Source of the DNA: Auricularia sp. M13
Lineage: Eukaryota > Basidiomycota > Agaricomycetes > Auriculariales > Auriculariaceae
Assembly (NCBI GenBank): GCA_037042915.1
Contig: CM073195.1
Span: 1,426,001 to 1,490,000, forward strand
Direction of reading: 5' to 3'
DNA: 64,000 bases
Shown here: piece by piece, positions 1-64,000 of the stretch
Layout of the letters: the number at the start of each line of letters is the position of its first letter
How positions within the stretch are numbered: the first letter of the stretch is position 1
Translations under genes and position numbers: made by a program
The notes under the pieces: generated by a model
Database searches by the model: none
Seen by the model: only the letters and a program-made list of their open reading frames with translations
What the model was told of the DNA's origin: nothing

Positions 1-809
1 AAAATCTGGGAAGCGCCCGGTAATTCCCGCATCTTGCCTCCTTTGCTCGCCACCCGCAAGGAAATTTATGCTCAGGACTTCAGGCAGCTCCAAAATCCGG
101 CATAAATCAGTTCCAATATTAAAGCGCTTCTTTTCATCGAGGCAGGAACTATGAGCCGTCTCAACCAGCCCTTCTGGCGACTCGCATCACTACGCACATT
201 CACCAGTCTTCGGTCTCTGTCTTCTGCACGGCAAGACTCAATACCATGCGCACATAAAGGGCGCGGTTGGGCACATCAAGCACATGCGCTAATCTTGGGT
301 TTTATATGCTGACGCGGAAGCTCTGGTCCTTGCACATAAACCATCTCGTGTTGGTTCACCATTACGCCCAGCGGTATATTTTTGTCCCTGTGCTGCCGTC
401 ATAAGGCAATGAATCAATGGAACGGAGGTTGTGCAGATTTTAGCAGCAGGGCCTGTATGCGGCACGCATTCGACTTGGTATGTAAGTAGAATTTCTGCGG
501 CTCATAGTTGTTCGCTGATATTGCATATGCTCTCTCTTTTGAGGCTTGCGCCAAACTGCTTGTCGGATGCCACTTAGAAAGCAGGAGCCGGCCGTCCGAC
601 TTGCATGTTGTCCATTTTCAATGTGCTGTCCTCGTCGCGGTTGCCGAGTTCTTGCCCGGCTACGTTACCCTCCGGATCGTGTGTGAAGGCCGGTATGGCG
701 GGAGCATTTTTTATGTTTCGGGCTCTATATGCTCAGACGATCTTCAGGACAGCCGGAGTGCTTAAAGGCACGATGACTTGACACGGCTCCTCGACATCGT
801 TGTATCACG
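1..809. other. Upstream non-coding stretch, no gene recognised
   Basis: No convincing coding region on either strand. The longest open stretch (about 85 codons from 508, plus strand) shows no family features and lacks an ATG at its start. The last 100 bases are the presumed promoter and 5' leader of the first glyoxal oxidase; a TATATG-like sequence lies near 726-731. Confidence 0.5.
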
Positions 810-2814
810 ATGGTGCCGCTTCTTTTATCTCTTGTGGGATTTGCAGTCGCGTCGCAGGCCTCGGCAGCCCTCCCTCAATGGCGCTTCGACCTCAAGGAAG
901 CAACCTCCGGCATCGTTGCTCTCGAGGCTATTGTCGTCAGCCCGACGCTCGTGATATTCTTTGACCGCGCTTCAGACGACCCTCTTCAGATCAACAATCA
1001 TTCTGCATGGGGTGCGCTCTGGAATCTCGAGACGAGTACGGTGCAGCCCCTTGACGTGCTCACCAACTCTTTCTGCGCGAGCGGCGCTCTTTTGAGCAAC
1101 GGATCCATGGTAAGCTTAACAACCTCGAAATTTCCACATCACAACTTGAAGTCTCAACCGCTCACAGGTCAGCTTGGGCGGGGATCCGCGTCTGTTTGCC
1201 GGCAATCCAGCCATTCAGCCCCACGGAAACATGGGCATACGTATCTTCGAACCCTGCGCATCCCCCACAGGAGAAGGGTGCACATTGTTCGAGGATCCCG
1301 CAACCCTCCACCTCGCCGAAAACCGCTGGTACCCGTCGTCCCTCCGCATTTTCGACGGTAGCCTCATGATCGTTGGCGGAACGCATGTCAATGCCAATTT
1401 CTACAACGTGGATCCTGCCAACTCATTCGAGTTCTTCCCTCCAAAGGACGGAGTAAGTACCGAGTCTTGCATGGCGTGTTTTGCTATTGTTAATGCGAAG
1501 TATGCAGGGCGTGCCCCGTCCGTCCGCATTCCTGGAGCGTAGTCTTCCCGCAAATCTGTTTCCACGGTAAGGCAGCCTCGTCGTACTCCGCAAGACTCTC
1601 ATCACTCTTCAGGGTCTTTGCTCTTCCTGATGGCCGTGTCTTCATGGTCGCTGGTAACCAGTCCATCATCTATGACATTGAAAAGAACACGGAGACTATC
1701 TTGCCCGACATTCCCAACGGCGTGCATGTTACCAACCCTCTTGACGGTAGTGGTATCCTTTTGCCGCTGTCGCCACCGGATTACACCCCTGAAGTCCTCA
1801 TCTGCGGCGGTCTTGTAACCGATACGTCTCTCCCGCCATCGCAACTTTCGTCCCAGAATACTGCCAGCACTCAGTGCAGTCGTATCATGCTCACCGACGA
1901 AGGAATCAAACGTGGGTGGCAGGTCGAGCATATGCTAGAGCCGCGCACCATGCCCGAACTCGTCCACCTCCCGAATGGCCAAGGTATTGTGGAGCTCCGT
2001 CTCCGTGGTGTTGCTCTGAAGGCTTATGCTATCCGAAGTCTTGATAATCAACGGAGGCCGCTCTGGCTATGCTGCCATTGCGCAAGTCAAAGACCCCGTC
2101 GGCAACAGCAACGCTGACCACCCAGTCCTCACGCCTTCGCTCTACACGCCGAACCTACCAAGAGGACTGCGAATCAGCAACGCTGGGATGCCAAGCAGCA
2201 TCGTGCCGCGCATGTACCATTCCAGTGTAACTCTGACACCACAGGGCAATTTCCTCGTTGCGGGTGCGTGAGCCATTTTCGCTGAACTGGCGAAGTTGCT
2301 GACCCCGGATATGCAACATCTTTCAGGAAGTAATCCCAACGCCAACACCACCGTTGGACCGGGAATCAAGTTCCCGAGCGAGTTCCGCGTCGAGACCCTG
2401 GACCCGCCATTCATGTCCGTGCCGCGACCGGTGATCAGGAGCATACCCGACAAGCTGGCTTTCGGTACGACAATTACCGTGCCAGTAAGCGTTCCCGCCA
2501 CGCTCGCGGCCCGTAATATTCAAGGCAAGTGGGGCATCGTATCGTAATATGTGTAACACGCCCTCACATGCGGTCGGGCAGTCTCCCTCATGGATCTTGG
2601 CTTCTCGTCGCATGCGTTCCATTCGTCGGCCCGCCTTGTGTTCATGAACGCGACGCTGTCCCGCGACAAGCGCTCGCTTAGCTTCACCACGCCGCCTAAC
2701 GGCCGCGTCTACCCTCCCGGACCCGCCTTTGTATTCCTAACCATCGATGAAGTGACTAGTGAAGGAGCGATGGTCATGATGGGAAGCGGGCGCGCACCGC
2801 CAACGTTGGAGTAA
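810..2814 (+). CDS. Glyoxal oxidase-like copper radical oxidase (AA5_1), copy 1
   Basis: Secreted copper radical oxidase that would oxidise small aldehydes and release H2O2 outside the cell. I place seven exons: 810-1109, 1168-1452, 1508-1566, 1613-1983, 2039-2263, 2327-2524, 2582-2814, giving 556 residues. The first about 19 residues are a signal peptide. Active-site elements seen are Cys89 in NSFCASG and Tyr155 in RWYPSS (the expected thioether pair), Tyr398-His399 in MYHSS, and a late His near 490 in SSHAFH. The N-terminal glyoxal-oxidase domain is followed by the C-terminal DUF1929-type domain. The last intron (2525-2581) begins GC rather than GT; the matching intron in the tandem copy begins GT. 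It forms a direct tandem with the gene at 3648. Family assignment is firm; the true substrate is not known. Confidence 0.9.
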
Positions 2815-3647
2815 CGTTCGACGAGGCTGCGAAAAACTTCGTCCCTGTTGTACCATAAACACACCCACGTGCCACGAACTGAGGTTTTTTCTCAGACGAA
2901 TTAGTGAATTAACCTTATAAACACTGCATCATCTGTCTGGACTCGTGTTCCTCGGTCGCGTACCTCTTACGGGTCGATTCGTCCACTGCCGCCGCTACGC
3001 GCTGGAAAGAAGTGCATTAACTATGGCTGGTGAATTAGTGCATCCTTTCTGCATGGCCGTGGACGAGACGCAAATTCCGCATGAAATCCCGTAACTATGC
3101 TGGTTTTGAACGCTGAACCAGTCGATGTGCGCAGCCTCCTCGTCCCGCCGGGTTCTTCCGCACCTTTTCCACCGACGTTAGTACTCGATACACAGCAGTC
3201 TAAACTGTATACTGCTGCGCACCTCTGGTACTCCGTATCTCCCGGGCACAGTACATGGCTCTGGCCATTGACTCTAATTGGCACCTGAACTCGCAACATC
3301 TGACGGCCATGGAACAGCGCGCTGCGCCGGCTCTGTGCGCATGCCAGAGTGCTTTACTGGCAATATACCGACATCATACGGCTGGAATCTGAGAGTATCA
3401 TACCTAGAACCTACTCCTGTGCCGATGCCAACGATGCCAAGCCCTGACGACGCTTTGTACGAACGTGCACTCCCGACCCGGCTTGCAGAGAACCCGTACG
3501 CGGCTCCAAAGGTCTACAGCAACTGCAGTATTACACATCCCGCGAAAACCACTCAGGCGTCCACGGGCCTGGGTACTATCCGTATGCAGAGCATAAATGC
3601 TTCAGACATTGGCTGGGGTCCCGCAAGCGACCATAGATCCTCGCATC
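2815..3647. other. Intergenic spacer between the two glyoxal oxidases
   Basis: About 830 bases with no coding signal. It should hold the 3' end of copy 1 and the promoter of copy 2. Open stretches here have no recognisable motifs. Confidence 0.5.
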
Positions 3648-5644
3648 ATGCGTTCTCTTGCACTGGTGTCGACGCTGTTGTCCGGCGTGGCTCTGTCTGC
3701 GCCTGCGGCTCCTCAATGGCGCTTTGACTTGAAAGCCCAAACGTCAGGCATCGTCGCTCTTGAGGCCATCGTCGTCAGCCCAACGCTCGTGGTCTGGTTT
3801 GACCGTGCGTCGGACGACCCGCTGCAGATTAACAACCATTCTGCCTGGGGCGCTCTTTGGAACCTTGAGACCAGCACGGTCACGCCTCTTGATGTTATCA
3901 CCAACTCGTTCTGTGCCAGCGGCGCTCTTCTCAGCAACGGATCCATGGTATGCGGCGTTGTCATAAACTTGGATTCGCACTGAGCATTGCCCAGGTTAGC
4001 CTTGGCGGTGATCCGTCCCTCTTCCCCGGCAACCCCGGCATTCACCCCAACGGCAATATGGGCCTTCGCATCTTTGAGCCATGTGCCTCACCGTCTGGCG
4101 AGGGATGCACACTTTTCGAGGATCCGCAGACCCTCCATCTTGCCCGCAACCGCTGGTATCCTTCGTCTATCCGCATCTTCGATGGTTCTCTGTTCATTGC
4201 CGGAGGAACCACCAATCCCACCGCGTTCTTCAACGTCGAGCCCGAGAATAGCTTTGAGTTCTTCCCTCCAAAGGACGGCGTGAGTGGATGCCCGGAGTCT
4301 ACAGTGATCGCAATTCCCACTTGCTGACCTCAAGACAGGGCGTTCCGCGACCTTCGAAGTTCCTTGAGGCTGCGCTACCTGCTAACCTGTTCCCAAGGTA
4401 TTGCTTGAACGAGAGAATACTCAGTGGTGCTTATATCGAGCTCAGAACCTTTGCACTTCCCGACGGACGCGTTTTCATGGTGGCGGGCAACAAGACAGCC
4501 ATTTACGACATCGAGAAGAATACCGAGACGTTCCTCCCGGATATTCCGAATGGCGTTCACGTGACTAACCCGGCGGACGGTTCGGCGATTCTGCTCCCTC
4601 TTTCGCCACCGAACTTCGTCCCGGAAATCCTGGTTTGCGGTGGAATTGCTATCGATACCACCAAACCGTCGGAAGAGCTGAGCTCTCAGGATCCCGCAAC
4701 TACTCAATGCAGTCGCATGGTCGTTACGCCCGAGGGTATCAGGAGGGGCTGGGTCGTCGAGCATATGCTCGAGCCGCGTATCATGCCTGAGCTCGTGCAC
4801 GTGCCTAACGGCCAAGGTGCGCACATGTTCACAATTCCGCACTCATCTAACCTAAATGTGCGAATCTTCAGTTCTTATAACCAATGGCGGTCGCACGGGC
4901 TATGCTGCTATCGCCTCTGTCGGACAACCAGTTGGCAACTCTAACGCCGACCACGCGGTATTGACTCCGTCTCTGTACACGCCAGACGCACCACTTGGTC
5001 GTCGCATCAGCAACGCCGGCATGCCCACGAGCGATGTTGCGCGTATGTACCACTCGAGTGTCACCCTCACGCCGCAGGGCAACTTCCTCATTGCCGGTAC
5101 GTCCGTGACTTCTGGAAGGAGTCCCGTTGCTGAATCCGCGTTTTCTTCAGGCAGTAATCCAAACGCGCAGACTGTTGTCGGGCCGGACGTGAAATTCCCT
5201 AGCGAATTCAGGGTGCAGACGCTCGACCCGCCGTTCATGTTCGTCGACCGCCCGGTCATTTCGAGTCTACCTCCCAAGCTCGCGTTCGGGCGGACGATCA
5301 CTGTCCCGATTACCATCCCACGTAACCTCGCCGCACGCAAGATTCAAGGTACGCAACGCCGCATTCCGCAATCCACATGCCGTTCATCTCACGAAAAATA
5401 AAACAAAATAGTGTCCCTGATGGACCTCGGCTTCTCGTCGCACGCTTTCCACTCCTCGGCCCGTCTGGTCTTCATGGACGCGCGCATTTCGGCCAACAGA
5501 CGCTCGCTGACCTTCACCACGCCGCCCAACGGTCGCGTGTTCCCTCCTGGCCCAGCGTTCGTTTTCCTCACCGTGGACGACGTCACGAGCGAGAGCGTTA
5601 TGATCATGATGGGCAGCGGTCGCTCGCCACCGACTCTGGAGTAA
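3648..5644 (+). CDS. Glyoxal oxidase-like copper radical oxidase (AA5_1), copy 2
   Basis: Tandem paralogue of the gene at 810, with the same predicted role as an extracellular H2O2 producer. Exons are 3648-3947, 3995-4279, 4339-4397, 4446-4816, 4872-5096, 5151-5348, 5412-5644. Every exon has exactly the same length as in copy 1, so the protein is again 556 residues. The start is the ATG at 3648, which opens a signal peptide ([13 protein letters not shown]). Active-site motifs are all present: NSFCASG, RWYPSS, MYHSS and SSHAFH. All six introns are GT-AG. Intron sequences differ much more from copy 1 than the exons do, so the duplication is not very recent and both proteins look to be under constraint. 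Confidence 0.9.
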
Positions 5645-6002
5645 GGAGAAGTCGGCATGTACTACGGATTCATATGAATGAATGCACCGTCTCCTTGGAT
5701 TGACGAATTATGCGCATCGCCAACCTGGGTGCAGACTTTATTTGCTCTGAGTTCGCTTCGCATTTGCATGCCCTTTTCTGGTGATTATTCACCTTCATTG
5801 CCAACCCCAACTAAACGCTTATAAGATAATTTACCGAGTTCTCGTGAATATGGATCCAATGAGATGAAAATTATACGCACGTCCTCAGTCGTTGCCACTG
5901 TCTGGCTGTCTCACGAACTTCCTGAGCATCTCCGGAGGAGCGATGCTAATATTACTGTACCGCATCCAACGATCCCGAACGGTCACATATGCTACCATAC
6001 TT
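5645..6002. other. Convergent 3' spacer
   Basis: AT-richer spacer between the plus-strand oxidase and the minus-strand EBP2 gene. It carries the two 3' ends. No gene seen. Confidence 0.5.
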
Positions 6003-7417
6003 TTACTTTTTGCTCTTCGCACTGAGCCGTCTACCCTTGCCCAAGCGCTGCGGCTTAGCTGCCTTGCCCTTGCCCGCGCCAGCCTTGAACCCGGGCCTCG
6101 CCTTGTTCTTCGGGCCGCCTCCACGGAAATCGTCGGTCGAGTCACGCGTGTTCTGCTTGCTCCTGCGCCCCGCGCCGGCGCCGAAGCCAAACTTCTGGTC
6201 GCGCTTGCTGCGCGGGAGCTTGCCGCCGCCGTTGCCCTTGCGGCGCTTGCTGTCGCCCGGGCCGTCGTCGTCGAGGGCGATGTCGAAGTCCTCCTTTCCG
6301 CCGTCGTCGCCGTCGTTGTCCAGCGCGCCTTTCCGCTCTACGAGAAGCGAGAAGAAAGCGAAAGAAAATCAGAATTTGAAAGCGATTGGGAAGAAGGGAG
6401 AGAAAGACGCACTGCGCTTGAGGCCTTTGACCTTCTCGTCCAGCTCCTTGCGCGCCTGCGCGCGCTCGCGCAGCTTCTCCTGCTGGACTTGCTTGCCGAA
6501 CTTCTTGCCCTCGCGCTCGCGCCGCTTCGCCTCCGCGCGCTGGATGCCGGCGCTCTCGTCGAGCAGCCGCTGCCGCACACGCTCCATGTGCGCGTCCGAC
6601 TTGACCATCTCCGCAAAGTAGTCCGCCGGCCGCGTCCACGGCAGGTTGTGCTGCTTGGCGAGCGCGCGCGCGGTTTGCGCGCCGTGCAGCGCTTGTTTGT
6701 AGCTGTCGGCATGTTTCAGTTCCTGGGCCTGGCAATAATTAAGGAGAGATGGAATGGGACGGACAATGCGAGTTCGCGCTCGAGGTCGTTGTCGACGTCC
6801 ACGTTGATACTTTCGGGATACGTGACCGTCAGCGTTTCCGTCCAGGGCATGTCAGAGGGCAGTTTAATGAGCGTATGTATTCGTTCCAGAGCAGCCTGTA
6901 AGACAGAGTAAGTCGCTGATAATCAGATTGAACAAGCTAGAGTACGCGCCTTGTCGTCTACGGTGACTTTTTGCGTCGAAACAATGTCTAGGTCCATCTC
7001 ATCGCCGGATATCTCGTCGAGCGGGACGTCGTCCTCGTCGTGCTCAGCTTCTTCCGCATCATCGCTGCCGTCTTGCTGCATGGCGTCCTCGTTGGCTTCG
7101 GCTTCGGCGTCGCTGGCGCTTTCGTCGTCCCCAGACACAGACTTTTCGTCGTCGTCGCCCTCGCTGTCCCCATCCTCTTCGTCGTCATCCGAGCCCCCGC
7201 CTAGCGCAGCAAGCTGGCCCTGCGCGACATCGTCCAGGCCGTCTTCGCCCAGCGCCGCCAGAAGTCGCTGCATGCCCTGCTCATCGATGCCCTCGTCCTC
7301 GGAGTCGCTGCTGTCCGACTGTACGGGTGCCAGCGCCGGAGCAGCTGCCTTTTCTTTTCCTTTCGGCTTGGGCTTGTCCTTTGCTTTGGACACCGGTTTC
7401 GAGTTGGGAGCAGCCAT
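6003..7417 (-). CDS. EBP2: rRNA-processing protein EBP2
   Basis: Nucleolar factor needed for 27S pre-rRNA processing and 60S ribosome assembly. The start is the ATG at 7417 (MAAPNSKPVSKAK). A basic start and a long acidic Asp/Glu/Ser region are followed by the conserved core: LPSDMPWTETLTVTYPE, the RPADYFAEMVKSDAHMERVR signature, and a Lys/Arg-rich coiled region. The C-terminus is Gly/Lys-rich (ends LSAKSKK), as is usual for the family. Suggested exons are 7417-6950, 6895-6770, 6728-6413, 6337-6003 (414 residues). The last intron is a normal GT-AG. The first two keep frame only with GC donors, and the second would be just 41 nt, so those joins are uncertain. It is divergent from TAF6. Confidence 0.88.
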
Positions 7418-7503
7418 TTTGCGAAGTGAACCGGAAAGCAGAAGAAACGGCGACACGGCGTCCAAACTCCGCAAACCCAGCTTGGCTCTCGCCGTCGCGC
7501 ACG
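7418..7503. promoter_or_regulatory. Shared divergent promoter of EBP2 and TAF6
   Basis: Only 86 bases separate the two start codons, so both transcripts must start within or very near this segment. No clear TATA box is visible. Confidence 0.55.
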
Positions 7504-9530
7504 ATGAGTGGGCCCGGCAAGCAGTCGGCCAAGCCGCCGCCGCCAGTCGGCATATTCAAGCCTGAAGCTATACGCGTACGCCCTGCGCGCAGTGGTACCC
7601 AGCGGTGAATTGACCCTGGCGCTAGGATATTGCAGAGGCTATGGGCATTACCACGCTGCCCGACGGTGTCGCGTCTGCTCTCGCCAGCGACGTCGAATAT
7701 CGAATACACCAAATTGTAGAGGTAAGGCTGTTACTACTATTGGGACGGTCTCTGTGCTCGCAACGAACTCGCGACTGTGCTTGCCGAACCGCCACGCCGT
7801 GCAACTCGTAACTCGCCGCCAGGGCTTGCTGGGTGTCACTGTGCTCGCAACGCGTCGTCGCTGTATCTGAGCGAAAGACATATCGTGTCCGACGCGCCAT
7901 TGCAGTACTTTGCGCTGGCGAGTCGCAGCGCTCGGAATGGATTCCGCCACCTGCCCTCAGGACGTTCAACTCGTCCGTCCTTCAGCTGTCAGCCATGAAG
8001 CCACCCATTTTCTCCACGATTTCACTTGCCAAAATTGTATTAAACCGTCAGGTGCCGCGATGAATATTGCGAAGCCTACATGGACAGCGACAATATCATC
8101 GCGAAATCTCGTTGCGAGCATCGCTGCGAGGCCCTCCGAGCTCATCGTGATACCCAAATTTTCATTTTCTTACTCTTTGCCCGCAGGAAGCCGTCCGCTT
8201 TATGCGTCACTCGCGACGAACGACGCTCACAACGGGCGACGTCGAGCAAGCATTGCGCGTGCTCAACATCGAGCCTCTGTATGGCCACACGACGCACACC
8301 CACCCGCCTTTCCGCCGTGCGCACGTGATGGTACCTGGCCAACCGCCAGTGTATTTCGTGGAGGACACCGAGATCGACTTCGACAAGGTGCTGCACGAAG
8401 AAAAGGTCTTCCTGCCCAAGCCCGTCAGCTGGACCGCCCACTGGCTGGCCGTCGAAGGCGTCCAGCCCTTGATTCCCGAAAATCCGCCTCCGCCGAAGGA
8501 CGGAGTCACTGGCACGGCGAAGATACCCGTGGCGCCGACGACGGCGCGCAAGACGGGCGCGGGTGCGGCGGCGAAGAAGGCGGCGGCACGCCATGTGCTC
8601 AGCCGCGAGCTGCAGCTGTATTACAACCGCCTCACGGCATCGCTTCTCCCTCCCGCTGACGCGACGAAACGCACGGCGGCGCTGGCCTCGCTGCGTATGG
8701 ACGCCGGCCTGCAGGCGCTGCTCCCGTATCTCGTGCGCTGGGTAGGCGAGCGCGTCGTGCACTGCCTAAAGTCGCCTGGCTCGGCCGAGGCGGACAACGG
8801 GCGCACGCTCGACGTCATGCTGGACGTGCTGCACGCGCTGCTCGACAACGCCGCGCTGTTCGTCGAGCCATATTTGCACCAGATGCTGCCTCCCGTACTC
8901 TCCGCGCTCCTAACGTCCTCGCTCCCGATCAGCTCGCGCTCGAGCGCGACGCGCAAACATGCCGCGCAGATCGTCGCGCGGCTTCTCACGACGCACAGCA
9001 CGACGTACCCCTCGCTCGCGCCGAGGCTGACGAAGACGCTGCTCGTCGCGCTGCTCGCGAAGGGCAAGTCGGCCGGCACGCGCGAGGGCGCCGTGCGCGG
9101 GCTCGCGGGCATCGGCAAGGAGGCCGTGCGCATGGGCCTCATCGACGCCGGCGGGCTCGCGCTGCTCGCGCGCGAGCACCCCGCGCCGGACGCGTCGCTC
9201 GTCAACGCGCTGCATGATGCCCTGCGCGCGCTCGTTCCGGCGTCCAGCGCGCCACCCGTCCCGGCTGTGTACGGAGCGCCCGACACCGAGCTCGTCCGCT
9301 CCACGCTCGGCGACGTCGTCGCGCAGCGCATCCTGGGCGACCGCGAATGGACCGCAGGCCTCGCTGCTGCGCTGCGGCCTACGGACCCGAACGACATTGG
9401 TAACTTGAGCACGAGTGGCGCTCTGGAGGCTGCGCTCGCTGCGCTCAACGAGACTGTCTCTGCTGCTGTTGGGGCTGGAGACGACTTCGAGATGGTTGAC
9501 GGCGAGGACGCCATGGAGCAGGTGGTCTGA
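7504..9530 (+). CDS. TAF6: TFIID/SAGA subunit TAF6
   Basis: Histone-fold subunit of TFIID (and SAGA) that pairs with TAF9 in RNA polymerase II initiation. Exons are 7504-7575, 7626-7721 and 8187-9530, giving 503 residues. The first 80 residues form the H4-like histone fold: GIFKPEAIRDIAEAMG, then LPDGVASALASDVEYR, then FMRHSRRTTLTTGDVEQAL. The RVLNIEPLYGH motif that closes the fold is present. A linker and the C-terminal HEAT-repeat domain (DUF1546) follow, with the usual HVLSRELQLYYN start and PYLVRWV. The second intron is 465 nt and cuts the histone fold, far longer than other introns here. The start ATG is the first in frame and sits close to EBP2. Confidence 0.92.
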
Positions 9531-10325
9531 GTCTAGGTGTGTTGTCTTTTCGAGTATGTATGAGTGACTTGTATGATATGAACTATAGATAGAGGGTCGC
9601 GGGTCGCGAGACGATAATTGTACAGTATTACCCAGCGGCCGTTGCGCATGTGATATACACTCGCATTCACCGGAGATGCGTCTTCGTATCAACGCCCTCC
9701 TCAGACCGCCATACCGTGAAATTCTGAGCAAGCACTGGTAGCAAACCCTACGCTGTCGGTACGTGCTTGAAGTCAGCATTGGTCGGGCTGAGTGCTCTGT
9801 TGCTTAGCAGAGTTCGCATCTAGTTGCACTCCTCCGCAGCATGTTCTCTTGGCTTGTTCTCCCAGAGTAATCCCTCTCATTCGGCACGCTCCCCGTCGAG
9901 GCATGGCTACTGTGGTAGACCTTCAAAATCAGCGTAGGCAGCTTCATGCCTTTGCGTTGCTACCTTTTCCCGTTACTCACTGGTCAGATCTCCTTTGTCC
10001 GATCAAGAGGAGCACAGAAGCAGTTGCGCTTGGCGAAGCTGAAAATTTTAGCTGCGCGCAATCTGGCAGCGCGCAACGACAAGATTCTTCCAGCTGCTGG
10101 CTTCCCAACTGCCAGTCCAGCGCAACATGAATGGAAGAGGGTGCAATTTTACCAGCCCTGCACCAACCCTTCAACTCAATGCGGGCTTTCACGCTTTCTT
10201 TCGCGGCCCTGCCAGCGTGACAGTGGTCAGCGGAGCCGTCATCGTTCAGACGCTCCCGCCATGGCGTCCCCTCCTTCTTAGAGTTCCCTGAGCGCTAGCT
10301 AACCGAAGTCCGTCGAATAGTATCT
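9531..10325. other. Intergenic, unresolved
   Basis: No recognisable gene. Short open pieces near 10176-10280 on the plus strand read like part of a Val/Thr-rich extracellular segment, but they cannot be linked into a model with confidence. Confidence 0.35.
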
Positions 10326-10521
10326 GCTACACGACGGGCTCAAGCACGGTGACGTCCTACTAGTATACCCCGTGTGCGACGACCCACACGACGCTCCCCG
10401 GCACGACGACCAGCACGTCCATCATCAGATTGGCATCTTTGTATACCCAACTGCCTTTGCCGGCCCTGGAGTTGAGGAGCGTGTCGGAGGAGACGACCAT
10501 CGTGGAGGTCGTCCCTGGACG

Positions 10522-10653
10522 ATTCTATTGAAAACCCCCTTTCCGGGGGTTCTACGGGGTTGTCGGCGGTGATATGATGGATCGCGGAGTTTGAGATCCG
10601 GATTGCCGAATGCCATCGAGCACAAATGGCAGCTAGGGGTTTCTCAATAGAAT
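10522..10653. repeat. Short inverted-repeat segment
   Basis: The ends ATTCTATTG (10522-10530) and CAATAGAAT (10645-10653) are perfect inverted copies, and the next bases extend the match imperfectly (AAAACCCCC against GGGGTTTCT). Just inside the left end, AACCCCCTTTCCGGGGGTT can form a tight hairpin. This could be a small MITE remnant inside a decayed gene. No target duplication is clear. Confidence 0.35.
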
Positions 10654-11137
10654 TTTCGTGCACCTACCATGCCTGGTGGCCGTCAAGGTACATGTTGTGC
10701 GCATGTTTTTGCCATTCACCGTATTCACCAAATGCTATGGGTCGCTCCCCGTCGCGCCAACATGGAACCACTGACATAGTCGGGGGTCCTGGAAAGGTGC
10801 CCCCCACAACAGGTGGAGTGGGCGTCGGCTCCGGCTTGGGCGCCGATCCAGTCTGGTACTTATTGCTAGATATAGTTGAGACACTGACTATAGCTCCTGT
10901 AGGTCGCCCTCCAAGTCAGATGCCCGCAACGCTGTCTCTGCCTGGGGCGATCACCTGCGTGTTTGACTCCGATTGCGTGTCAGACTCGAGTACAGCAGAT
11001 ACAGACGGGCTTTCTTTCCCTCAGTTTCCTACTGCATTCCCCGCATTACCTACGGAAATAGCCAAAAGCGCTGCGCAGAGTAGGTTCCCTCCACGTACTA
11101 CATGCGGCGGAATGTGCTCAATTCAGCATGAAACCAG

Positions 11138-11599
11138 ACACTCCTCATCGCAGTCCTCGTTCCAACTCTCACTGCACTTTTGCTCGTCGCTTGCGGCCTG
11201 TGGATCTACTCCAGACGACGCGCACGCTCGGTCGCAAGCTTGGAAGTGGGAAATGCAGATCGAGCTTACACAGATGTGCCCATCGGCAGTCACGATCCGA
11301 GCATATCACCGTACTTAGAACAGGCCGACGACCGGCAAGGGGACGTAACTCGGGGAGAAGCTCTTCGCAAAACCGAGCCTAATTTTCGTGCTGTGTTGCG
11401 CGCGTCGGCATCGTCGATTCCCATAATCGCGCCATACACGCTCGGCCGCGACAGCTCGGGGAATGTCGTTGTCGATGCCGGGCCCGGGGCTAAGACTTTT
11501 GGGCGATCAGGAGCTCCTGGACCTGAGCTTCAGCGCACAGAGGCAGGTTCGGGCGTGCCGGACTCCGAGCACGAGCATCCGCCCAGCTACAGGGCATAA
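11138..11599 (+). CDS. Single-pass membrane protein, C-terminal exon (5' part unresolved)
   Basis: An open exon begins with a hydrophobic helix (TLLIAVLVPTLTALLLVAC) followed at once by a basic stop-transfer patch (SRRRARS). A 100-residue polar cytoplasmic tail follows, ending PPSYRA. This is the layout of basidiomycete type I membrane proteins with a Ser/Thr-rich ectodomain and a short PPSY tail. An acceptor AG at 11136-11137 would open the exon. Upstream coding pieces rich in Pro, Thr and Gly (about 10700-11090, plus strand) may be the ectodomain, but frames and introns do not join cleanly, so the gene may be damaged. Function unknown. Confidence 0.45.
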   Translation, partial: TLLIAVLVPTLTALLLVACGLWIYSRRRARSVASLEVGNADRAYTDVPIGSHDPSISPYLEQADDRQGDVTRGEALRKTEPNFRAVLRASASSIPIIAPYTLGRDSSGNVVVDAGPGAKTFGRSGAPGPELQRTEAGSGVPDSEHEHPPSYRA

Positions 11600-11657
11600 C
11601 TACATCGTACATATTACATAGGCCTACACAACGACAGGACTCCTGGGGAGACATGAT

Positions 11658-11834
11658 TCAGTGATACGATATACACGGGAGCAGAATATCTGAGCGTTCG
11701 GGTGCGCCGGGAAAATAGGCAATGCGCATGCGACCGCGCCGGATGTCCTCGCCGTGGATAGGGCCCGGGGTGTGCTCGGCGACGTAGTCGAAGATGATTG
11801 CAAGAACGTCGTCATGTAAGACAGGTCGATCCAT
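11658..11834 (-). pseudogene. F-box-like fragment
   Basis: A short minus-strand frame starting at the ATG at 11834 reads MDRPVLHDDVLAIIFDYVAE, which resembles the start of an F-box (Leu-Pro-x-Glu-Leu-x-x-x-Ile-Phe). It stops after 58 residues, with no leucine-rich region following. Probably a truncated relic of the large fungal F-box family. Confidence 0.35.
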
Positions 11835-12317
11835 GGTCGATGATGGGACGCGGGAGGCAGCGCTTTGTTGTGGGCAATTTGGTCTCCTCTTTATGAGGGC
11901 CTGAAATCTCACCACCACATCGCCAAACAGGACCGAGACCACGTGACTCGCGTGGTCAAGAGACGCGGCCGACCTTCAAGGCGTGGTATGTGCAGCTTTG
12001 ATGAAGGGCCCACCTCGCGAAGCGTATAAGCGCCGTGGTACAGCACGCTGCCGCTGAGGAGATGATCCTTGCGATTCATGAACATCAAGTGCTACGACGA
12101 TCGAAACTGTTTTCCAAATGCGCCCATGGTGCGCTGTTTACGGTCAGCGCGCGGGAAGTATAGATGAAGTATCGCCATACGTAAGTTTCTCGTTGAACAC
12201 GCAGAGACTGGGCGCTTGTTTCGGCGCTTATCCCCGGCATCAGCTCCCGGACATCCGGACCGCACCACGAGGCGGGCGCAAGGCTTCGTGGCCTTCGTCC
12301 ATCCAAGACCGCTCGCG

Positions 12318-13724
12318 ATGGGAGTAGAGTCTACGCCGCCGTCTCCTGCCCTGTCACGGGCGGTGAAATCGCCCAAGTCTGTGCCAGTCTCGTCTCCAGC
12401 GCCCGCCACAGCATGCCCCAGCTGCGATGCGAAGCTGCTGACTGCGATGGCACCCCATCTCTGGGCGAGCCCCAAGGCCCTGGCCGACCTTCTGCTCCCA
12501 AACGCATCGAATGTGGTTGACTTCTCGTTCTACAAGACCGCACGGCCGCTGCCGCAGTGCATGCGGCTGACCAGCGGTAAAGCCTACATGCGCAAGATCC
12601 ACGACACGATCACCGCCCAGTTAGTGGAAAAGAAGAGCGCAGTCGTCGTCGGAACAAGTGGAGTCGGTGCGTCTGCCTGCTCGTCGTGTGTACCAGACCT
12701 GCGAGCCTCACTTACACCAGGCAAGACCATGTTTCTATGGCTGGAGATAGCCCAACGACTGACGCGGAGCGAGCCCTGCGCCTGGCTGCTTCACGACGCC
12801 GTGGTTCTCATACGCAGTGCAGCGGCCGAAGTCATACCCCTCACCTCTCTGTCCGACATGACTGGTTTTGAGAATGCGATCCTGTTTGTCGATTGGTGTC
12901 TCAGTCTCGAGGCCGCAAGCCCTCGCCTTCACATGCTGCGACCGGAGGCCTACAATCTCTTAGAGTTCTGTAAGGGCATACTCATGGCTACCGGCCCTTT
13001 CGAGGAACGCTGGAGCGACCTGCAAGCACGATGGCTGCCGACAATGCATGTGATCGTCATCCCGCCATGGAGCTTCCATGAAGTACATGACGGTGCAACG
13101 TACGTGCAGCATATTGTCCGTCGCAGATGATTTCTCACCCGTATCAGTTCGTTGATGGCCTTCGATTCACCGTAAGTTCTCGGACACCGCGGGGGAAGCG
13201 GCTCTAATAGCATTAGCAGCGTCACAGTCAACCGTCTCGTGGATCGCTTCGGCTCGCTCCCTCGCACGCTGTTGTCCATCCTCGCTCACGGGCCAACACA
13301 CGGGGACGCGGTCTGGGAACAATTCCTGCTGCTTGTCAGGCGCAATCCAGACGGCGCGCGCGGTCTGCGTCGCTTCTCCGAGACGCGCGGCGCCATATCG
13401 TTCCCAGCGCTCCCGCCCGAGCTATTAATGCTCTACTTCATCTGTCCAGCCGATCCCGAGGACCTCACGTGGGAGAACTCCCGCTGTCTCCTGCGGAGCA
13501 CGGACCTAATCAAGATTGTGCAAGAGCGTGCGACAGAAGAATTCCAGGCGGAGCGCTCGCCGCCGCCGCGGCCGGCCATGTCGATGACACCCGCCATGAT
13601 GGCCGCGATTGCTACCCAGCAGCAGGCACATGCACGCACGCCTTCTCAGACCAGTCCTGGCCTCCCGTTGAGGACGCCGCATCCTCAAACAGGTCTGATG
13701 GGCAGTTTACCGCTCTTTCCTTGA
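12318..13724 (+). CDS. P-loop NTPase, RHS/Crinkler-associated type (tentative)
   Basis: Predicted 418-residue protein from exons 12318-12666, 12721-13099, 13148-13171 and 13220-13724 (an alternative acceptor adds one residue to the last). Joining exons 1 and 2 builds a clean Walker A motif, VVVGTSGVGKT, interrupted by the 54-nt intron inside the loop. A hydrophobic strand ending AILFVDW may be Walker B-like. The segment VDRFGSLPRTLL resembles the arginine and glycine-proline stretch seen in fungal RHS/Crinkler-type NTPases. The C-terminal 50 residues are Pro/Gln-rich. The third exon is only 24 nt. Family assignment is from memory of the pattern. A generic STAND-like ATPase is the alternative. 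Confidence 0.6.
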
Positions 13725-13953
13725 ACATCATCCTTTCCATTGTCACAATTGTATGTATTTAGGCATTCATGGCACATTTACGGCGGCAGACGCTGGTATG
13801 AATGTATTCCTTGCCCGCTAAAAGGCCCTTTCTCTTGCAATAGTTCAACTGTGGCACATGACAAGGATCGGTGCAGCATTGCACCTAAGTTCGCCGCAAC
13901 TAGGTCCATTGGGGAGGGTTCAACTGCTTGCAGCGCACCCCTAGCGCTAGCAA

Positions 13954-14142
13954 TCAGTCTGTGAACTTAAAGCGACTACACCCAGGGTTCTGTATGGTCT
14001 CTGACGGCTCCGGGGCGGGACCCTCTGCGTCGTAGATGAACCAGTCTCGTGCATTGTAGCTCCCTGAGCGAGGCTCCGAGTAAAATTGGTAGTGATACTT
14101 GAATACAGCGTAAATCTTTCCATTTTTTGATGTGAGGCGCAT
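13954..14142 (-). pseudogene. Possible coding fragment, unknown
   Basis: Minus-strand frame of 62 codons with protein-like composition (aromatic-rich: YAVFKYHYQFYSEPRSG, then ARDWFIYDAEGPAPEP) ending at a stop. No start, domain or partner exon could be placed. It may be the 3' end of a lost gene. Confidence 0.25.
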
Positions 14143-14238
14143 CCGCAGTGCGCATAAACGCGTACAGTCTAGACGGCCACTGGCAGGGAGGCTGAAGAGG
14201 GGCTGGGCTCCAAAATGCTTATGAGAAGTTGCAGCTAA

Positions 14239-14405
14239 CCCATCAAATCATACAACTGCCTAGATTTCGCTGACTGGGCTCTTGCCCTGAGCAAGTTTTC
14301 GGGTATCGGGACTGGGGTCAGTGCCGCGGAGAAGTCGCTGAACGCGGCCAACAACATGATTATTCACCGGAGGCCCTTCATTGGCCTCCAGGGACGTCCA
14401 CCTAT
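14239..14405 (+). pseudogene. Possible exon remnant, unknown
   Basis: Plus-strand frame reading YNCLDFADWALALSKFSG followed by an Ala/Asn-rich helix-like stretch, ending at a good GTAAGA donor at 14406. The Asn-Cys-x-x-Phe pattern recalls thiol-peptidase folds, but nothing upstream or downstream supports a full gene. Confidence 0.25.
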
Positions 14406-15663
14406 GGTAAGAGCTCTAAATCCCTGTCAGCGGTGGCCGTTGAGTCAGCTTGATGCCCCGGGACTGTCGGACATGTTCCATGAACCGTGCTGAAGCATTG
14501 GCGCACATGGGGACGCACTGTTCACTCCCACGTACGGGGATCTTGTAAGTCAAAGACCTTCCCGAGATCGTCAGGCACTCGGTTTTCGTACCAACCGGTG
14601 AAAAGCTGGGCCAGGTTTGCGGAAAGAGCCGTATGCGGCGATTCGCTTGCAGTGCCATGTTTGGCCACATGGCTTTTGCTTGCGCCCTCCTCGTCTGTTC
14701 GTGCCTGCTCGCTACAATCCCGCGCGCGTCCGGAACTTGAGAAGCCATGCTATTCAGACATTTGGCGCGCCGTCGAGTATCCCGGCCAGCCTGAGTTCAA
14801 CCCAAGTTGACTCTAGGTCTGGCTTCGCGTACCGACGGAGACGCTAAATGCCTGCGGTCGCGCAACTGTCACCAACTCCGTCGATGCCATTGAAAGGAAA
14901 TATCACGCATCTAACATTGCCGGCGGCGCACCTAAGAACTCTATTTGCGCATGATTGCGACTGGCGACGTTGTCTTGGTTCAGCGCTCTCACGTTATGTC
15001 TTACGCCTTCGATTCCTCTTGATCTGCCTCTCCATCTCGAATGCGGCAGGCAGAGGCGTTAAGCCGGGTGGTACTTTTCTCCTGCAGCATCCACTAGTAG
15101 GCGTTGAACAGTGGAGTCTACAGCACTTTTCTTAGGTTGCCCCAATGAGCTAGCCTATGCCTCGGAACTGTTCCTATGCCACGGCACTGCTCCTACTTGA
15201 GCGCATTTTTGGCCCTGGTGCAACATTGCCTTTGTGTCTATGCAAGTGGTGCTGCGGTTGCAGTCAGTCTATCCACCAATTGATGAGGGCTCAAAGGCGT
15301 GCACGGCATATTGGCACCGCCCTGATTCGCTGCCCGTCTTTTAGGATCGTCTGTTAGTATTCCCTGCTTCACGTACACTGACATATCGGGTCATTCTGCA
15401 TCCTTGCCATCCGTTGTCGGCGCCATATGTCGTGCTCGGGCTCCCTCGGCTCGTAATTATCGTATTGACATTCTCTCACCGTCTCCCCAAGGCTAGGGAT
15501 TTGCATACCGTACCATCTCGTTCAATTATTCGGCATGGATAGAGGCAAATACCTTCCGATGACGGTTGTGCTCCGCGCTCTCTCACAGTCTGTCTATAAA
15601 ACCCAGGACTTGTAGACCACTTGTCCTCATCCCACCGGGCTCCAAGTCGTCTAAGGTTCAAGG

Positions 15664-17526
15664 ATGCGTCTCTCTTCGCCGTTCGCCGTCATCCTCGCAT
15701 GCGCGCTGGGCAATGTCGTTGCCCGCAGCCTGCCTCGTGCACCCTCGAACCCCGCGGCTGTCACAGGCACACGGAAAACGTCGATGTTCAAGAGTAAGGC
15801 GACATTCCACTCTCTCTCACGTCGAGCTCTGTCTGACTTGTGTAGACTTGGCCGGCTTGCCACCTATCCCGAATGCTGCCCAGATTTCGGCGGCTACTCT
15901 GCCCGTCGACGACATTCAGGGTGACATTCTGTCAGTAGCATTCTTCGCGGTGCCTGAGCTTCATTTAACCGCGCGTTCCAGGATCGGCATGCACAAGCTG
16001 CAGCAGTTGTTCTTCTTTTTCGCGATCAATGACCCGGCAACTTTCAAGACGCACCTGGCCAATGACATCGCGCCTATTGTCGCGTCCGCGTCTCAGCTGT
16101 CGAATGTCACGGCTCAACCACTTGTTGCCCTCAACATCGCGTTCTCGCAGACCGGACTGACGGCACTCGGCATCACGGACAACCTCAACGACGCGGCTTT
16201 CAGTGCAGGGCAGGTCAACGACATCAACAACTTGGGCGAGACGACCGACACCTGGGTACCTGCCTTCGTAGGCACCAAGGTCCACGGCGTTATCTTGCTT
16301 GCCAGCGACCAGCAATCGCTCATCGACCAGCAAGTTACCTTCCTTGAGTCATTATTCGGCTCGTCGATCACAACACTCCATACTCTCGACGCCTCTGTCC
16401 GTCCAGGCGCCGAGGCTGGTCACGAACGTACGTACAGCCGTATCCCGAAGTTGACGCGTACACCTCTAAATATGGTAGCTAGCCTTCGGCTTTGTCGACG
16501 GTATCGCGCAACCAGCTCTGAATGGGTTCCATGATCCATTGCCGGGTCAGATTGTGGTCGATCCTGGTGTGATAATCGTGGGTGCAACCAATGGTATGAG
16601 TGCGCTGCAAACCATTCGATAGATGTACTGATGACTTCTCAGACGCAATCGCACGGCCCGCCTGGGCAACCGGCGGTTCCTTCCTTGTCTTCCGTCAGCT
16701 GCAGCAGCTCGTGCCTGAATTCAATAAGTTCATGCTCGACAACGCGCCTCCCTTCGAAGGTAAGACGCTCGCTCAACGTGCTGCGCTCTTCGGCGCTCGT
16801 ATTGTCGGTCGCTGGAAGTCTGGTGCCCCCGTTGACCTTGCACCGGTCAACGATGACCCTGCTCTTGGCGCTGACCCTCTTGTGAGTCAATAGACGCATA
16901 CAGTCGTGATGTGCATCTGACAGTCTCAAAGCGCAACAACAATTTCGATTTCACCCACCCTGACTCTGATATCACCTCGGACCAAAGCCACTGCCCGTTC
17001 AGCGCTCACATTCGGTATGCTTGCTGCCCCCGCTAAAGTTCTTCCATTGACAACATCTTCAGCAAAGTTCGTCCTCGTGCTGATCTGAACGGCGCTGCGC
17101 CTGCGAACACCATTCTGCGCTCTGGTATCCCATTCGGGCCGGAAGGTAAGAAACGTGATACGCTCACCACGAGCACGTCTAATATCGCCGTCATTATTAG
17201 TGAGCGACGATGAGGCGGCATCCAATACGACCACACAACTGCGCGGCTTAGCTTTCGTCGCGTACCAAGCACAGATCGCGAAAGGCTTCCAGTTCCTGCA
17301 GCGCGCTTGGTCCAACAACGCTAACTTCCCTCCTCGCAAGAATGTCAGTCCCGGCTTCGACGTGATCATTGGCCAGAACAAGAGCGCGGTGCGCACGACC
17401 GTTGGGTTGGATGTCAACAACCCCACGGCGGCGATCAGCATCCCACAGCAGTTCGTGGTCTCGAACGGAGGAGAATATTTCTTCAGCCCGCCCATCTCCG
17501 CTCTTTCCACGATCTTCGCCGCCTGA
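15664..17526 (+). CDS. Dye-decolorizing (DyP-type) heme peroxidase, secreted
   Basis: Extracellular heme peroxidase that uses H2O2 to oxidise dyes and phenolic or lignin-related compounds. Eight exons give 500 residues: 15664-15793, 15846-15930, 15982-16427, 16483-16593, 16643-16881, 16932-17014, 17063-17145, 17201-17526. The first about 20 residues form a signal peptide and a propeptide follows. The family signature GFVDGIAQP holds the catalytic Asp. FDFTHPDSD and then SHCPFSAHIRKVRPR contain the proximal heme region and conserved Arg. The C-terminal GLAFVAYQAQIAKGFQFLQ block is typical. Length fits fungal DyPs. It lies 10 kb from two glyoxal oxidases that could supply its H2O2. Confidence 0.93.
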
Positions 17527-17916
17527 GTGCGTGTAGCGGGTATGTTTTACGAGTTGACCTGTCCATTTATTTGGGGATTCTGTGTGTATTCTTGAGTCAA
17601 ACAAAGAGAATAGAATGAATGATAGCCCGCAATTACATATACATGCAGAGCGGCGGAACACTGGAACCCACAAGCGCCAGTGGGCAGTTCAGTGCCTTGG
17701 AAATTGAAACTGTACAGTATTGCCACTTAAGCAAGTAAAACAAGTTCTCCACAGAAGTCCGAGTAAACCCGACATTCAAATTTTTCTTTAGTGTCAATGG
17801 TTCCGTATGAATGACAGCGCTGGCATGTGGAATGATCCCAAGTCAAAATGTCGGAGTAAATTAATCATAACGCCGACCACCCGGTCACCTTCCTGGGCCG
17901 CCTCTTGGCTTTTACT
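17527..17916. other. 3' flank of the DyP gene
   Basis: AT-rich spacer with no coding signal, ending at the left end of a MITE. Confidence 0.5.
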
Positions 17917-18242
17917 GGATGACTTCCCGTCGCAGTTTAGGAAAGTTTAGGGAGAGTTTAGGAGGACTCGTCGATCACTCTCGCTCGGTTAGCAATCTGC
18001 GACGCCTACATCAAATCCGCGTTCCTCCTCCTGTCTGCAAGAGAATCTCTTACGCCGTTACAGACTGACTGAGCTCTTCATTTGCTCCTGAACCATGCCC
18101 ATAACCCCAGGGACTTTTGAGCCCATTTGAGCAGGAATAGAGGTTTAGAAAACCCATCAGTAAGTGATGCGGAGCATCATCCTCTCCATCACGTTTCCTA
18201 AACTCGTCCTAAACTCTCCCTAAACGCGACGGGAAGTCATCC
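17917..18242. mobile_element. MITE with terminal inverted repeats (326 bp)
   Basis: The left end GGATGACTTCCCGTCGC (17917-17933) is matched perfectly in inverse at the right end (18226-18242). Inside each end lie several copies of a GTTTAGG unit (GTTTAGGAAA, GTTTAGGGAGA, GTTTAGGAGGA on the left; inverse copies on the right), so arms of about 50 bp are related. The element is flanked by ACT on both sides, a possible 3-bp target duplication. No coding capacity. This is the structure of a non-autonomous DNA transposon. A 3-bp duplication would fit PIF/Harbinger-like or CACTA-like insertion, but the ends alone do not decide the superfamily. Confidence 0.82.
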
Positions 18243-19198
18243 ACTTGCGCTGCCATGGCCGTTGGACCTGCAACTGCTTTCAGCCTTCTATCTGTTACCA
18301 CGCGCGGCGATTCGGTCCCCAACCCGCTCGTGTTGTCGCTGTCAATGTTTTTCTGTCGCCTACTCTTCTTCATCAATCCCGTCCATCCGCCCGCTTAGTC
18401 TGTTCATTCTGACACTGACCGTCCTGAGCCGTATCGCCCAGTTCTCGCTTTTCTGCCTTGCACGATACAGTACTGTCTGCAACCGGTCGCCCTGCGCCAC
18501 ACCGAGAGCATGGGCACCTTCAGCTCCAGATCTGCTTGTTGCATTCTCTTAGCACTGCCGTCCACTCGCGCCGTTTATTGCGATATTCTGTAATGCTTGC
18601 GCCTCGACGGCTGCACGCTCACATAACGTCAAACACCTCTGCGTGCGGGACTGATTCTTACAAGTTCTTCGCCGCGTCTCATTGTTATTCTGCGGACGTC
18701 GCCGGTCGTCGCGCGCGTCCCCATTGTGTATTGCGTAATGGGCTCGATGTCGCGGAGGGGTGCCGCGATGTTCTCCACGGTCGGATTGTTACGGCGAAGA
18801 CATGGTCACCGCGCTGGAGCACCCGGGGCAGTTTAGGAAGCTTGTCGGCCGCGCGGTCCTCAATCTCCTAGCTTTCGCTGCACAACAAATACTGAACAAG
18901 ATTCATTCGATCAGGTGAGTATCGGCGTATAATACCCCATCGCGGAAAATAGGAAAGTAAACAGAACGATCGGAACAAGTAGACTCGTTACAGAGTCGTG
19001 CATTTATATCAGTACTTTCACGTTGTGGTGCTTCACGACGTTGCATCGGCAACCCGATACACCTATGCTGAGTCAGCATACTGCAATGCGGTGGAGGTGA
19101 CACAATACGCACTTTCACGGTACCCGATTTCAGATCGTCTAGCCTATAGCTAACTTGCTCCACGGCCTACGAGGACGATGAGCTGGCATACGAGCATG
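18243..19198. other. Intergenic, no gene recognised
   Basis: Open stretches on the plus strand near 18262-18552 have biased Ser/Leu/Arg composition and no motifs. This interval contains the 3' end of the minus-strand BBC1-like gene. Confidence 0.45.
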
Positions 19199-22100
19199 TC
19201 AAGAGAGGGCGCATACAGGATAGGCGTTAACAGCCTGGTTTGCCTTGAGAACGCGGATCTTGCTGCCCTTGTGCTCGAACTCGACAATGACGCCGACCGC
19301 GTCATCCACAGTCTGGTTGTAGCTCTTGAGTCCTTTGCGCCCATGAAAGCGCGTCTCGCGTAGCTGAACGATGTCGCCAGCTCCTATGTCACACTTGCGA
19401 AGTTGAACGCTGCCTGCCGTCTGGGTAAACACCAGGTGGCCGAAGCTGCCGTCTGTCGCAGGTGCAGCGTCGGGCACGTTGTCCAGCACAGCGTTGACAA
19501 AGCCAGCGCTCGTTCCATCGCCTATTACACGGGTCTTAGCCTGATTGGCGAGCGCCTGCGCGTTGTGCAGCACATGCGTCCCAATCTTGACACTGAGCGC
19601 TGCGAGGGCGTCCGCATTCAGCGAGCGACGCTTGGGCTTCAGCTGCGGGCTCGTAGGCGGCGATACGGGCTTGTCCGTCGAACCTTCCGCCCATGAACCG
19701 CCCAGGCTCAGATCAAGACTGGCAGAGCCAATTGACGGCATCTGCCATTGTCCCGAGGTCTGTGGTGCGCGGGGCGGCGGGGGACGCGACGTCGGCCGGC
19801 CCGTTCGCGGCGGAGGCGGCGGAGGCGGGGCGCTCTCCTCCTCCTCCTCGACCATGACAAAGTCTCCCTGGTTAGAAGCAGCAGGCGTGACAGCGACATA
19901 CGACTCGTCGCGCGACATCCGTGCCGGTGGGCTGGGGATGGCGCGTGGGGGTGGCGGTGGCGACCGGCCGGGCACATGCGACGCGCGACGACCAGGTGGG
20001 AGAGGCGGCGGGCTGCTGCTTGGCACCGAAGGACGACGTGCGGGCGGCGGCGGCGGCGGAGGCTGTTCCACTTCCTCCTCGATAGCCTCCTCTTCATACA
20101 CATCATCCACCTCGCTCTCCTCATGCTCAACCTTCACGCCATCGCTCTCGGACGCAGACAGATCAGCGTCATCTTTGGGAGGCGGAGGCGGCGGTGGCGG
20201 CAACCTCGCCGGCGCATGTACCTGGTGCGAACCACCGGACGAGTGTACGCTATCGTCCGAACGCGCGCGGGGATGAGCAACCGGCGGCGGTGGCGGCGGC
20301 GGGCCTGCCATGGGCAGCATCCCGAGGCGCATACCGCCGTGGGCCGCAAGCCTAGCAGTGATGGCCCGCTTGCGCTCCTCCTCAGTCGTCTCCTGTGGCG
20401 GCGGCGCTTCCTCTTCCGGCGTCTGGGGAGCGACAGGCGGAGAAGCAGGTCCACTCTCTTCCTCATGATCATGCGATACCTGACGCCGAGGGCGCAGAGG
20501 CGGCGGTCCACCGATCTTGAACGCACCGAGCTTGGCCATGCGCTCCGCGAGAGTCTGCGGACGCGCCGGCGGCGCCTCGTCCTCCGCCTCTTCGTCCACC
20601 TCAGGCACTGTGCTCGGCGACGTTGGCGACGCCAGCCCCAGCGGCGACGGTAGCTGCGTCGTGTGCGCGTGCGGCGTCGCGGGTGTCGAGCGCGTCGGCG
20701 TGTGGAACGCAGGGTCAATGGGATCTTCCGTAGAAGAAAAGCATCAGCACTCAAACCCGAGCAATGCAACACAACTCACCGGTGTCGTCTTCATGCATCA
20801 ACTCTTCCTCCCTCGCCGCCCGCGACACCTCCAATCGCGGCAAGTCAGGCTTGCCCGCAAGTTCGCCCTCGCTGGCATCTGACTCGTCAATCTCGATGGG
20901 GAGGTCTGCGATGACTTCCGCTTCGGGGCCCGCGATCTTTGGCGGTGGTACGGGTGGCGGACCAGACGGCGGCGGGAGCGACGCGCGTTTCGCGATATGG
21001 TCGCTGGGCCGTGCTACGGGAACAGGTGGGCGCGCGCGCGCAGGCGGGGGCGGAGGTGGTGCAACGTCAGGCGATGATACTAGAACTGAACGTGCTGCAC
21101 GCGGCGGCGGAGGTGGCGCAGCCTCTTCTTCCGCCTCCGACGCCTGGCGTGAACGCTGAGCACGGGACACCGGCGGCGGCGCCACCTCCTCTTGTTCTGC
21201 CTCTGCGTCCTGCTCGTCTGGCGAAGGCACTCGCGGCGCAGGTGGTGGCGGAGGAACACGAGCGAGAGACGCAACACGCGCCTCGCGCTCCTGCTCCTCC
21301 TCCTCAGCTTCCTCAGCGAGCTCCTCTGCAACAGTGGCCTGCGGTGGCGGAGCAACAGGCCGGGGCGCCACGGGCACAGGCGGCCGTCTAGCAGGTGGAG
21401 GCGGCGGCGGGAGCTCTTCCTCTGGCTCCCGCTCTACCGTTTCTTCCTTGCGCAGCTCGACTGGTCGCGGTACAACTGGAACAGGTGGCCGTTGGCGTGC
21501 AGGAGGCGGCGGTGGCGGAGGAAGATCCTCCTCCTCCTCTTCTTGCTGTTCCTCCTCGTCCTGCTCCAGCTGTATCTCTGCTTTAGGCTGTTCAACGGGC
21601 CGTGGTGCAACCGGAACAGGTGGACGAGCTCTCGCAGGCGGCGGAGGCGGCGGCGCACCATCCGTGCTGGGCCGCCTCTGCGGCGTAGGTGGCGACGACC
21701 CCGAGCGCTCGCTTCCCGAGCTGGAGCTAACGCGTCGTTTCGGCGGCGACGGCGCACTGTAAACGACCGAAGTGCGCGGCGACGGCGAAGCGGGGATATA
21801 CGCCGACGAGCGCCTTGAGGGCGGTTTCGCCGTCGTCGGCGACGCGGGCACGTACATCGACGCGCGCGGCGAGACGGGCGAGTACGTCGACCGGATGGGC
21901 GGCTGGGCGATGCGGCCGATCACCATGTTGTCTTCGTGTTCCTCTTGCTGGTCGTGTGGTGGGTGCGCGTCGGCAGACTGGAGGTCAGGATCAGAAGAAT
22001 CGGGAGGATTGGGTGCGTCCGCGGCGTGCTTTTCAAGCAGCACGTCGCGAGGAGCTGCCTCCTCATCCGAGCCAGCAACGGCCTCGTGTTCGCCGCCAGC

Positions 22101-24477
22101 CCGCACCGAGTCATCTTCCTCCCGCGCGCTGCCAGAACCTTCCGCCTCGTGGTCCCCACGCGCCGGCGCCAGCAGCCCGTCCTGCTCCTCTTCCTCTTCC
22201 GCAGCTTCGTCGAGCTCCGCTTCCGATTCTTGCGGCAGCTCCTCCTGTGCATGCGTTTCCGTTTCCGTTTCTGGGTCTTCAGGGCGGGGCAAAGGGGTGG
22301 GTGGTATTCAGAATATTGCCACGCGAGCGATACAACGGAAGGAAAACGCGCGACATGAGCGGCCGACTACTCACCTCCACTACCAGCCTCCTTCTCCGCC
22401 GTCTCCTGCTGAGCGCTCGGGCGACGCGCGGGCGGCGGCGGCGGCGGCGCGCCGAACGCGTTGCGCCCGCCCATGCGCGCGAGTTTCTCGGCGATGCGCG
22501 CGCGCCGCGCCTCCTCCTCGTCGTCGTCCTCCTGCGCCTCCTCCCCTCCGGCCGAATGCGCGCTCTCGGTCGTCGGCTGGCGCGCTGGCACGGGCACGGG
22601 GCGCGCTGCGCCGGGGAGGGGCGGCGGCGCGCCGAAGGGGTTGCGCCCACCCATCTTGGCCACCTTCTCCGCGATGCGGCGCCGGCGCGCCGTCTCCTCG
22701 TCTTCTTCTTCCTCTTCCGCCTGCGCGGCGGGCTCTGTCTCGTGATGCTGCTCTGCCTCGGCGTGTGTCTCTTGTTCGGGTTCCGCATGATGGGCAACAG
22801 GGAGGGTCGTCACGGGCGCGGCGAAGGGCACATCCGGCGGGGAGACGAAGTGCCGCTCGGGCTCTTGCTTGTCGTCTTCGACTTCCACGCCGTCGTCTTC
22901 GGGTTCGAGCGTCGACTGCGCAGACGGCGGGAGGGGAACTGCACGAGGCGGCGGAGCAGGCGGGGATGGCGAGCGCGCGACCGGCTCTTCGTCGACGACA
23001 TGCGTTTCTGTGTCGGCGACGTCAGGCTTGTCGTAGGCGCTCTCCGGGACGATATCCTCGAGATACACCGGCTCCTCGCTGAGTGCAGGAATGTCTGCGT
23101 CATGGAGCGCCTTGTACGCCTGGATTGGCGACTTGGGTTTCTCCTCGTGCTCTGTCGCAGGAGGTGTTTCGGCGTCCGGCTCCGGCTCCTCGCGTTTCTC
23201 AATGACGCTCTCGGGTACGGGCACGTTGTGCAACGTCGTCGTGGACACATCGGGCGCGGGCGTGTCATCTGGGGCGGGAATAGGTTCGTGGAGAGGCTCG
23301 TCGGCCTGTTCGTCCTTAGCTTCAGTGGTCGCTTCTTCCTTGCCTTCCACAGATGAATCCGGTTTGCTTTCAGAGACGATAGCAGGCTCGTCGGTGGTCT
23401 TGGCCGTTTCATCAGGAGTCGGTACAACAGGGGCGTCCTCAGGAGCAGGGGTAGAAGTCTCTGCGCTCTTCTTAGGCGTCGCCTTCTTGCGAGGAGGCAA
23501 GGCGCGACGCGGAGCAGCAGGCATGGGCATGCTGGGCGAGACCACAGAGGCAGCCGAAGTCGTTGAATCGCCTGTCGGCAGTGGCACCGAGGCTGGCGTC
23601 AAAGTTCGCTCAGGAAGGTCGATGTGCGTAGGCGGTGCCTGCGTCGCTGTGTCCGCATCGGTGTCGGTCGTAACAGTAGCTAGAGATTCGACATAAGAAT
23701 AGCAATTATGCCGTGACCAAGGGAATATGACAGACCTTCAGCGGCTGCCGCTGGTGCGGGCGCAGCGCTCGTTTCCTCGGTTGCTGCAGGCGCAGGCTCA
23801 GCAGCGCTAGGCTCTGGTGCTGGTGCCGAGTCCGAGTGAAGACTCTTGGGCTTTGGCTTGACGACGGGCGGCGGTGCGCGGCCAAAGACGGGCGCCATTC
23901 CAACGCGCGTACCACCAAGGCGGGCGATCTTGGCTGCAAGGGCAGCCCGCCGCTCACGCTCGATTTCTTCCTCGGTCTTCTCCTCAGGCTCGGCGTCGCC
24001 CTCGGCGGCAGGCTCGCCTTCAGCATGCTCGGTGCTGCCTGGCACGTCCTCGGCGGGCGTAGCAGCAGCCTCGGCGTCATGCTCGGATTTCTCCTCGCTG
24101 GGCGAGACGACGGGCCGCTTCCACTGGGGCTTGGGCGCAGCGGGCGGCGGCGGGCTGCTGGGCTGGGCTGGGGCGCCGAAGCCGCCGAATGCGCCCTTGC
24201 CCTGCAGCGCGGCCATGCGCTCCTTGAGGCCGCCGCCTGCGCGGCTGATGCTCTCCTTGGCGTCGCTGGCGCTCATGCCGCCGGCGGCAGCGTGGGCCTG
24301 GTGGTCGCCCTCCGCGGGCGGGTCGTGCTCGACGGGCTTCGGCTTCCACTGCAGGTTGCCAGGCTTGGGGCGCGGCGCGGGCGCAGGGGCCGGCTTGGGC
24401 GCACCCGCCGCCGGCTTCTGCTCGAACATGGCGATGCGGTCGCGCAGCGAGCCGACCTTCTTGGGCGCGTCTGCCAT
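19199..24477 (-). CDS. BBC1: BBC1/AIM3-like actin-patch scaffold protein
   Basis: Proline-rich scaffold expected at cortical actin patches, where Bbc1 restrains Las17/WASP-driven actin assembly in endocytosis. Exons on the minus strand are 24477-23736, 23679-22375, 22276-20780 and 20724-19199, giving 1689 residues. The C-terminal about 110 residues match the Bbc1/Aim3 globular domain (GDIVQLRETRFHGRKGLKSY, then VGVIVEFEH). Most of the rest is disordered: acidic tracts alternate with poly-Pro runs. A short helix-like motif recurs at least four times (for example IAEKVAKMGGRNPFG, IAEKLARMGGRNAFG, LAAKIARLGGTRVGM). I see no N-terminal SH3 domain, unlike yeast Bbc1, so it may be nearer Aim3 in layout. 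Confidence 0.8.
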
Positions 24478-26518
24478 CGTCGGTCTGGGCAGCTGCTATG
24501 CGCGCGGGAGGTGGGAAAAACGCGGGATCGACCGTCTCATTCGGAAGCGGCCGCCATGCAGTAGCAACCGGCGCAGCAGGCGCTCCCAGGGTCGCCCCAG
24601 ATGAATCGCACGCTTTGCAGGGCTGCTTGCAGCGCTAACGAACAAAGAGAAAAGTTAATCTGGTGTCAATTGCCCGCTGAGACGCTCGTAGTCCGGTGTT
24701 CAAGCACTAAACGCCTTGAATTCACAAGCGCTCACCCCCAGGTTCCCTGTCACTTCCCTGTTCCTAGGGCAATCACGGGGATAAACGGTCCTGGTAGTGC
24801 GTTCGACTTAGTTGACGGCGTTCAGGCTCAGGAGATTTCAGCAGCCACCGCCAGTCTGCTTTGCGCCAAGGACAATCGCCTCTCCGAAGACCACAGCTGT
24901 CCAACATCTTCTCCTTCAAATCAAACACTGAAACAGTTTCTTCGGGTATTTTGGGGCACCGCATGGCCATGGAACATGGAAGCCAACGTGTCTATTGCGC
25001 GAGTTATGCAATGCCGACAGAATGCTGCACGTCGTGCATCGACGTGGTTCGCTGTGCTCGAGCTGAGGTCTCAGCGGGCCACAACCAGCAGAAACCAGGG
25101 GTGGTGAGCTGGCACGGCGTAATGCACACAAGGCCTGCCAGTGCGTCGGATGCGCGATCCTGGGCCCCCAGAAGGAATATCCGATCATTACATGCGGTGA
25201 TAGCCTAAGTTCGAAGGCATTTGCGCTGCAAATATTGGAGCTATAGCCTAATCGCTAATCAACGCGAGGAGGATCATAATCAGCACCAAGTAACTGTCAG
25301 TCCTCGAAGTCTTAACCTCGGCCAGACGATCGCACGAAAATGTTGGATTCCGCCATGATGCGTTAAATCCCCAAGAGCGCCGCCGTCGGGATACCAGGCT
25401 GAAAACGAGTCAATGGATCAAGTGGAGTGGTGGAAGCGAACGAAAGCGTATCTAGCGGAGGTCGAAAAAAATGGGTCCTTTTTTTTTTTTTTTTTTTTTT
25501 TGGTGGTGTACCACTCGGGGCCTGTCTCATGAGATGAGTGCCAGCCGAGGGCCGGATGCCGAAGCACCCTACCGCGGTGTCCTCAGTCACTGTGGTGGAG
25601 GACAGCGCCCGGAACGTCTCCTCGGCCGACTGTGCTCGAAGAGGAAATCCGGACCGGTGAGAGAATGCACCTTATGGACCCGTCTTGCCTTCGAGCTTCG
25701 CGTCGCCTTCAGCTTCCAAGAATATGCATCCTTTCATGGCTGGATTGCTCAGTGCGCAGGCCCAACGCTTGAATGCGCATGAAGACTGGAACCCGCGAAA
25801 ATTTATCAACATCGTCCGAACCTTCTGTCCAATCATCCGGCTGCCTTCAGATCACGCCCCGGAGGTCTACGCAACGGATAGGCCGACAGCAAGTCAAGAA
25901 AACTATAACGATCAACATAGACAATGTATAACGCTCATAAAACGCTCATTTTACTCATCTGTGTGCTAATCAGCGCTTCAAATCCAGCATAGCAAATTCA
26001 ATGGTCCAACAGCACAAGCCAACTGCTCGGGCTCGCGCTTCCGATTTGTCGCAGGCAGTTTTCCGATAGAGTGGGCACTGCGCTGCTTACGGCGTATTCG
26101 GCTCTTGCCAAATGCTCCCCCGTTCGCGACGTGCCAGATCATCCAGTTCTCGCGCACTAAACCCACCGGAAGGCGTAAACACATGGTCCACCATGAAGAC
26201 ACCCGGATCCTGCGCAGGATTTCTTCTCTCTGGATAGGTTGTCCACCCCATGGCCGGCGCCTGGCGGTGCGACGAACGTGCAATTGCCTAACCGGTGAAC
26301 TTTGGACGAGATTCTGCCTGAGCCTCGGCAACGCAGGCAGTTTTACTTCTTTAGCGTCATCATTCGAACACACACGCACAGCAGCTGACGACGACGGATT
26401 GCCTCCTGCCTGACAGAAGGGAGAAGCCCGCGCGTCGTACTGTGGCCACACATTATAAATTCGGCGCATCGTCAGCGGGCCGCTCTGACCCCCGCGTCGT
26501 CCTTTTGCCAGTAGGACG
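24478..26518. other. Two-kilobase gene-free interval
   Basis: No coding region with recognisable features. It contains the BBC1 promoter at its left end, a run of 23 T residues (25479-25501), and the promoter of the first sphingomyelinase-like gene at its right end. Confidence 0.45.
25479..25501. repeat. Poly-T tract (23 T)
   Basis: Uninterrupted run of 23 T. It could be a simple slippage tract or the reverse complement of a poly-A tail from a minus-strand retroposed sequence. No element could be recognised beside it. Confidence 0.8.
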
Positions 26519-28838
26519 ATGTTGCTCCTGCCCTTGCTTGCGACCTTGCCGCTCGGGCTGCTTGCCGCCGGTGCGACCAACGCGACTCAGGCGACCGTCC
26601 AGCTTCAAGCTGCGAGTCTCATCGACGAGATCATCGCGAAGCTTGAAGCGGCGGTCACTTGCGGCGCGTGCCATGGGCTGCTTATTCCCCTTCAACTCTT
26701 AGCATTGCTGGGCGACAACGCTTTCTCAGACGGGCTGACGACCGTTTGCGATCTCTCGGGCGTGCGTTCTTCCATACTGTACCTTCTCATCATTTTATTT
26801 ACGAGTTCCATCTACAGGCCGAGGACGAAGACGTCTGCGCTGGCGTGATGAAGACTCAGGGCCCAATCCTCGCGCACGCGCTCCGGAACATCAACTCGCA
26901 AGGCCAGACAGCAACCAAGCTCTGCAACGCCGTCTTCGGCCTGTGTTCTCCACCGGCCGTCAATCCCTTCACAGTGACGTTCCCCAAGCCAGCCCCGGCC
27001 ACGCCGGTCAAGCCTCCGTCATCCGGGCGGCCGCCGTTGCGAGTAGTGCACATGAGCGACGTGCACATCGACAGAGAGTACACGGTATTACGACCCTTCC
27101 TCACCTTGTCGTATCTCAACACTGCAGTAGGTGGGCGCAGAGGCGAACTGCACGAAGCCCATATGTTGTAGGAACTTCGCGGACAGCGGCGGCGCCGTCC
27201 CTAAAGTCCCTGCGGGCCCCTTCGGCAACGGGTTGTGCGACTCGCCTATCAGGCTGGGAGACGTCATGCTCGAGACCATCCGCGAGCTTGACCCTGCATT
27301 TGCAATCTTCACTGGCGATGTCATCGAACGTACGTCGCAAGTCGCATCTGACGTTGTGGAACTATGACAGCTCATCCGCGTTCTCAGATGCTGTCTGGCT
27401 CGTCGACGAACCGTCAGTGACAAGCTTGCTGTTTGATCTATCCTTCCGAAGTCGGATTGCTGAGCACCTCACAGAGCGGCCACGACGGACCTCACTGCCT
27501 TCAACAACCAGATGGCCAGTTTCCTCGGCGACTTGACCGTCTTCCCCGCGCTCGGAAACCACGACACGGCTCCGGTGAACTCGTTCCCGCTCGCAGATAC
27601 AGCTGCCAGCGCGCACAACAACTCGGCGTCGTCGAATCAGTGGGTATTCGACATCCAATCGGCAGGCTGGGCCCGCTGGATCAACGCAACTGCCGCATAG
27701 CAAATTCTGCACTCCTCCGGAAGCTACTCCGCCGTTGTCCCCGGCACCAAACTGCGTATCATTTCGTTGAACACGCAGTACTATTACAGACAGAATTACT
27801 GGCTTTACGACCGCAATACCATGGTGACCGACCCGCAGGGAATGCTGGCCTTCATCATATCCCAGCTGCAGCTCGCTGAGGACCAAGGCGAGCGTGCTTG
27901 GATCATTGGTCACGTCTCCACAGGCGTGTCAGATTTTCTGCACGATCAGGTCAGTTCTCAAAGGCGCTCTCACTTAAAATCATGGTGCTAATGGCCGACT
28001 CAACAGTCTAATTACTTCAACCAAATCGTGAAAAGGTACAAGGACACCATCGCAGGGCAATATTTTGGACACACGCACGTGGTAATGCTTCGAGCTCGTC
28101 TTGAGATTCTTTTCAAACTGTCTCGCAGGATCAGTTCGAGATTGCTTACACCGACTTCAATGCGCGCACATCTGCAAACGCGATCGCTGTCAACATCCTG
28201 TCTCCATCACTGACTCCGACAAGTACGCAACACTTTTATAGTCTGATTATGCGGCTGATGGGCACGACTGGCAGGTGGCAATCCTGCCTTCAAGGTTTAC
28301 GACATAGACCCCGACACCTACGAGCTGCTGGACGCCCGAGTCTTCATTGCCAACATATCTTCCCCGGCGTTCCAGACAGGGCCAAAGTTCGAGCTGTACT
28401 ACTCAGCGCGCGAGTCATACGGCCCTCTCGTCTCTCCGCCACTCGGCCCCAGCCAGCCGCTCTCGCCAGCTTTCTGGCACAACCTGACGGTAGCGTTCGA
28501 GCGCAGCGATGATGCGTTCCAGCTCTATAATGAGCGGCTATCGAGGAGTGGCAAAGTCAGCAGCTGTACGGGCGACTGCAAGAACATCACGATTTGCGGG
28601 CTGCGTGCTGCTCGAGCCGAGAATAACTGCGTGCGTACCTTCGCTTGTTAGCTTGTGCCGAGAACATGCCCTAACGGAAATACTGCAGGATGTTGTCAAG
28701 CCAAGCTTGCCCTCCAAACGTTCACAGGAAGGGTTCCTCCATGCGGACGCCGACAACGAACATGATTGCGAAGGCGTCACACTTGGAAGGCTTTTGCGGA
28801 AGTCCCGGCATGGCCTCTGGGCTCGTCGCACTGTCTGA
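26519..28838 (+). pseudogene. Acid sphingomyelinase-like phosphodiesterase, copy 1 (in-frame stop)
   Basis: Secreted protein with a signal peptide, a saposin-B-type domain (VTCGACHGLLIPLQLLALLG) and a calcineurin-like phosphoesterase domain. This is the layout of acid sphingomyelinases, which cleave sphingomyelin-type lipids. Exons are 26519-26761, 26818-27084, 27131-27329, 27388-27412, 27475-27949, 28007-28081, 28129-28222, 28275-28630, 28689-28838, nine as in copy 2. Metal motifs are present: MSDVHID, FTGDVIE, LGNHDTAP, IIGHV and FGHTH. A TAG at 27698-27700 interrupts the fifth exon where copy 2 has GAG. All other joins keep frame, so this is either a young pseudogene, a polymorphic null allele, or a sequence error. 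Confidence 0.8.
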
Positions 28839-28990
28839 CGCTTTCGAGGTAGCGCTATTACAGCTGGTCCATGGACAAATCATCGCAATGCATAGCTACC
28901 TAGTATAAACATACAGTCATGACCACATCTCAGGGAATATCCCTCCGAGTCCCATCCAATTACATTAGCATAAATAGGAAATGCTGCCTA

Positions 28991-30765
28991 TCAGACATCC
29001 ATCGAAGCTCCAATTCCGCGCGAGGAACTGACGCCTGAGCGACCAAAGCTAGGCGTGAACAGGTACTCTATCTGGAGGACCAAGCTTTCGACATTCGGCG
29101 TATCAAAGATGCGACTGAAACACTCGCAAAGGTCTTCGCTGGAGCGAACGCGATGAGCAGCCTCGGTAGGCACGACGATGACCACCTCCAACAGATCTGG
29201 CAATTCGATCGGGGAGGGCGGGATTTCTGGTAACGCGAGCGCATCGCCCTGAGCGTCGGGTTCGACTATCAGGTGCAATTTCCGCGTAGACGGTAGTAAA
29301 GCGACCAGTCGCGTGCCATGCGCGACTAGAACGTGCTCCGAGATCTCAAGAGTGACCTTGTCAGAGGCGAGACGGTTATCAACCAGGCCAGCAAGCTCGG
29401 CACAGAACTCTTCGAAGACAACGGTCCGTGTCAATGCTGTGGGCGAATCTCCGTGGCATGCTTTGATGGACAATGCAGAATGGGGCTCCACCACTTGAGC
29501 TGGCCAACAACCAGTGGTAACTTGGACTTTCGTCCACAGGGGAAGGCCCGCACACAGAGCGGGCAGGCAAACATGGGGATGCTGAGTGTAGAGCGTGATG
29601 TGCTGCACGGCCCGGTGTTCTAGGGCCGGCAATGAAGGGATGGGCGGGTCGTCGCCGTCACATGCTAGAAGGCTGAGATGTTTTATACCGGCCATGGAAG
29701 GTAAACAGTCGCCCACCCTCACGTCGTTCAGACCAGCATAACATAGCGACGGAAATACGGACAGCAATGGCCAAGACTGTTGAAAACAATCGACATCGCC
29801 AGCGTACAGGCCCACAAAGTCGGCAACCAGAACATCGACGGTGTCAAAAGCCCGGCAACCAGCAGTGACCCGAACGTCAGTCGAATGAACCTCCCGAAGC
29901 ATCGGCGCACAGCCGAGAAAGAGGTCCTGTGGTAGTCGGAAAATACAATCATTATCAGACGCATCCGTTGATCTGAGAATCAGCGTCTCCAGGAGTGGCG
30001 CTGGGGTTGCCAGGGCATCCCAGAGAGGTCCCAGTTCAGAGCTGGCGTCGAAGAAGAGCGCAAGATAGCTTGTTCGTTCCAAAACATCCCGCGTAATCCA
30101 ATGGACGATGTGCGGGACGTCTTCGGAATATAAGCCTGTGACGGTGAGACGTAGAGGAATGGCTCTGCTTCGAGACAGCAGTTTTGGAATGGCGGGCAAG
30201 GACCATGTCAGGTTCGGCACATATAGGACGATGTCGCTCCATAACCGAGGCTCGCTGAGGGCAGCATCCCGCCATCCATGGCAGACATGGGATGCAGCCA
30301 CACGGTCTTGAAAGGAAAGCAAGCCGAGAATGATACCGAATACCTCCAGTGGCAGTCGCCTTGCTAGCAGGCACTGCGAGTTCAAATCGCTCGCGAGACG
30401 ACTGGCAGTTTGAAAGAGGACTTTCCGGATTTCAGATAGAAGCGCAGCAAGCTTGCGACCCCGCACTGTTGTGCCCCTAGAGCGTCCGACATCGTATCAG
30501 CAACGTCGTACGCCAACTGCGTGGCAGTGACTTGCACTTACCTGCTCTTGTGGCTCAGATCATGGGTGGAGGTGTCATTTAGTTCGTCAGGATCGTCAAG
30601 CCATCCGTCCGTCTCGCCCAGACAACACGAGACCTTGCCCGAGGAGTGTTCGGCCAGACGCTCTGCAAGTGCCCTGGGCGTGTCCGCATCATTGGGATGT
30701 CTGCGATGCCACTCGGCGAGGAACCAGCCTTCGACAAAACGGGTCTGCGCAGTGGTAAGAGTCAT
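28991..30765 (-). CDS. F-box protein
   Basis: Predicted F-box subunit of an SCF ubiquitin ligase, from exons 30765-30542 and 30476-28991 (569 residues). A first exon from the ATG at 30765 (MTLTTAQTRFVEGW) joins in frame through a 65-nt GT-AG intron. An Arg/Lys-rich helix leads to the F-box, ARRLPLEVFGIILGLL, then ASHVCHGWRDAALSEPRLW. The remaining about 380 residues are Leu-rich and lack clear repeats, as in the very large basidiomycete F-box family. It lies antisense between the two sphingomyelinase-like copies. Target unknown. The 5' exon is less certain than the second. Confidence 0.75.
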
Positions 30766-31561
30766 GAGTGCAGAGTATTGTCCACGCGATTTGCGGAGAT
30801 ATAGACGACGGGGACCACCACGATGAGTGGCTCGAGTGGCATGGTGATCACAAGCCGAGCAAGGACTCGTTGTGTGTACCACGAAAAACGGTGGCCAGGA
30901 TGTTGAGGGCCAGTCGACGAGCAGTTGGGCGCACGCTGTCTGAATAGGACACAGTGCGGGATGCAGCCCAGATGCGGTGTGGAGGACGAACAGCTGTTGA
31001 CCAATTCAAGTTCCGACATGTTGTTGTTGTTCTGCTTTTTCTTGAGCGCCCGTACATAAGGCCGAAATCGAATGATACCGCTACCTAAGCACAGGCGTAT
31101 CTTTGGCTGCGGTCACCACCGCCATGGGCATCTCGGATATCTGCCATAGACCGTGACGGCGATCAGGACTGACCCGGCCTGTATGAGTATCAGACCTCCT
31201 TCCTACCAGTCTCGAGCCTCCCGGCAAGCCTGCGATAAACCAAATGCTCCTTACGGCCCCATCTATCAACTGGTCCTTTTATGCGGCTTCTCGCTCGGCC
31301 TCCGTGCACCCAGCCCGTTGTTCCTCGTCAACTGAGAATAGACGGCCGCCTGGATCCTGTGCGCTTGCAGTTGGACAAACAAACGCATGTGCCTTGCTCC
31401 TCGCCAGCAATCCGGACACACTACCACCCAAAGATACACTGGGTGGCGCCGACGTGCAGGCAACAAACGGCTAACAACACCCGCTGGGCCGGCATTCGCT
31501 CTCTGACGGCAGTACACACATAAATGCGACACCGTTCACTCGGCGTGCCTGTCGCCCAGCC
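30766..31561. other. Intergenic between F-box gene and sphingomyelinase copy 2
   Basis: Divergent promoter region. Minus-strand open pieces near 30800-31019 might be further 5' exons of the F-box gene, but no join is compelling. Confidence 0.4.
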
Positions 31562-33886
31562 ATGCGTCCCCTATCGCTCGCCACTTTGATACTCGGTTTC
31601 CTTGGGCTTGCAGCGGCGGCGGCGGCGGCTCAAAATGCGACTCAGCTGGTGCAGCAGATCGTGGCGCAGCTCGCGCAGGCGACAACCTGCGACGCGTGCC
31701 ACGCGCTGCTCGTGCCGATTCAGCTACTCGCGCTCCTTGGCGACGCGCCGTTCACGGACGGCTTCGTAGGCATCTGCCAGGCCATTGGCGTGCGCCCTTT
31801 CATTGATTCCCGCACGCGAGCATCAATTTACAACACCCTAGGCCGCAGACGACGACGTATGCGCCGGTGCAGTGGGCGCGTCCGCGCCTATCATCGCGCA
31901 CGCAATTCGCAGCATCAACACGCAAGGCCAAACGGCAACGAAGCTCTGCGACGCGCTGTTCGGGCTCTGCGCGCCGCCGCCCGTCAACGCCTTCACCGTC
32001 CCGTTCCCGAAACCCGCTCCAGCTCCAAACGCGCACCCCACTTCCCCGCGATCTGGTCGGCCGCCACTGACGGTGGTGCACATGAGTGACGTGCACATCG
32101 ACCGGGAGTACACCGTTGAGTCCCATCCGGCTTTGACGCCATGTAACGTATAATTTATGGTCGTGTGCACATTCGCAGGTCGGCGCGGACGCCCAGTGCA
32201 CGAAACCGATCTGCTGCAGGAACTTTGCAGGCAGTGGGAACGCCCCGGCTAAAGTGCCTGCAGGGCCCTTCGGCAATTCCGCCTGCGACGCGCCTGTCAG
32301 TCTTGCGGACGCCATGCTAAGGGCTGTCAAGAAAATCAATCCCACCTTCGCCATCTTCACTGGCGATGTAGTCGAACGTCCGTCTCTGTGTCCTGTTTGC
32401 CGCGTCGAAATCATCTAATCACCGTCTACAGATGATATCTGGCTGGTGGACCGAGAGTAAGCTTCAGACTACCCATGAGCCATAGAGCCCATGCTCAATC
32501 AGCATCGTTGCAGAGAGGCAACCACTGACATGGTCGCGTTCAACAACGAGCTTGCCTCCTTCCTCGGGCGTATTCCCGTCTTTCCCACCCTGGGCAACCA
32601 CGATACCGCGCCCGTCAACTCCTTCCCGCGCTCCGACGCGGTCGTCCGCGCGCGCAACAACAGCGCGTCCTCCTCGCAATGGGTCTTCGATACCCAGGCG
32701 CACGGCTGGGCGCGCTGGATCCACACCGCGGGCGCGCGCGAGGTGCGCCACGTCAGCGGGAGCTACGCCGCGCTCGTCCCGGGCACGAAGCTGCGCGTCG
32801 TCTCGCTCAACACGCAGTACCATTACAAGCAGAACTTCTGGCTGTACGATACGGACGCCGTCGTGCATGACCCGCAGGGCTTGCTTGCTTTCGTTGTAAG
32901 ACAGTTGCAGCATGCGGAGGACCGGGGGGAGAAGGCGTGGATTATTGGGCATGTGCCGAGTGGGAAGTCGGATTTTCTGGCGGACCAGGTGCGGCGTGGT
33001 CGCTTCTGATAATACTGGTCGACACGCGTGCTCACTATTGACTATGGACGCAGTCGAACTATTTCGACCAGATCGTGCAGAGGTATAAGAATACGCTTGT
33101 CGGCAACTTCTTCGGACACACGCATGTGGTACGCTCCACGCACCTCTGCCAGCTCAACTTTGCGCTGAAGTCTCGTCGCAGGACCAGTTCGAGATCTCGT
33201 ACAGCGATTTTGACCACCAGACGGCCGCGAACGCAGTCAGCGTGAATATGATCGCGCCGTCTCTAACGCCTACCAGTGAGTCTTGCCATCGAGCCGCCCA
33301 CTCTGTTCCCCCTGATAACTGCCGCAGGCGGTAACCCGGCTTTCAAAGTCTACGACCTGGATGCCGACACCTACGAGCTGCTCGACGTGCGCGTCTTCAG
33401 CGCGAACATCTCCGCGCCCACCTTCCAAACCACCGGCCCCGTCTTCTCGCAATTCTACTCGGCACGCGCCTCCTATGGCCCGCTCGTCAACCTCTCCCGG
33501 ACTGCGCCGCTGAGTGCAGCATTCTGGCATAACCTGACGGAGGTCTTCGAGCGCGACGACGCGGCGTTCCAGCTGTACAACGCCCGGCTGTCGCGCGGCG
33601 GCAAAGTCGGCAACTGTACAGGCGCGTGCAAGACGGCGACTATATGTGGGCTCCGCGCTGCGCGGTCACAGGATAATTGTGTCCGTATCTGTGCACTGCA
33701 GTGGTGTGAAAGATTGAATGTTGATGTTTGCGGTTTCAGGACGTTGTATCGCCTGGTCTGCCGTTCAAGCGATCGCAGATGGCGCAGGAGGTAGATGCTC
33801 ACGGACATGGGCACGATTGTGAGGGCCTGACGTTGGCCACACTGCTACGCAACTCGGTCCAGCAGCGGCTAAACTGGCGAGCGTAA
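31562..33886 (+). CDS. Acid sphingomyelinase-like phosphodiesterase, copy 2
   Basis: Intact paralogue of the gene at 26519. Nine exons give 622 residues: 31562-31789, 31842-32114, 32179-32377, 32432-32456, 32514-32988, 33054-33128, 33182-33275, 33328-33680, 33740-33886. Signal peptide with an Ala run, then a saposin-like domain with Cys pairs (TTCDACHALLVPIQLL; later TKLCDALFGLC). A Pro-rich linker leads to the metallophosphatase: MSDVHIDREYT, FTGDVVE, LGNHDTAP, IIGHVPSG and FGHTH. The C-terminal domain has conserved Cys (GNCTGACKTATICGLR). Likely acts outside the cell or in the vacuole on sphingolipids. The fourth exon is only 25 nt. Substrate is inferred from the family. Confidence 0.9.
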
Positions 33887-34111
33887 CATTGTCTCTACGT
33901 GCCGCACAGACTCGAGAAAGTACGATAGATCAATAATGTCAGAATGCAAGTAAGACCTGGTGTATCAATTCAGCACGGAGAAGCTAGCCAGTACATACAG
34001 GAAGGGATCAGCTTGGATTTTAGTAGGACGGAAATAAACCCCAAAGAGAGAGCACTGGAAAATGGGCGCGTGAGGGCACGACGGCGGGCGCATATCCACG
34101 CAAAAGAGTAA

Positions 34112-34768
34112 TCATCTGACCAGAGAGCGGCTGCCGATGTGCGTGTTGGCCTCTTGGAGGCTCCGGGAGGCGTACGATTTGACCTCCTTTGCGTACTGAC
34201 CTGCACATGAAAGGCAACGTAGTATGCAAAGTAAATGAGCGGATAGGTGGAACGACACGTACTCATGGGTTCGGTTGAGGAAGACGTGGTCTTGACCTTC
34301 TTCGCTGGCGTTGCAGAGGGCGCGGATTCTGGGGTGGCAGAGCGAGACGCGTCTGCTGAGTCTGACGGCGCGGGACGCTTACGGCGGTTCTTCTGCAGGG
34401 TCTTGTATGAGCATCGAAGCAGGATTATAGAGATAATAAAACACGTACAAAGCGTGCATCGAACTCTCGTTTCCTGGGAACGAAATATTAGTGGCATGAG
34501 CAGAGGCGCAGACTTGATCACTTACTTCTTAAGCTCCTCCTCTTGCTTCTTCGCATCTGCATCCTCCTACGGAGAAGCTGAGAACATATTCCGGCCCAGA
34601 AGTCACAGCACATACCATCTTGTTTCGCTGGAAGCGCTCTAAGAATGAGCCGTCATTCGAGAACACATTCAGCGGCTTAGCCTTCGTCTGCGTCTTGGTC
34701 GGGGCAGGCGCAGGCGGCGGCTGGGCGTACATGGGCGCGCTGGTCGGGGCGGGAACTGCAGCAGACAT
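34112..34768 (-). CDS. Small conserved nuclear-type protein (NDGSFLERF motif)
   Basis: Five small exons (34768-34616, 34566-34526, 34473-34449, 34401-34263, 34200-34112) give 148 residues. A Pro/Ala-rich N-terminus is followed by VFSNDGSFLERFQRNKM, then an acidic Lys/Glu helix, a basic stretch (LQKNRRKRPAP) that looks like a nuclear localisation signal, a Ser/Thr-rich linker, and a C-terminal helix (SQYAKEVKSYASRSLQEANT). The NDGSFLE-x-F motif resembles that of metazoan TRIR (C19orf43), but this is only a short-motif likeness. It is divergent from KIN17 with 167 bp between starts. Function unknown; the gene model is well supported by frame. Confidence 0.7.
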
Positions 34769-34935
34769 GCTTTCTGGTGGTGGTCGAGGAGAACGTTCGG
34801 GAAGGCCGTCGCCAGTTGCCGATCTCGGCGAGTAATGTCCGGGCGGGGTTCGAATCGGCGCCGCCACCTTGGTCCGCTCCGTCACCCATCCGAATCGCGC
34901 ACACCTGCTATCACCTTTATTCCTCGTACTTAAAA
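34769..34935. promoter_or_regulatory. Shared divergent promoter (small nuclear-type gene / KIN17)
   Basis: 167 bases between opposite start codons. No obvious TATA box. Both genes look like housekeeping nuclear factors, which suits a bidirectional promoter. Confidence 0.5.
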
Positions 34936-36015
34936 ATGCCTAGAGCGCAAGTCCCTTTGGTACACTTGACGTACACCCGCTTATGTTCATCGCAGTGAAG
35001 TAGGAACGCCCAAGTATGTGGCCAACAAGATGAAGAGCAAGGGGTTGCAGCGCCTGCGCTGGTACTGCCAAGTCTGCGAGAAGCAGTGCCGCGACGAGAA
35101 CGGGTTCAAGTGCCACACCCAGTCCGAGGGCCATTTGCGCCAGATGCTCGTCGTCGGCGAGCACGCGGGCAAGCACATCGCCGACTTCAGCCAGCAGTTC
35201 CAGTCCGAATTCGTTGCGCTCTTGTCCAGACGGTACGCCTGACTGGCACCGATTTGCATATTTTAAAGCCTTATGTTTTAATTGTGGGATTTAGGTACGG
35301 CACGAAGCGCGTGCTGGCGAACCGGGTCTACCAGGAGTACATCCAGGACAAGGCCCACCTGCACATGAACGCGACGCGCTGGGTGACGCTGACGGGCTTC
35401 TGCCAGCACCTCGGCCGCGCGGGCATCGCGCACGTGGACGAGACGGAGAAGGGCTGGTTCATCGCGTGGATCGACAACTCGCCCAAGGCGCTCGCGAAGG
35501 CCGACGCCGCGCTCAAGAAGGAGCGCATGAAGATGAGCGACGAGCAGCGCGAGCGCATGCTGCTCGCCGAGCAGATTGAACGTGCCAAAGAGATCGAGGA
35601 GGCACAGGCTGGCCCGTCAGCGAGCGGCAGTGGTAGCGGCTCGGAGGACGCGAGTCCGCCACCGCCCGATGCGAAGGAGTTCAAGCGCGAGGAGGGCCAG
35701 GAGAAGGTCGTGCTCAGCGTCTCGCTTAAACCATCCGCTCCCGCTGCACCTGCTCCTGCTGCACCTGCCATCAAGCTCGGCCTGAACCCGCTCAAGGCCA
35801 ACCCACTGAAGGCCAACCCGCTGAAGGCTGCGCCTGCGAACCCGTTGAAGGGCAATGTTTTCAAGACAGCCCCGAAGACGGAGCCTGTCGCAGGTCAGAA
35901 GCGCGATCGTGAGCAGCTCAGCGCTGCGGAGCGGATAATGCTGGAGGACCAGGAGCGCAAGCGGCGAAAGCTTGAGCGCGATGCTCGGTCAACCGTTCCG
36001 CCTTCCCATGCCTAG
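34936..36015 (+). CDS. KIN17: KIN17-like DNA/RNA-binding zinc-finger protein
   Basis: Nuclear protein linked to DNA replication, repair and splicing. Exons are 34936-34946 (11 nt), 34996-35232 and 35295-36015, giving 322 residues. The start exon encodes MPRA and joins in frame through a GC-AG intron (donor GCAAGT) to EVGTPKYVANKMKSKGLQ. The zinc finger LRWYCQVCEKQCRDENGFKC with His ligands in HTQSEGH is followed by the winged-helix-like KIN17 domain (MNATRWVTLTGFCQHLGR, then VDETEKGWFI). The C-terminal half holds an Arg/Glu helix, an Ala/Pro linker with repeated NPLKA units, and a basic end. It lacks the C-terminal KOW/SH3-like domain of animal KIN17, as many fungal forms do. Confidence 0.93.
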
Positions 36016-36243
36016 AATTGCGCTGTCTATTGACCATTGTATGCTCTGTTTATGCTGTATCGTCCACACTGTCGCAAATGCACTCTTCATGGCCCCTGGG
36101 ATTTAGTGACGGCTGCCTTCTAGTTAGCTTTGTCGTGGTTCCATGCAAGATCCCACGCCATGTTCAATTGCTACTGTAAAAAATACCCAGAATACAAGGG
36201 TTGGCACTTCATGATACCGTTACGTATGCCTCATTCGCCTGAC

Positions 36244-37651
36244 TCATGCGGACACCGACACCTCCTTCGCCCCATCCCCGTTAGTCGCCAGGCCGTCGGC
36301 GTACTGGAACTGCTCCGAATTCTCATACTACGCAATAAATGCCTCAGCACATCCTTATCGCAGAATAACCAGCAAAACGCACCTCATACATATCGAGCGC
36401 GACGACGCAGCTCTCGCGCACGACGTGCGGCGCGTCGGGGCGCGCGGCCCAGTCGCGCAGGTGCGGGAGGACGTCGGGCGTGGCGATGCCGCCGAGCGCC
36501 TCGGCCGCCTCGTGCCGCACCATCTCGTCCTCGCCGCTGTCGTGCAGCACGCGCAGCAGCGCGGGCACGCTGTGCGGCGCGGACATTTGGCCGAAGACGA
36601 AGGCGATCTCATGTCTGCGTAGGCGGTCAGCGACTTGGCAGAGATTGTCGGAGGGAATACGTGATGTGGAGTGGGGAATGGGAACGAAAGTCCTTACTTG
36701 AACAGCGCACTCGCATCGGAGAACCCGTCGGCCAGCGTGTCGATCGCCGCCGGCGTCCCGATGTTGCGCAGTGCAAACATGGCGCGATAGCGCTCGAAGA
36801 GCGGTTTTGAGGTGTCGAGCAGCACGGCGCGCAGCTCAGGGACGCTTTCTTCACCTGCGTGAAAAGTTAGATCTGATCTTATCTGATCTGATAGGAAATT
36901 TTCGCCGGCTCAGACGTACCCTTCACGGCTCCCCGCAATAGACCCGAGGTGTTTCCTGGCGCAGGATCTATGGAAGTGTATCTAATAAATTAAAATCGTT
37001 AACGTGGCTCGAAGGAGCACAGGAATGGCGAAGGGACGCACTCGGTGGTGGTAGGCGCTGTCGAAGAGGACGCGGCAGGATGCTTCTGATCCCAGTCGAT
37101 TTTGGCGAGTGCGATCTCGCATGTTTCTCGCACTGCCTGGTGCGAGTCGTTGAGGTACTTTTGGAGGATTGGCACGGCGGACGGTGCTGAGATGGCGCCC
37201 ATCGCCTCCGCCGCCTTCACGCAAGGATAGAGCATCAGCAAGCTACTCGAACATTATTTTGAGAAATACGAACCTCATGCCGGACCATTGGATCCTCGTT
37301 CGTGTTCTCCAGCACGCGCGTAAGGACGGGCAGCGCCCTGTGGTCTTTCTTTTGGCCGAGCACGTAGGCAAGCTCGTGCTTCAGCAACGCGCTCTCGTCT
37401 GCGAAGCCTATAATAGGTGGTCATTCCAATCAATTTGGAAGGGTAATGGGAGCGATAGACACCTTAGATGAGCAAAGATCTAATCTGTGGCTGGCCGACG
37501 CACCTTTCGAGATAATACCGATGCTCTCCTCGCCAGGGATGGCCTTGAGCGTGAACAGCGCGCGGAAACGCGACGCCAGCGGCGTGCTGCCAGAGGTGTT
37601 GAGCAGCGTCGCCTCCAGCGCCTGCAGTTCCTGAGCACTCGCGGCTACCAT
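36244..37651 (-). CDS. LIA1: Deoxyhypusine hydroxylase
   Basis: HEAT-repeat diiron enzyme that completes hypusine formation on translation factor eIF5A. Exons are 37651-37504, 37407-37274, 37214-37042, 36981-36920, 36854-36698, 36614-36383, 36327-36244, giving 329 residues. The four His-Glu iron-binding pairs are visible in the two repeat blocks: KHELAYVLG and RHEAAEAMG in the first half, KHEIAFVFG and RHEAAEALG in the second. The two halves are joined by a variable Thr/Pro linker encoded by small exons. Length matches the family. The start is the ATG at 37651 ([13 protein letters not shown]), 99 bp from the divergent glutamine-synthetase-like gene. Confidence 0.95.
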
Positions 37652-37750
37652 GACGGCGGAAAGGTAAAGCAGAAAATAAGCGCCGAAGTCCGCATTGCGC
37701 GGTGTCGTCGGAGATTTTCATGGCGCTTCAAAGCCTTCAACAAGGCCGCC
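37652..37750. promoter_or_regulatory. Shared divergent promoter (DOHH / glutamine-synthetase-like)
   Basis: Only 99 bases separate the two ATGs, so the two genes share a core promoter region. Confidence 0.5.
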
Positions 37751-39420
37751 ATGTCTGCCTACGACGACCTGCGCAAAAAGCTCGAGGCGGAAAACGTGCG
37801 CTTTGTGCGCCTGCAATGGGTCGATCTCATCAACTGGACTCGTTATCGCGTCATCCCGATAAAAGCTTTCAACAAGCTGCTGAAGACGGCGCGGCCTGGG
37901 GTGCGCTTGACCGAGGCGTCGCTGGGCCTGGTGTTTCTGCAGCTTGCGGAAGGATTTGGGACTTCAGGAGAACACCTCTATGTCGTGGATCCGTCTTCAT
38001 TGAGACTCTGTGGGTACGCCCCGGGACACGCCAGTCTCATGGGGTGGTTTGAGCGCGCGATCCCGGTACGAATCAGTTTATCTCTTACGACGGTGTGTGC
38101 TATTAGTTGATATACGACCTAGGACCCGGCCCGCCCGCTTTCGAGCCCCCTATGCCCCCGAGGGCTGCTCCGTCGCGTTGTTGAGTAAGATGAGATTTTC
38201 AAGATGTTATTCATGCTCAACGGCCACTTCAGAAACGCGCAAAGAAGCCATGGCGTGAACATCCGGCTTGGCTTTGAAGTGGAGGTCATCTTCCTGAAGT
38301 CTGTTGTTCCACTTGTCGCGGCCAACGACTTCGGGTGGTCTGAGACTCAGGCCATTCCGTCTGGATCTACCATCGCCTTTGCTTTGGAAGAAATTGCTGA
38401 TGACCTTGAGCTTTCCGGCATTGAACTCATGATGTACCATGCAGAGGCGGCTCCTGGTCAGGTCAGTAGCATCGCCTACTAATTCCGAGCATTTTCTGAG
38501 ATGACTATGACAGTATGAATTCGTCACGGGGCATCTCCCTCCCTTGGAAGCTGTGGACGCTCTGATTGCAACCCGGGAGACCATTTTCAACGTTGCCAGG
38601 TAAATTATATCTACAGTGGCTAAATTGTCTGATAACACTGAATAGCAAACATGGGTTCAAAGCCACTCTGGCTCCCCGCCTGTACAATAACACTTGTACG
38701 TCGTCATAATCTGTTCAGCATTCTCTTCTCAGCGCAAAAAGGTGGTAGCGGTCTTCACGTGCATCTCTCCGTCAAGTCAAGTCGACCATTATCGACCCAA
38801 TCCGCAAACGTCCCAAGCGCACCGGGATTAACGGCTTTGGAGGCATCCTTCCTGCAGGGGATGCTCGACCACCTCCCAGGCGTCTGCGCGCTATCTCTCC
38901 CAACGAACGCATCTTATGCGCGGATGCAGGACGGCATCTGGTCCGGCGGCACTTGGGCGTCGTGGGGCCGCGAGAACCGCGAGTCCGCGATCCGCCTCTG
39001 CGGCGAGCCGGAGGCGTACCACTTCGAGGTGCGCGCGCACGACGGGACGGCGTGCCCGTATGTCGCGATGGCGGCGCTGATCGCCGGCGGGATGCGCGGC
39101 GTCGCGGCGTCCGCTCCCCTGGTGACGAAGGACTGCCAGGTCGTCGCTTCGACGCTCAGCGAGCGCGAGCGCGCGGACTTGGGCATCACGCGTCGTATGC
39201 CGCTGAGTTTGCAGGAGGCTAGGAACTATCTCAGGCAGGACCACGAGCTCGTATCTGACCTTGGCGAGGCGTTTGTGGAGAGGTTCTTGGCTGTGAATGA
39301 GGTATGTACGCCGCGGTTAGTGTCGCCAAGTCTCATTTGACGCCTTTACAGACTCTGGAACGACTGCTGAAGGACGACACTGAAGAGAAGACCGTCAAGA
39401 AGCTCGTCGATTACTACTGA
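37751..39420 (+). CDS. Glutamine-synthetase-like enzyme (type I / FluG C-domain kin)
   Basis: Seven exons (37751-38065, 38123-38184, 38233-38461, 38514-38599, 38646-38695, 38733-39301, 39352-39420) give 459 residues. The N-terminal beta-grasp part starts VRFVRLQWVDLINWTRYR. The catalytic barrel shows GFEVEVIFLK (metal Glu), YHAEAAPGQYEFVTG, GSGLHVHLS (ammonia/ATP His) and RESAIRLCG. These are hallmarks of type-I-like glutamine synthetases found in fungi, related to the C-terminal domain of FluG, not of the eukaryotic type II enzyme that does primary nitrogen assimilation. It may be a gamma-glutamyl ligase for amines or aromatic compounds; substrate unknown. Confidence 0.88.
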
Positions 39421-39516
39421 GTACTGTCTCAGCGGAAGCAGATGCTGTCGCAAAATCCAAAGACCCATTGATTCATTGAGAAAGCACCATACCGTGAATA
39501 CAAAGCGCGGTCGCCC

Positions 39517-41660
39517 CTAGCTGGTGTACGCAATCTTGAACGTCCATACGAACGTATCGGCAGCAGCGATGGCAGCGCTGCCATGTAGCGTGAATGTGCC
39601 GTCGTCGTTCTTCGTCAATGAAGCCCGGCGGCCATTCAACGAGCCGCCGACAATCGTCACCCTGTCCCTTGGGAGCAAGGGGACTGGGAACGGGATTGAT
39701 ACCGCCCCGGTGGGGGCTTCGAGGAGATGGATGTAGAACGCGCTCGGTGTCGTAGTGAAACGGACCGAGCCTGTTCCCGGCGAGCGCGCCCAGTAACGAG
39801 TACTGAAAATGCTCTCCGCATGGGCTTTAACCCACTTCCCAGCGCCAAGGAGATTGTTAGACATGATCTCAGGGATTGTGCCGTCGTTCCTCGGACCGAC
39901 TATGTTCGGTTAGCGAGTTGAATCTCCAACAATGGGACAAACGTACTGTCAAGCAAGAAATTCCCGTTCTTGCTGACGATGTCGACGAGTGTTTGGACGA
40001 TTTCCTCAGACGTGAGGTAGCCACTGTCCGGCGTCACATAGTTGAACCTGAAAAGTTGTCAGAGGAGTTTCCGAACGATGACCTTTTGTCAGTGTCAGGC
40101 GTACCCAAACGAATCAGGGTCCAATCCGCGACAAGTCTCCCATTTACGCTCCGAGATGTCCTCATTGGAGGAGTACTCCGGCGTATCGAAGTCGCCCTGA
40201 ATACCGCAGCGGTTGTTGAACGTAACCTGCCTGCCTTGCTTCGTCGCCCAGTTGAGCCAAGCAGACGCCATAAGCGTACTGTTGTTCGGGCCGCCGATGT
40301 CGCACCACATGATCTCAGTCCCATAGTCGTACGCAAGGACGTCCATCTGCGGCCGCTGAATGTCAGTGACGAAGTCGTTAACCTCGACGAAGCCAGTATA
40401 TGGGACTTCTTCGCCGGTGTAAGGGTTCTTCGGGGGTCCTGGAATAGTAGGTCATTGTCAGAGCCCATGAGAGACCACAAAACGTACCTCCGGGGAAGGA
40501 CCCCCCGTCGCTGTAGCGAGCGTACGCTGGATTATACCACTCAGGCAAGGAGAAATAAGTGCCTGGGACGACAATGCGTCAGACTAAATTGTTGAGCGTT
40601 ACGCTGCCACACGGACCGCGGTGGATGTGAGGGAAGTTCTTCTTGGCCTCGTCGAATAGCTCGCGGATGAAGTCACGCTTCGGGCCTAGATGAACTGAAG
40701 AGCGCTTGCTGATCGTCTCGGGGAAGTCGAACAGCGCGAAGCCTTCGTGGTGCTCTGCGCGAAGGTGAGACGTTGCATATAGACGTCTCGCGCCATGCAG
40801 ACTCACTAGTGGTCGGCACAACGTAGCGGGCTCCTGCGTCTTCGACGAGTTGCATCCACTGGTTCGGATTGAACTTCTTTCCCGTGAAGTTCGCGATGAA
40901 ATCGTCGTAGTTGAAGTCAGTACCGTACGTGTCCTTGTGGTACTGGAAGGTCTGCGTCGAGTCGTCGGGGTTGTTCAGGTGCTGCCAGTACCTGCGAAAG
41001 GTGCGATCAGCAGTCATGCGCGAGATCTACCATGGAACGCACCATTCTGCATACTCCTCATTCGGGGCAACGTTCCCAAACGCGGGTGCACTGTACAGTC
41101 CCCAGTGAATGAATATGCCGTACTTGGCATCATTGTACCAGTCAGGCGTCGTGTGAATCGCGAGGCTGTCCGTCGTGGCAGCGAAGGTGCCGACGCCGCA
41201 GCTCTGGCCTGTAAGGACCTTCCTAGCCTGCGAACTGCGGGCCCAAGACACGACGACTGTCGCGTCGCACGAGGTGCCAGGGGCGATGCCGGCCTTGTTC
41301 CTCACGCCGACTTGAACGACGGCCTGGTCACCCGGTTGAAGCCGCTTGAGAGTGCCGCGCGACACGGTTTCGACGCCGCTTGAGGAGACGGTGACTTCAA
41401 GCGCGTCCGCCTGGGTGATCCACGCGTCGTCACCGGTGTTCGAGACGGTAACCTCGACAATCTGCACGAAGTTGGACCCCTCGACCCACTTGGTCGTAAA
41501 GACCGCATTGCTGATCTCGACCTTCGCGTTAGCTGTGGAATAGTTAACAATAAAGTGGTCATGAGCATGAAGCACAATTACCTTCGCGCTGCTGGAGCGG
41601 CACGCCAGCTGAGGCGGCCAGTGAGCCCACCAAGGCAAAGCAAGCTAGAATGCCGAGCAT
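39517..41660 (-). CDS. Alpha-L-fucosidase, GH29, secreted
   Basis: Eight exons (41660-41582, 41532-41043, 40991-40807, 40754-40617, 40562-40488, 40438-40105, 40047-39947, 39899-39517) give 594 residues. The start MLGILACFALVGSLAAS is a signal peptide. Residues about 27-135 form a beta-rich domain before the enzyme. The GH29 barrel then begins at DWYNDAKYGIFIHWGLYS. Other signatures are the KHHEGFALFD loop, the EIMWCDIGG segment with the likely nucleophile Asp, and NFLLDIGPRNDG. The C-terminus is a beta-sandwich. It would release terminal fucose from glycans outside the cell. The minus-strand start is set by the signal peptide and a clean splice to ANAKVEIS. Confidence 0.93.
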
Positions 41661-42927
41661 CGGGGCGTCGCACGGCAAGCAATAGGGTCATTCTGGCCTT
41701 TAAGAAATCCGTGGGATGACGCAGAACGGGCCAAATTTGGTCGCTGATAGCAGTCCCAGGCAACGATCTCACGTGTAGGAAGGAGAGAAGACCGAAGCTG
41801 GCAATCGCAGATCCGAAAGAAGCAAGTCCAGGGTCACGATGCTATGGCTTGAAGTCAGATGCGCGCCATAGAGCATACGAGCGCGTCGAGAAGCTCAGTG
41901 CAAGTACAGTGTAGACAGACGCTTCGCCTTGGGGTAGACGAGACACGCGGTCCGTCGGGGCACCGCGAGCACATCAACGGGCACCTCAGTTTGAGTAAAC
42001 AACGACGGGCTTCCTGATTGGCCGCCAGGACTGTCGGAGAGCTGCCCGCGTGCGTGCACTGGACACGTCACAGGCAAGCTTCAGCGTGCAAGACCAATAG
42101 GACAGAGGATCGTGCAAGAACCGTCCCACGCCACCGTGGGGGAGGTCCAGCTCACCATCCAGTGGAATATCCTTCGAAGAGTCAGCATGAACGCTGTCAA
42201 CACAGTCCGCAACGTCGACTGACCTGCGGGCCGAGTCAGGTGGGCCGCTGGGAAGGGCCGGGAAGGCGACGTCGCCATGCGGGCAACCGTGAGCAAGCGC
42301 CCTCAAGACAGCCGTCGGCGTTCTTAGCCAAGAGATAAGCTAATCCCAGCCTTCAGCTGAAGAAAATAGATAAATGCCCGTAGCCCGACGCTGGCAGTGC
42401 GGCCGGCTGGCGGACGCCGTTGTGATGGAGATACCATAGGTGATATGTGACCTGATAGACAAAAGTCAGAGGTGACGACATATATATGGAGATAACGCTG
42501 CAAGCTCCTAGACAGCGCTTGGAGAGCGCATCATGCTTTGGGTTGCCGAGAGCCTGAGGCCAAGACAGCTAGATATCGGTCGCCGAGTAATAAAATTGGA
42601 GCTGCAAAAAGAGATTCAGATATAGCATCAAAACATTGAAAGCGCGCGCGCGGCGGGAGCGACAGCAATTCGTCAGACTGTCGCCGCGTCCAACGTATAG
42701 TATACGGACGACAATTCGGAGGTCGAGGAGCTATCGGAACATCGGTCCGTTGGGAGCAACTCAATTCCGCAAAAAACTCCGCGAGTCCGAGCGCTCGTGG
42801 ATGTAAAACTTCTGCTAAGGCGTTCACATGAGCGCTCTGGTCTGCACGGACAAAATTATGGGCGACGCGCCCAGTCCGGGTTTTTATCGATCCCATCCTT
42901 ATCTTCCCACTGCGACCCAGAGCCACA
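41661..42927. other. Intergenic between GH29 and the BCS1-like gene
   Basis: Divergent promoters of the two flanking genes. No coding region seen in 1.27 kb. Confidence 0.45.
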
Positions 42928-45358
42928 ATGGACAACTCGAACAGCACTCTGCTATTCACTCAGCACTACCTTCAGCAAGTCCCTTTCACCATCGTGGACC
43001 TGCTGTCGCTGCTCGCCGGGGCAATTTGGGCTTTCTTTCAGCGCGGCTGGATCCAAGAAGGGCTGAAGCTGATGCTGTTCGGAACAGCGATGGAGGGCGT
43101 GCGGGGGATCTGGAGGTCGCTCTCTGCCCACGCAATCCAGCGGCTGTTTATCGAGGCTACGTTTGTCAACGGCGACTTCTGCTTCGATTGGATTGATGCG
43201 TATCTCAAAGCGCACAATGTCTGGGAAAATTCCACGTCGGTCCGCGTGCTGAGCATCGTCCAGGCCGGCTCGCATGCTGAGGATAAGCTCGATCTTGGCC
43301 ACCCACGCCCGGTGTATCAGAGCACTCCTGACCAACCTGAGTTCTGGCGTTGGAAAAGCCATTGGATTAAGGTGAGGAAACTTCATGGCGACTACGAGTA
43401 CCGAACAGGTGAGCAATGAGTACTGCACCCATGCGATATAGTGGGCCTGCTAAACCATCGATTATCACTTCTGCAGGCACGGAGTCGGGCGGTTCTATCA
43501 CCTTATCGTTAGTTTCAGCGTCAAACGTCCGCAGCAATATGTCCTGATCCTTTCACTTCAGTGTATACTCCTGGAAGCGATGGGTGCTAAAGGAGCTTAT
43601 TGAAGAAGCGCGCACCTACTATCTCACGAAATCGCGCCCTCAGCTTATGCAGACGCAATTTCCAGCGGGAAAGGTAGGAACCGAAGAATCTGAGATTGTG
43701 TTTACGTTGGCTCAAGTCACGTCGTAGGCACCCTCTGTAGTGATAGCAACTTTTACGCATCCCGATCAAGCTTACGACTGGATGCTTGGATTCTTGGTAC
43801 ATCATTCCTTCTGTATTTCAGTTTGGGACAAACTGACGCGCATCAGGGATCGCTTAACGCATGGAAGGACGTCCGCCAGGTCGAAGTCATGGCTAAGAAG
43901 TCTACCAGTGCCCGCTATGACATCGAAAGCTCTGCCGTCGCGGGGAGGCTGTCGTACATGCCCACCGCGGAGTACCCGCAACTGCTCGAGTGGAACGGAT
44001 ACTGGGTTCAGGTCACCAGGGAAAAGGGGTCTCCGCACTGGCGAACGGGACGCGAAGAAGGTGGCAAGCTGACGGTGATGTTTGTGCCTCTTCCGCCATA
44101 CACGCAGGACTGTTCTAATGGTTTCCCCTCAGTCTGCATCACACGCAACGCGAGGTCATGGACGAACTCGTTGAGGCTGCTCGGCTGCATTCTACACATG
44201 GCGCGCGGCACTATGTCTCCGTTCACCTCGCCGACCAGGTAAATCCTGGTTCCCTCTTTTCTAATACTTTTCTCCTCGTCTAATCTCGCCTCTTTTTGCA
44301 GCATGGAACATGGGCACAGGCCGTCCACAAAGCTCGCAGACGTCTGGACACGCTCATCCTCCCCACCGGGACGGCAGAGCACCTTCTGTCCGACGCGCGC
44401 GACTTCCTCGCCAGCGAAAAATGGTACAAGAACGCCGGCGTGCCGTACCGCCGCGGCTACCTCCTCCACGGCATCCCGGGGGCGGGAAAGACCTCGACGA
44501 TCCACGCCATCGCGAGCGAGTTGATGCTGCCGATATACGCCATCTCGCTCGCGAACAAGGGCATGGACGACTCGACGCTGCTTTCGCTCGTCGCGCAGAC
44601 GCCCTCGGAGTGTATCCTGAGCATCGAAGATATCGACTGCGCGTTCCCTGAGCCGAGGAGGGCCGAGGATGACGACGACGCCGGCGGCGATGGTGCTGCC
44701 GGCGGCGGCGTGGAGGCTTTCGGGCCACGTCCTGTGCAAATGAATGCGATGGGGATGCCGGTGAAGACCAGCGAGGTCACTCTCAGCGGCTTGCTCAACG
44801 TGATCGATGGAGTGTGGAGCGAGGAAGGCAGGCTCGTCTTCGCAACGGTAAGTCTAGTCAATGCACACCTTGCTTCAAACCTCCTTATAATTTGTTTCAT
44901 TGCAGACGAACCATCTGGAAAAGCTGGATCCCGCGTTGGTCCGCCCCGGCCGAATGGACGTCAAAATACACTACAAGGCAACGACGCACGACCAGGCTGA
45001 GCGTATGTTCTCGCGCTTCTTCCCTCACAGCCTCTGCGGCACTGCGGAACTGGACGAAGCAAAACTAGCCGAGCTCGCTGCGCGGTTTGCGGATTCGTTG
45101 CCAGAGAGCACGTTTTCTGCCGCGGCGCTCCAAGGATACCTTCTGCTGTGGAAGAATGATCCTGAAGGTGCGGTGGAAAATGTGCAGGGCATGGTAGAAA
45201 AACACAGGAAGGAGGAGGCCGAACGCGAGGCGGCCAGAGAGAAGGCAAAGGCCGCGCTGCGCAAATGGATGGAAGCACGCAGGAGAGACGATTGGGAGGC
45301 AAAGGCTGTGGGTCCGACGGGGCCGACTGGTAATGGGGAAAGTATTGTGATGACATGA
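42928..45358 (+). CDS. BCS1-like AAA ATPase with doubled N-terminal domain
   Basis: Membrane-anchored AAA ATPase related to the mitochondrial complex III chaperone Bcs1. Eight exons (42928-43408, 43477-43507, 43562-43673, 43728-43796, 43847-44079, 44133-44238, 44302-44847, 44906-45358) give 676 residues. A helix near residues 25-37 (LLSLLAGAIWAFF) is the likely anchor. A first BCS1_N-type unit ends GGSITLSVYSWKRWVLKELI; a second follows directly (AYDWMLGFL, then GGKLTVILHHTQREVMDELV). The AAA module has Walker A GIPGAGKTS, Walker B CILSIEDIDCAF and an Asn-x-Asp-Gly sensor region (LLNVIDGVWSEEGRLVFATTN). The tail is a charged helix. Basidiomycetes carry many such paralogues; this need not be the orthologue of yeast BCS1. 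Confidence 0.88.
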
Positions 45359-46323
45359 GGATATGTTCTTGCTTAAGATTGTACACTTACGATGATAGTA
45401 CCACCACTCACAATTATGTCAAAGTTGTCGAAGAGCAGGTCAATCACTAGCTGGCGTAAATTCTTCCGTAGGCGATCAAAGTATAGTAAATTAGCTTGAA
45501 TGCATGGTCAAAAAAACTCGTAGTAAGGGCGATGCAGCCGTCGGCAGTTTCGATAAGCCAGCAGGGTAATGGCAGGCTCAGCGTCACGCACGACAGAGAT
45601 TCGGAAGACTGTCAACATCGGCTAGCGAGCGAGAGCCGAAGGGCCTCGCCAAAAAAAGGAGTCCTTCGCGGAGGTGATGCGGTATATCTCGCTCGCCAAA
45701 AAGAAAGGTTGGGCTTCGGTTTTCGTGAACGCGGTCTAACAGTGCATTTCGGCCCCGTAGAGCCAAGGCGGATGGAGCGCGGGACACCTGGGGACAAGGC
45801 AAGGTCAGTGCGAGCCGCCGCCCGAAGTTCGAACCCCCGGTCGACGAGCTAGGACGAGACGGCAATTGCACGCCCAAGCTCCTTCTCGCTTGCTCTTCCG
45901 CCTTGACCCACAAGACGAAGGAGCAAGCAACACAGTCAGCCCCCGCGAACCACTTGCTTGCTCGTCGCTCTTCGGGAAGAGTGCGCTTGCAGCGAGCTCA
46001 ACAAAGAATCAGAGCTACTGTTGGGTACCATTATCGGCTCTGCGTGCAAAAGACCACGCGGGTTGATGCGTAGCGGAGCACCCTGCAGGGTGTTCAGGGC
46101 TGGTGACGAGCTGGTACAGGGCTGTACTGGCTTCAGACCCCGATAGCGCCAGATCAAATTACGGCCGCGAGAAAGGTCCATCGAGTAAGAGCAGTTCAGA
46201 GCACCCGACGAGCAGTGAGTAAGGGCCCACAAGCTGCGAGTGTGATGGTAAGAAGTCAACCCGTTTGGTTGCGTGCCGACTCCGAATCTCCGCTGTGCAT
46301 CGTTCTCGCTCTGGCCATCGTGC
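45359..46323. other. Intergenic between BCS1-like gene and VPS74
   Basis: No gene seen. Contains the 3' end of the ATPase gene and the VPS74 promoter. Confidence 0.45.
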
Positions 46324-47418
46324 ATGTCGTCCGCAGCAGGCCTTTCCCGACGGCGGGTAGCGCAGTCGTCGCAGACTGACGACGCAGGGAACGCGCCCCC
46401 AGCGCCGCCGCGGTCGCCGGTGGGCACGGAACGGGCGCAGCACGCGGGGACGGCGTTTGCGGGCGGCGCGGCCGTTGCGTTCGACCCGCGCGACGTGGAG
46501 CGCGAGGACGAGGCAGCGCGGATGCCGCGGCTGACGCTGCTGGAGGAGGTGCTGCTGCTGGGGCTCAAGGACCGGGCGGGGTACCTCAGCTTCTGGAACG
46601 ACAACATCAGCTACGCGCTGCGCGGCTGCATCCTGCTCGAGCTCGCGCTGCGGCGGCGGATCGCGGTCGTGCGCGACGCCGGGCGGCGGCGGCTGCCCCT
46701 GCCCGACCGGCTCATCGAGGTCGTCGACGGCCGCATGACCGGCGAGACCATCCTCGACGAGGCCCTCAAGATGATCAAGGCCGCCGACGACAAGATGGGC
46801 GCCGGGCAGTGGGTCGACCTGCTCTCCGGCGAGACCTGGAACGTCCTCAAGGTCGGCTTCCAGCTCAAGCAGGTCCGCGAGCGCCTCGCAAAGGGCCTCG
46901 TCGACAAGGGCGTCCTGCGCACCGAGAAGCGCTCCTTCCTCATATTCGACATGGCCACACACCCCGTCGCAGACGCCCACACGAAGCAGGCCGTCGTCAA
47001 CCGCGTCTCAGCCCTCCTCACCTGTCGCACGAACGCCATCCCGCCCGCAGCGCTCGAGCCCGGCGTCGAGTTCCCCGCCACCCGCGCAGCGGCGTTGGTA
47101 TGTGCGGCATACGCCGCCAGCGTGCTCGACAACGCGCTCGACGCCGCCCAGCTCGGCTTCGCGGAACGCGAGGAGGCCGCCGCGCGCTGCGACGACGTGC
47201 TCGCCGAGTTTGCCGTCTGGCCTTTCGGCTCCTCGTCGTCGCCCAACTCCCGCAGGCGCGGCCAGGAGGGCGCCGTCCCGCGCGGCAAGGAGGCCGTCCA
47301 CGCCCTCCTGCGCGACGTCCGCAAGGAGATGGGCGAGGAGGACGGCCCTAACGCGCTCTTCTTCGAGTGCATCGCCGCCATCATGGAGGTCTTCAGCCGC
47401 ATGGACTCCTTGCTGTGA
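46324..47418 (+). CDS. VPS74: Golgi PI4P-binding protein VPS74/GOLPH3
   Basis: Golgi phosphoprotein that binds phosphatidylinositol-4-phosphate and retains glycosyltransferases in the Golgi. Single exon, 364 residues, from the ATG at 46324 (MSSAAGLSRRRVAQ), whose Arg cluster matches the family N-terminus. The GPP34 domain starts MPRLTLLEEVLLLGLKD and continues GYLSFWNDNISYALRGCIL. It includes ALRRRIAVVRD, the SGETWNVLKVGFQLKQVRER block, and GVLRTEKRSFLIFDMATHP with the hydrophobic membrane hairpin region. The C-terminus (FFECIAAIMEVFSRMDSLL) is also conserved. It has no intron, unlike almost every other gene here. Confidence 0.95.
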   Translation: MSSAAGLSRRRVAQSSQTDDAGNAPPAPPRSPVGTERAQHAGTAFAGGAAVAFDPRDVEREDEAARMPRLTLLEEVLLLGLKDRAGYLSFWNDNISYALRGCILLELALRRRIAVVRDAGRRRLPLPDRLIEVVDGRMTGETILDEALKMIKAADDKMGAGQWVDLLSGETWNVLKVGFQLKQVRERLAKGLVDKGVLRTEKRSFLIFDMATHPVADAHTKQAVVNRVSALLTCRTNAIPPAALEPGVEFPATRAAALVCAAYAASVLDNALDAAQLGFAEREEAAARCDDVLAEFAVWPFGSSSSPNSRRRGQEGAVPRGKEAVHALLRDVRKEMGEEDGPNALFFECIAAIMEVFSRMDSLL

Positions 47419-49635
47419 ATACTAGACACGCTGTCTCGCTTGTTTCTTGGATCCCCCGGTGCTGTTGTTGGTTGGCTCCCCACGCACGAAAGTACTTATT
47501 CCCGCTGGTTACACTTCCCATCTGTATTACGCGTTTTCTTGTTGCTCGCGCTCGCTCTGCATCGAATGTTAGAAGCTCCGACGTGTCCTCTTGGCTTCCC
47601 GACCAACATCTCTCTAGCACACTCTGCAAATACCGCGCATATCCTGCAATCCTGTCTCCCTGGCTATGCTCTCAAAGTCATTCATCGTCAGTGTCTTCAC
47701 GCAAATTTCTGCCCGTGGCTTTTTTGTCCAATAACCAGCTGGACTCGACTCGACTCTGAAGCCGCAAAATGGAGACATTTCTGCGTAGCCAGAGTCATAG
47801 TCAACTGCTCGCAAAACCTACTTTCACTTCCACGACTAGGACTGCTAGGCCCAACGACCGACTCTGGGCGTTCGCGGCCAGCCCTGCCCCGACCACACGA
47901 GTGACGACAATGTCAACGGCACTACTTGCCCCGGCCGTCCTCTAAATGCCCAGCGCGTCACCGATCCACGCGCTGCGAACGATATCCAGTATACCGTCTG
48001 TGCGCTGGAAATATCTGGCGCGCCAGCTCCTATTAGGTCGGTTGTTGAGCCCTGTGGTCCATGCACGCACACGCAAATTACTCGGCAGACAAAAAAAAAT
48101 AAAGCATGCAGACCCGTGATGACGAGCCAGGGCACGGCGCAGATGCTCGAAGTGGTGCAAGCGGCCGACTCGGACCTTTCCACGACTGCCCGCCCGCGAA
48201 CGTTGACACGGACATGGACTTGGATGGCGATGGCGCCGAGCGAAGCCTGCTCATGCGCGCGCGGATGTTGGGAACGTTGTGCTGCGAAGCGATGGCGTCA
48301 AGACGCGCGCATTGCGCACCGCACCTCGGCAGAAGCCTGGACACCCGTGCGACGTGCGTCTCGGGAGCCAATGCACACTCTTTACAACCGTCTCGCCGAG
48401 TCGGGGCAGATCCAGCAGGTCAGGGGTTTCGTCCCGGAGCCTCCCTCTTGTCGCTATCAGTCGTCAACTCAGCCTGTACCACTATCCAATTCGCAACTCG
48501 TATCCGTCGTGCCAGTGGAGCAACGAGATGCCGCTTTGGCTCCTGGAGACGACGGTGGCACGGTGCGTACGTGTGGCGACTCGAACGTCAACGTGAAGCT
48601 CGCATTGCTGTTGCCCGTGGTGGCGGTGATCGCTATCCCAAACGTTGTTCGGTTCCTCGAGCAGGGGCAAACTTGGGGACTTGCCTTGCAGCCGTATGCA
48701 AAACGATAGACAGTAACTGCACCCGCGCCTACAGCTCGGTGGGGCTCTTGCGATGCAAAAACGGCGGCAGAGAGCTTCGTATGACCGACGGAGGGCGTCT
48801 GCGAGGCCTCCGACCTGCCATAAGGAGCAACCTACACTGCTCGGCGCCACCTTTCGGGGGGCGCTGTGGAGCACGCAACGGGTGCTATTACTGTCTATCG
48901 TTTTGCATACGGCTGTGACACTGACAGAATCGCCGGCGATTCTTCCCCATCCGACCGGGACCGAGGATACAGTAACAGTATGCTTCTTGGAACTATAAAC
49001 GGGCACCCTGATGAACAGTTACACACGGTGGTCTTCTCCGAACCCACAAACATGCGGATCGCGCTTGTCAAAACGCTTCCCCAGCCAATGAGGGGCAACT
49101 GCCGTCCGCAAAGCATTGCATGCGCGACCACGGGATCATGTATTGTACCTACGGGTCCGTCGTTGTCCACGTGTACGTGAGCTCATTCCTTGCATCGTCA
49201 CTCGACCTGCCAGTTCTCGACGCTCGCACTTGACGATAACGTTGCCCTTCGATGCCACAGCGCATCGGCGCTCCGGACATCTCGCATTCAAAGGCTCTTG
49301 TTTGCTCGGCGCTCGCGCCTGACGATCCCTCGAATCTCGGCTGCGCTGTGCGCGGGTGCAACCACTCTCTTGCGCGTCGGAAGCATGAGCGCCCCTGCAC
49401 TGCGCACTGCCAGGAACAGATCCCCTTCCCGATCCAAGAACACCCCCCCCCACGCCGCGCTTAAAGCTGCTTAGAAGCTGCACGCACTCGGTGCCGCGCA
49501 GCTGCGTTGATCTTTTCGCAGTGGCACGGCGCCTAAGTATTACCCCGGCATCCTGCTGAAGGAGTATATAGCACTCGGCGTGTGCGCAGCGCTCGTGGAG
49601 AGAGACTCCGCCCTCCCCCGTCATTTCCGCTCGCG
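47419..49635. other. Intergenic, no convincing gene
   Basis: A plus-strand frame at 48116-48709 (about 197 codons) includes a hydrophobic stretch (LALLLPVVAVIAIP) but has no family features and runs into an inverted repeat. I do not call it as a gene. The final 100 bases include a TATATA-like box near 49565 ahead of the DUF6534 gene. Confidence 0.4.
48689..48915. repeat. Inverted-repeat (fold-back or MITE-like) segment
   Basis: Arms of 37 nt at 48689-48725 and 48879-48915 are inverse copies with two mismatches (outer part CAGCCGTATGCAAAACG). They enclose 153 bp with no coding signal. This could be a small MITE or a transcribed hairpin. A target-site duplication was not evident. Confidence 0.65.
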
Positions 49636-51028
49636 ATGCCGGCCGCGATAGCTCTGGACGATACCCTCGGCGCCGTACTCATCGCTCTCGTCCTCAGCGC
49701 TGTCCTGTATGGCATTATCTGGTAAGCCCACCGTCTCTTGCCCTTCGAAGCGCATGTCATGATTCGTCCTGCATAACAGCCAGCAGGCCTATTACTACTA
49801 CGCTGAGAATTCCGAGGGAGATAGATTCTTCCTCCGAATTTTGGTGAGGGACATTACGTTGGTCCCGTTGAACTTGCGCGAGACTGACGTCTCAGTGCAG
49901 GTCGCGACGCTGATTGGTCTGGAGACCTTCCAGCTGGTCATGCAAGCTCACACGGCATACGTCTACACGATAACAGACTTTGGAGCCTATGAGGATCTGA
50001 CGAAGACCGTCTGGAGTTACCACTGGCAAGTCATCGTTGTGGATGCGGTTGAATTTCTGGTTCAAGGGTACGTCACAGTCGTTCCTCACTCCCCCCCCCC
50101 CACGCACGAGCGGGTTCTGAGACTAAATTGTTATCAGATTCTTTGCCTGGCGCATTTATAGTTGTTAGTTGGGACGGCTCTTCCATCCGCCTCTGATCTC
50201 ACGACTTCCTGTTCCAGTGAGCGAACGAATTAACTGGCTGCTTCCAGCGGCTATCATTGCCTGCGCGATAGGCACGACGGTCACAGGGCTGAGTGCGTCC
50301 AACATCCCACTGTCCTCAAGTCCTACTGAACACGAGCACAGTGTATATGGTGAAAGGCATTCAATACCACACACTTTCCAAGGACCAAGAGCTGGTCCCG
50401 TGGGCCGTCGCCAGCTACTCATGCTCGATGACGGCCGACGCGCTCGTCACCGGCGGGATGATTTATTATCTGTCAAAGATGAAAGTCCACAGTTTCACGA
50501 GGTACGGAAGATGCTCGCAAACAGCCTTGCGCCGCAACTGACTCTGGTGCCTGCGCTTCAGGACCAAGCGCAGCGTTCATACCCTGATGATTTACTCGAT
50601 CAATACCGGTCTGATAACGACGTGAGCAGTGATTGACGTAACAAATGACCTGGAACTGAAACCATCCAGTATCTTCAACGTCCTAACGCTCGCAATGCTT
50701 GCCGCCTATAAAACCAAGTTGATCTTCGCTCCGTTCTTTTGTATTATGGCTCGTCGTAAGTGGCTTCAAGAGCCCCATCATATGTTACTCATACACAGAA
50801 ACAGTTTATGCCTGTGCGCTCCTGTCGCTGCTCAACTCGCGCAAAACCGTCAGGGCGCAGCTCAAAGGCAGTGTAAGGCCGGGAGTCACGAACGAGGCGT
50901 ACATGTTCTCGGAGATGGGCAGCCAGGGCATTGTCACGACAGGTCACGTGCCGGCTTTCGTCAGTCCGTTCTCCGCACAGAACACCCAGGTTTACGTGGC
51001 AAGCTCCAAGGAGGTTCACGATGTGTAG
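49636..51028 (+). CDS. DUF6534-type seven-helix membrane protein
   Basis: Multi-pass membrane protein of the basidiomycete-expanded DUF6534 family, function unknown. The start is the ATG at 49636 (MPAAIALDDTLGAVLIALVL), which opens the first helix. Several short introns are needed. Helix-bearing pieces are seen in order: LGAVLIALVLSAVLYGII; ETFQLVMQAHTAYVYTITDF; WQVIVVDAVEFLVQG leading to FFAWRIY; WLLPAAIIACAIGTTVTGL; VASYSCSMTADALVTGGMIY; and the family stretch TLMIYSINTGLITTVIDV, followed by FNVLTLAMLAAYKTKLIFA. The cytoplasmic tail has the usual LNSRKTVRAQL segment. The stop is at 51026-51028. One intron carries an 11-C run (50091-50101). Exact exon joins were not all checked. Confidence 0.85.
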
Positions 51029-51126
51029 TTTGTATCACCAAGTCCGCGTTGTATATTTGAATATGTCTGAATTGTCTCTGGAGCGCTGATGGCCCGACGT
51101 CGAGATAAGCACCTAGATGCGCGACG

Positions 51127-52178
51127 TTACTTCGGCTCTTTGGCGGTGTACATCTTCCACAACAAATCCAGCCGCATTCCACGCGGAATCATACCCACCA
51201 TCCTGGCACCGGCCGCCTGTCCTCCAAAAGAGAGATATCCCGGCGGGTTAACGCGCAGCGCGGCGTCGACCGTCTTCCGCGCAAATACCTCCGCGCTCAT
51301 CACGTCGTCTCCTTGTCCGCGCCTCGCCTCGATGTTCTTCCGGAACGCGCTGTAAAGGGATGACGCTGGGTGAGACAGATCGGTGTTGTTGCTGATGGTC
51401 GAGTGCACCATTCCGAGCGCAAGGAGGAGCACTTTGATATTGAACGGACGCAGTTCCATATCCAGCGTTTCGGTGTAGGAGTGCAGCGCGGCCTTGGATG
51501 CGCTGTATGGACCGTACCACGGAGTTGCGCTATATGAGGTGTATATAAGTACTTAACGATGAAGGGGAGACATGGATCGCACGTGTTGCCTGCCACGGAG
51601 CCCAGGTTAATGATAAGTCCGGACTTGCGCTGCACCATGTGCTGCACAACGGCCTGCGTATACTGTCAGGGCTTGGAGTCTGTAGAAATTTAGGCAACAC
51701 TGACTTTTGTCACGCGCACAGTTCCGAAGAGGTTCGTCTTAAAGAGTGCCTCGATGTCCTCCAGGGAGAAATCCATGAGGGCACCTGTATAAACGAGCGG
51801 TACAATAGGGCGCAATAATCAGCACACCGAAAGAAGTCCAGTGTTCATGGGCCTCGCACCGACATGATTCCCGCCGGCACAGTTGACGAGGATATCGATT
51901 CTTCCGGCTTGAGCCACGACGCCCTCGACAGCGGAGTGGACAGAAGCGTTGCTCAGCACGTCTAGCTCGACCTTACTGATTCCGGAGCTCAAGCTGCCCA
52001 TCTTCGTGACGTTGCGGGCCGTCGCAAACACGTTGCATCCCTGTGAAGCAAACCGCTCTGCGCTGGCAATATCTGTAAGTCATAGCATGTTGTTGGACGA
52101 CGAAGCTTACAGTGCGGCACCGAGAGAGCCGTTGCTGCAGCCTGTGATGATGACGACTCGTTCAGGTGACTGCGACAT
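51127..52178 (-). CDS. Short-chain dehydrogenase/reductase (classical SDR)
   Basis: NAD(P)H-dependent oxidoreductase in about five exons. The start is the ATG at 52178, encoding MSQSPERVVIITGCSNGSLG, where the TGxxxGxG cofactor loop reads TGCSNGSLG. Further motifs are the Asn-Cys-Ala-Gly strand (DILVNCAGG), the catalytic Ser region (LIINLGSVAG) and the Tyr-x-x-x-Lys pair in GPYSASKAALHSY. The C-terminal part (PFNIKVLLLALGMV; then SFGGQAAGARMVGMIPRGMR) resembles fungal 1-acyl-dihydroxyacetone-phosphate reductases of the Ayr1 type. The substrate is an inference. The last Gly-x-Gly position of the loop is Leu-Gly, where Ile-Gly is usual. Confidence 0.87.
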
Positions 52179-52646
52179 GAAAGAAATGTGTGGAGATATG
52201 GAGAGTCGGAGATACAGCAAGGTGCTGCTATCTGGGGTTCAGTTGTGACCGCGGAAGTCCGGTGTTCCAGGCGAAACAAAAGTGCAGAAGAGGCGCCGAA
52301 ACCCTCAGAGACCAAGACGCTCCAAAAGGTGCAGGAAATGCATGACCCTGCAAGGCTCGAGCATGCAAGCTACCTGGCCCTGGGTAGCTTCAATGCTGTA
52401 CAGTCCTATCCTAGAGCTCCGCACGGCTGTGGTCCTCGTCGATCGTTCCCCGACCCATGATCGTTGCATGACGTCAGTCGGTCCGGCGGTCTGGCCGGTG
52501 ATTGATGGAGCTATGTCCGTCGCTCGGTCGTGTGTCAGCGTAGATACCAAGACGAATGAAAAGGTTTTTTTTAACTCACGCTGCACGTGACATGCACGGG
52601 CCCGGTAGCAAAGACGGAACCCTTGCTTGCCCAGCACCAACCAGCT
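52179..52646. promoter_or_regulatory. Divergent promoter region (SDR / MULE-type gene)
   Basis: 468 bases between opposite start codons with no coding signal. It holds the 5' leaders of both genes. Confidence 0.4.
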
Positions 52647-53403
52647 ATGGACTTGCGCATTTGCACTCGTTGCAGCACCGAGCTTCCTCTTACGCAGTAC
52701 AAGCTTAAGACTGATGGGTCACGAACGCTCGCTTGCATCGCCTGCAGCGGCAAAGAAGCACTCCGTCAGAAGCAAAAACGCGACAAACAGCGCGCGCTAC
52801 GCGACGCGTCCAACGACTCGGCCAAGGAGAACCGCGATCCGACCCTTCAACCGGGCCTACGTCCGTCGACGGGCAATGCGGCCGCTACGGGCGCTGAATG
52901 CGGTACTGCGGCATCGACTTCTCCGCCGCTGATTGAGACCGACCCTGGCCGCGCGCTATCATGGGCCGCGTTCTGCGCGCTTATGCAGCAACATCGCCTG
53001 CAAGCGTGCGAAATCAAGACCGTTGTATCGCTCCAGGACGCTCCTATCGACGAGCCGTGTGCCGAGACTTCGGATGACGGTACAATACACGATGACGGCG
53101 ACATCGACAGCCCATGCTTGTCAGAACTGTCGGCCGCCGTTGCGGATGCCATCCGGATTAACATGGGATATAGATTCAAGTATGTAATGCTTCACTTGAC
53201 GCATTTTTCGGTTCTAAATCTTTGCAGCTTGCATAATCATGTAGTTCTTACGGAAAACGAGTACTTTGCCTATTTTTGTGCACAACGAGAAGGGCACCAG
53301 ACCAAGTCCCAGCGTGGTCAGCCTCGCGCGAACAGCTCAAAGGAGGCGCCGACCAAACTTCGGGCCACACTCCCGATGAAGCGCTTCGCATGTGCCGGTC
53401 GGC

Positions 53404-53687
53404 TGTTACGGCTCATTCGCTTTTCGCTCCTATCGCCGTTGGGCTTATCGGACCTCACTCGCGCCGACGTCATACGGACCGAGTCATCAGACCGAGACCC
53501 GCCGGCGCATGCGTGGCCCCGGCCTGCGGTCAGCGGTCCGGCCGGATCCGGACCCCCTTTATATACCGTGTGTTGTCCGCTCTTTGTATGCTAGATTCGA
53601 GCTGGTTTGCCCACCGCCGATACATCTCGTCCTTTTTCCCCCACCCGCAGAGCGTCCGTTCGGCGAGTATCCTCGGTCACCGTAACA
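53404..53687 (+). repeat. Left LTR of the chromovirus
   Basis: 284 bp, TGTTACGG to CCGTAACA. Contains a TATATA-like box (CTTTATATACC near 53556), which probably drives the element. Directly followed by the expected primer-binding region starting TAAGCTCG. Confidence 0.92.
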
Positions 53688-56600
53688 TAAGCTCGAATCT
53701 ACCCCTCCCTTACCGACGCTCCGCGTATCCCCCGTTCCTTCCCCCGCCTTCACCCCGCGCCCTCGGTCAAGCTGTCGCACACCACCCCCGACGTCCAGGC
53801 CGACGGCGAAGAACTCGCCTCCCATCTCCAGCGCCTTTCGCTTTCCCCGACACCACCGTCAAGATGCCGATGACGACCGAGGAGTTCGCTACCTCCATCG
53901 AAACGTCGTTGGTCAACGCCATCAAATCGCTCGGACTCAAACCGGGCAACCCACCCACCAAAAACTACGTCCAGGCCCCGGAGGATTACGATGGGACCCG
54001 CGCCAACTACGAGACCTTCCGTCGGACCTTGGAGCTCCACGTCAAAGGAATCCCCGGCGACCGCAACAAGATACTCGCCGCGCTCGGCTTCCTGACCAAA
54101 GGTGACGCCGACGCTTGGGCACAGAACTGGGGTCAGCTCCACGACCTGGACTCGCCGGACCTCAAGTGGAGCGACTTCCTTCGCGACCTCGACGAGAAGT
54201 TCCTCGACCCGCGCATCGCCGAGCACGCCCGCGAAGCGATCTCCAAGCTCACTCAAGGCCGAGGCGACGCCGACACCTTCTTCCTCAAGTTCGACGAGCT
54301 CCGCATCAAGGCCGGATTTACCAACCCGGAGTATCACGACATCGTTTCGTCGACTACCTTCGGCGCAACCTCAGGCCGGCGCTCGTCCTCGCCGTGATGC
54401 AGTCGCACGAAATCTTCCGGACCACCAGTCTCGCCACGGTCGAAGGACTTCGCAAGGCCGAGGTCGCCACCGAGGACAAGCTCGTCAAGATGGAGGCCGA
54501 CGCCGAGAAACCGCTCGGATACTTTCAATTCCGCAAGTACGCCCTTGAGCAGGACCCGATTATCCGCCGCCACGGTGACCACGCCCGGCCACCAACTCTA
54601 CGCCGCGCCCGGCGGCCAAGCCCTTCGTTCACCATTACACCGAGAGGGTGACTCAACCGGTGATTGTACCTGCCGCGGCGCCCGCTCCGGCGATCACCGC
54701 CCCAGCCACCACCGGTCCTGCGCACGACCCGGACCCCATGGACGTGGACCGTCACCGCGCTCGGACCCTAGGACTCTGCTACCGCTGCAAGAAACCCGGC
54801 CATCTCGCTCGGGACTGCCAGGAGAGGAACTTCAAGGACGTCATCCGAGGCCTTTCCACCGAGGACATGGAGGAGATCGCTCGGATGGTCGAAGGAAAAT
54901 CCACGCTCCTGGAGGAACACGCCGAGGAGACCGAGGACAAGGATTTTTCCGCCCCGCAGTGATTTCCGCGCGATCCCTGTGGGAAGGCGACGGTGTGCCC
55001 TCCGTACCGAATACAGATGAACGTCTTGTCGATACGCACACCGAGCGTGAACACCTAAGACTCGCCGAGGTCCGACCCTCGGCCCTAAGGCAAATGAACA
55101 TACCTCTCACCCTCACCTCCCTCGACACCGGAGAACGGATCCCGGCCAAAGCTCTTTTGGATAGTGGATGCACGACCTCAAGTGTGGACCAGGCGTTTGT
55201 CAAACGCCGGCAGCTTACAACCCAAGCCGCAGCCGTCGTTCGGACCGTCTACAACGCCAACGGCTCGGTCAACGGATTTATCAAGGAGTACGTCGAACTC
55301 CTTGTGGTCGTGCGCGACGCACGCGGCCACGAACACCGCGAACGGCGCGACTTTCCGGTAGCCAACCTTGGTGGAAAACACGACCTCTTCCTAGGATACG
55401 ACTGGTTGGTGGAGCACAACCCGGAAATTGACTGGCCGAAGGGGGCGCTCACGTTCACCCGCTGCCCGCCTCGCTGTGGTATGCCGAACCCGGCGCCGAG
55501 CTCGGCCCGCTACCTCGCCGAGGACTTCGCCTCACTCGCCGACGCTTTGGAGTTCGCGGCCGACGACGAAGAAGAGTATGTTCGGGCTTTCGAGTCTATC
55601 TCAACCCGCATTGAGCAGGCCGCCAAACCCGCCGTCGTCGCCGACATCCCCGAATACTACCGCGAGTACGCCGACGTGTTCGAAAAGAAGGAATTCGACA
55701 AGCTACCCCCCATCGTCGGTGGGATCACGAAATCAACCTCCGGCCCGGATGGGAGAACGACCGCAAGCTCCGCGGAAAGGTTTACGCCTTGTCGCCGAAG
55801 GAGACACAGGCGATGAACGAGTTCTTGGACGAGAACCTCGCGACGGGTCGTATTCGGCCGTCCAACTCGCCCATTGCATCGCCGCTTTTCTTCGTCGGCA
55901 AGAAGGATGGAGGACTCCGACCGACTATGGATTACAGGAGGCTCAACGACCACACCGTGCGGGACTCCTACCCCCTCCCGCTGGTCGCCGACGTCATGAC
56001 CAAGATCAAGGACGCCCGTTATTTCTCTAAGTTCGACGTCCGATGGGGGTACAACAACGTCCGAATCCGACCGGGAGACGAATTCAAGGCCGCGTTCATC
56101 ACGAGCCGAGGTCTGTTCGAACCCACCGTCATGTTCTTCGGCATGACCAACAGCCCGGCCACCTTCCAACGCATGGTGGACGACATATTCGGCGACCTTA
56201 TTCGGCGGATCGTCCTTATCGTCTATATGGACGACCTTTTGGTTTTTACCCGCACCTTGGAGGACCATCGGACCGCGGTTCGGGCCGTACTGGAACTGTG
56301 TCGGCAGACAGGCCTATACCTCAAACTGGAGAAATGCGAGTTCGAGCAAGCCCAAGTCAAGTTCCTCGGCCTGGTTGTAGGAAACGGGCAGGTATCCATG
56401 GACCCAGTCAAGGTGGAGGCCATACGCCGTTGGAACCCCCCGCGCAACCTGCGGGAGGTCCGGTCGTTCATGCAGTTCTGTAACTTCTACCGGAACTTCA
56501 TCCCCCATTTCGCGCACATCACGAAACCCTTCAACCGTCTAACGGAAAAGGGGGTCGTATTCGAATGGGGCCCGGAGCAGCAGCAGGCTTTCGAGGACCT

Positions 56601-58735
56601 TCGCGACGCCGTGTGCAACGACGTTACTCTTCTTCTCCCCAGGACCGGGCCCCGTTCAGGTTGGAGACCGACGCATCAGACTACGCGGCAGGAGGAGTCC
56701 TCCACCAGGTCATCGACGGGAAGCTACGCCCACTCGGGTTCTTTAGCAAGAGCTTCAGTCCCGCCGAGCGTAATTACGAGATCTACGACAAGGAGATGCT
56801 CGCGATGATGCTTTGCCTCGAACATTGGCGCCACTTCCTCAAAGGGGCCCCGCAGTTCCAGATATGGACCGACCATCGGAATCTGCAGTACTTCCGCGAG
56901 CCGCAAAAGCTCAACCGTCGGCAAGCTCGTTGGCTCACCGAGCTCTCCGAGTATGATTTTACATTGCACCACCGGCCGGGCAAGACGAACGTCATCGCCA
57001 ACGAGCTGAGCCGGAACATGCCTAATGAGGGGGCAGAAGACAACGCCGACGTTGTCCTCCTGCAACCGGACCGTTTTCGTCAACTCGCCGAAGAGCACAA
57101 CGGACCGTTGGACGTGATCATTCGGCAACTAGGACTCCGAGACGAGGACCACATCCTGGCCGAGGTTCGCAAGTACGCCAACGAACGCGACGAGGCAGTC
57201 AAGAAGGGCCTGCTTGCGTACCCGCAGGACTTTGTGGAGACGAACGGCGTCGTCGAGTACAAAGGCCGAGTCTACATCCCGCGTAACCGCCGACTACGTG
57301 AACGCATCGTCAGCGCATTTCACGACACACCGATAGCAGGACATCCGGGCAGGTACAAGACTTTGGAGCTCCTTAACCGGTACTACTGGTTCCCCGGCAT
57401 GACCGCGTATGTTGCGCGTTACGTCCGCGCATGCGACGTTTGCCAACGCTCCAAACCGAGGCACGGACCCCTGGCAGGACCCCTACACCCCAACGAGGCG
57501 CCGAGTGCTCCGTGGGAGGTCGTTTCCGCCGACCTCATCGGGCCATTGCCCGAGTCGTTTGGCTTCAACGCGGTCTTCGTCGTGACCGACCGCCACAGCA
57601 AGATGGTCATCCTCTGCCCGACGCATGTTACGGTGACGTCGGAGGGTATAGCGCGCTTGTACCGTGACTTCGTCTTCAAACGGTTCGGCCTGTTCAAGAA
57701 GCTCATCAGCGACCGCAGCCCGCAGTTCGTGTCGGGATTCGCGAACGAGCTCTACAAGCTCCTCGGTATCGAGGCAAACCCGTCCACCGCGTACCACCCG
57801 CAGACCGACGGACAGACCGAGCGGGAGAACGCGGAGATCGAGAAGTACCTTCGCGCATGGACCAACGCCCGGCAGGATGACTGGGCCGATTGGCTCGCTA
57901 TGGCCGAGTTCGCCATCAACAACCGCGCGTCCGAGGCGACGGGTACGTCTCCGTTCTTCCTCAATCACGGTCGCCACCCACGTATGGGCGTGGAACCGCG
58001 TCGAGCGGTCACCAACGAGTCGGCCGCCCAGTTCGCCCAGCGGATGGAAAGGACCTGGGAGGAGGCCAAATCCGCACTCACCAAGGCCGCCGCGTCCATG
58101 AAGACACAGTACGACCGGCGCCGAGGTGCTTCGCGACAATACAAGGTCGGCGACAAAGTGTGGCTCGAAGCGACCAACCTCAAGCTTGCGGTCTCGTCCA
58201 AGAAACTGGCCGAACGGCGCTTCGGTCCTTTCAAGATCCTCGAAAGTGTGGGTCATTCCGCCTTCAAATTGGAGCTGCCGGAGGCGTGGAAAACCTACAC
58301 CCCGTCTTCCACGAAAGCCTCCTCTCGCCGTACGTTGCGCCGTACGCCCCGCACCAACGCCGCCCCGCCCCGCCGGCGCCGACCATCGTGGACGATCACG
58401 AGGAGTACGAAGTGGAGGAGATCCTGGATTCCAAGAAGCTCGGACGAGGCGTTGTCTACCTGGTCAAATGGGCCGGCTACGGGCGCGAGCACAACTCCTG
58501 GGTCCCCAAGGGAAATCTCGGCAACGCGATCGGCGCCGTCGAGGACTTCGTCCGCCGCAACCCGGGTAAACCCCAGAACATCCACTCTCTCGTCTTCGAC
58601 CGTGCCATATTTCCCTCCAACTTCTTCGAGCGCCACCATACCACAGGGATCGACTTCAACATCCCGACCCGGTCACCGCGGCCCGCAGGGCGCGGGCCCT
58701 CGGCACGACGCTCGTTCGGTCCTAGTAGGGGGTTA

Positions 58736-59019
58736 TGTTACGGCTCATTCGCTTTTCGCTCCTATCGCCGTTGGGCTTATCGGACCTCACTCGCGCCGAC
58801 GTCATACGGACCGAGTCATCAGACCGAGACCCGCCGGCGCATGCGTGGCCCCGGCCTGCGGTCAGTGGTCCGGCCGGATCCGGACCCCCTTTATATACCG
58901 TGTGTTGTCCGCTCTTTGTATGCTAGATTCGAGCTGGTTTGCCCACCGCCGATACATCTCGTCCTTTTTCCCCCACCCGCAGAGCGTCCGTTCGGCGAGT
59001 ATCCTCGGTCACCGTAACA
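58736..59019 (+). repeat. Right LTR of the chromovirus
   Basis: 284 bp, the same as the left LTR except for one base seen near 58866. The 5-bp repeat TCGGC follows at 59020-59024. Confidence 0.92.
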
Positions 59020-59362
59020 TCGGCTGCATATATCGATCCCAAACGATGGACAGTGCGCTCACGTCCACCTTTATCACGAGAAGGCGCACGATGCGTACTG
59101 CCACGTCGAGGTGCCGGACGATATCAAGACTTTTGTCTACGAGAATCGGCACATGCTGCCATCCGCGGTGAGTCGTCCGACGTTGAATGAGTACAGCGGA
59201 AATTAATGGTAGACCTTCGATAGATATGGGCCGAGCTTCTGAAGCGGCACCCTGGCACGGAGCTGGAGCCTTGGCAGATTGCCAGGCTTTGGGCAACGCT
59301 CAGTCAGGACAAATGGCGCCTTGCTGACGATCAGCTTGAATCAGCGCGCAAGCTTCTCGAGA

Positions 59363-60386
59363 TGTTACGGTGCGCGGCGATCTTGCCCATACGCCGCTTC
59401 CGTTGGATCTCTTTCGCCGCTTCACCCGCTCCGTCGGACCGATATACCCGTTCCGCATGCCTCTCCGGACCGCTGGCACCTCGGCTACCTTCTCTCGGCG
59501 TCACCGGACCCCTGTCAACCTCGGTCCTTGGATGCGACACGCTATTGCCATTGTTGTCGATCACCGCTGCGCTGGTTTCCACCCGGCGTGTATCTGTTCG
59601 TCGGTCCGTCTTCTCGGTGTCACATTACGGCCTACACCTTCGGAGATGCCGCACACCACACCTCGGGTATTGCCCTGCATGGCCGGTGTGCGCTGGGAGT
59701 ACAGGTGAAGCTGCAACGATCGTGCCGACGTACATCCTTCACCCTCTGTCCCCTGGATGCTCGACCGCTCCGGCACCTCGGACCTCGGCCGCCACACTCT
59801 CCTCGGTCCGCGCGCGGCATGGTCCATGGTCCGGAGGCTGTCCGGATGGAGTGGGAGTGTTGATTGTTGGGTGGTACGCTCGTACCTCGCTCGCCGACGC
59901 GTTGCGCTCGCCGCTACGCTCGCCATTGCATCGGCGCCTTTCGCCCCCGGTGTCAGTGCGTGCATGCATGCAAGGACACCTCGGTCTGTCTCGGATACCC
60001 GCCCAATACCCTCCATAGGCACGGACATCCTTTATCCCCTTCGTCCGGAGTCGTTCTGCGCCTTCGGCGCGACGCTTCACTCTTTCTTGACCCTCCCTTG
60101 ACTCCCTTTACCCCCCATTGCTTCCACTGGCTCCAGATTACCCTCGGTGACTTCCCCGATGCCTTTCCCATCGCTTCCGGACCTCTCTTTGGTGTTGGTT
60201 GGCTTCCTTTGTTGTCCGGAGCGTTCGGATCCGGTTTGCCTCCGATCGGACTATATGTACCGGCGATTGCCCTCGGATGTACCCTAGGTTGGATCTGGTC
60301 TATTATGTGTTCGACCTTCCCCTCCTGAGTACCCTTCCTGGTCGGCTACGCCTCCAGGTCGGTGGTGTATGCAGCACACCGTGACA
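59363..60386 (+). repeat. Left LTR of the non-autonomous element
   Basis: About 1024 bp, pyrimidine-rich on the plus strand. Starts TGTTACGGTG and ends ACCGTGACA. Confidence 0.88.
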
Positions 60387-62701
60387 TAAGATCCAACCTA
60401 CCCCGTCCACTCCGGGTACTCAGTTCCTCCCCCCCTCTATCCTCTTCTATCCGCTCTCTACTTCCTCCTACCCCCAGCGGAGCTGCGAGTGCCCGCCCCG
60501 GCGGTCTCCACGATATCCCCTTCGCTTATACCACCTGGACCTTGGATATAGGACCGATCTCGCCCACGGAATCCCCTGGCCTCGGTCTCAAGCTTCTGGT
60601 GGCCGCCCCCTTGGACCCGAACCCTCCCGGACCCCCTGGCCGCCTCTCGGCCTTCCTTTAACCCCATACCGCCCTTAGGCACGCTTCCCAAACCTTACCC
60701 TCAAGTTCCGGACCCTTCTGGAGTTGTAGTTTTCCCTTTGGTCGCCCCTCGCAACGACGTCCGGCAAATCCCGCTCGCAGTCCGCACGAATCGCTTCGCC
60801 GACGAACACCCTATAGGCCGATGGCTTTCAAACTTTGCCGACACCCTTGCACCACCCCTCCGGAGTCCCATGCGAAGTTACGAGGCGCTACGCTTGCCGA
60901 TGCCGCCGTTGCCATGCACTGCCTCGGCCGGACCATTTCCGCTCCCCTCGCCGGCCCCTGCTGCGTTCCGCCTGCCCCAAGGCTTGGTCAACGCGTATCA
61001 ACGTCCCCCACCCATGCGTGCTTGACCGATACCCCGCGCACGCTGTCCTGGCTGCCAATCGAGCGTTTGAGCGTCCCACACACTTGCACACCTCGGTCCT
61101 TCGCAGCGCGACCCTCGGCACCCATCTACCCTCGGTCCTTGTGCTCCAAGTTCACCTCGGACCATTCCACACCTACCGATGCCGGCCGCTGTCAGTTATG
61201 CAACGCTGGCAACAGTACAGGTCGCCGTGCGCTCGGCCGAGCTGCTGGACATCTGGTGTTTCGCACCCTCCGCCGACCTGGATCTTCCGGTGTCGGACGC
61301 GTGAGCCAACGCTGACCTACCTCGCCGCTGGACCTTGGAGGTGCTCCCTGACATGGACCGAGGCCGGAGCCTCGCTGGATCGCATTGGTTTGCTCGGAAT
61401 ATCGGTGTTCACGCGCGCACCCCCTCTTCGGCGTTACAGGATGGAGTACACGAACCGGACACGGACCCAATGGTCTCACAGGCTTTCCGTCCATCGCCCA
61501 GGTGTTTTGGCAAGGTCTCCGCAGCCGCATGACCCGCCGCCCGTTCGATACAACGCGCCCCCAGCGATGCTGCCGACTGTCAACCCCCTGTCCGCTCCGC
61601 CGTTTATTTCGCCGTCGGGCGTCTTTCCGAATCCCGCGCGAGGTGCCCGTGTCCTCTCCCAACTCCTGGCCTTCTATCTGCGGTCGGACCTTGCCAAACG
61701 AAGAGGTCCTCGGCAAGATATGTGCATCCGATGTTCAGTGCACCGGTCGCGTACGTCGGCCGCCCTGACATCGCATCCTGTTGGACCTGTGGACCTCTCT
61801 GGCGCATCTGGAACCCCCTCCCGGGACGGACCCGCGTTTCGGACCCACCGGCGATGTCACTGATGAAGTCCGGCTCTGCTTGCGCACTGCATGAGCTCAA
61901 TTCGGGATAGCCGCTGTTTGCCCTCGGACTCGCCGTCGCATCGGACATCCTCCCCTACACTCCACCCCTCCTCCAGGGCTGCCACCCCGATTCCGACCGC
62001 ACTGGCTTATGCTTACGACCGTCATGACTTCGCTTCAAACTCTCGTCGTGCCCTTCACCGGGGTTGAGGTTGCGATCCACCGGGATGCGCAGTGCTCAGC
62101 GTTGTTGGTCGCGGACCAGCACTCCGACACCTCCTATACCTTCGGTCCTGTGCCTTGGGCGCTATCTCGGTGTACTCGGGCCTTCCCCCACCCTTGTACC
62201 CCAGCCGGAGATGGTAGGAGTCCGTTCATGGGTGCAGCGCGTCCCGCTCTCTTTTCCATTACGACCTCGACCGCTCCTGCGTTTCGCTCGGCAGTAACGA
62301 CCTTTCCCGTGTTCCCTCCCGGACGGTAGGACTCCCAGTGGCCGCCGCATATTGAGATGTGGTGTGGGGACATCCCGAGTAGGTGTCCTTCTCGCTTGGA
62401 GCTCGGACCGACTCTTTCCCTTGGACCTGCAATGTTTCCGACGCTGGTGTTGCACCTTGGATCGGTGAGGATTGATCGCCGTGCCGTAATAGCCCGTCAG
62501 TCCTCACCCCCAATGGGCCTCGCTTTCGCCGTGGACCACTTCGGTCCGAGCGGGGGAGACGACCTCCGTGCTTTGGGTCTCGCCCGATGCGAGGGTACAC
62601 TTCTATTTCGATTCGTCATGAATTTAACGACTTCGGCCACCCCCAATGGCCTCCACCATGCTCGGTCGCTTTTTGCGGGCTCGCGGCTGGAAGGGGGGTT
62701 A

Positions 62702-63724
62702 TGTTACGGTGCGCGGCGATCTTGCCCATACGCCGCTTCCGTTGGATCTCTTTCGCCGCTTCACCCGCTCCGTCGGACCGATATACCCGTTCCGCATGCC
62801 TCTCCGGACCGCTGGCACCTCGGCTACCTTCTCTCGGCGTCACCGGACCCCTGTCAACCTCGGTCCTTGGATGCGACACGCTATTGCCATTGTTGTCGAT
62901 CACCGCTGCGCTGGTTTCCACCCGGCGTGTATCTGTTCGTCGGTCCGTCTTCTCGGTGTCACATTACGGCCTACACCTTCGGAGATGCCGCACACCACAC
63001 CTCGGGTATTGCCCTGCATGGCCGGTGTGCGCTGGGAGTACAGGTGAAGCTGCAACGATCGTGCCGACGTACATCCTTCACCCTCTGTCCCCTGGATGCT
63101 CGACCGCTCCGGCACCTCGGACCTCGGCCGCCACACTCTCCTCGGTCCGCGCGCGGCATGGTCCATGGTCCGGAGGCTGTCCGGATGGAGTGGGAGTGTT
63201 GATTGTTGGGTGGTACGCTCGTACCTCGCTCGCCGACGCGTTGCGCTCGCCGCTACGCTCGCCATTGCATCGGCGCCTTTCGCCCCGGTGTCAGTGCGTG
63301 CATGCATGCAAGGACACCTCGGTCTGTCTCGGATACCCGCCCAATACCCTCCATAGGCACGGACATCCTTTATCCCCTTCGTCCGGAGTCGTTCTGCGCC
63401 TTCGGCGCGACGCTTCACTCTTTCTTGACCCTCCCTTGACTCCCTTTACCCCCCATTGCTTCCACTGGCTCCAGATTACCCTCGGTGACTTCCCCGATGC
63501 CTTTCCCATCGCTTCCGGACCTCTCTTTGGTGTTGGTTGGCTTCCTTTGTTGTCCGGAGCGTTCGGATCCGGTTTGCCTCCGATCGGACTATATGTACCG
63601 GCGATTGCCCTCGGATGTACCCTAGGTTGGATCTGGTCTATTATGTGTTCGACCTTCCCCTCCTGAGTACCCTTCCTGGTCGGCTACGCCTCCAGGTCGG
63701 TGGTGTATGCAGCACACCGTGACA
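62702..63724 (+). repeat. Right LTR of the non-autonomous element
   Basis: About 1023 bp, a near-perfect copy of the left LTR. It is followed by the duplicated CGAGA and then the resumed host reading frame. Confidence 0.88.
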
Positions 63725-64000
63725 CGAGAAGGACGAGGATGCTCTCGTGTTCCCGCTTGAAGAGGAGCCTGGCCTCATAGCCATTGCCTTTGCCCTCAAG
63801 GAATGTGTTCAGAAGTTGAACACTGGGGTTGTCGAGCTTGCCATGGATTCCACCTGTGAGTAGCACCCTCACATTCTTGTTCCTTTACAGAAACTAACAC
63901 GGGCACATAGGGAAAACCAACGCCCTTGGATATGAGACATACGGTCTCATTGCAGAGGCCAACGGCCAATCGGTTCCGCTGTGCTTTATTCTTACGACGT

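Follow-up and report, generated by a model that had tools for sequence, protein, structure and literature searches.

Two LTR retrotransposons of different families in the exons of a MULE-type transposase gene of Auricularia sp. M13

We have analysed a stretch of 64,000 nucleotides from Auricularia sp. M13 (G000:C3:1426001-1490000, referred to here as the window), part of an assembly of 52.1 Mb in 14 contigs, together with the adjoining sequence (L002, C3:1489001-1498000), in which each position equals the window position minus 63000. At the right-hand end of the window there is a Mutator-like (MULE) transposase gene on the plus strand, spanning positions 52647-65848, the last part of which lies past the window end. 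It has six exons and five introns of 48-56 bp, all five of them GT-AG, so that the splice sites are still canonical, as an earlier note on this DNA had held. A search for 5.8S rRNA had no match; the short introns, the look of the MULE protein and the chromodomain element described below would suit a fungus, probably a basidiomycete. The coding sequence totals 2949 bases, i.e., 982 codons plus the stop, when one duplicate is counted at each of the two sites where an LTR element interrupts the gene. Exon 1 (52647-53179) is followed by an exon 2 in two parts, 53228-53403, which ends in one copy of a target site duplication (TSD), and 59025-59167. Exon 3 is divided likewise into 59224-59362, also ending in a TSD copy, and 63730-63855, ending in an MDST stretch. 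Exon 4 is found at 63911-64371 (63911-64000 inside the window), and exons 5 (64427-65575) and 6 (65627-65848) are in the adjoining sequence. The earlier note had named host-gene stops or frameshifts outside the inserts as the damage to look for; when the exon pieces were translated apart, in the predicted phase, there was not a single premature stop or frameshift.

The MULE-type identity of the gene, also proposed before, was borne out by comparing the exon pieces with Pfam. Exon 4 matched the MULE domain (PF10551) with 33.3 bits (cut-off 27.6), and also passed when the whole genome was scanned. Exon 5 matched the SWIM finger with 19.8 bits against a cut-off of 19.6, a margin of 0.2 bits. A C-terminal SWIM finger is common in MULE DNA transposons, without being universal. 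None of the other six exon pieces gave a Pfam match over the cut-off, including exon 1, where an N-terminal CxxC...CxxC stretch can be recognized by eye, and exon 5 had no match among solved structures at E values up to 1. In the alignments inspected, a D-K pair, a C-x-W-H motif and an E before a W-x-x-x-K-H stretch, which belong to the catalytic core, are common to the gene and further MULEs from this genome. Pieces of its exons 3-5 are about 32-44% identical to their matches in five of those MULE genes. At the DNA level the gene is single copy in the assembly, where it gave one full match and, on contig C8, a match of 43 bp.

Outside the coding sequence the gene is bounded by repeats. A direct repeat of 11 bp (TGTGGTCCTCG) at 52428-52438 has its right copy at 66148-66158, past the window, and terminal inverted repeats (TIRs) of 38 bp, the left one on the plus strand, are located at 52439-52476 and 66110-66147. 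The two copies of the direct repeat are identical (11/11) and flush with the TIRs on the outside. The TIRs match at 33 of 38 positions, the inner 28 bases being all identical and five of the outer ten matching. Local alignment of the two ends scored 57, where the best of 200 shuffles reached 29, and the inner 28-mer, with up to three mismatches, occurs once forward and once reverse in the 52.1 Mb, its backward control being absent from the assembly. An 11-mer common to both of two random boundaries was found in 6 of 20,000 draws from positions 1-52000 of the window, under a rule looser than what was observed (any common 11-mer no more than 25 bp from both boundaries). As far as described in PMC6446971, the TSDs of MULEs are 8-11 bp long. 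Because the TIRs and the 11-bp TSD bound the gene, it is, judging from its sequence, the body of a complete Mutator-like DNA transposon and not a free-standing host gene; a host gene of ordinary function is ruled out by the same repeats. The earlier note was right in calling the target MULE-type and missed that it is a transposon body with TIRs and an 11-bp TSD, since its right end is 2.1 kb outside the window. Both kinds of repeat are new here. As a trace of movement, a second copy of the MULE was sought, and there is none in the assembly.

Ten other MULE loci were found in the genome by protein and Pfam searches. Inverted arms above the control were present in five of them (more than 20 matches, as 42 overlapping control slices taken from the window gave 20 at most), and the other five had nothing above it. 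At three of the five with such arms (L026, L028, and L033) there is also an exact direct repeat of 9-10 bp at the arms or up to 3 bp from them: in L028 a gap of 3 bp separates it from the arm on either side, and in L033 repeat and arms have one base in common. No TSD was found at the remaining 7 of 10. The arms of L033, a MULE on contig C6, match at 78 of 79 bases and are accompanied by a direct repeat of 10 bp. Those of L030, on C2, match at 62 of 63 bases and have no direct repeat. These two loci have terminal sequence in common on at least one side.

The presence of two LTR elements of different families in exons of this one gene, as claimed in the earlier note, is confirmed by their LTRs and TSDs, and the clean 5-bp duplications described there (TCGGC and CGAGA) are indeed both perfect. 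The spacing has to be corrected, as the elements are 343 bp apart rather than 339 bp. Besides the repeats of these two elements, the window contains no direct repeats of 100 bases or more.

Element 1 (53404-59019, plus strand) is of the Ty3/Gypsy type with a chromodomain. Its LTRs (53404-53687 and 58736-59019) are 284 bp long each and have one C/T difference, a sole substitution that falls at a CpG, and the element is flanked by TCGGC at 53399-53403 and 59020-59024. Reverse transcriptase (RT), RNase H, the H2C2 integrase zinc finger, the Tf2-1-type SH3 and the chromodomain (44.6 bits against a cut-off of 25.1) were all over the Pfam cut-offs; the integrase core was just below (32.1 against 32.6), and the gag and protease matches were also below their cut-offs. 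This is the chromovirus order of Ty3/Gypsy elements (RT, RNase H, integrase plus chromodomain), together with TG...CA LTRs and a 5-bp TSD. Because the matched domains fall in three different frames, with a stop between the gag and protease stretches, the window copy is, as it reads, broken despite its near-identical LTRs. Perhaps it was mobilised by the proteins of another copy, or else it carries sequencing errors.

For the family of element 1 (family 1), 40 LTR matches were scored from 51 candidates, so that the counts are lower bounds. These correspond to 24 places, 16 with LTR pairs (the window copy included) and 8 with single LTR matches. The 15 other pairs were fetched and all 15 have a perfect 5-bp TSD, with 1, 0, 2, 1, 1, 0, 2, 2, 1, 1, 1, 3, 0, 5, and 9 differences between their LTRs. 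A 5-bp TSD was found at one of the eight single LTR matches and at none of the other seven. The window copy, with its one LTR difference, is one of many recent copies of this family.

Element 2 (59363-63724, plus strand) consists of a pair of LTRs around 2.3 kb of internal sequence. The LTRs, at 59363-60386 (1024 bp) and 62702-63724 (1023 bp), have no substitutions and one 1-bp C indel, and CGAGA flanks the element at 59358-59362 and 63725-63729. No Pfam domain was matched in the four internal frames tested. It would appear to be a large non-autonomous (LARD-like) LTR element. For its family (family 2), 40 LTR matches were scored from 115 candidates, and these counts are also lower bounds; the TSD survey beyond the window covered family 1, and the TSD of family 2 is that of the window copy. 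Elements 1 and 2 belong to different families, since apart from their first and last bases their LTRs have short matches only (best E value 0.25).

A third LTR element, also young, lies on the minus strand (window coordinates 66770-71081, L002:3770-8081). It has LTRs of about 855 bp and a CACTG TSD, and begins 611 bp past the right TSD of the MULE. When the LTRs of the three elements were searched against positions 1-52000 of the window no match was found. All three sets of LTRs begin with TGTTRCGG and end with CCGTRACA, and in all three elements a run of five to seven G followed by TTA stands before the 3' LTR. Given these shared ends, element 2 may be mobilised by the proteins of element 1 relatives. 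Furthermore, each 5' LTR is immediately followed by a stretch complementary to part of the LTR of the same element, over 12, 12, and 11 bases in elements 1, 2, and 3, respectively (candidate self-priming sites at 53688-53707, 60387-60406 and L002:7207-7226, the last on the minus strand), and the LTR copy of the complement lies 32, 33, and 34 bp after a TATA. As a control, 145 internal 20-mers from each of elements 1 and 2 gave maxima of 11 and 10, respectively. In Tf1-like self-priming the primer site pairs with the beginning of the transcript from the same element, an arrangement that the complements would fit, so that elements 1, 2, and 3 may be self-primed like Tf1. The complementary site is present even in element 2, which has no coding domains. 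Self-priming is among the features described for chromodomain Ty3/Gypsy elements in PMC2864245, to the extent drawn on here.

Regarding the reading frame, 709 coding bases precede the first site and 991 the second (one duplicate counted), both sites being in phase 1. As they stand, the inserts break the frame (5616+5 and 4362+5 bases are both 2 modulo 3). The earlier note had taken the continuity of the frame as a sign that the gene was open until very recently. The phase does run on once each insert and one duplicate are removed, but this holds by definition for any clean insertion and is hence no evidence. The evidence lies in the exon pieces, all of which are open and free of other damage.

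We consider it very probable that a complete, single-copy MULE has been broken by two independent LTR insertions, in exons 2 and 3. The Mutator-like transposon, complete and of ca. 3.7 kb without its inserts, would have been here first as a single copy. The two LTR retrotransposons of different families would then have inserted independently, each one duplicating 5 bp of the target and splitting the transposase gene into pieces. Since the ends and TSD of the MULE are legible, as are both target sites and the open exon pieces, the succession is settled: the MULE came first and the LTR elements later. We infer that the transposase would have worked before the insertions, which in turn would abolish it, and both insertions are likely to be recent also in years. 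The earlier note proposed that another haplotype or strain may still carry the gene intact; the present assembly has a single copy of the gene, and an empty-site allele was found in it for neither LTR insert.

One could think instead of a host gene of MULE origin, domesticated and FAR1-like, whose useful function for the host has been lost here. The single copy at the DNA level and the open exons would suit such a gene, but the inverted repeats that are unique to this locus and the 11-bp direct repeat bound the gene exactly, and the same kind of ends with TSDs is seen at 3 of the 10 other MULE loci. A FAR1-like gene would be one without transposon ends, and here TIRs and a TSD are present, so that we regard this origin as very unlikely. 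An assembly artefact, with repeats placed at this locus through mis-joins, we regard as more improbable still. Both inserted families do have many close copies in the genome (at least 40 scored LTR matches each), and the 1-bp indels among LTRs could be read errors. Nonetheless, the two elements are each flanked by a perfect 5-bp TSD of their own, TCGGC is not the TSD of any of the 15 other family 1 pairs, and the gene sequence is single in the assembly and in phase on both sides of the inserts.

The choice of the target is another matter, since the insertions need not have been random: the integrase chromodomain might direct these elements to silenced transposons, and a silenced MULE would then be a preferred site. 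Element 1 does have a chromodomain, the third LTR element lies just past the MULE, and one family 1 copy is 2.0 kb from another MULE. Moreover, the two families tend to be neighbours. Among 24 family 1 and 33 family 2 places on 12 contigs (51.8 of the 52.1 Mb), five pairs are no more than 5 kb apart (the window pair included), against 0.23 expected, and 0 of 2000 trials of random placing reached five; within 1 kb there are two pairs against 0.12 expected (19 of 2000 trials reached two). At C11:1137108-1147083 a family 2 LTR sits between the LTRs of a family 1 copy. Against a preference for MULEs, only one of the ten further MULE loci has a listed LTR of either family within 3 kb (one or more would be met by chance with a probability of 0.08), and these counts rest on the best 40 matches per family, not on all copies. 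The clustering may also reflect just selection against insertions in genes, as the random model takes no account of gene density. That the LTR families cluster is clear, and an attraction to MULEs is not shown; directed insertion seems to us possible, if rather unlikely. We hold as doubtful, and less likely again, a broader scenario in which chromodomain elements, and a non-autonomous partner with the same ends, are attracted by DNA transposons that have only just been silenced and have finished off the last MULE copy here, a fresh loss with intact alleles still in the population.

Nests of this kind have been described in plants. In the parts of the work of Zhao and Jiang (2014; PMC3903597) used here, nested insertions were reported in 36% of 530 maize and 41% of 476 rice candidate coding-MULEs. 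Those of maize were mostly LTR elements, over half of the affected maize elements had two or more insertions, and the largest fraction of the dated insertions was less than 1 million years old. The authors considered that some MULEs may attract LTR elements. The resemblance to our locus is evident, as in both cases MULEs that code for a transposase have been hit by LTR retrotransposons, in many instances by more than one. However, those are hundreds of coding MULEs in plants, and here we have, in a fungus, a single-copy MULE with all its exon pieces open. As for the host element, Mutator-like transposons such as the Hop sub-group, which includes Basidiomycota, are alike in the MULE domain, the SWIM finger, TIRs of tens of bp, and TSDs of 8-11 bp, according to PMC6446971; the present MULE differs in an N-terminal CxxC stretch with no Pfam match. 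The chromodomain Ty3/Gypsy elements, so far as PMC2864245 is drawn on, resemble element 1 in the order of RT, RNase H, and integrase, the Tf2-1-type SH3, the chromodomain, the TG...CA LTRs, the 5-bp TSD, and the self-complementary site after the 5' LTR. In contrast to them, the frames of the window copy of element 1 are broken, and element 2 has the same ends without coding domains.

The locus is a fresh example of a kind already in print from maize and rice, a nest of mobile elements that is ordinary in itself and unusually clear. Retrotransposons have broken a DNA transposon in a way that can be cleanly read, and the interruption itself is ordinary transposon biology. Should other strains turn out to have empty-site alleles, the loss of a MULE lineage could be dated from this locus, which would also provide a natural test of whether chromodomain elements have a preference for silenced transposons.
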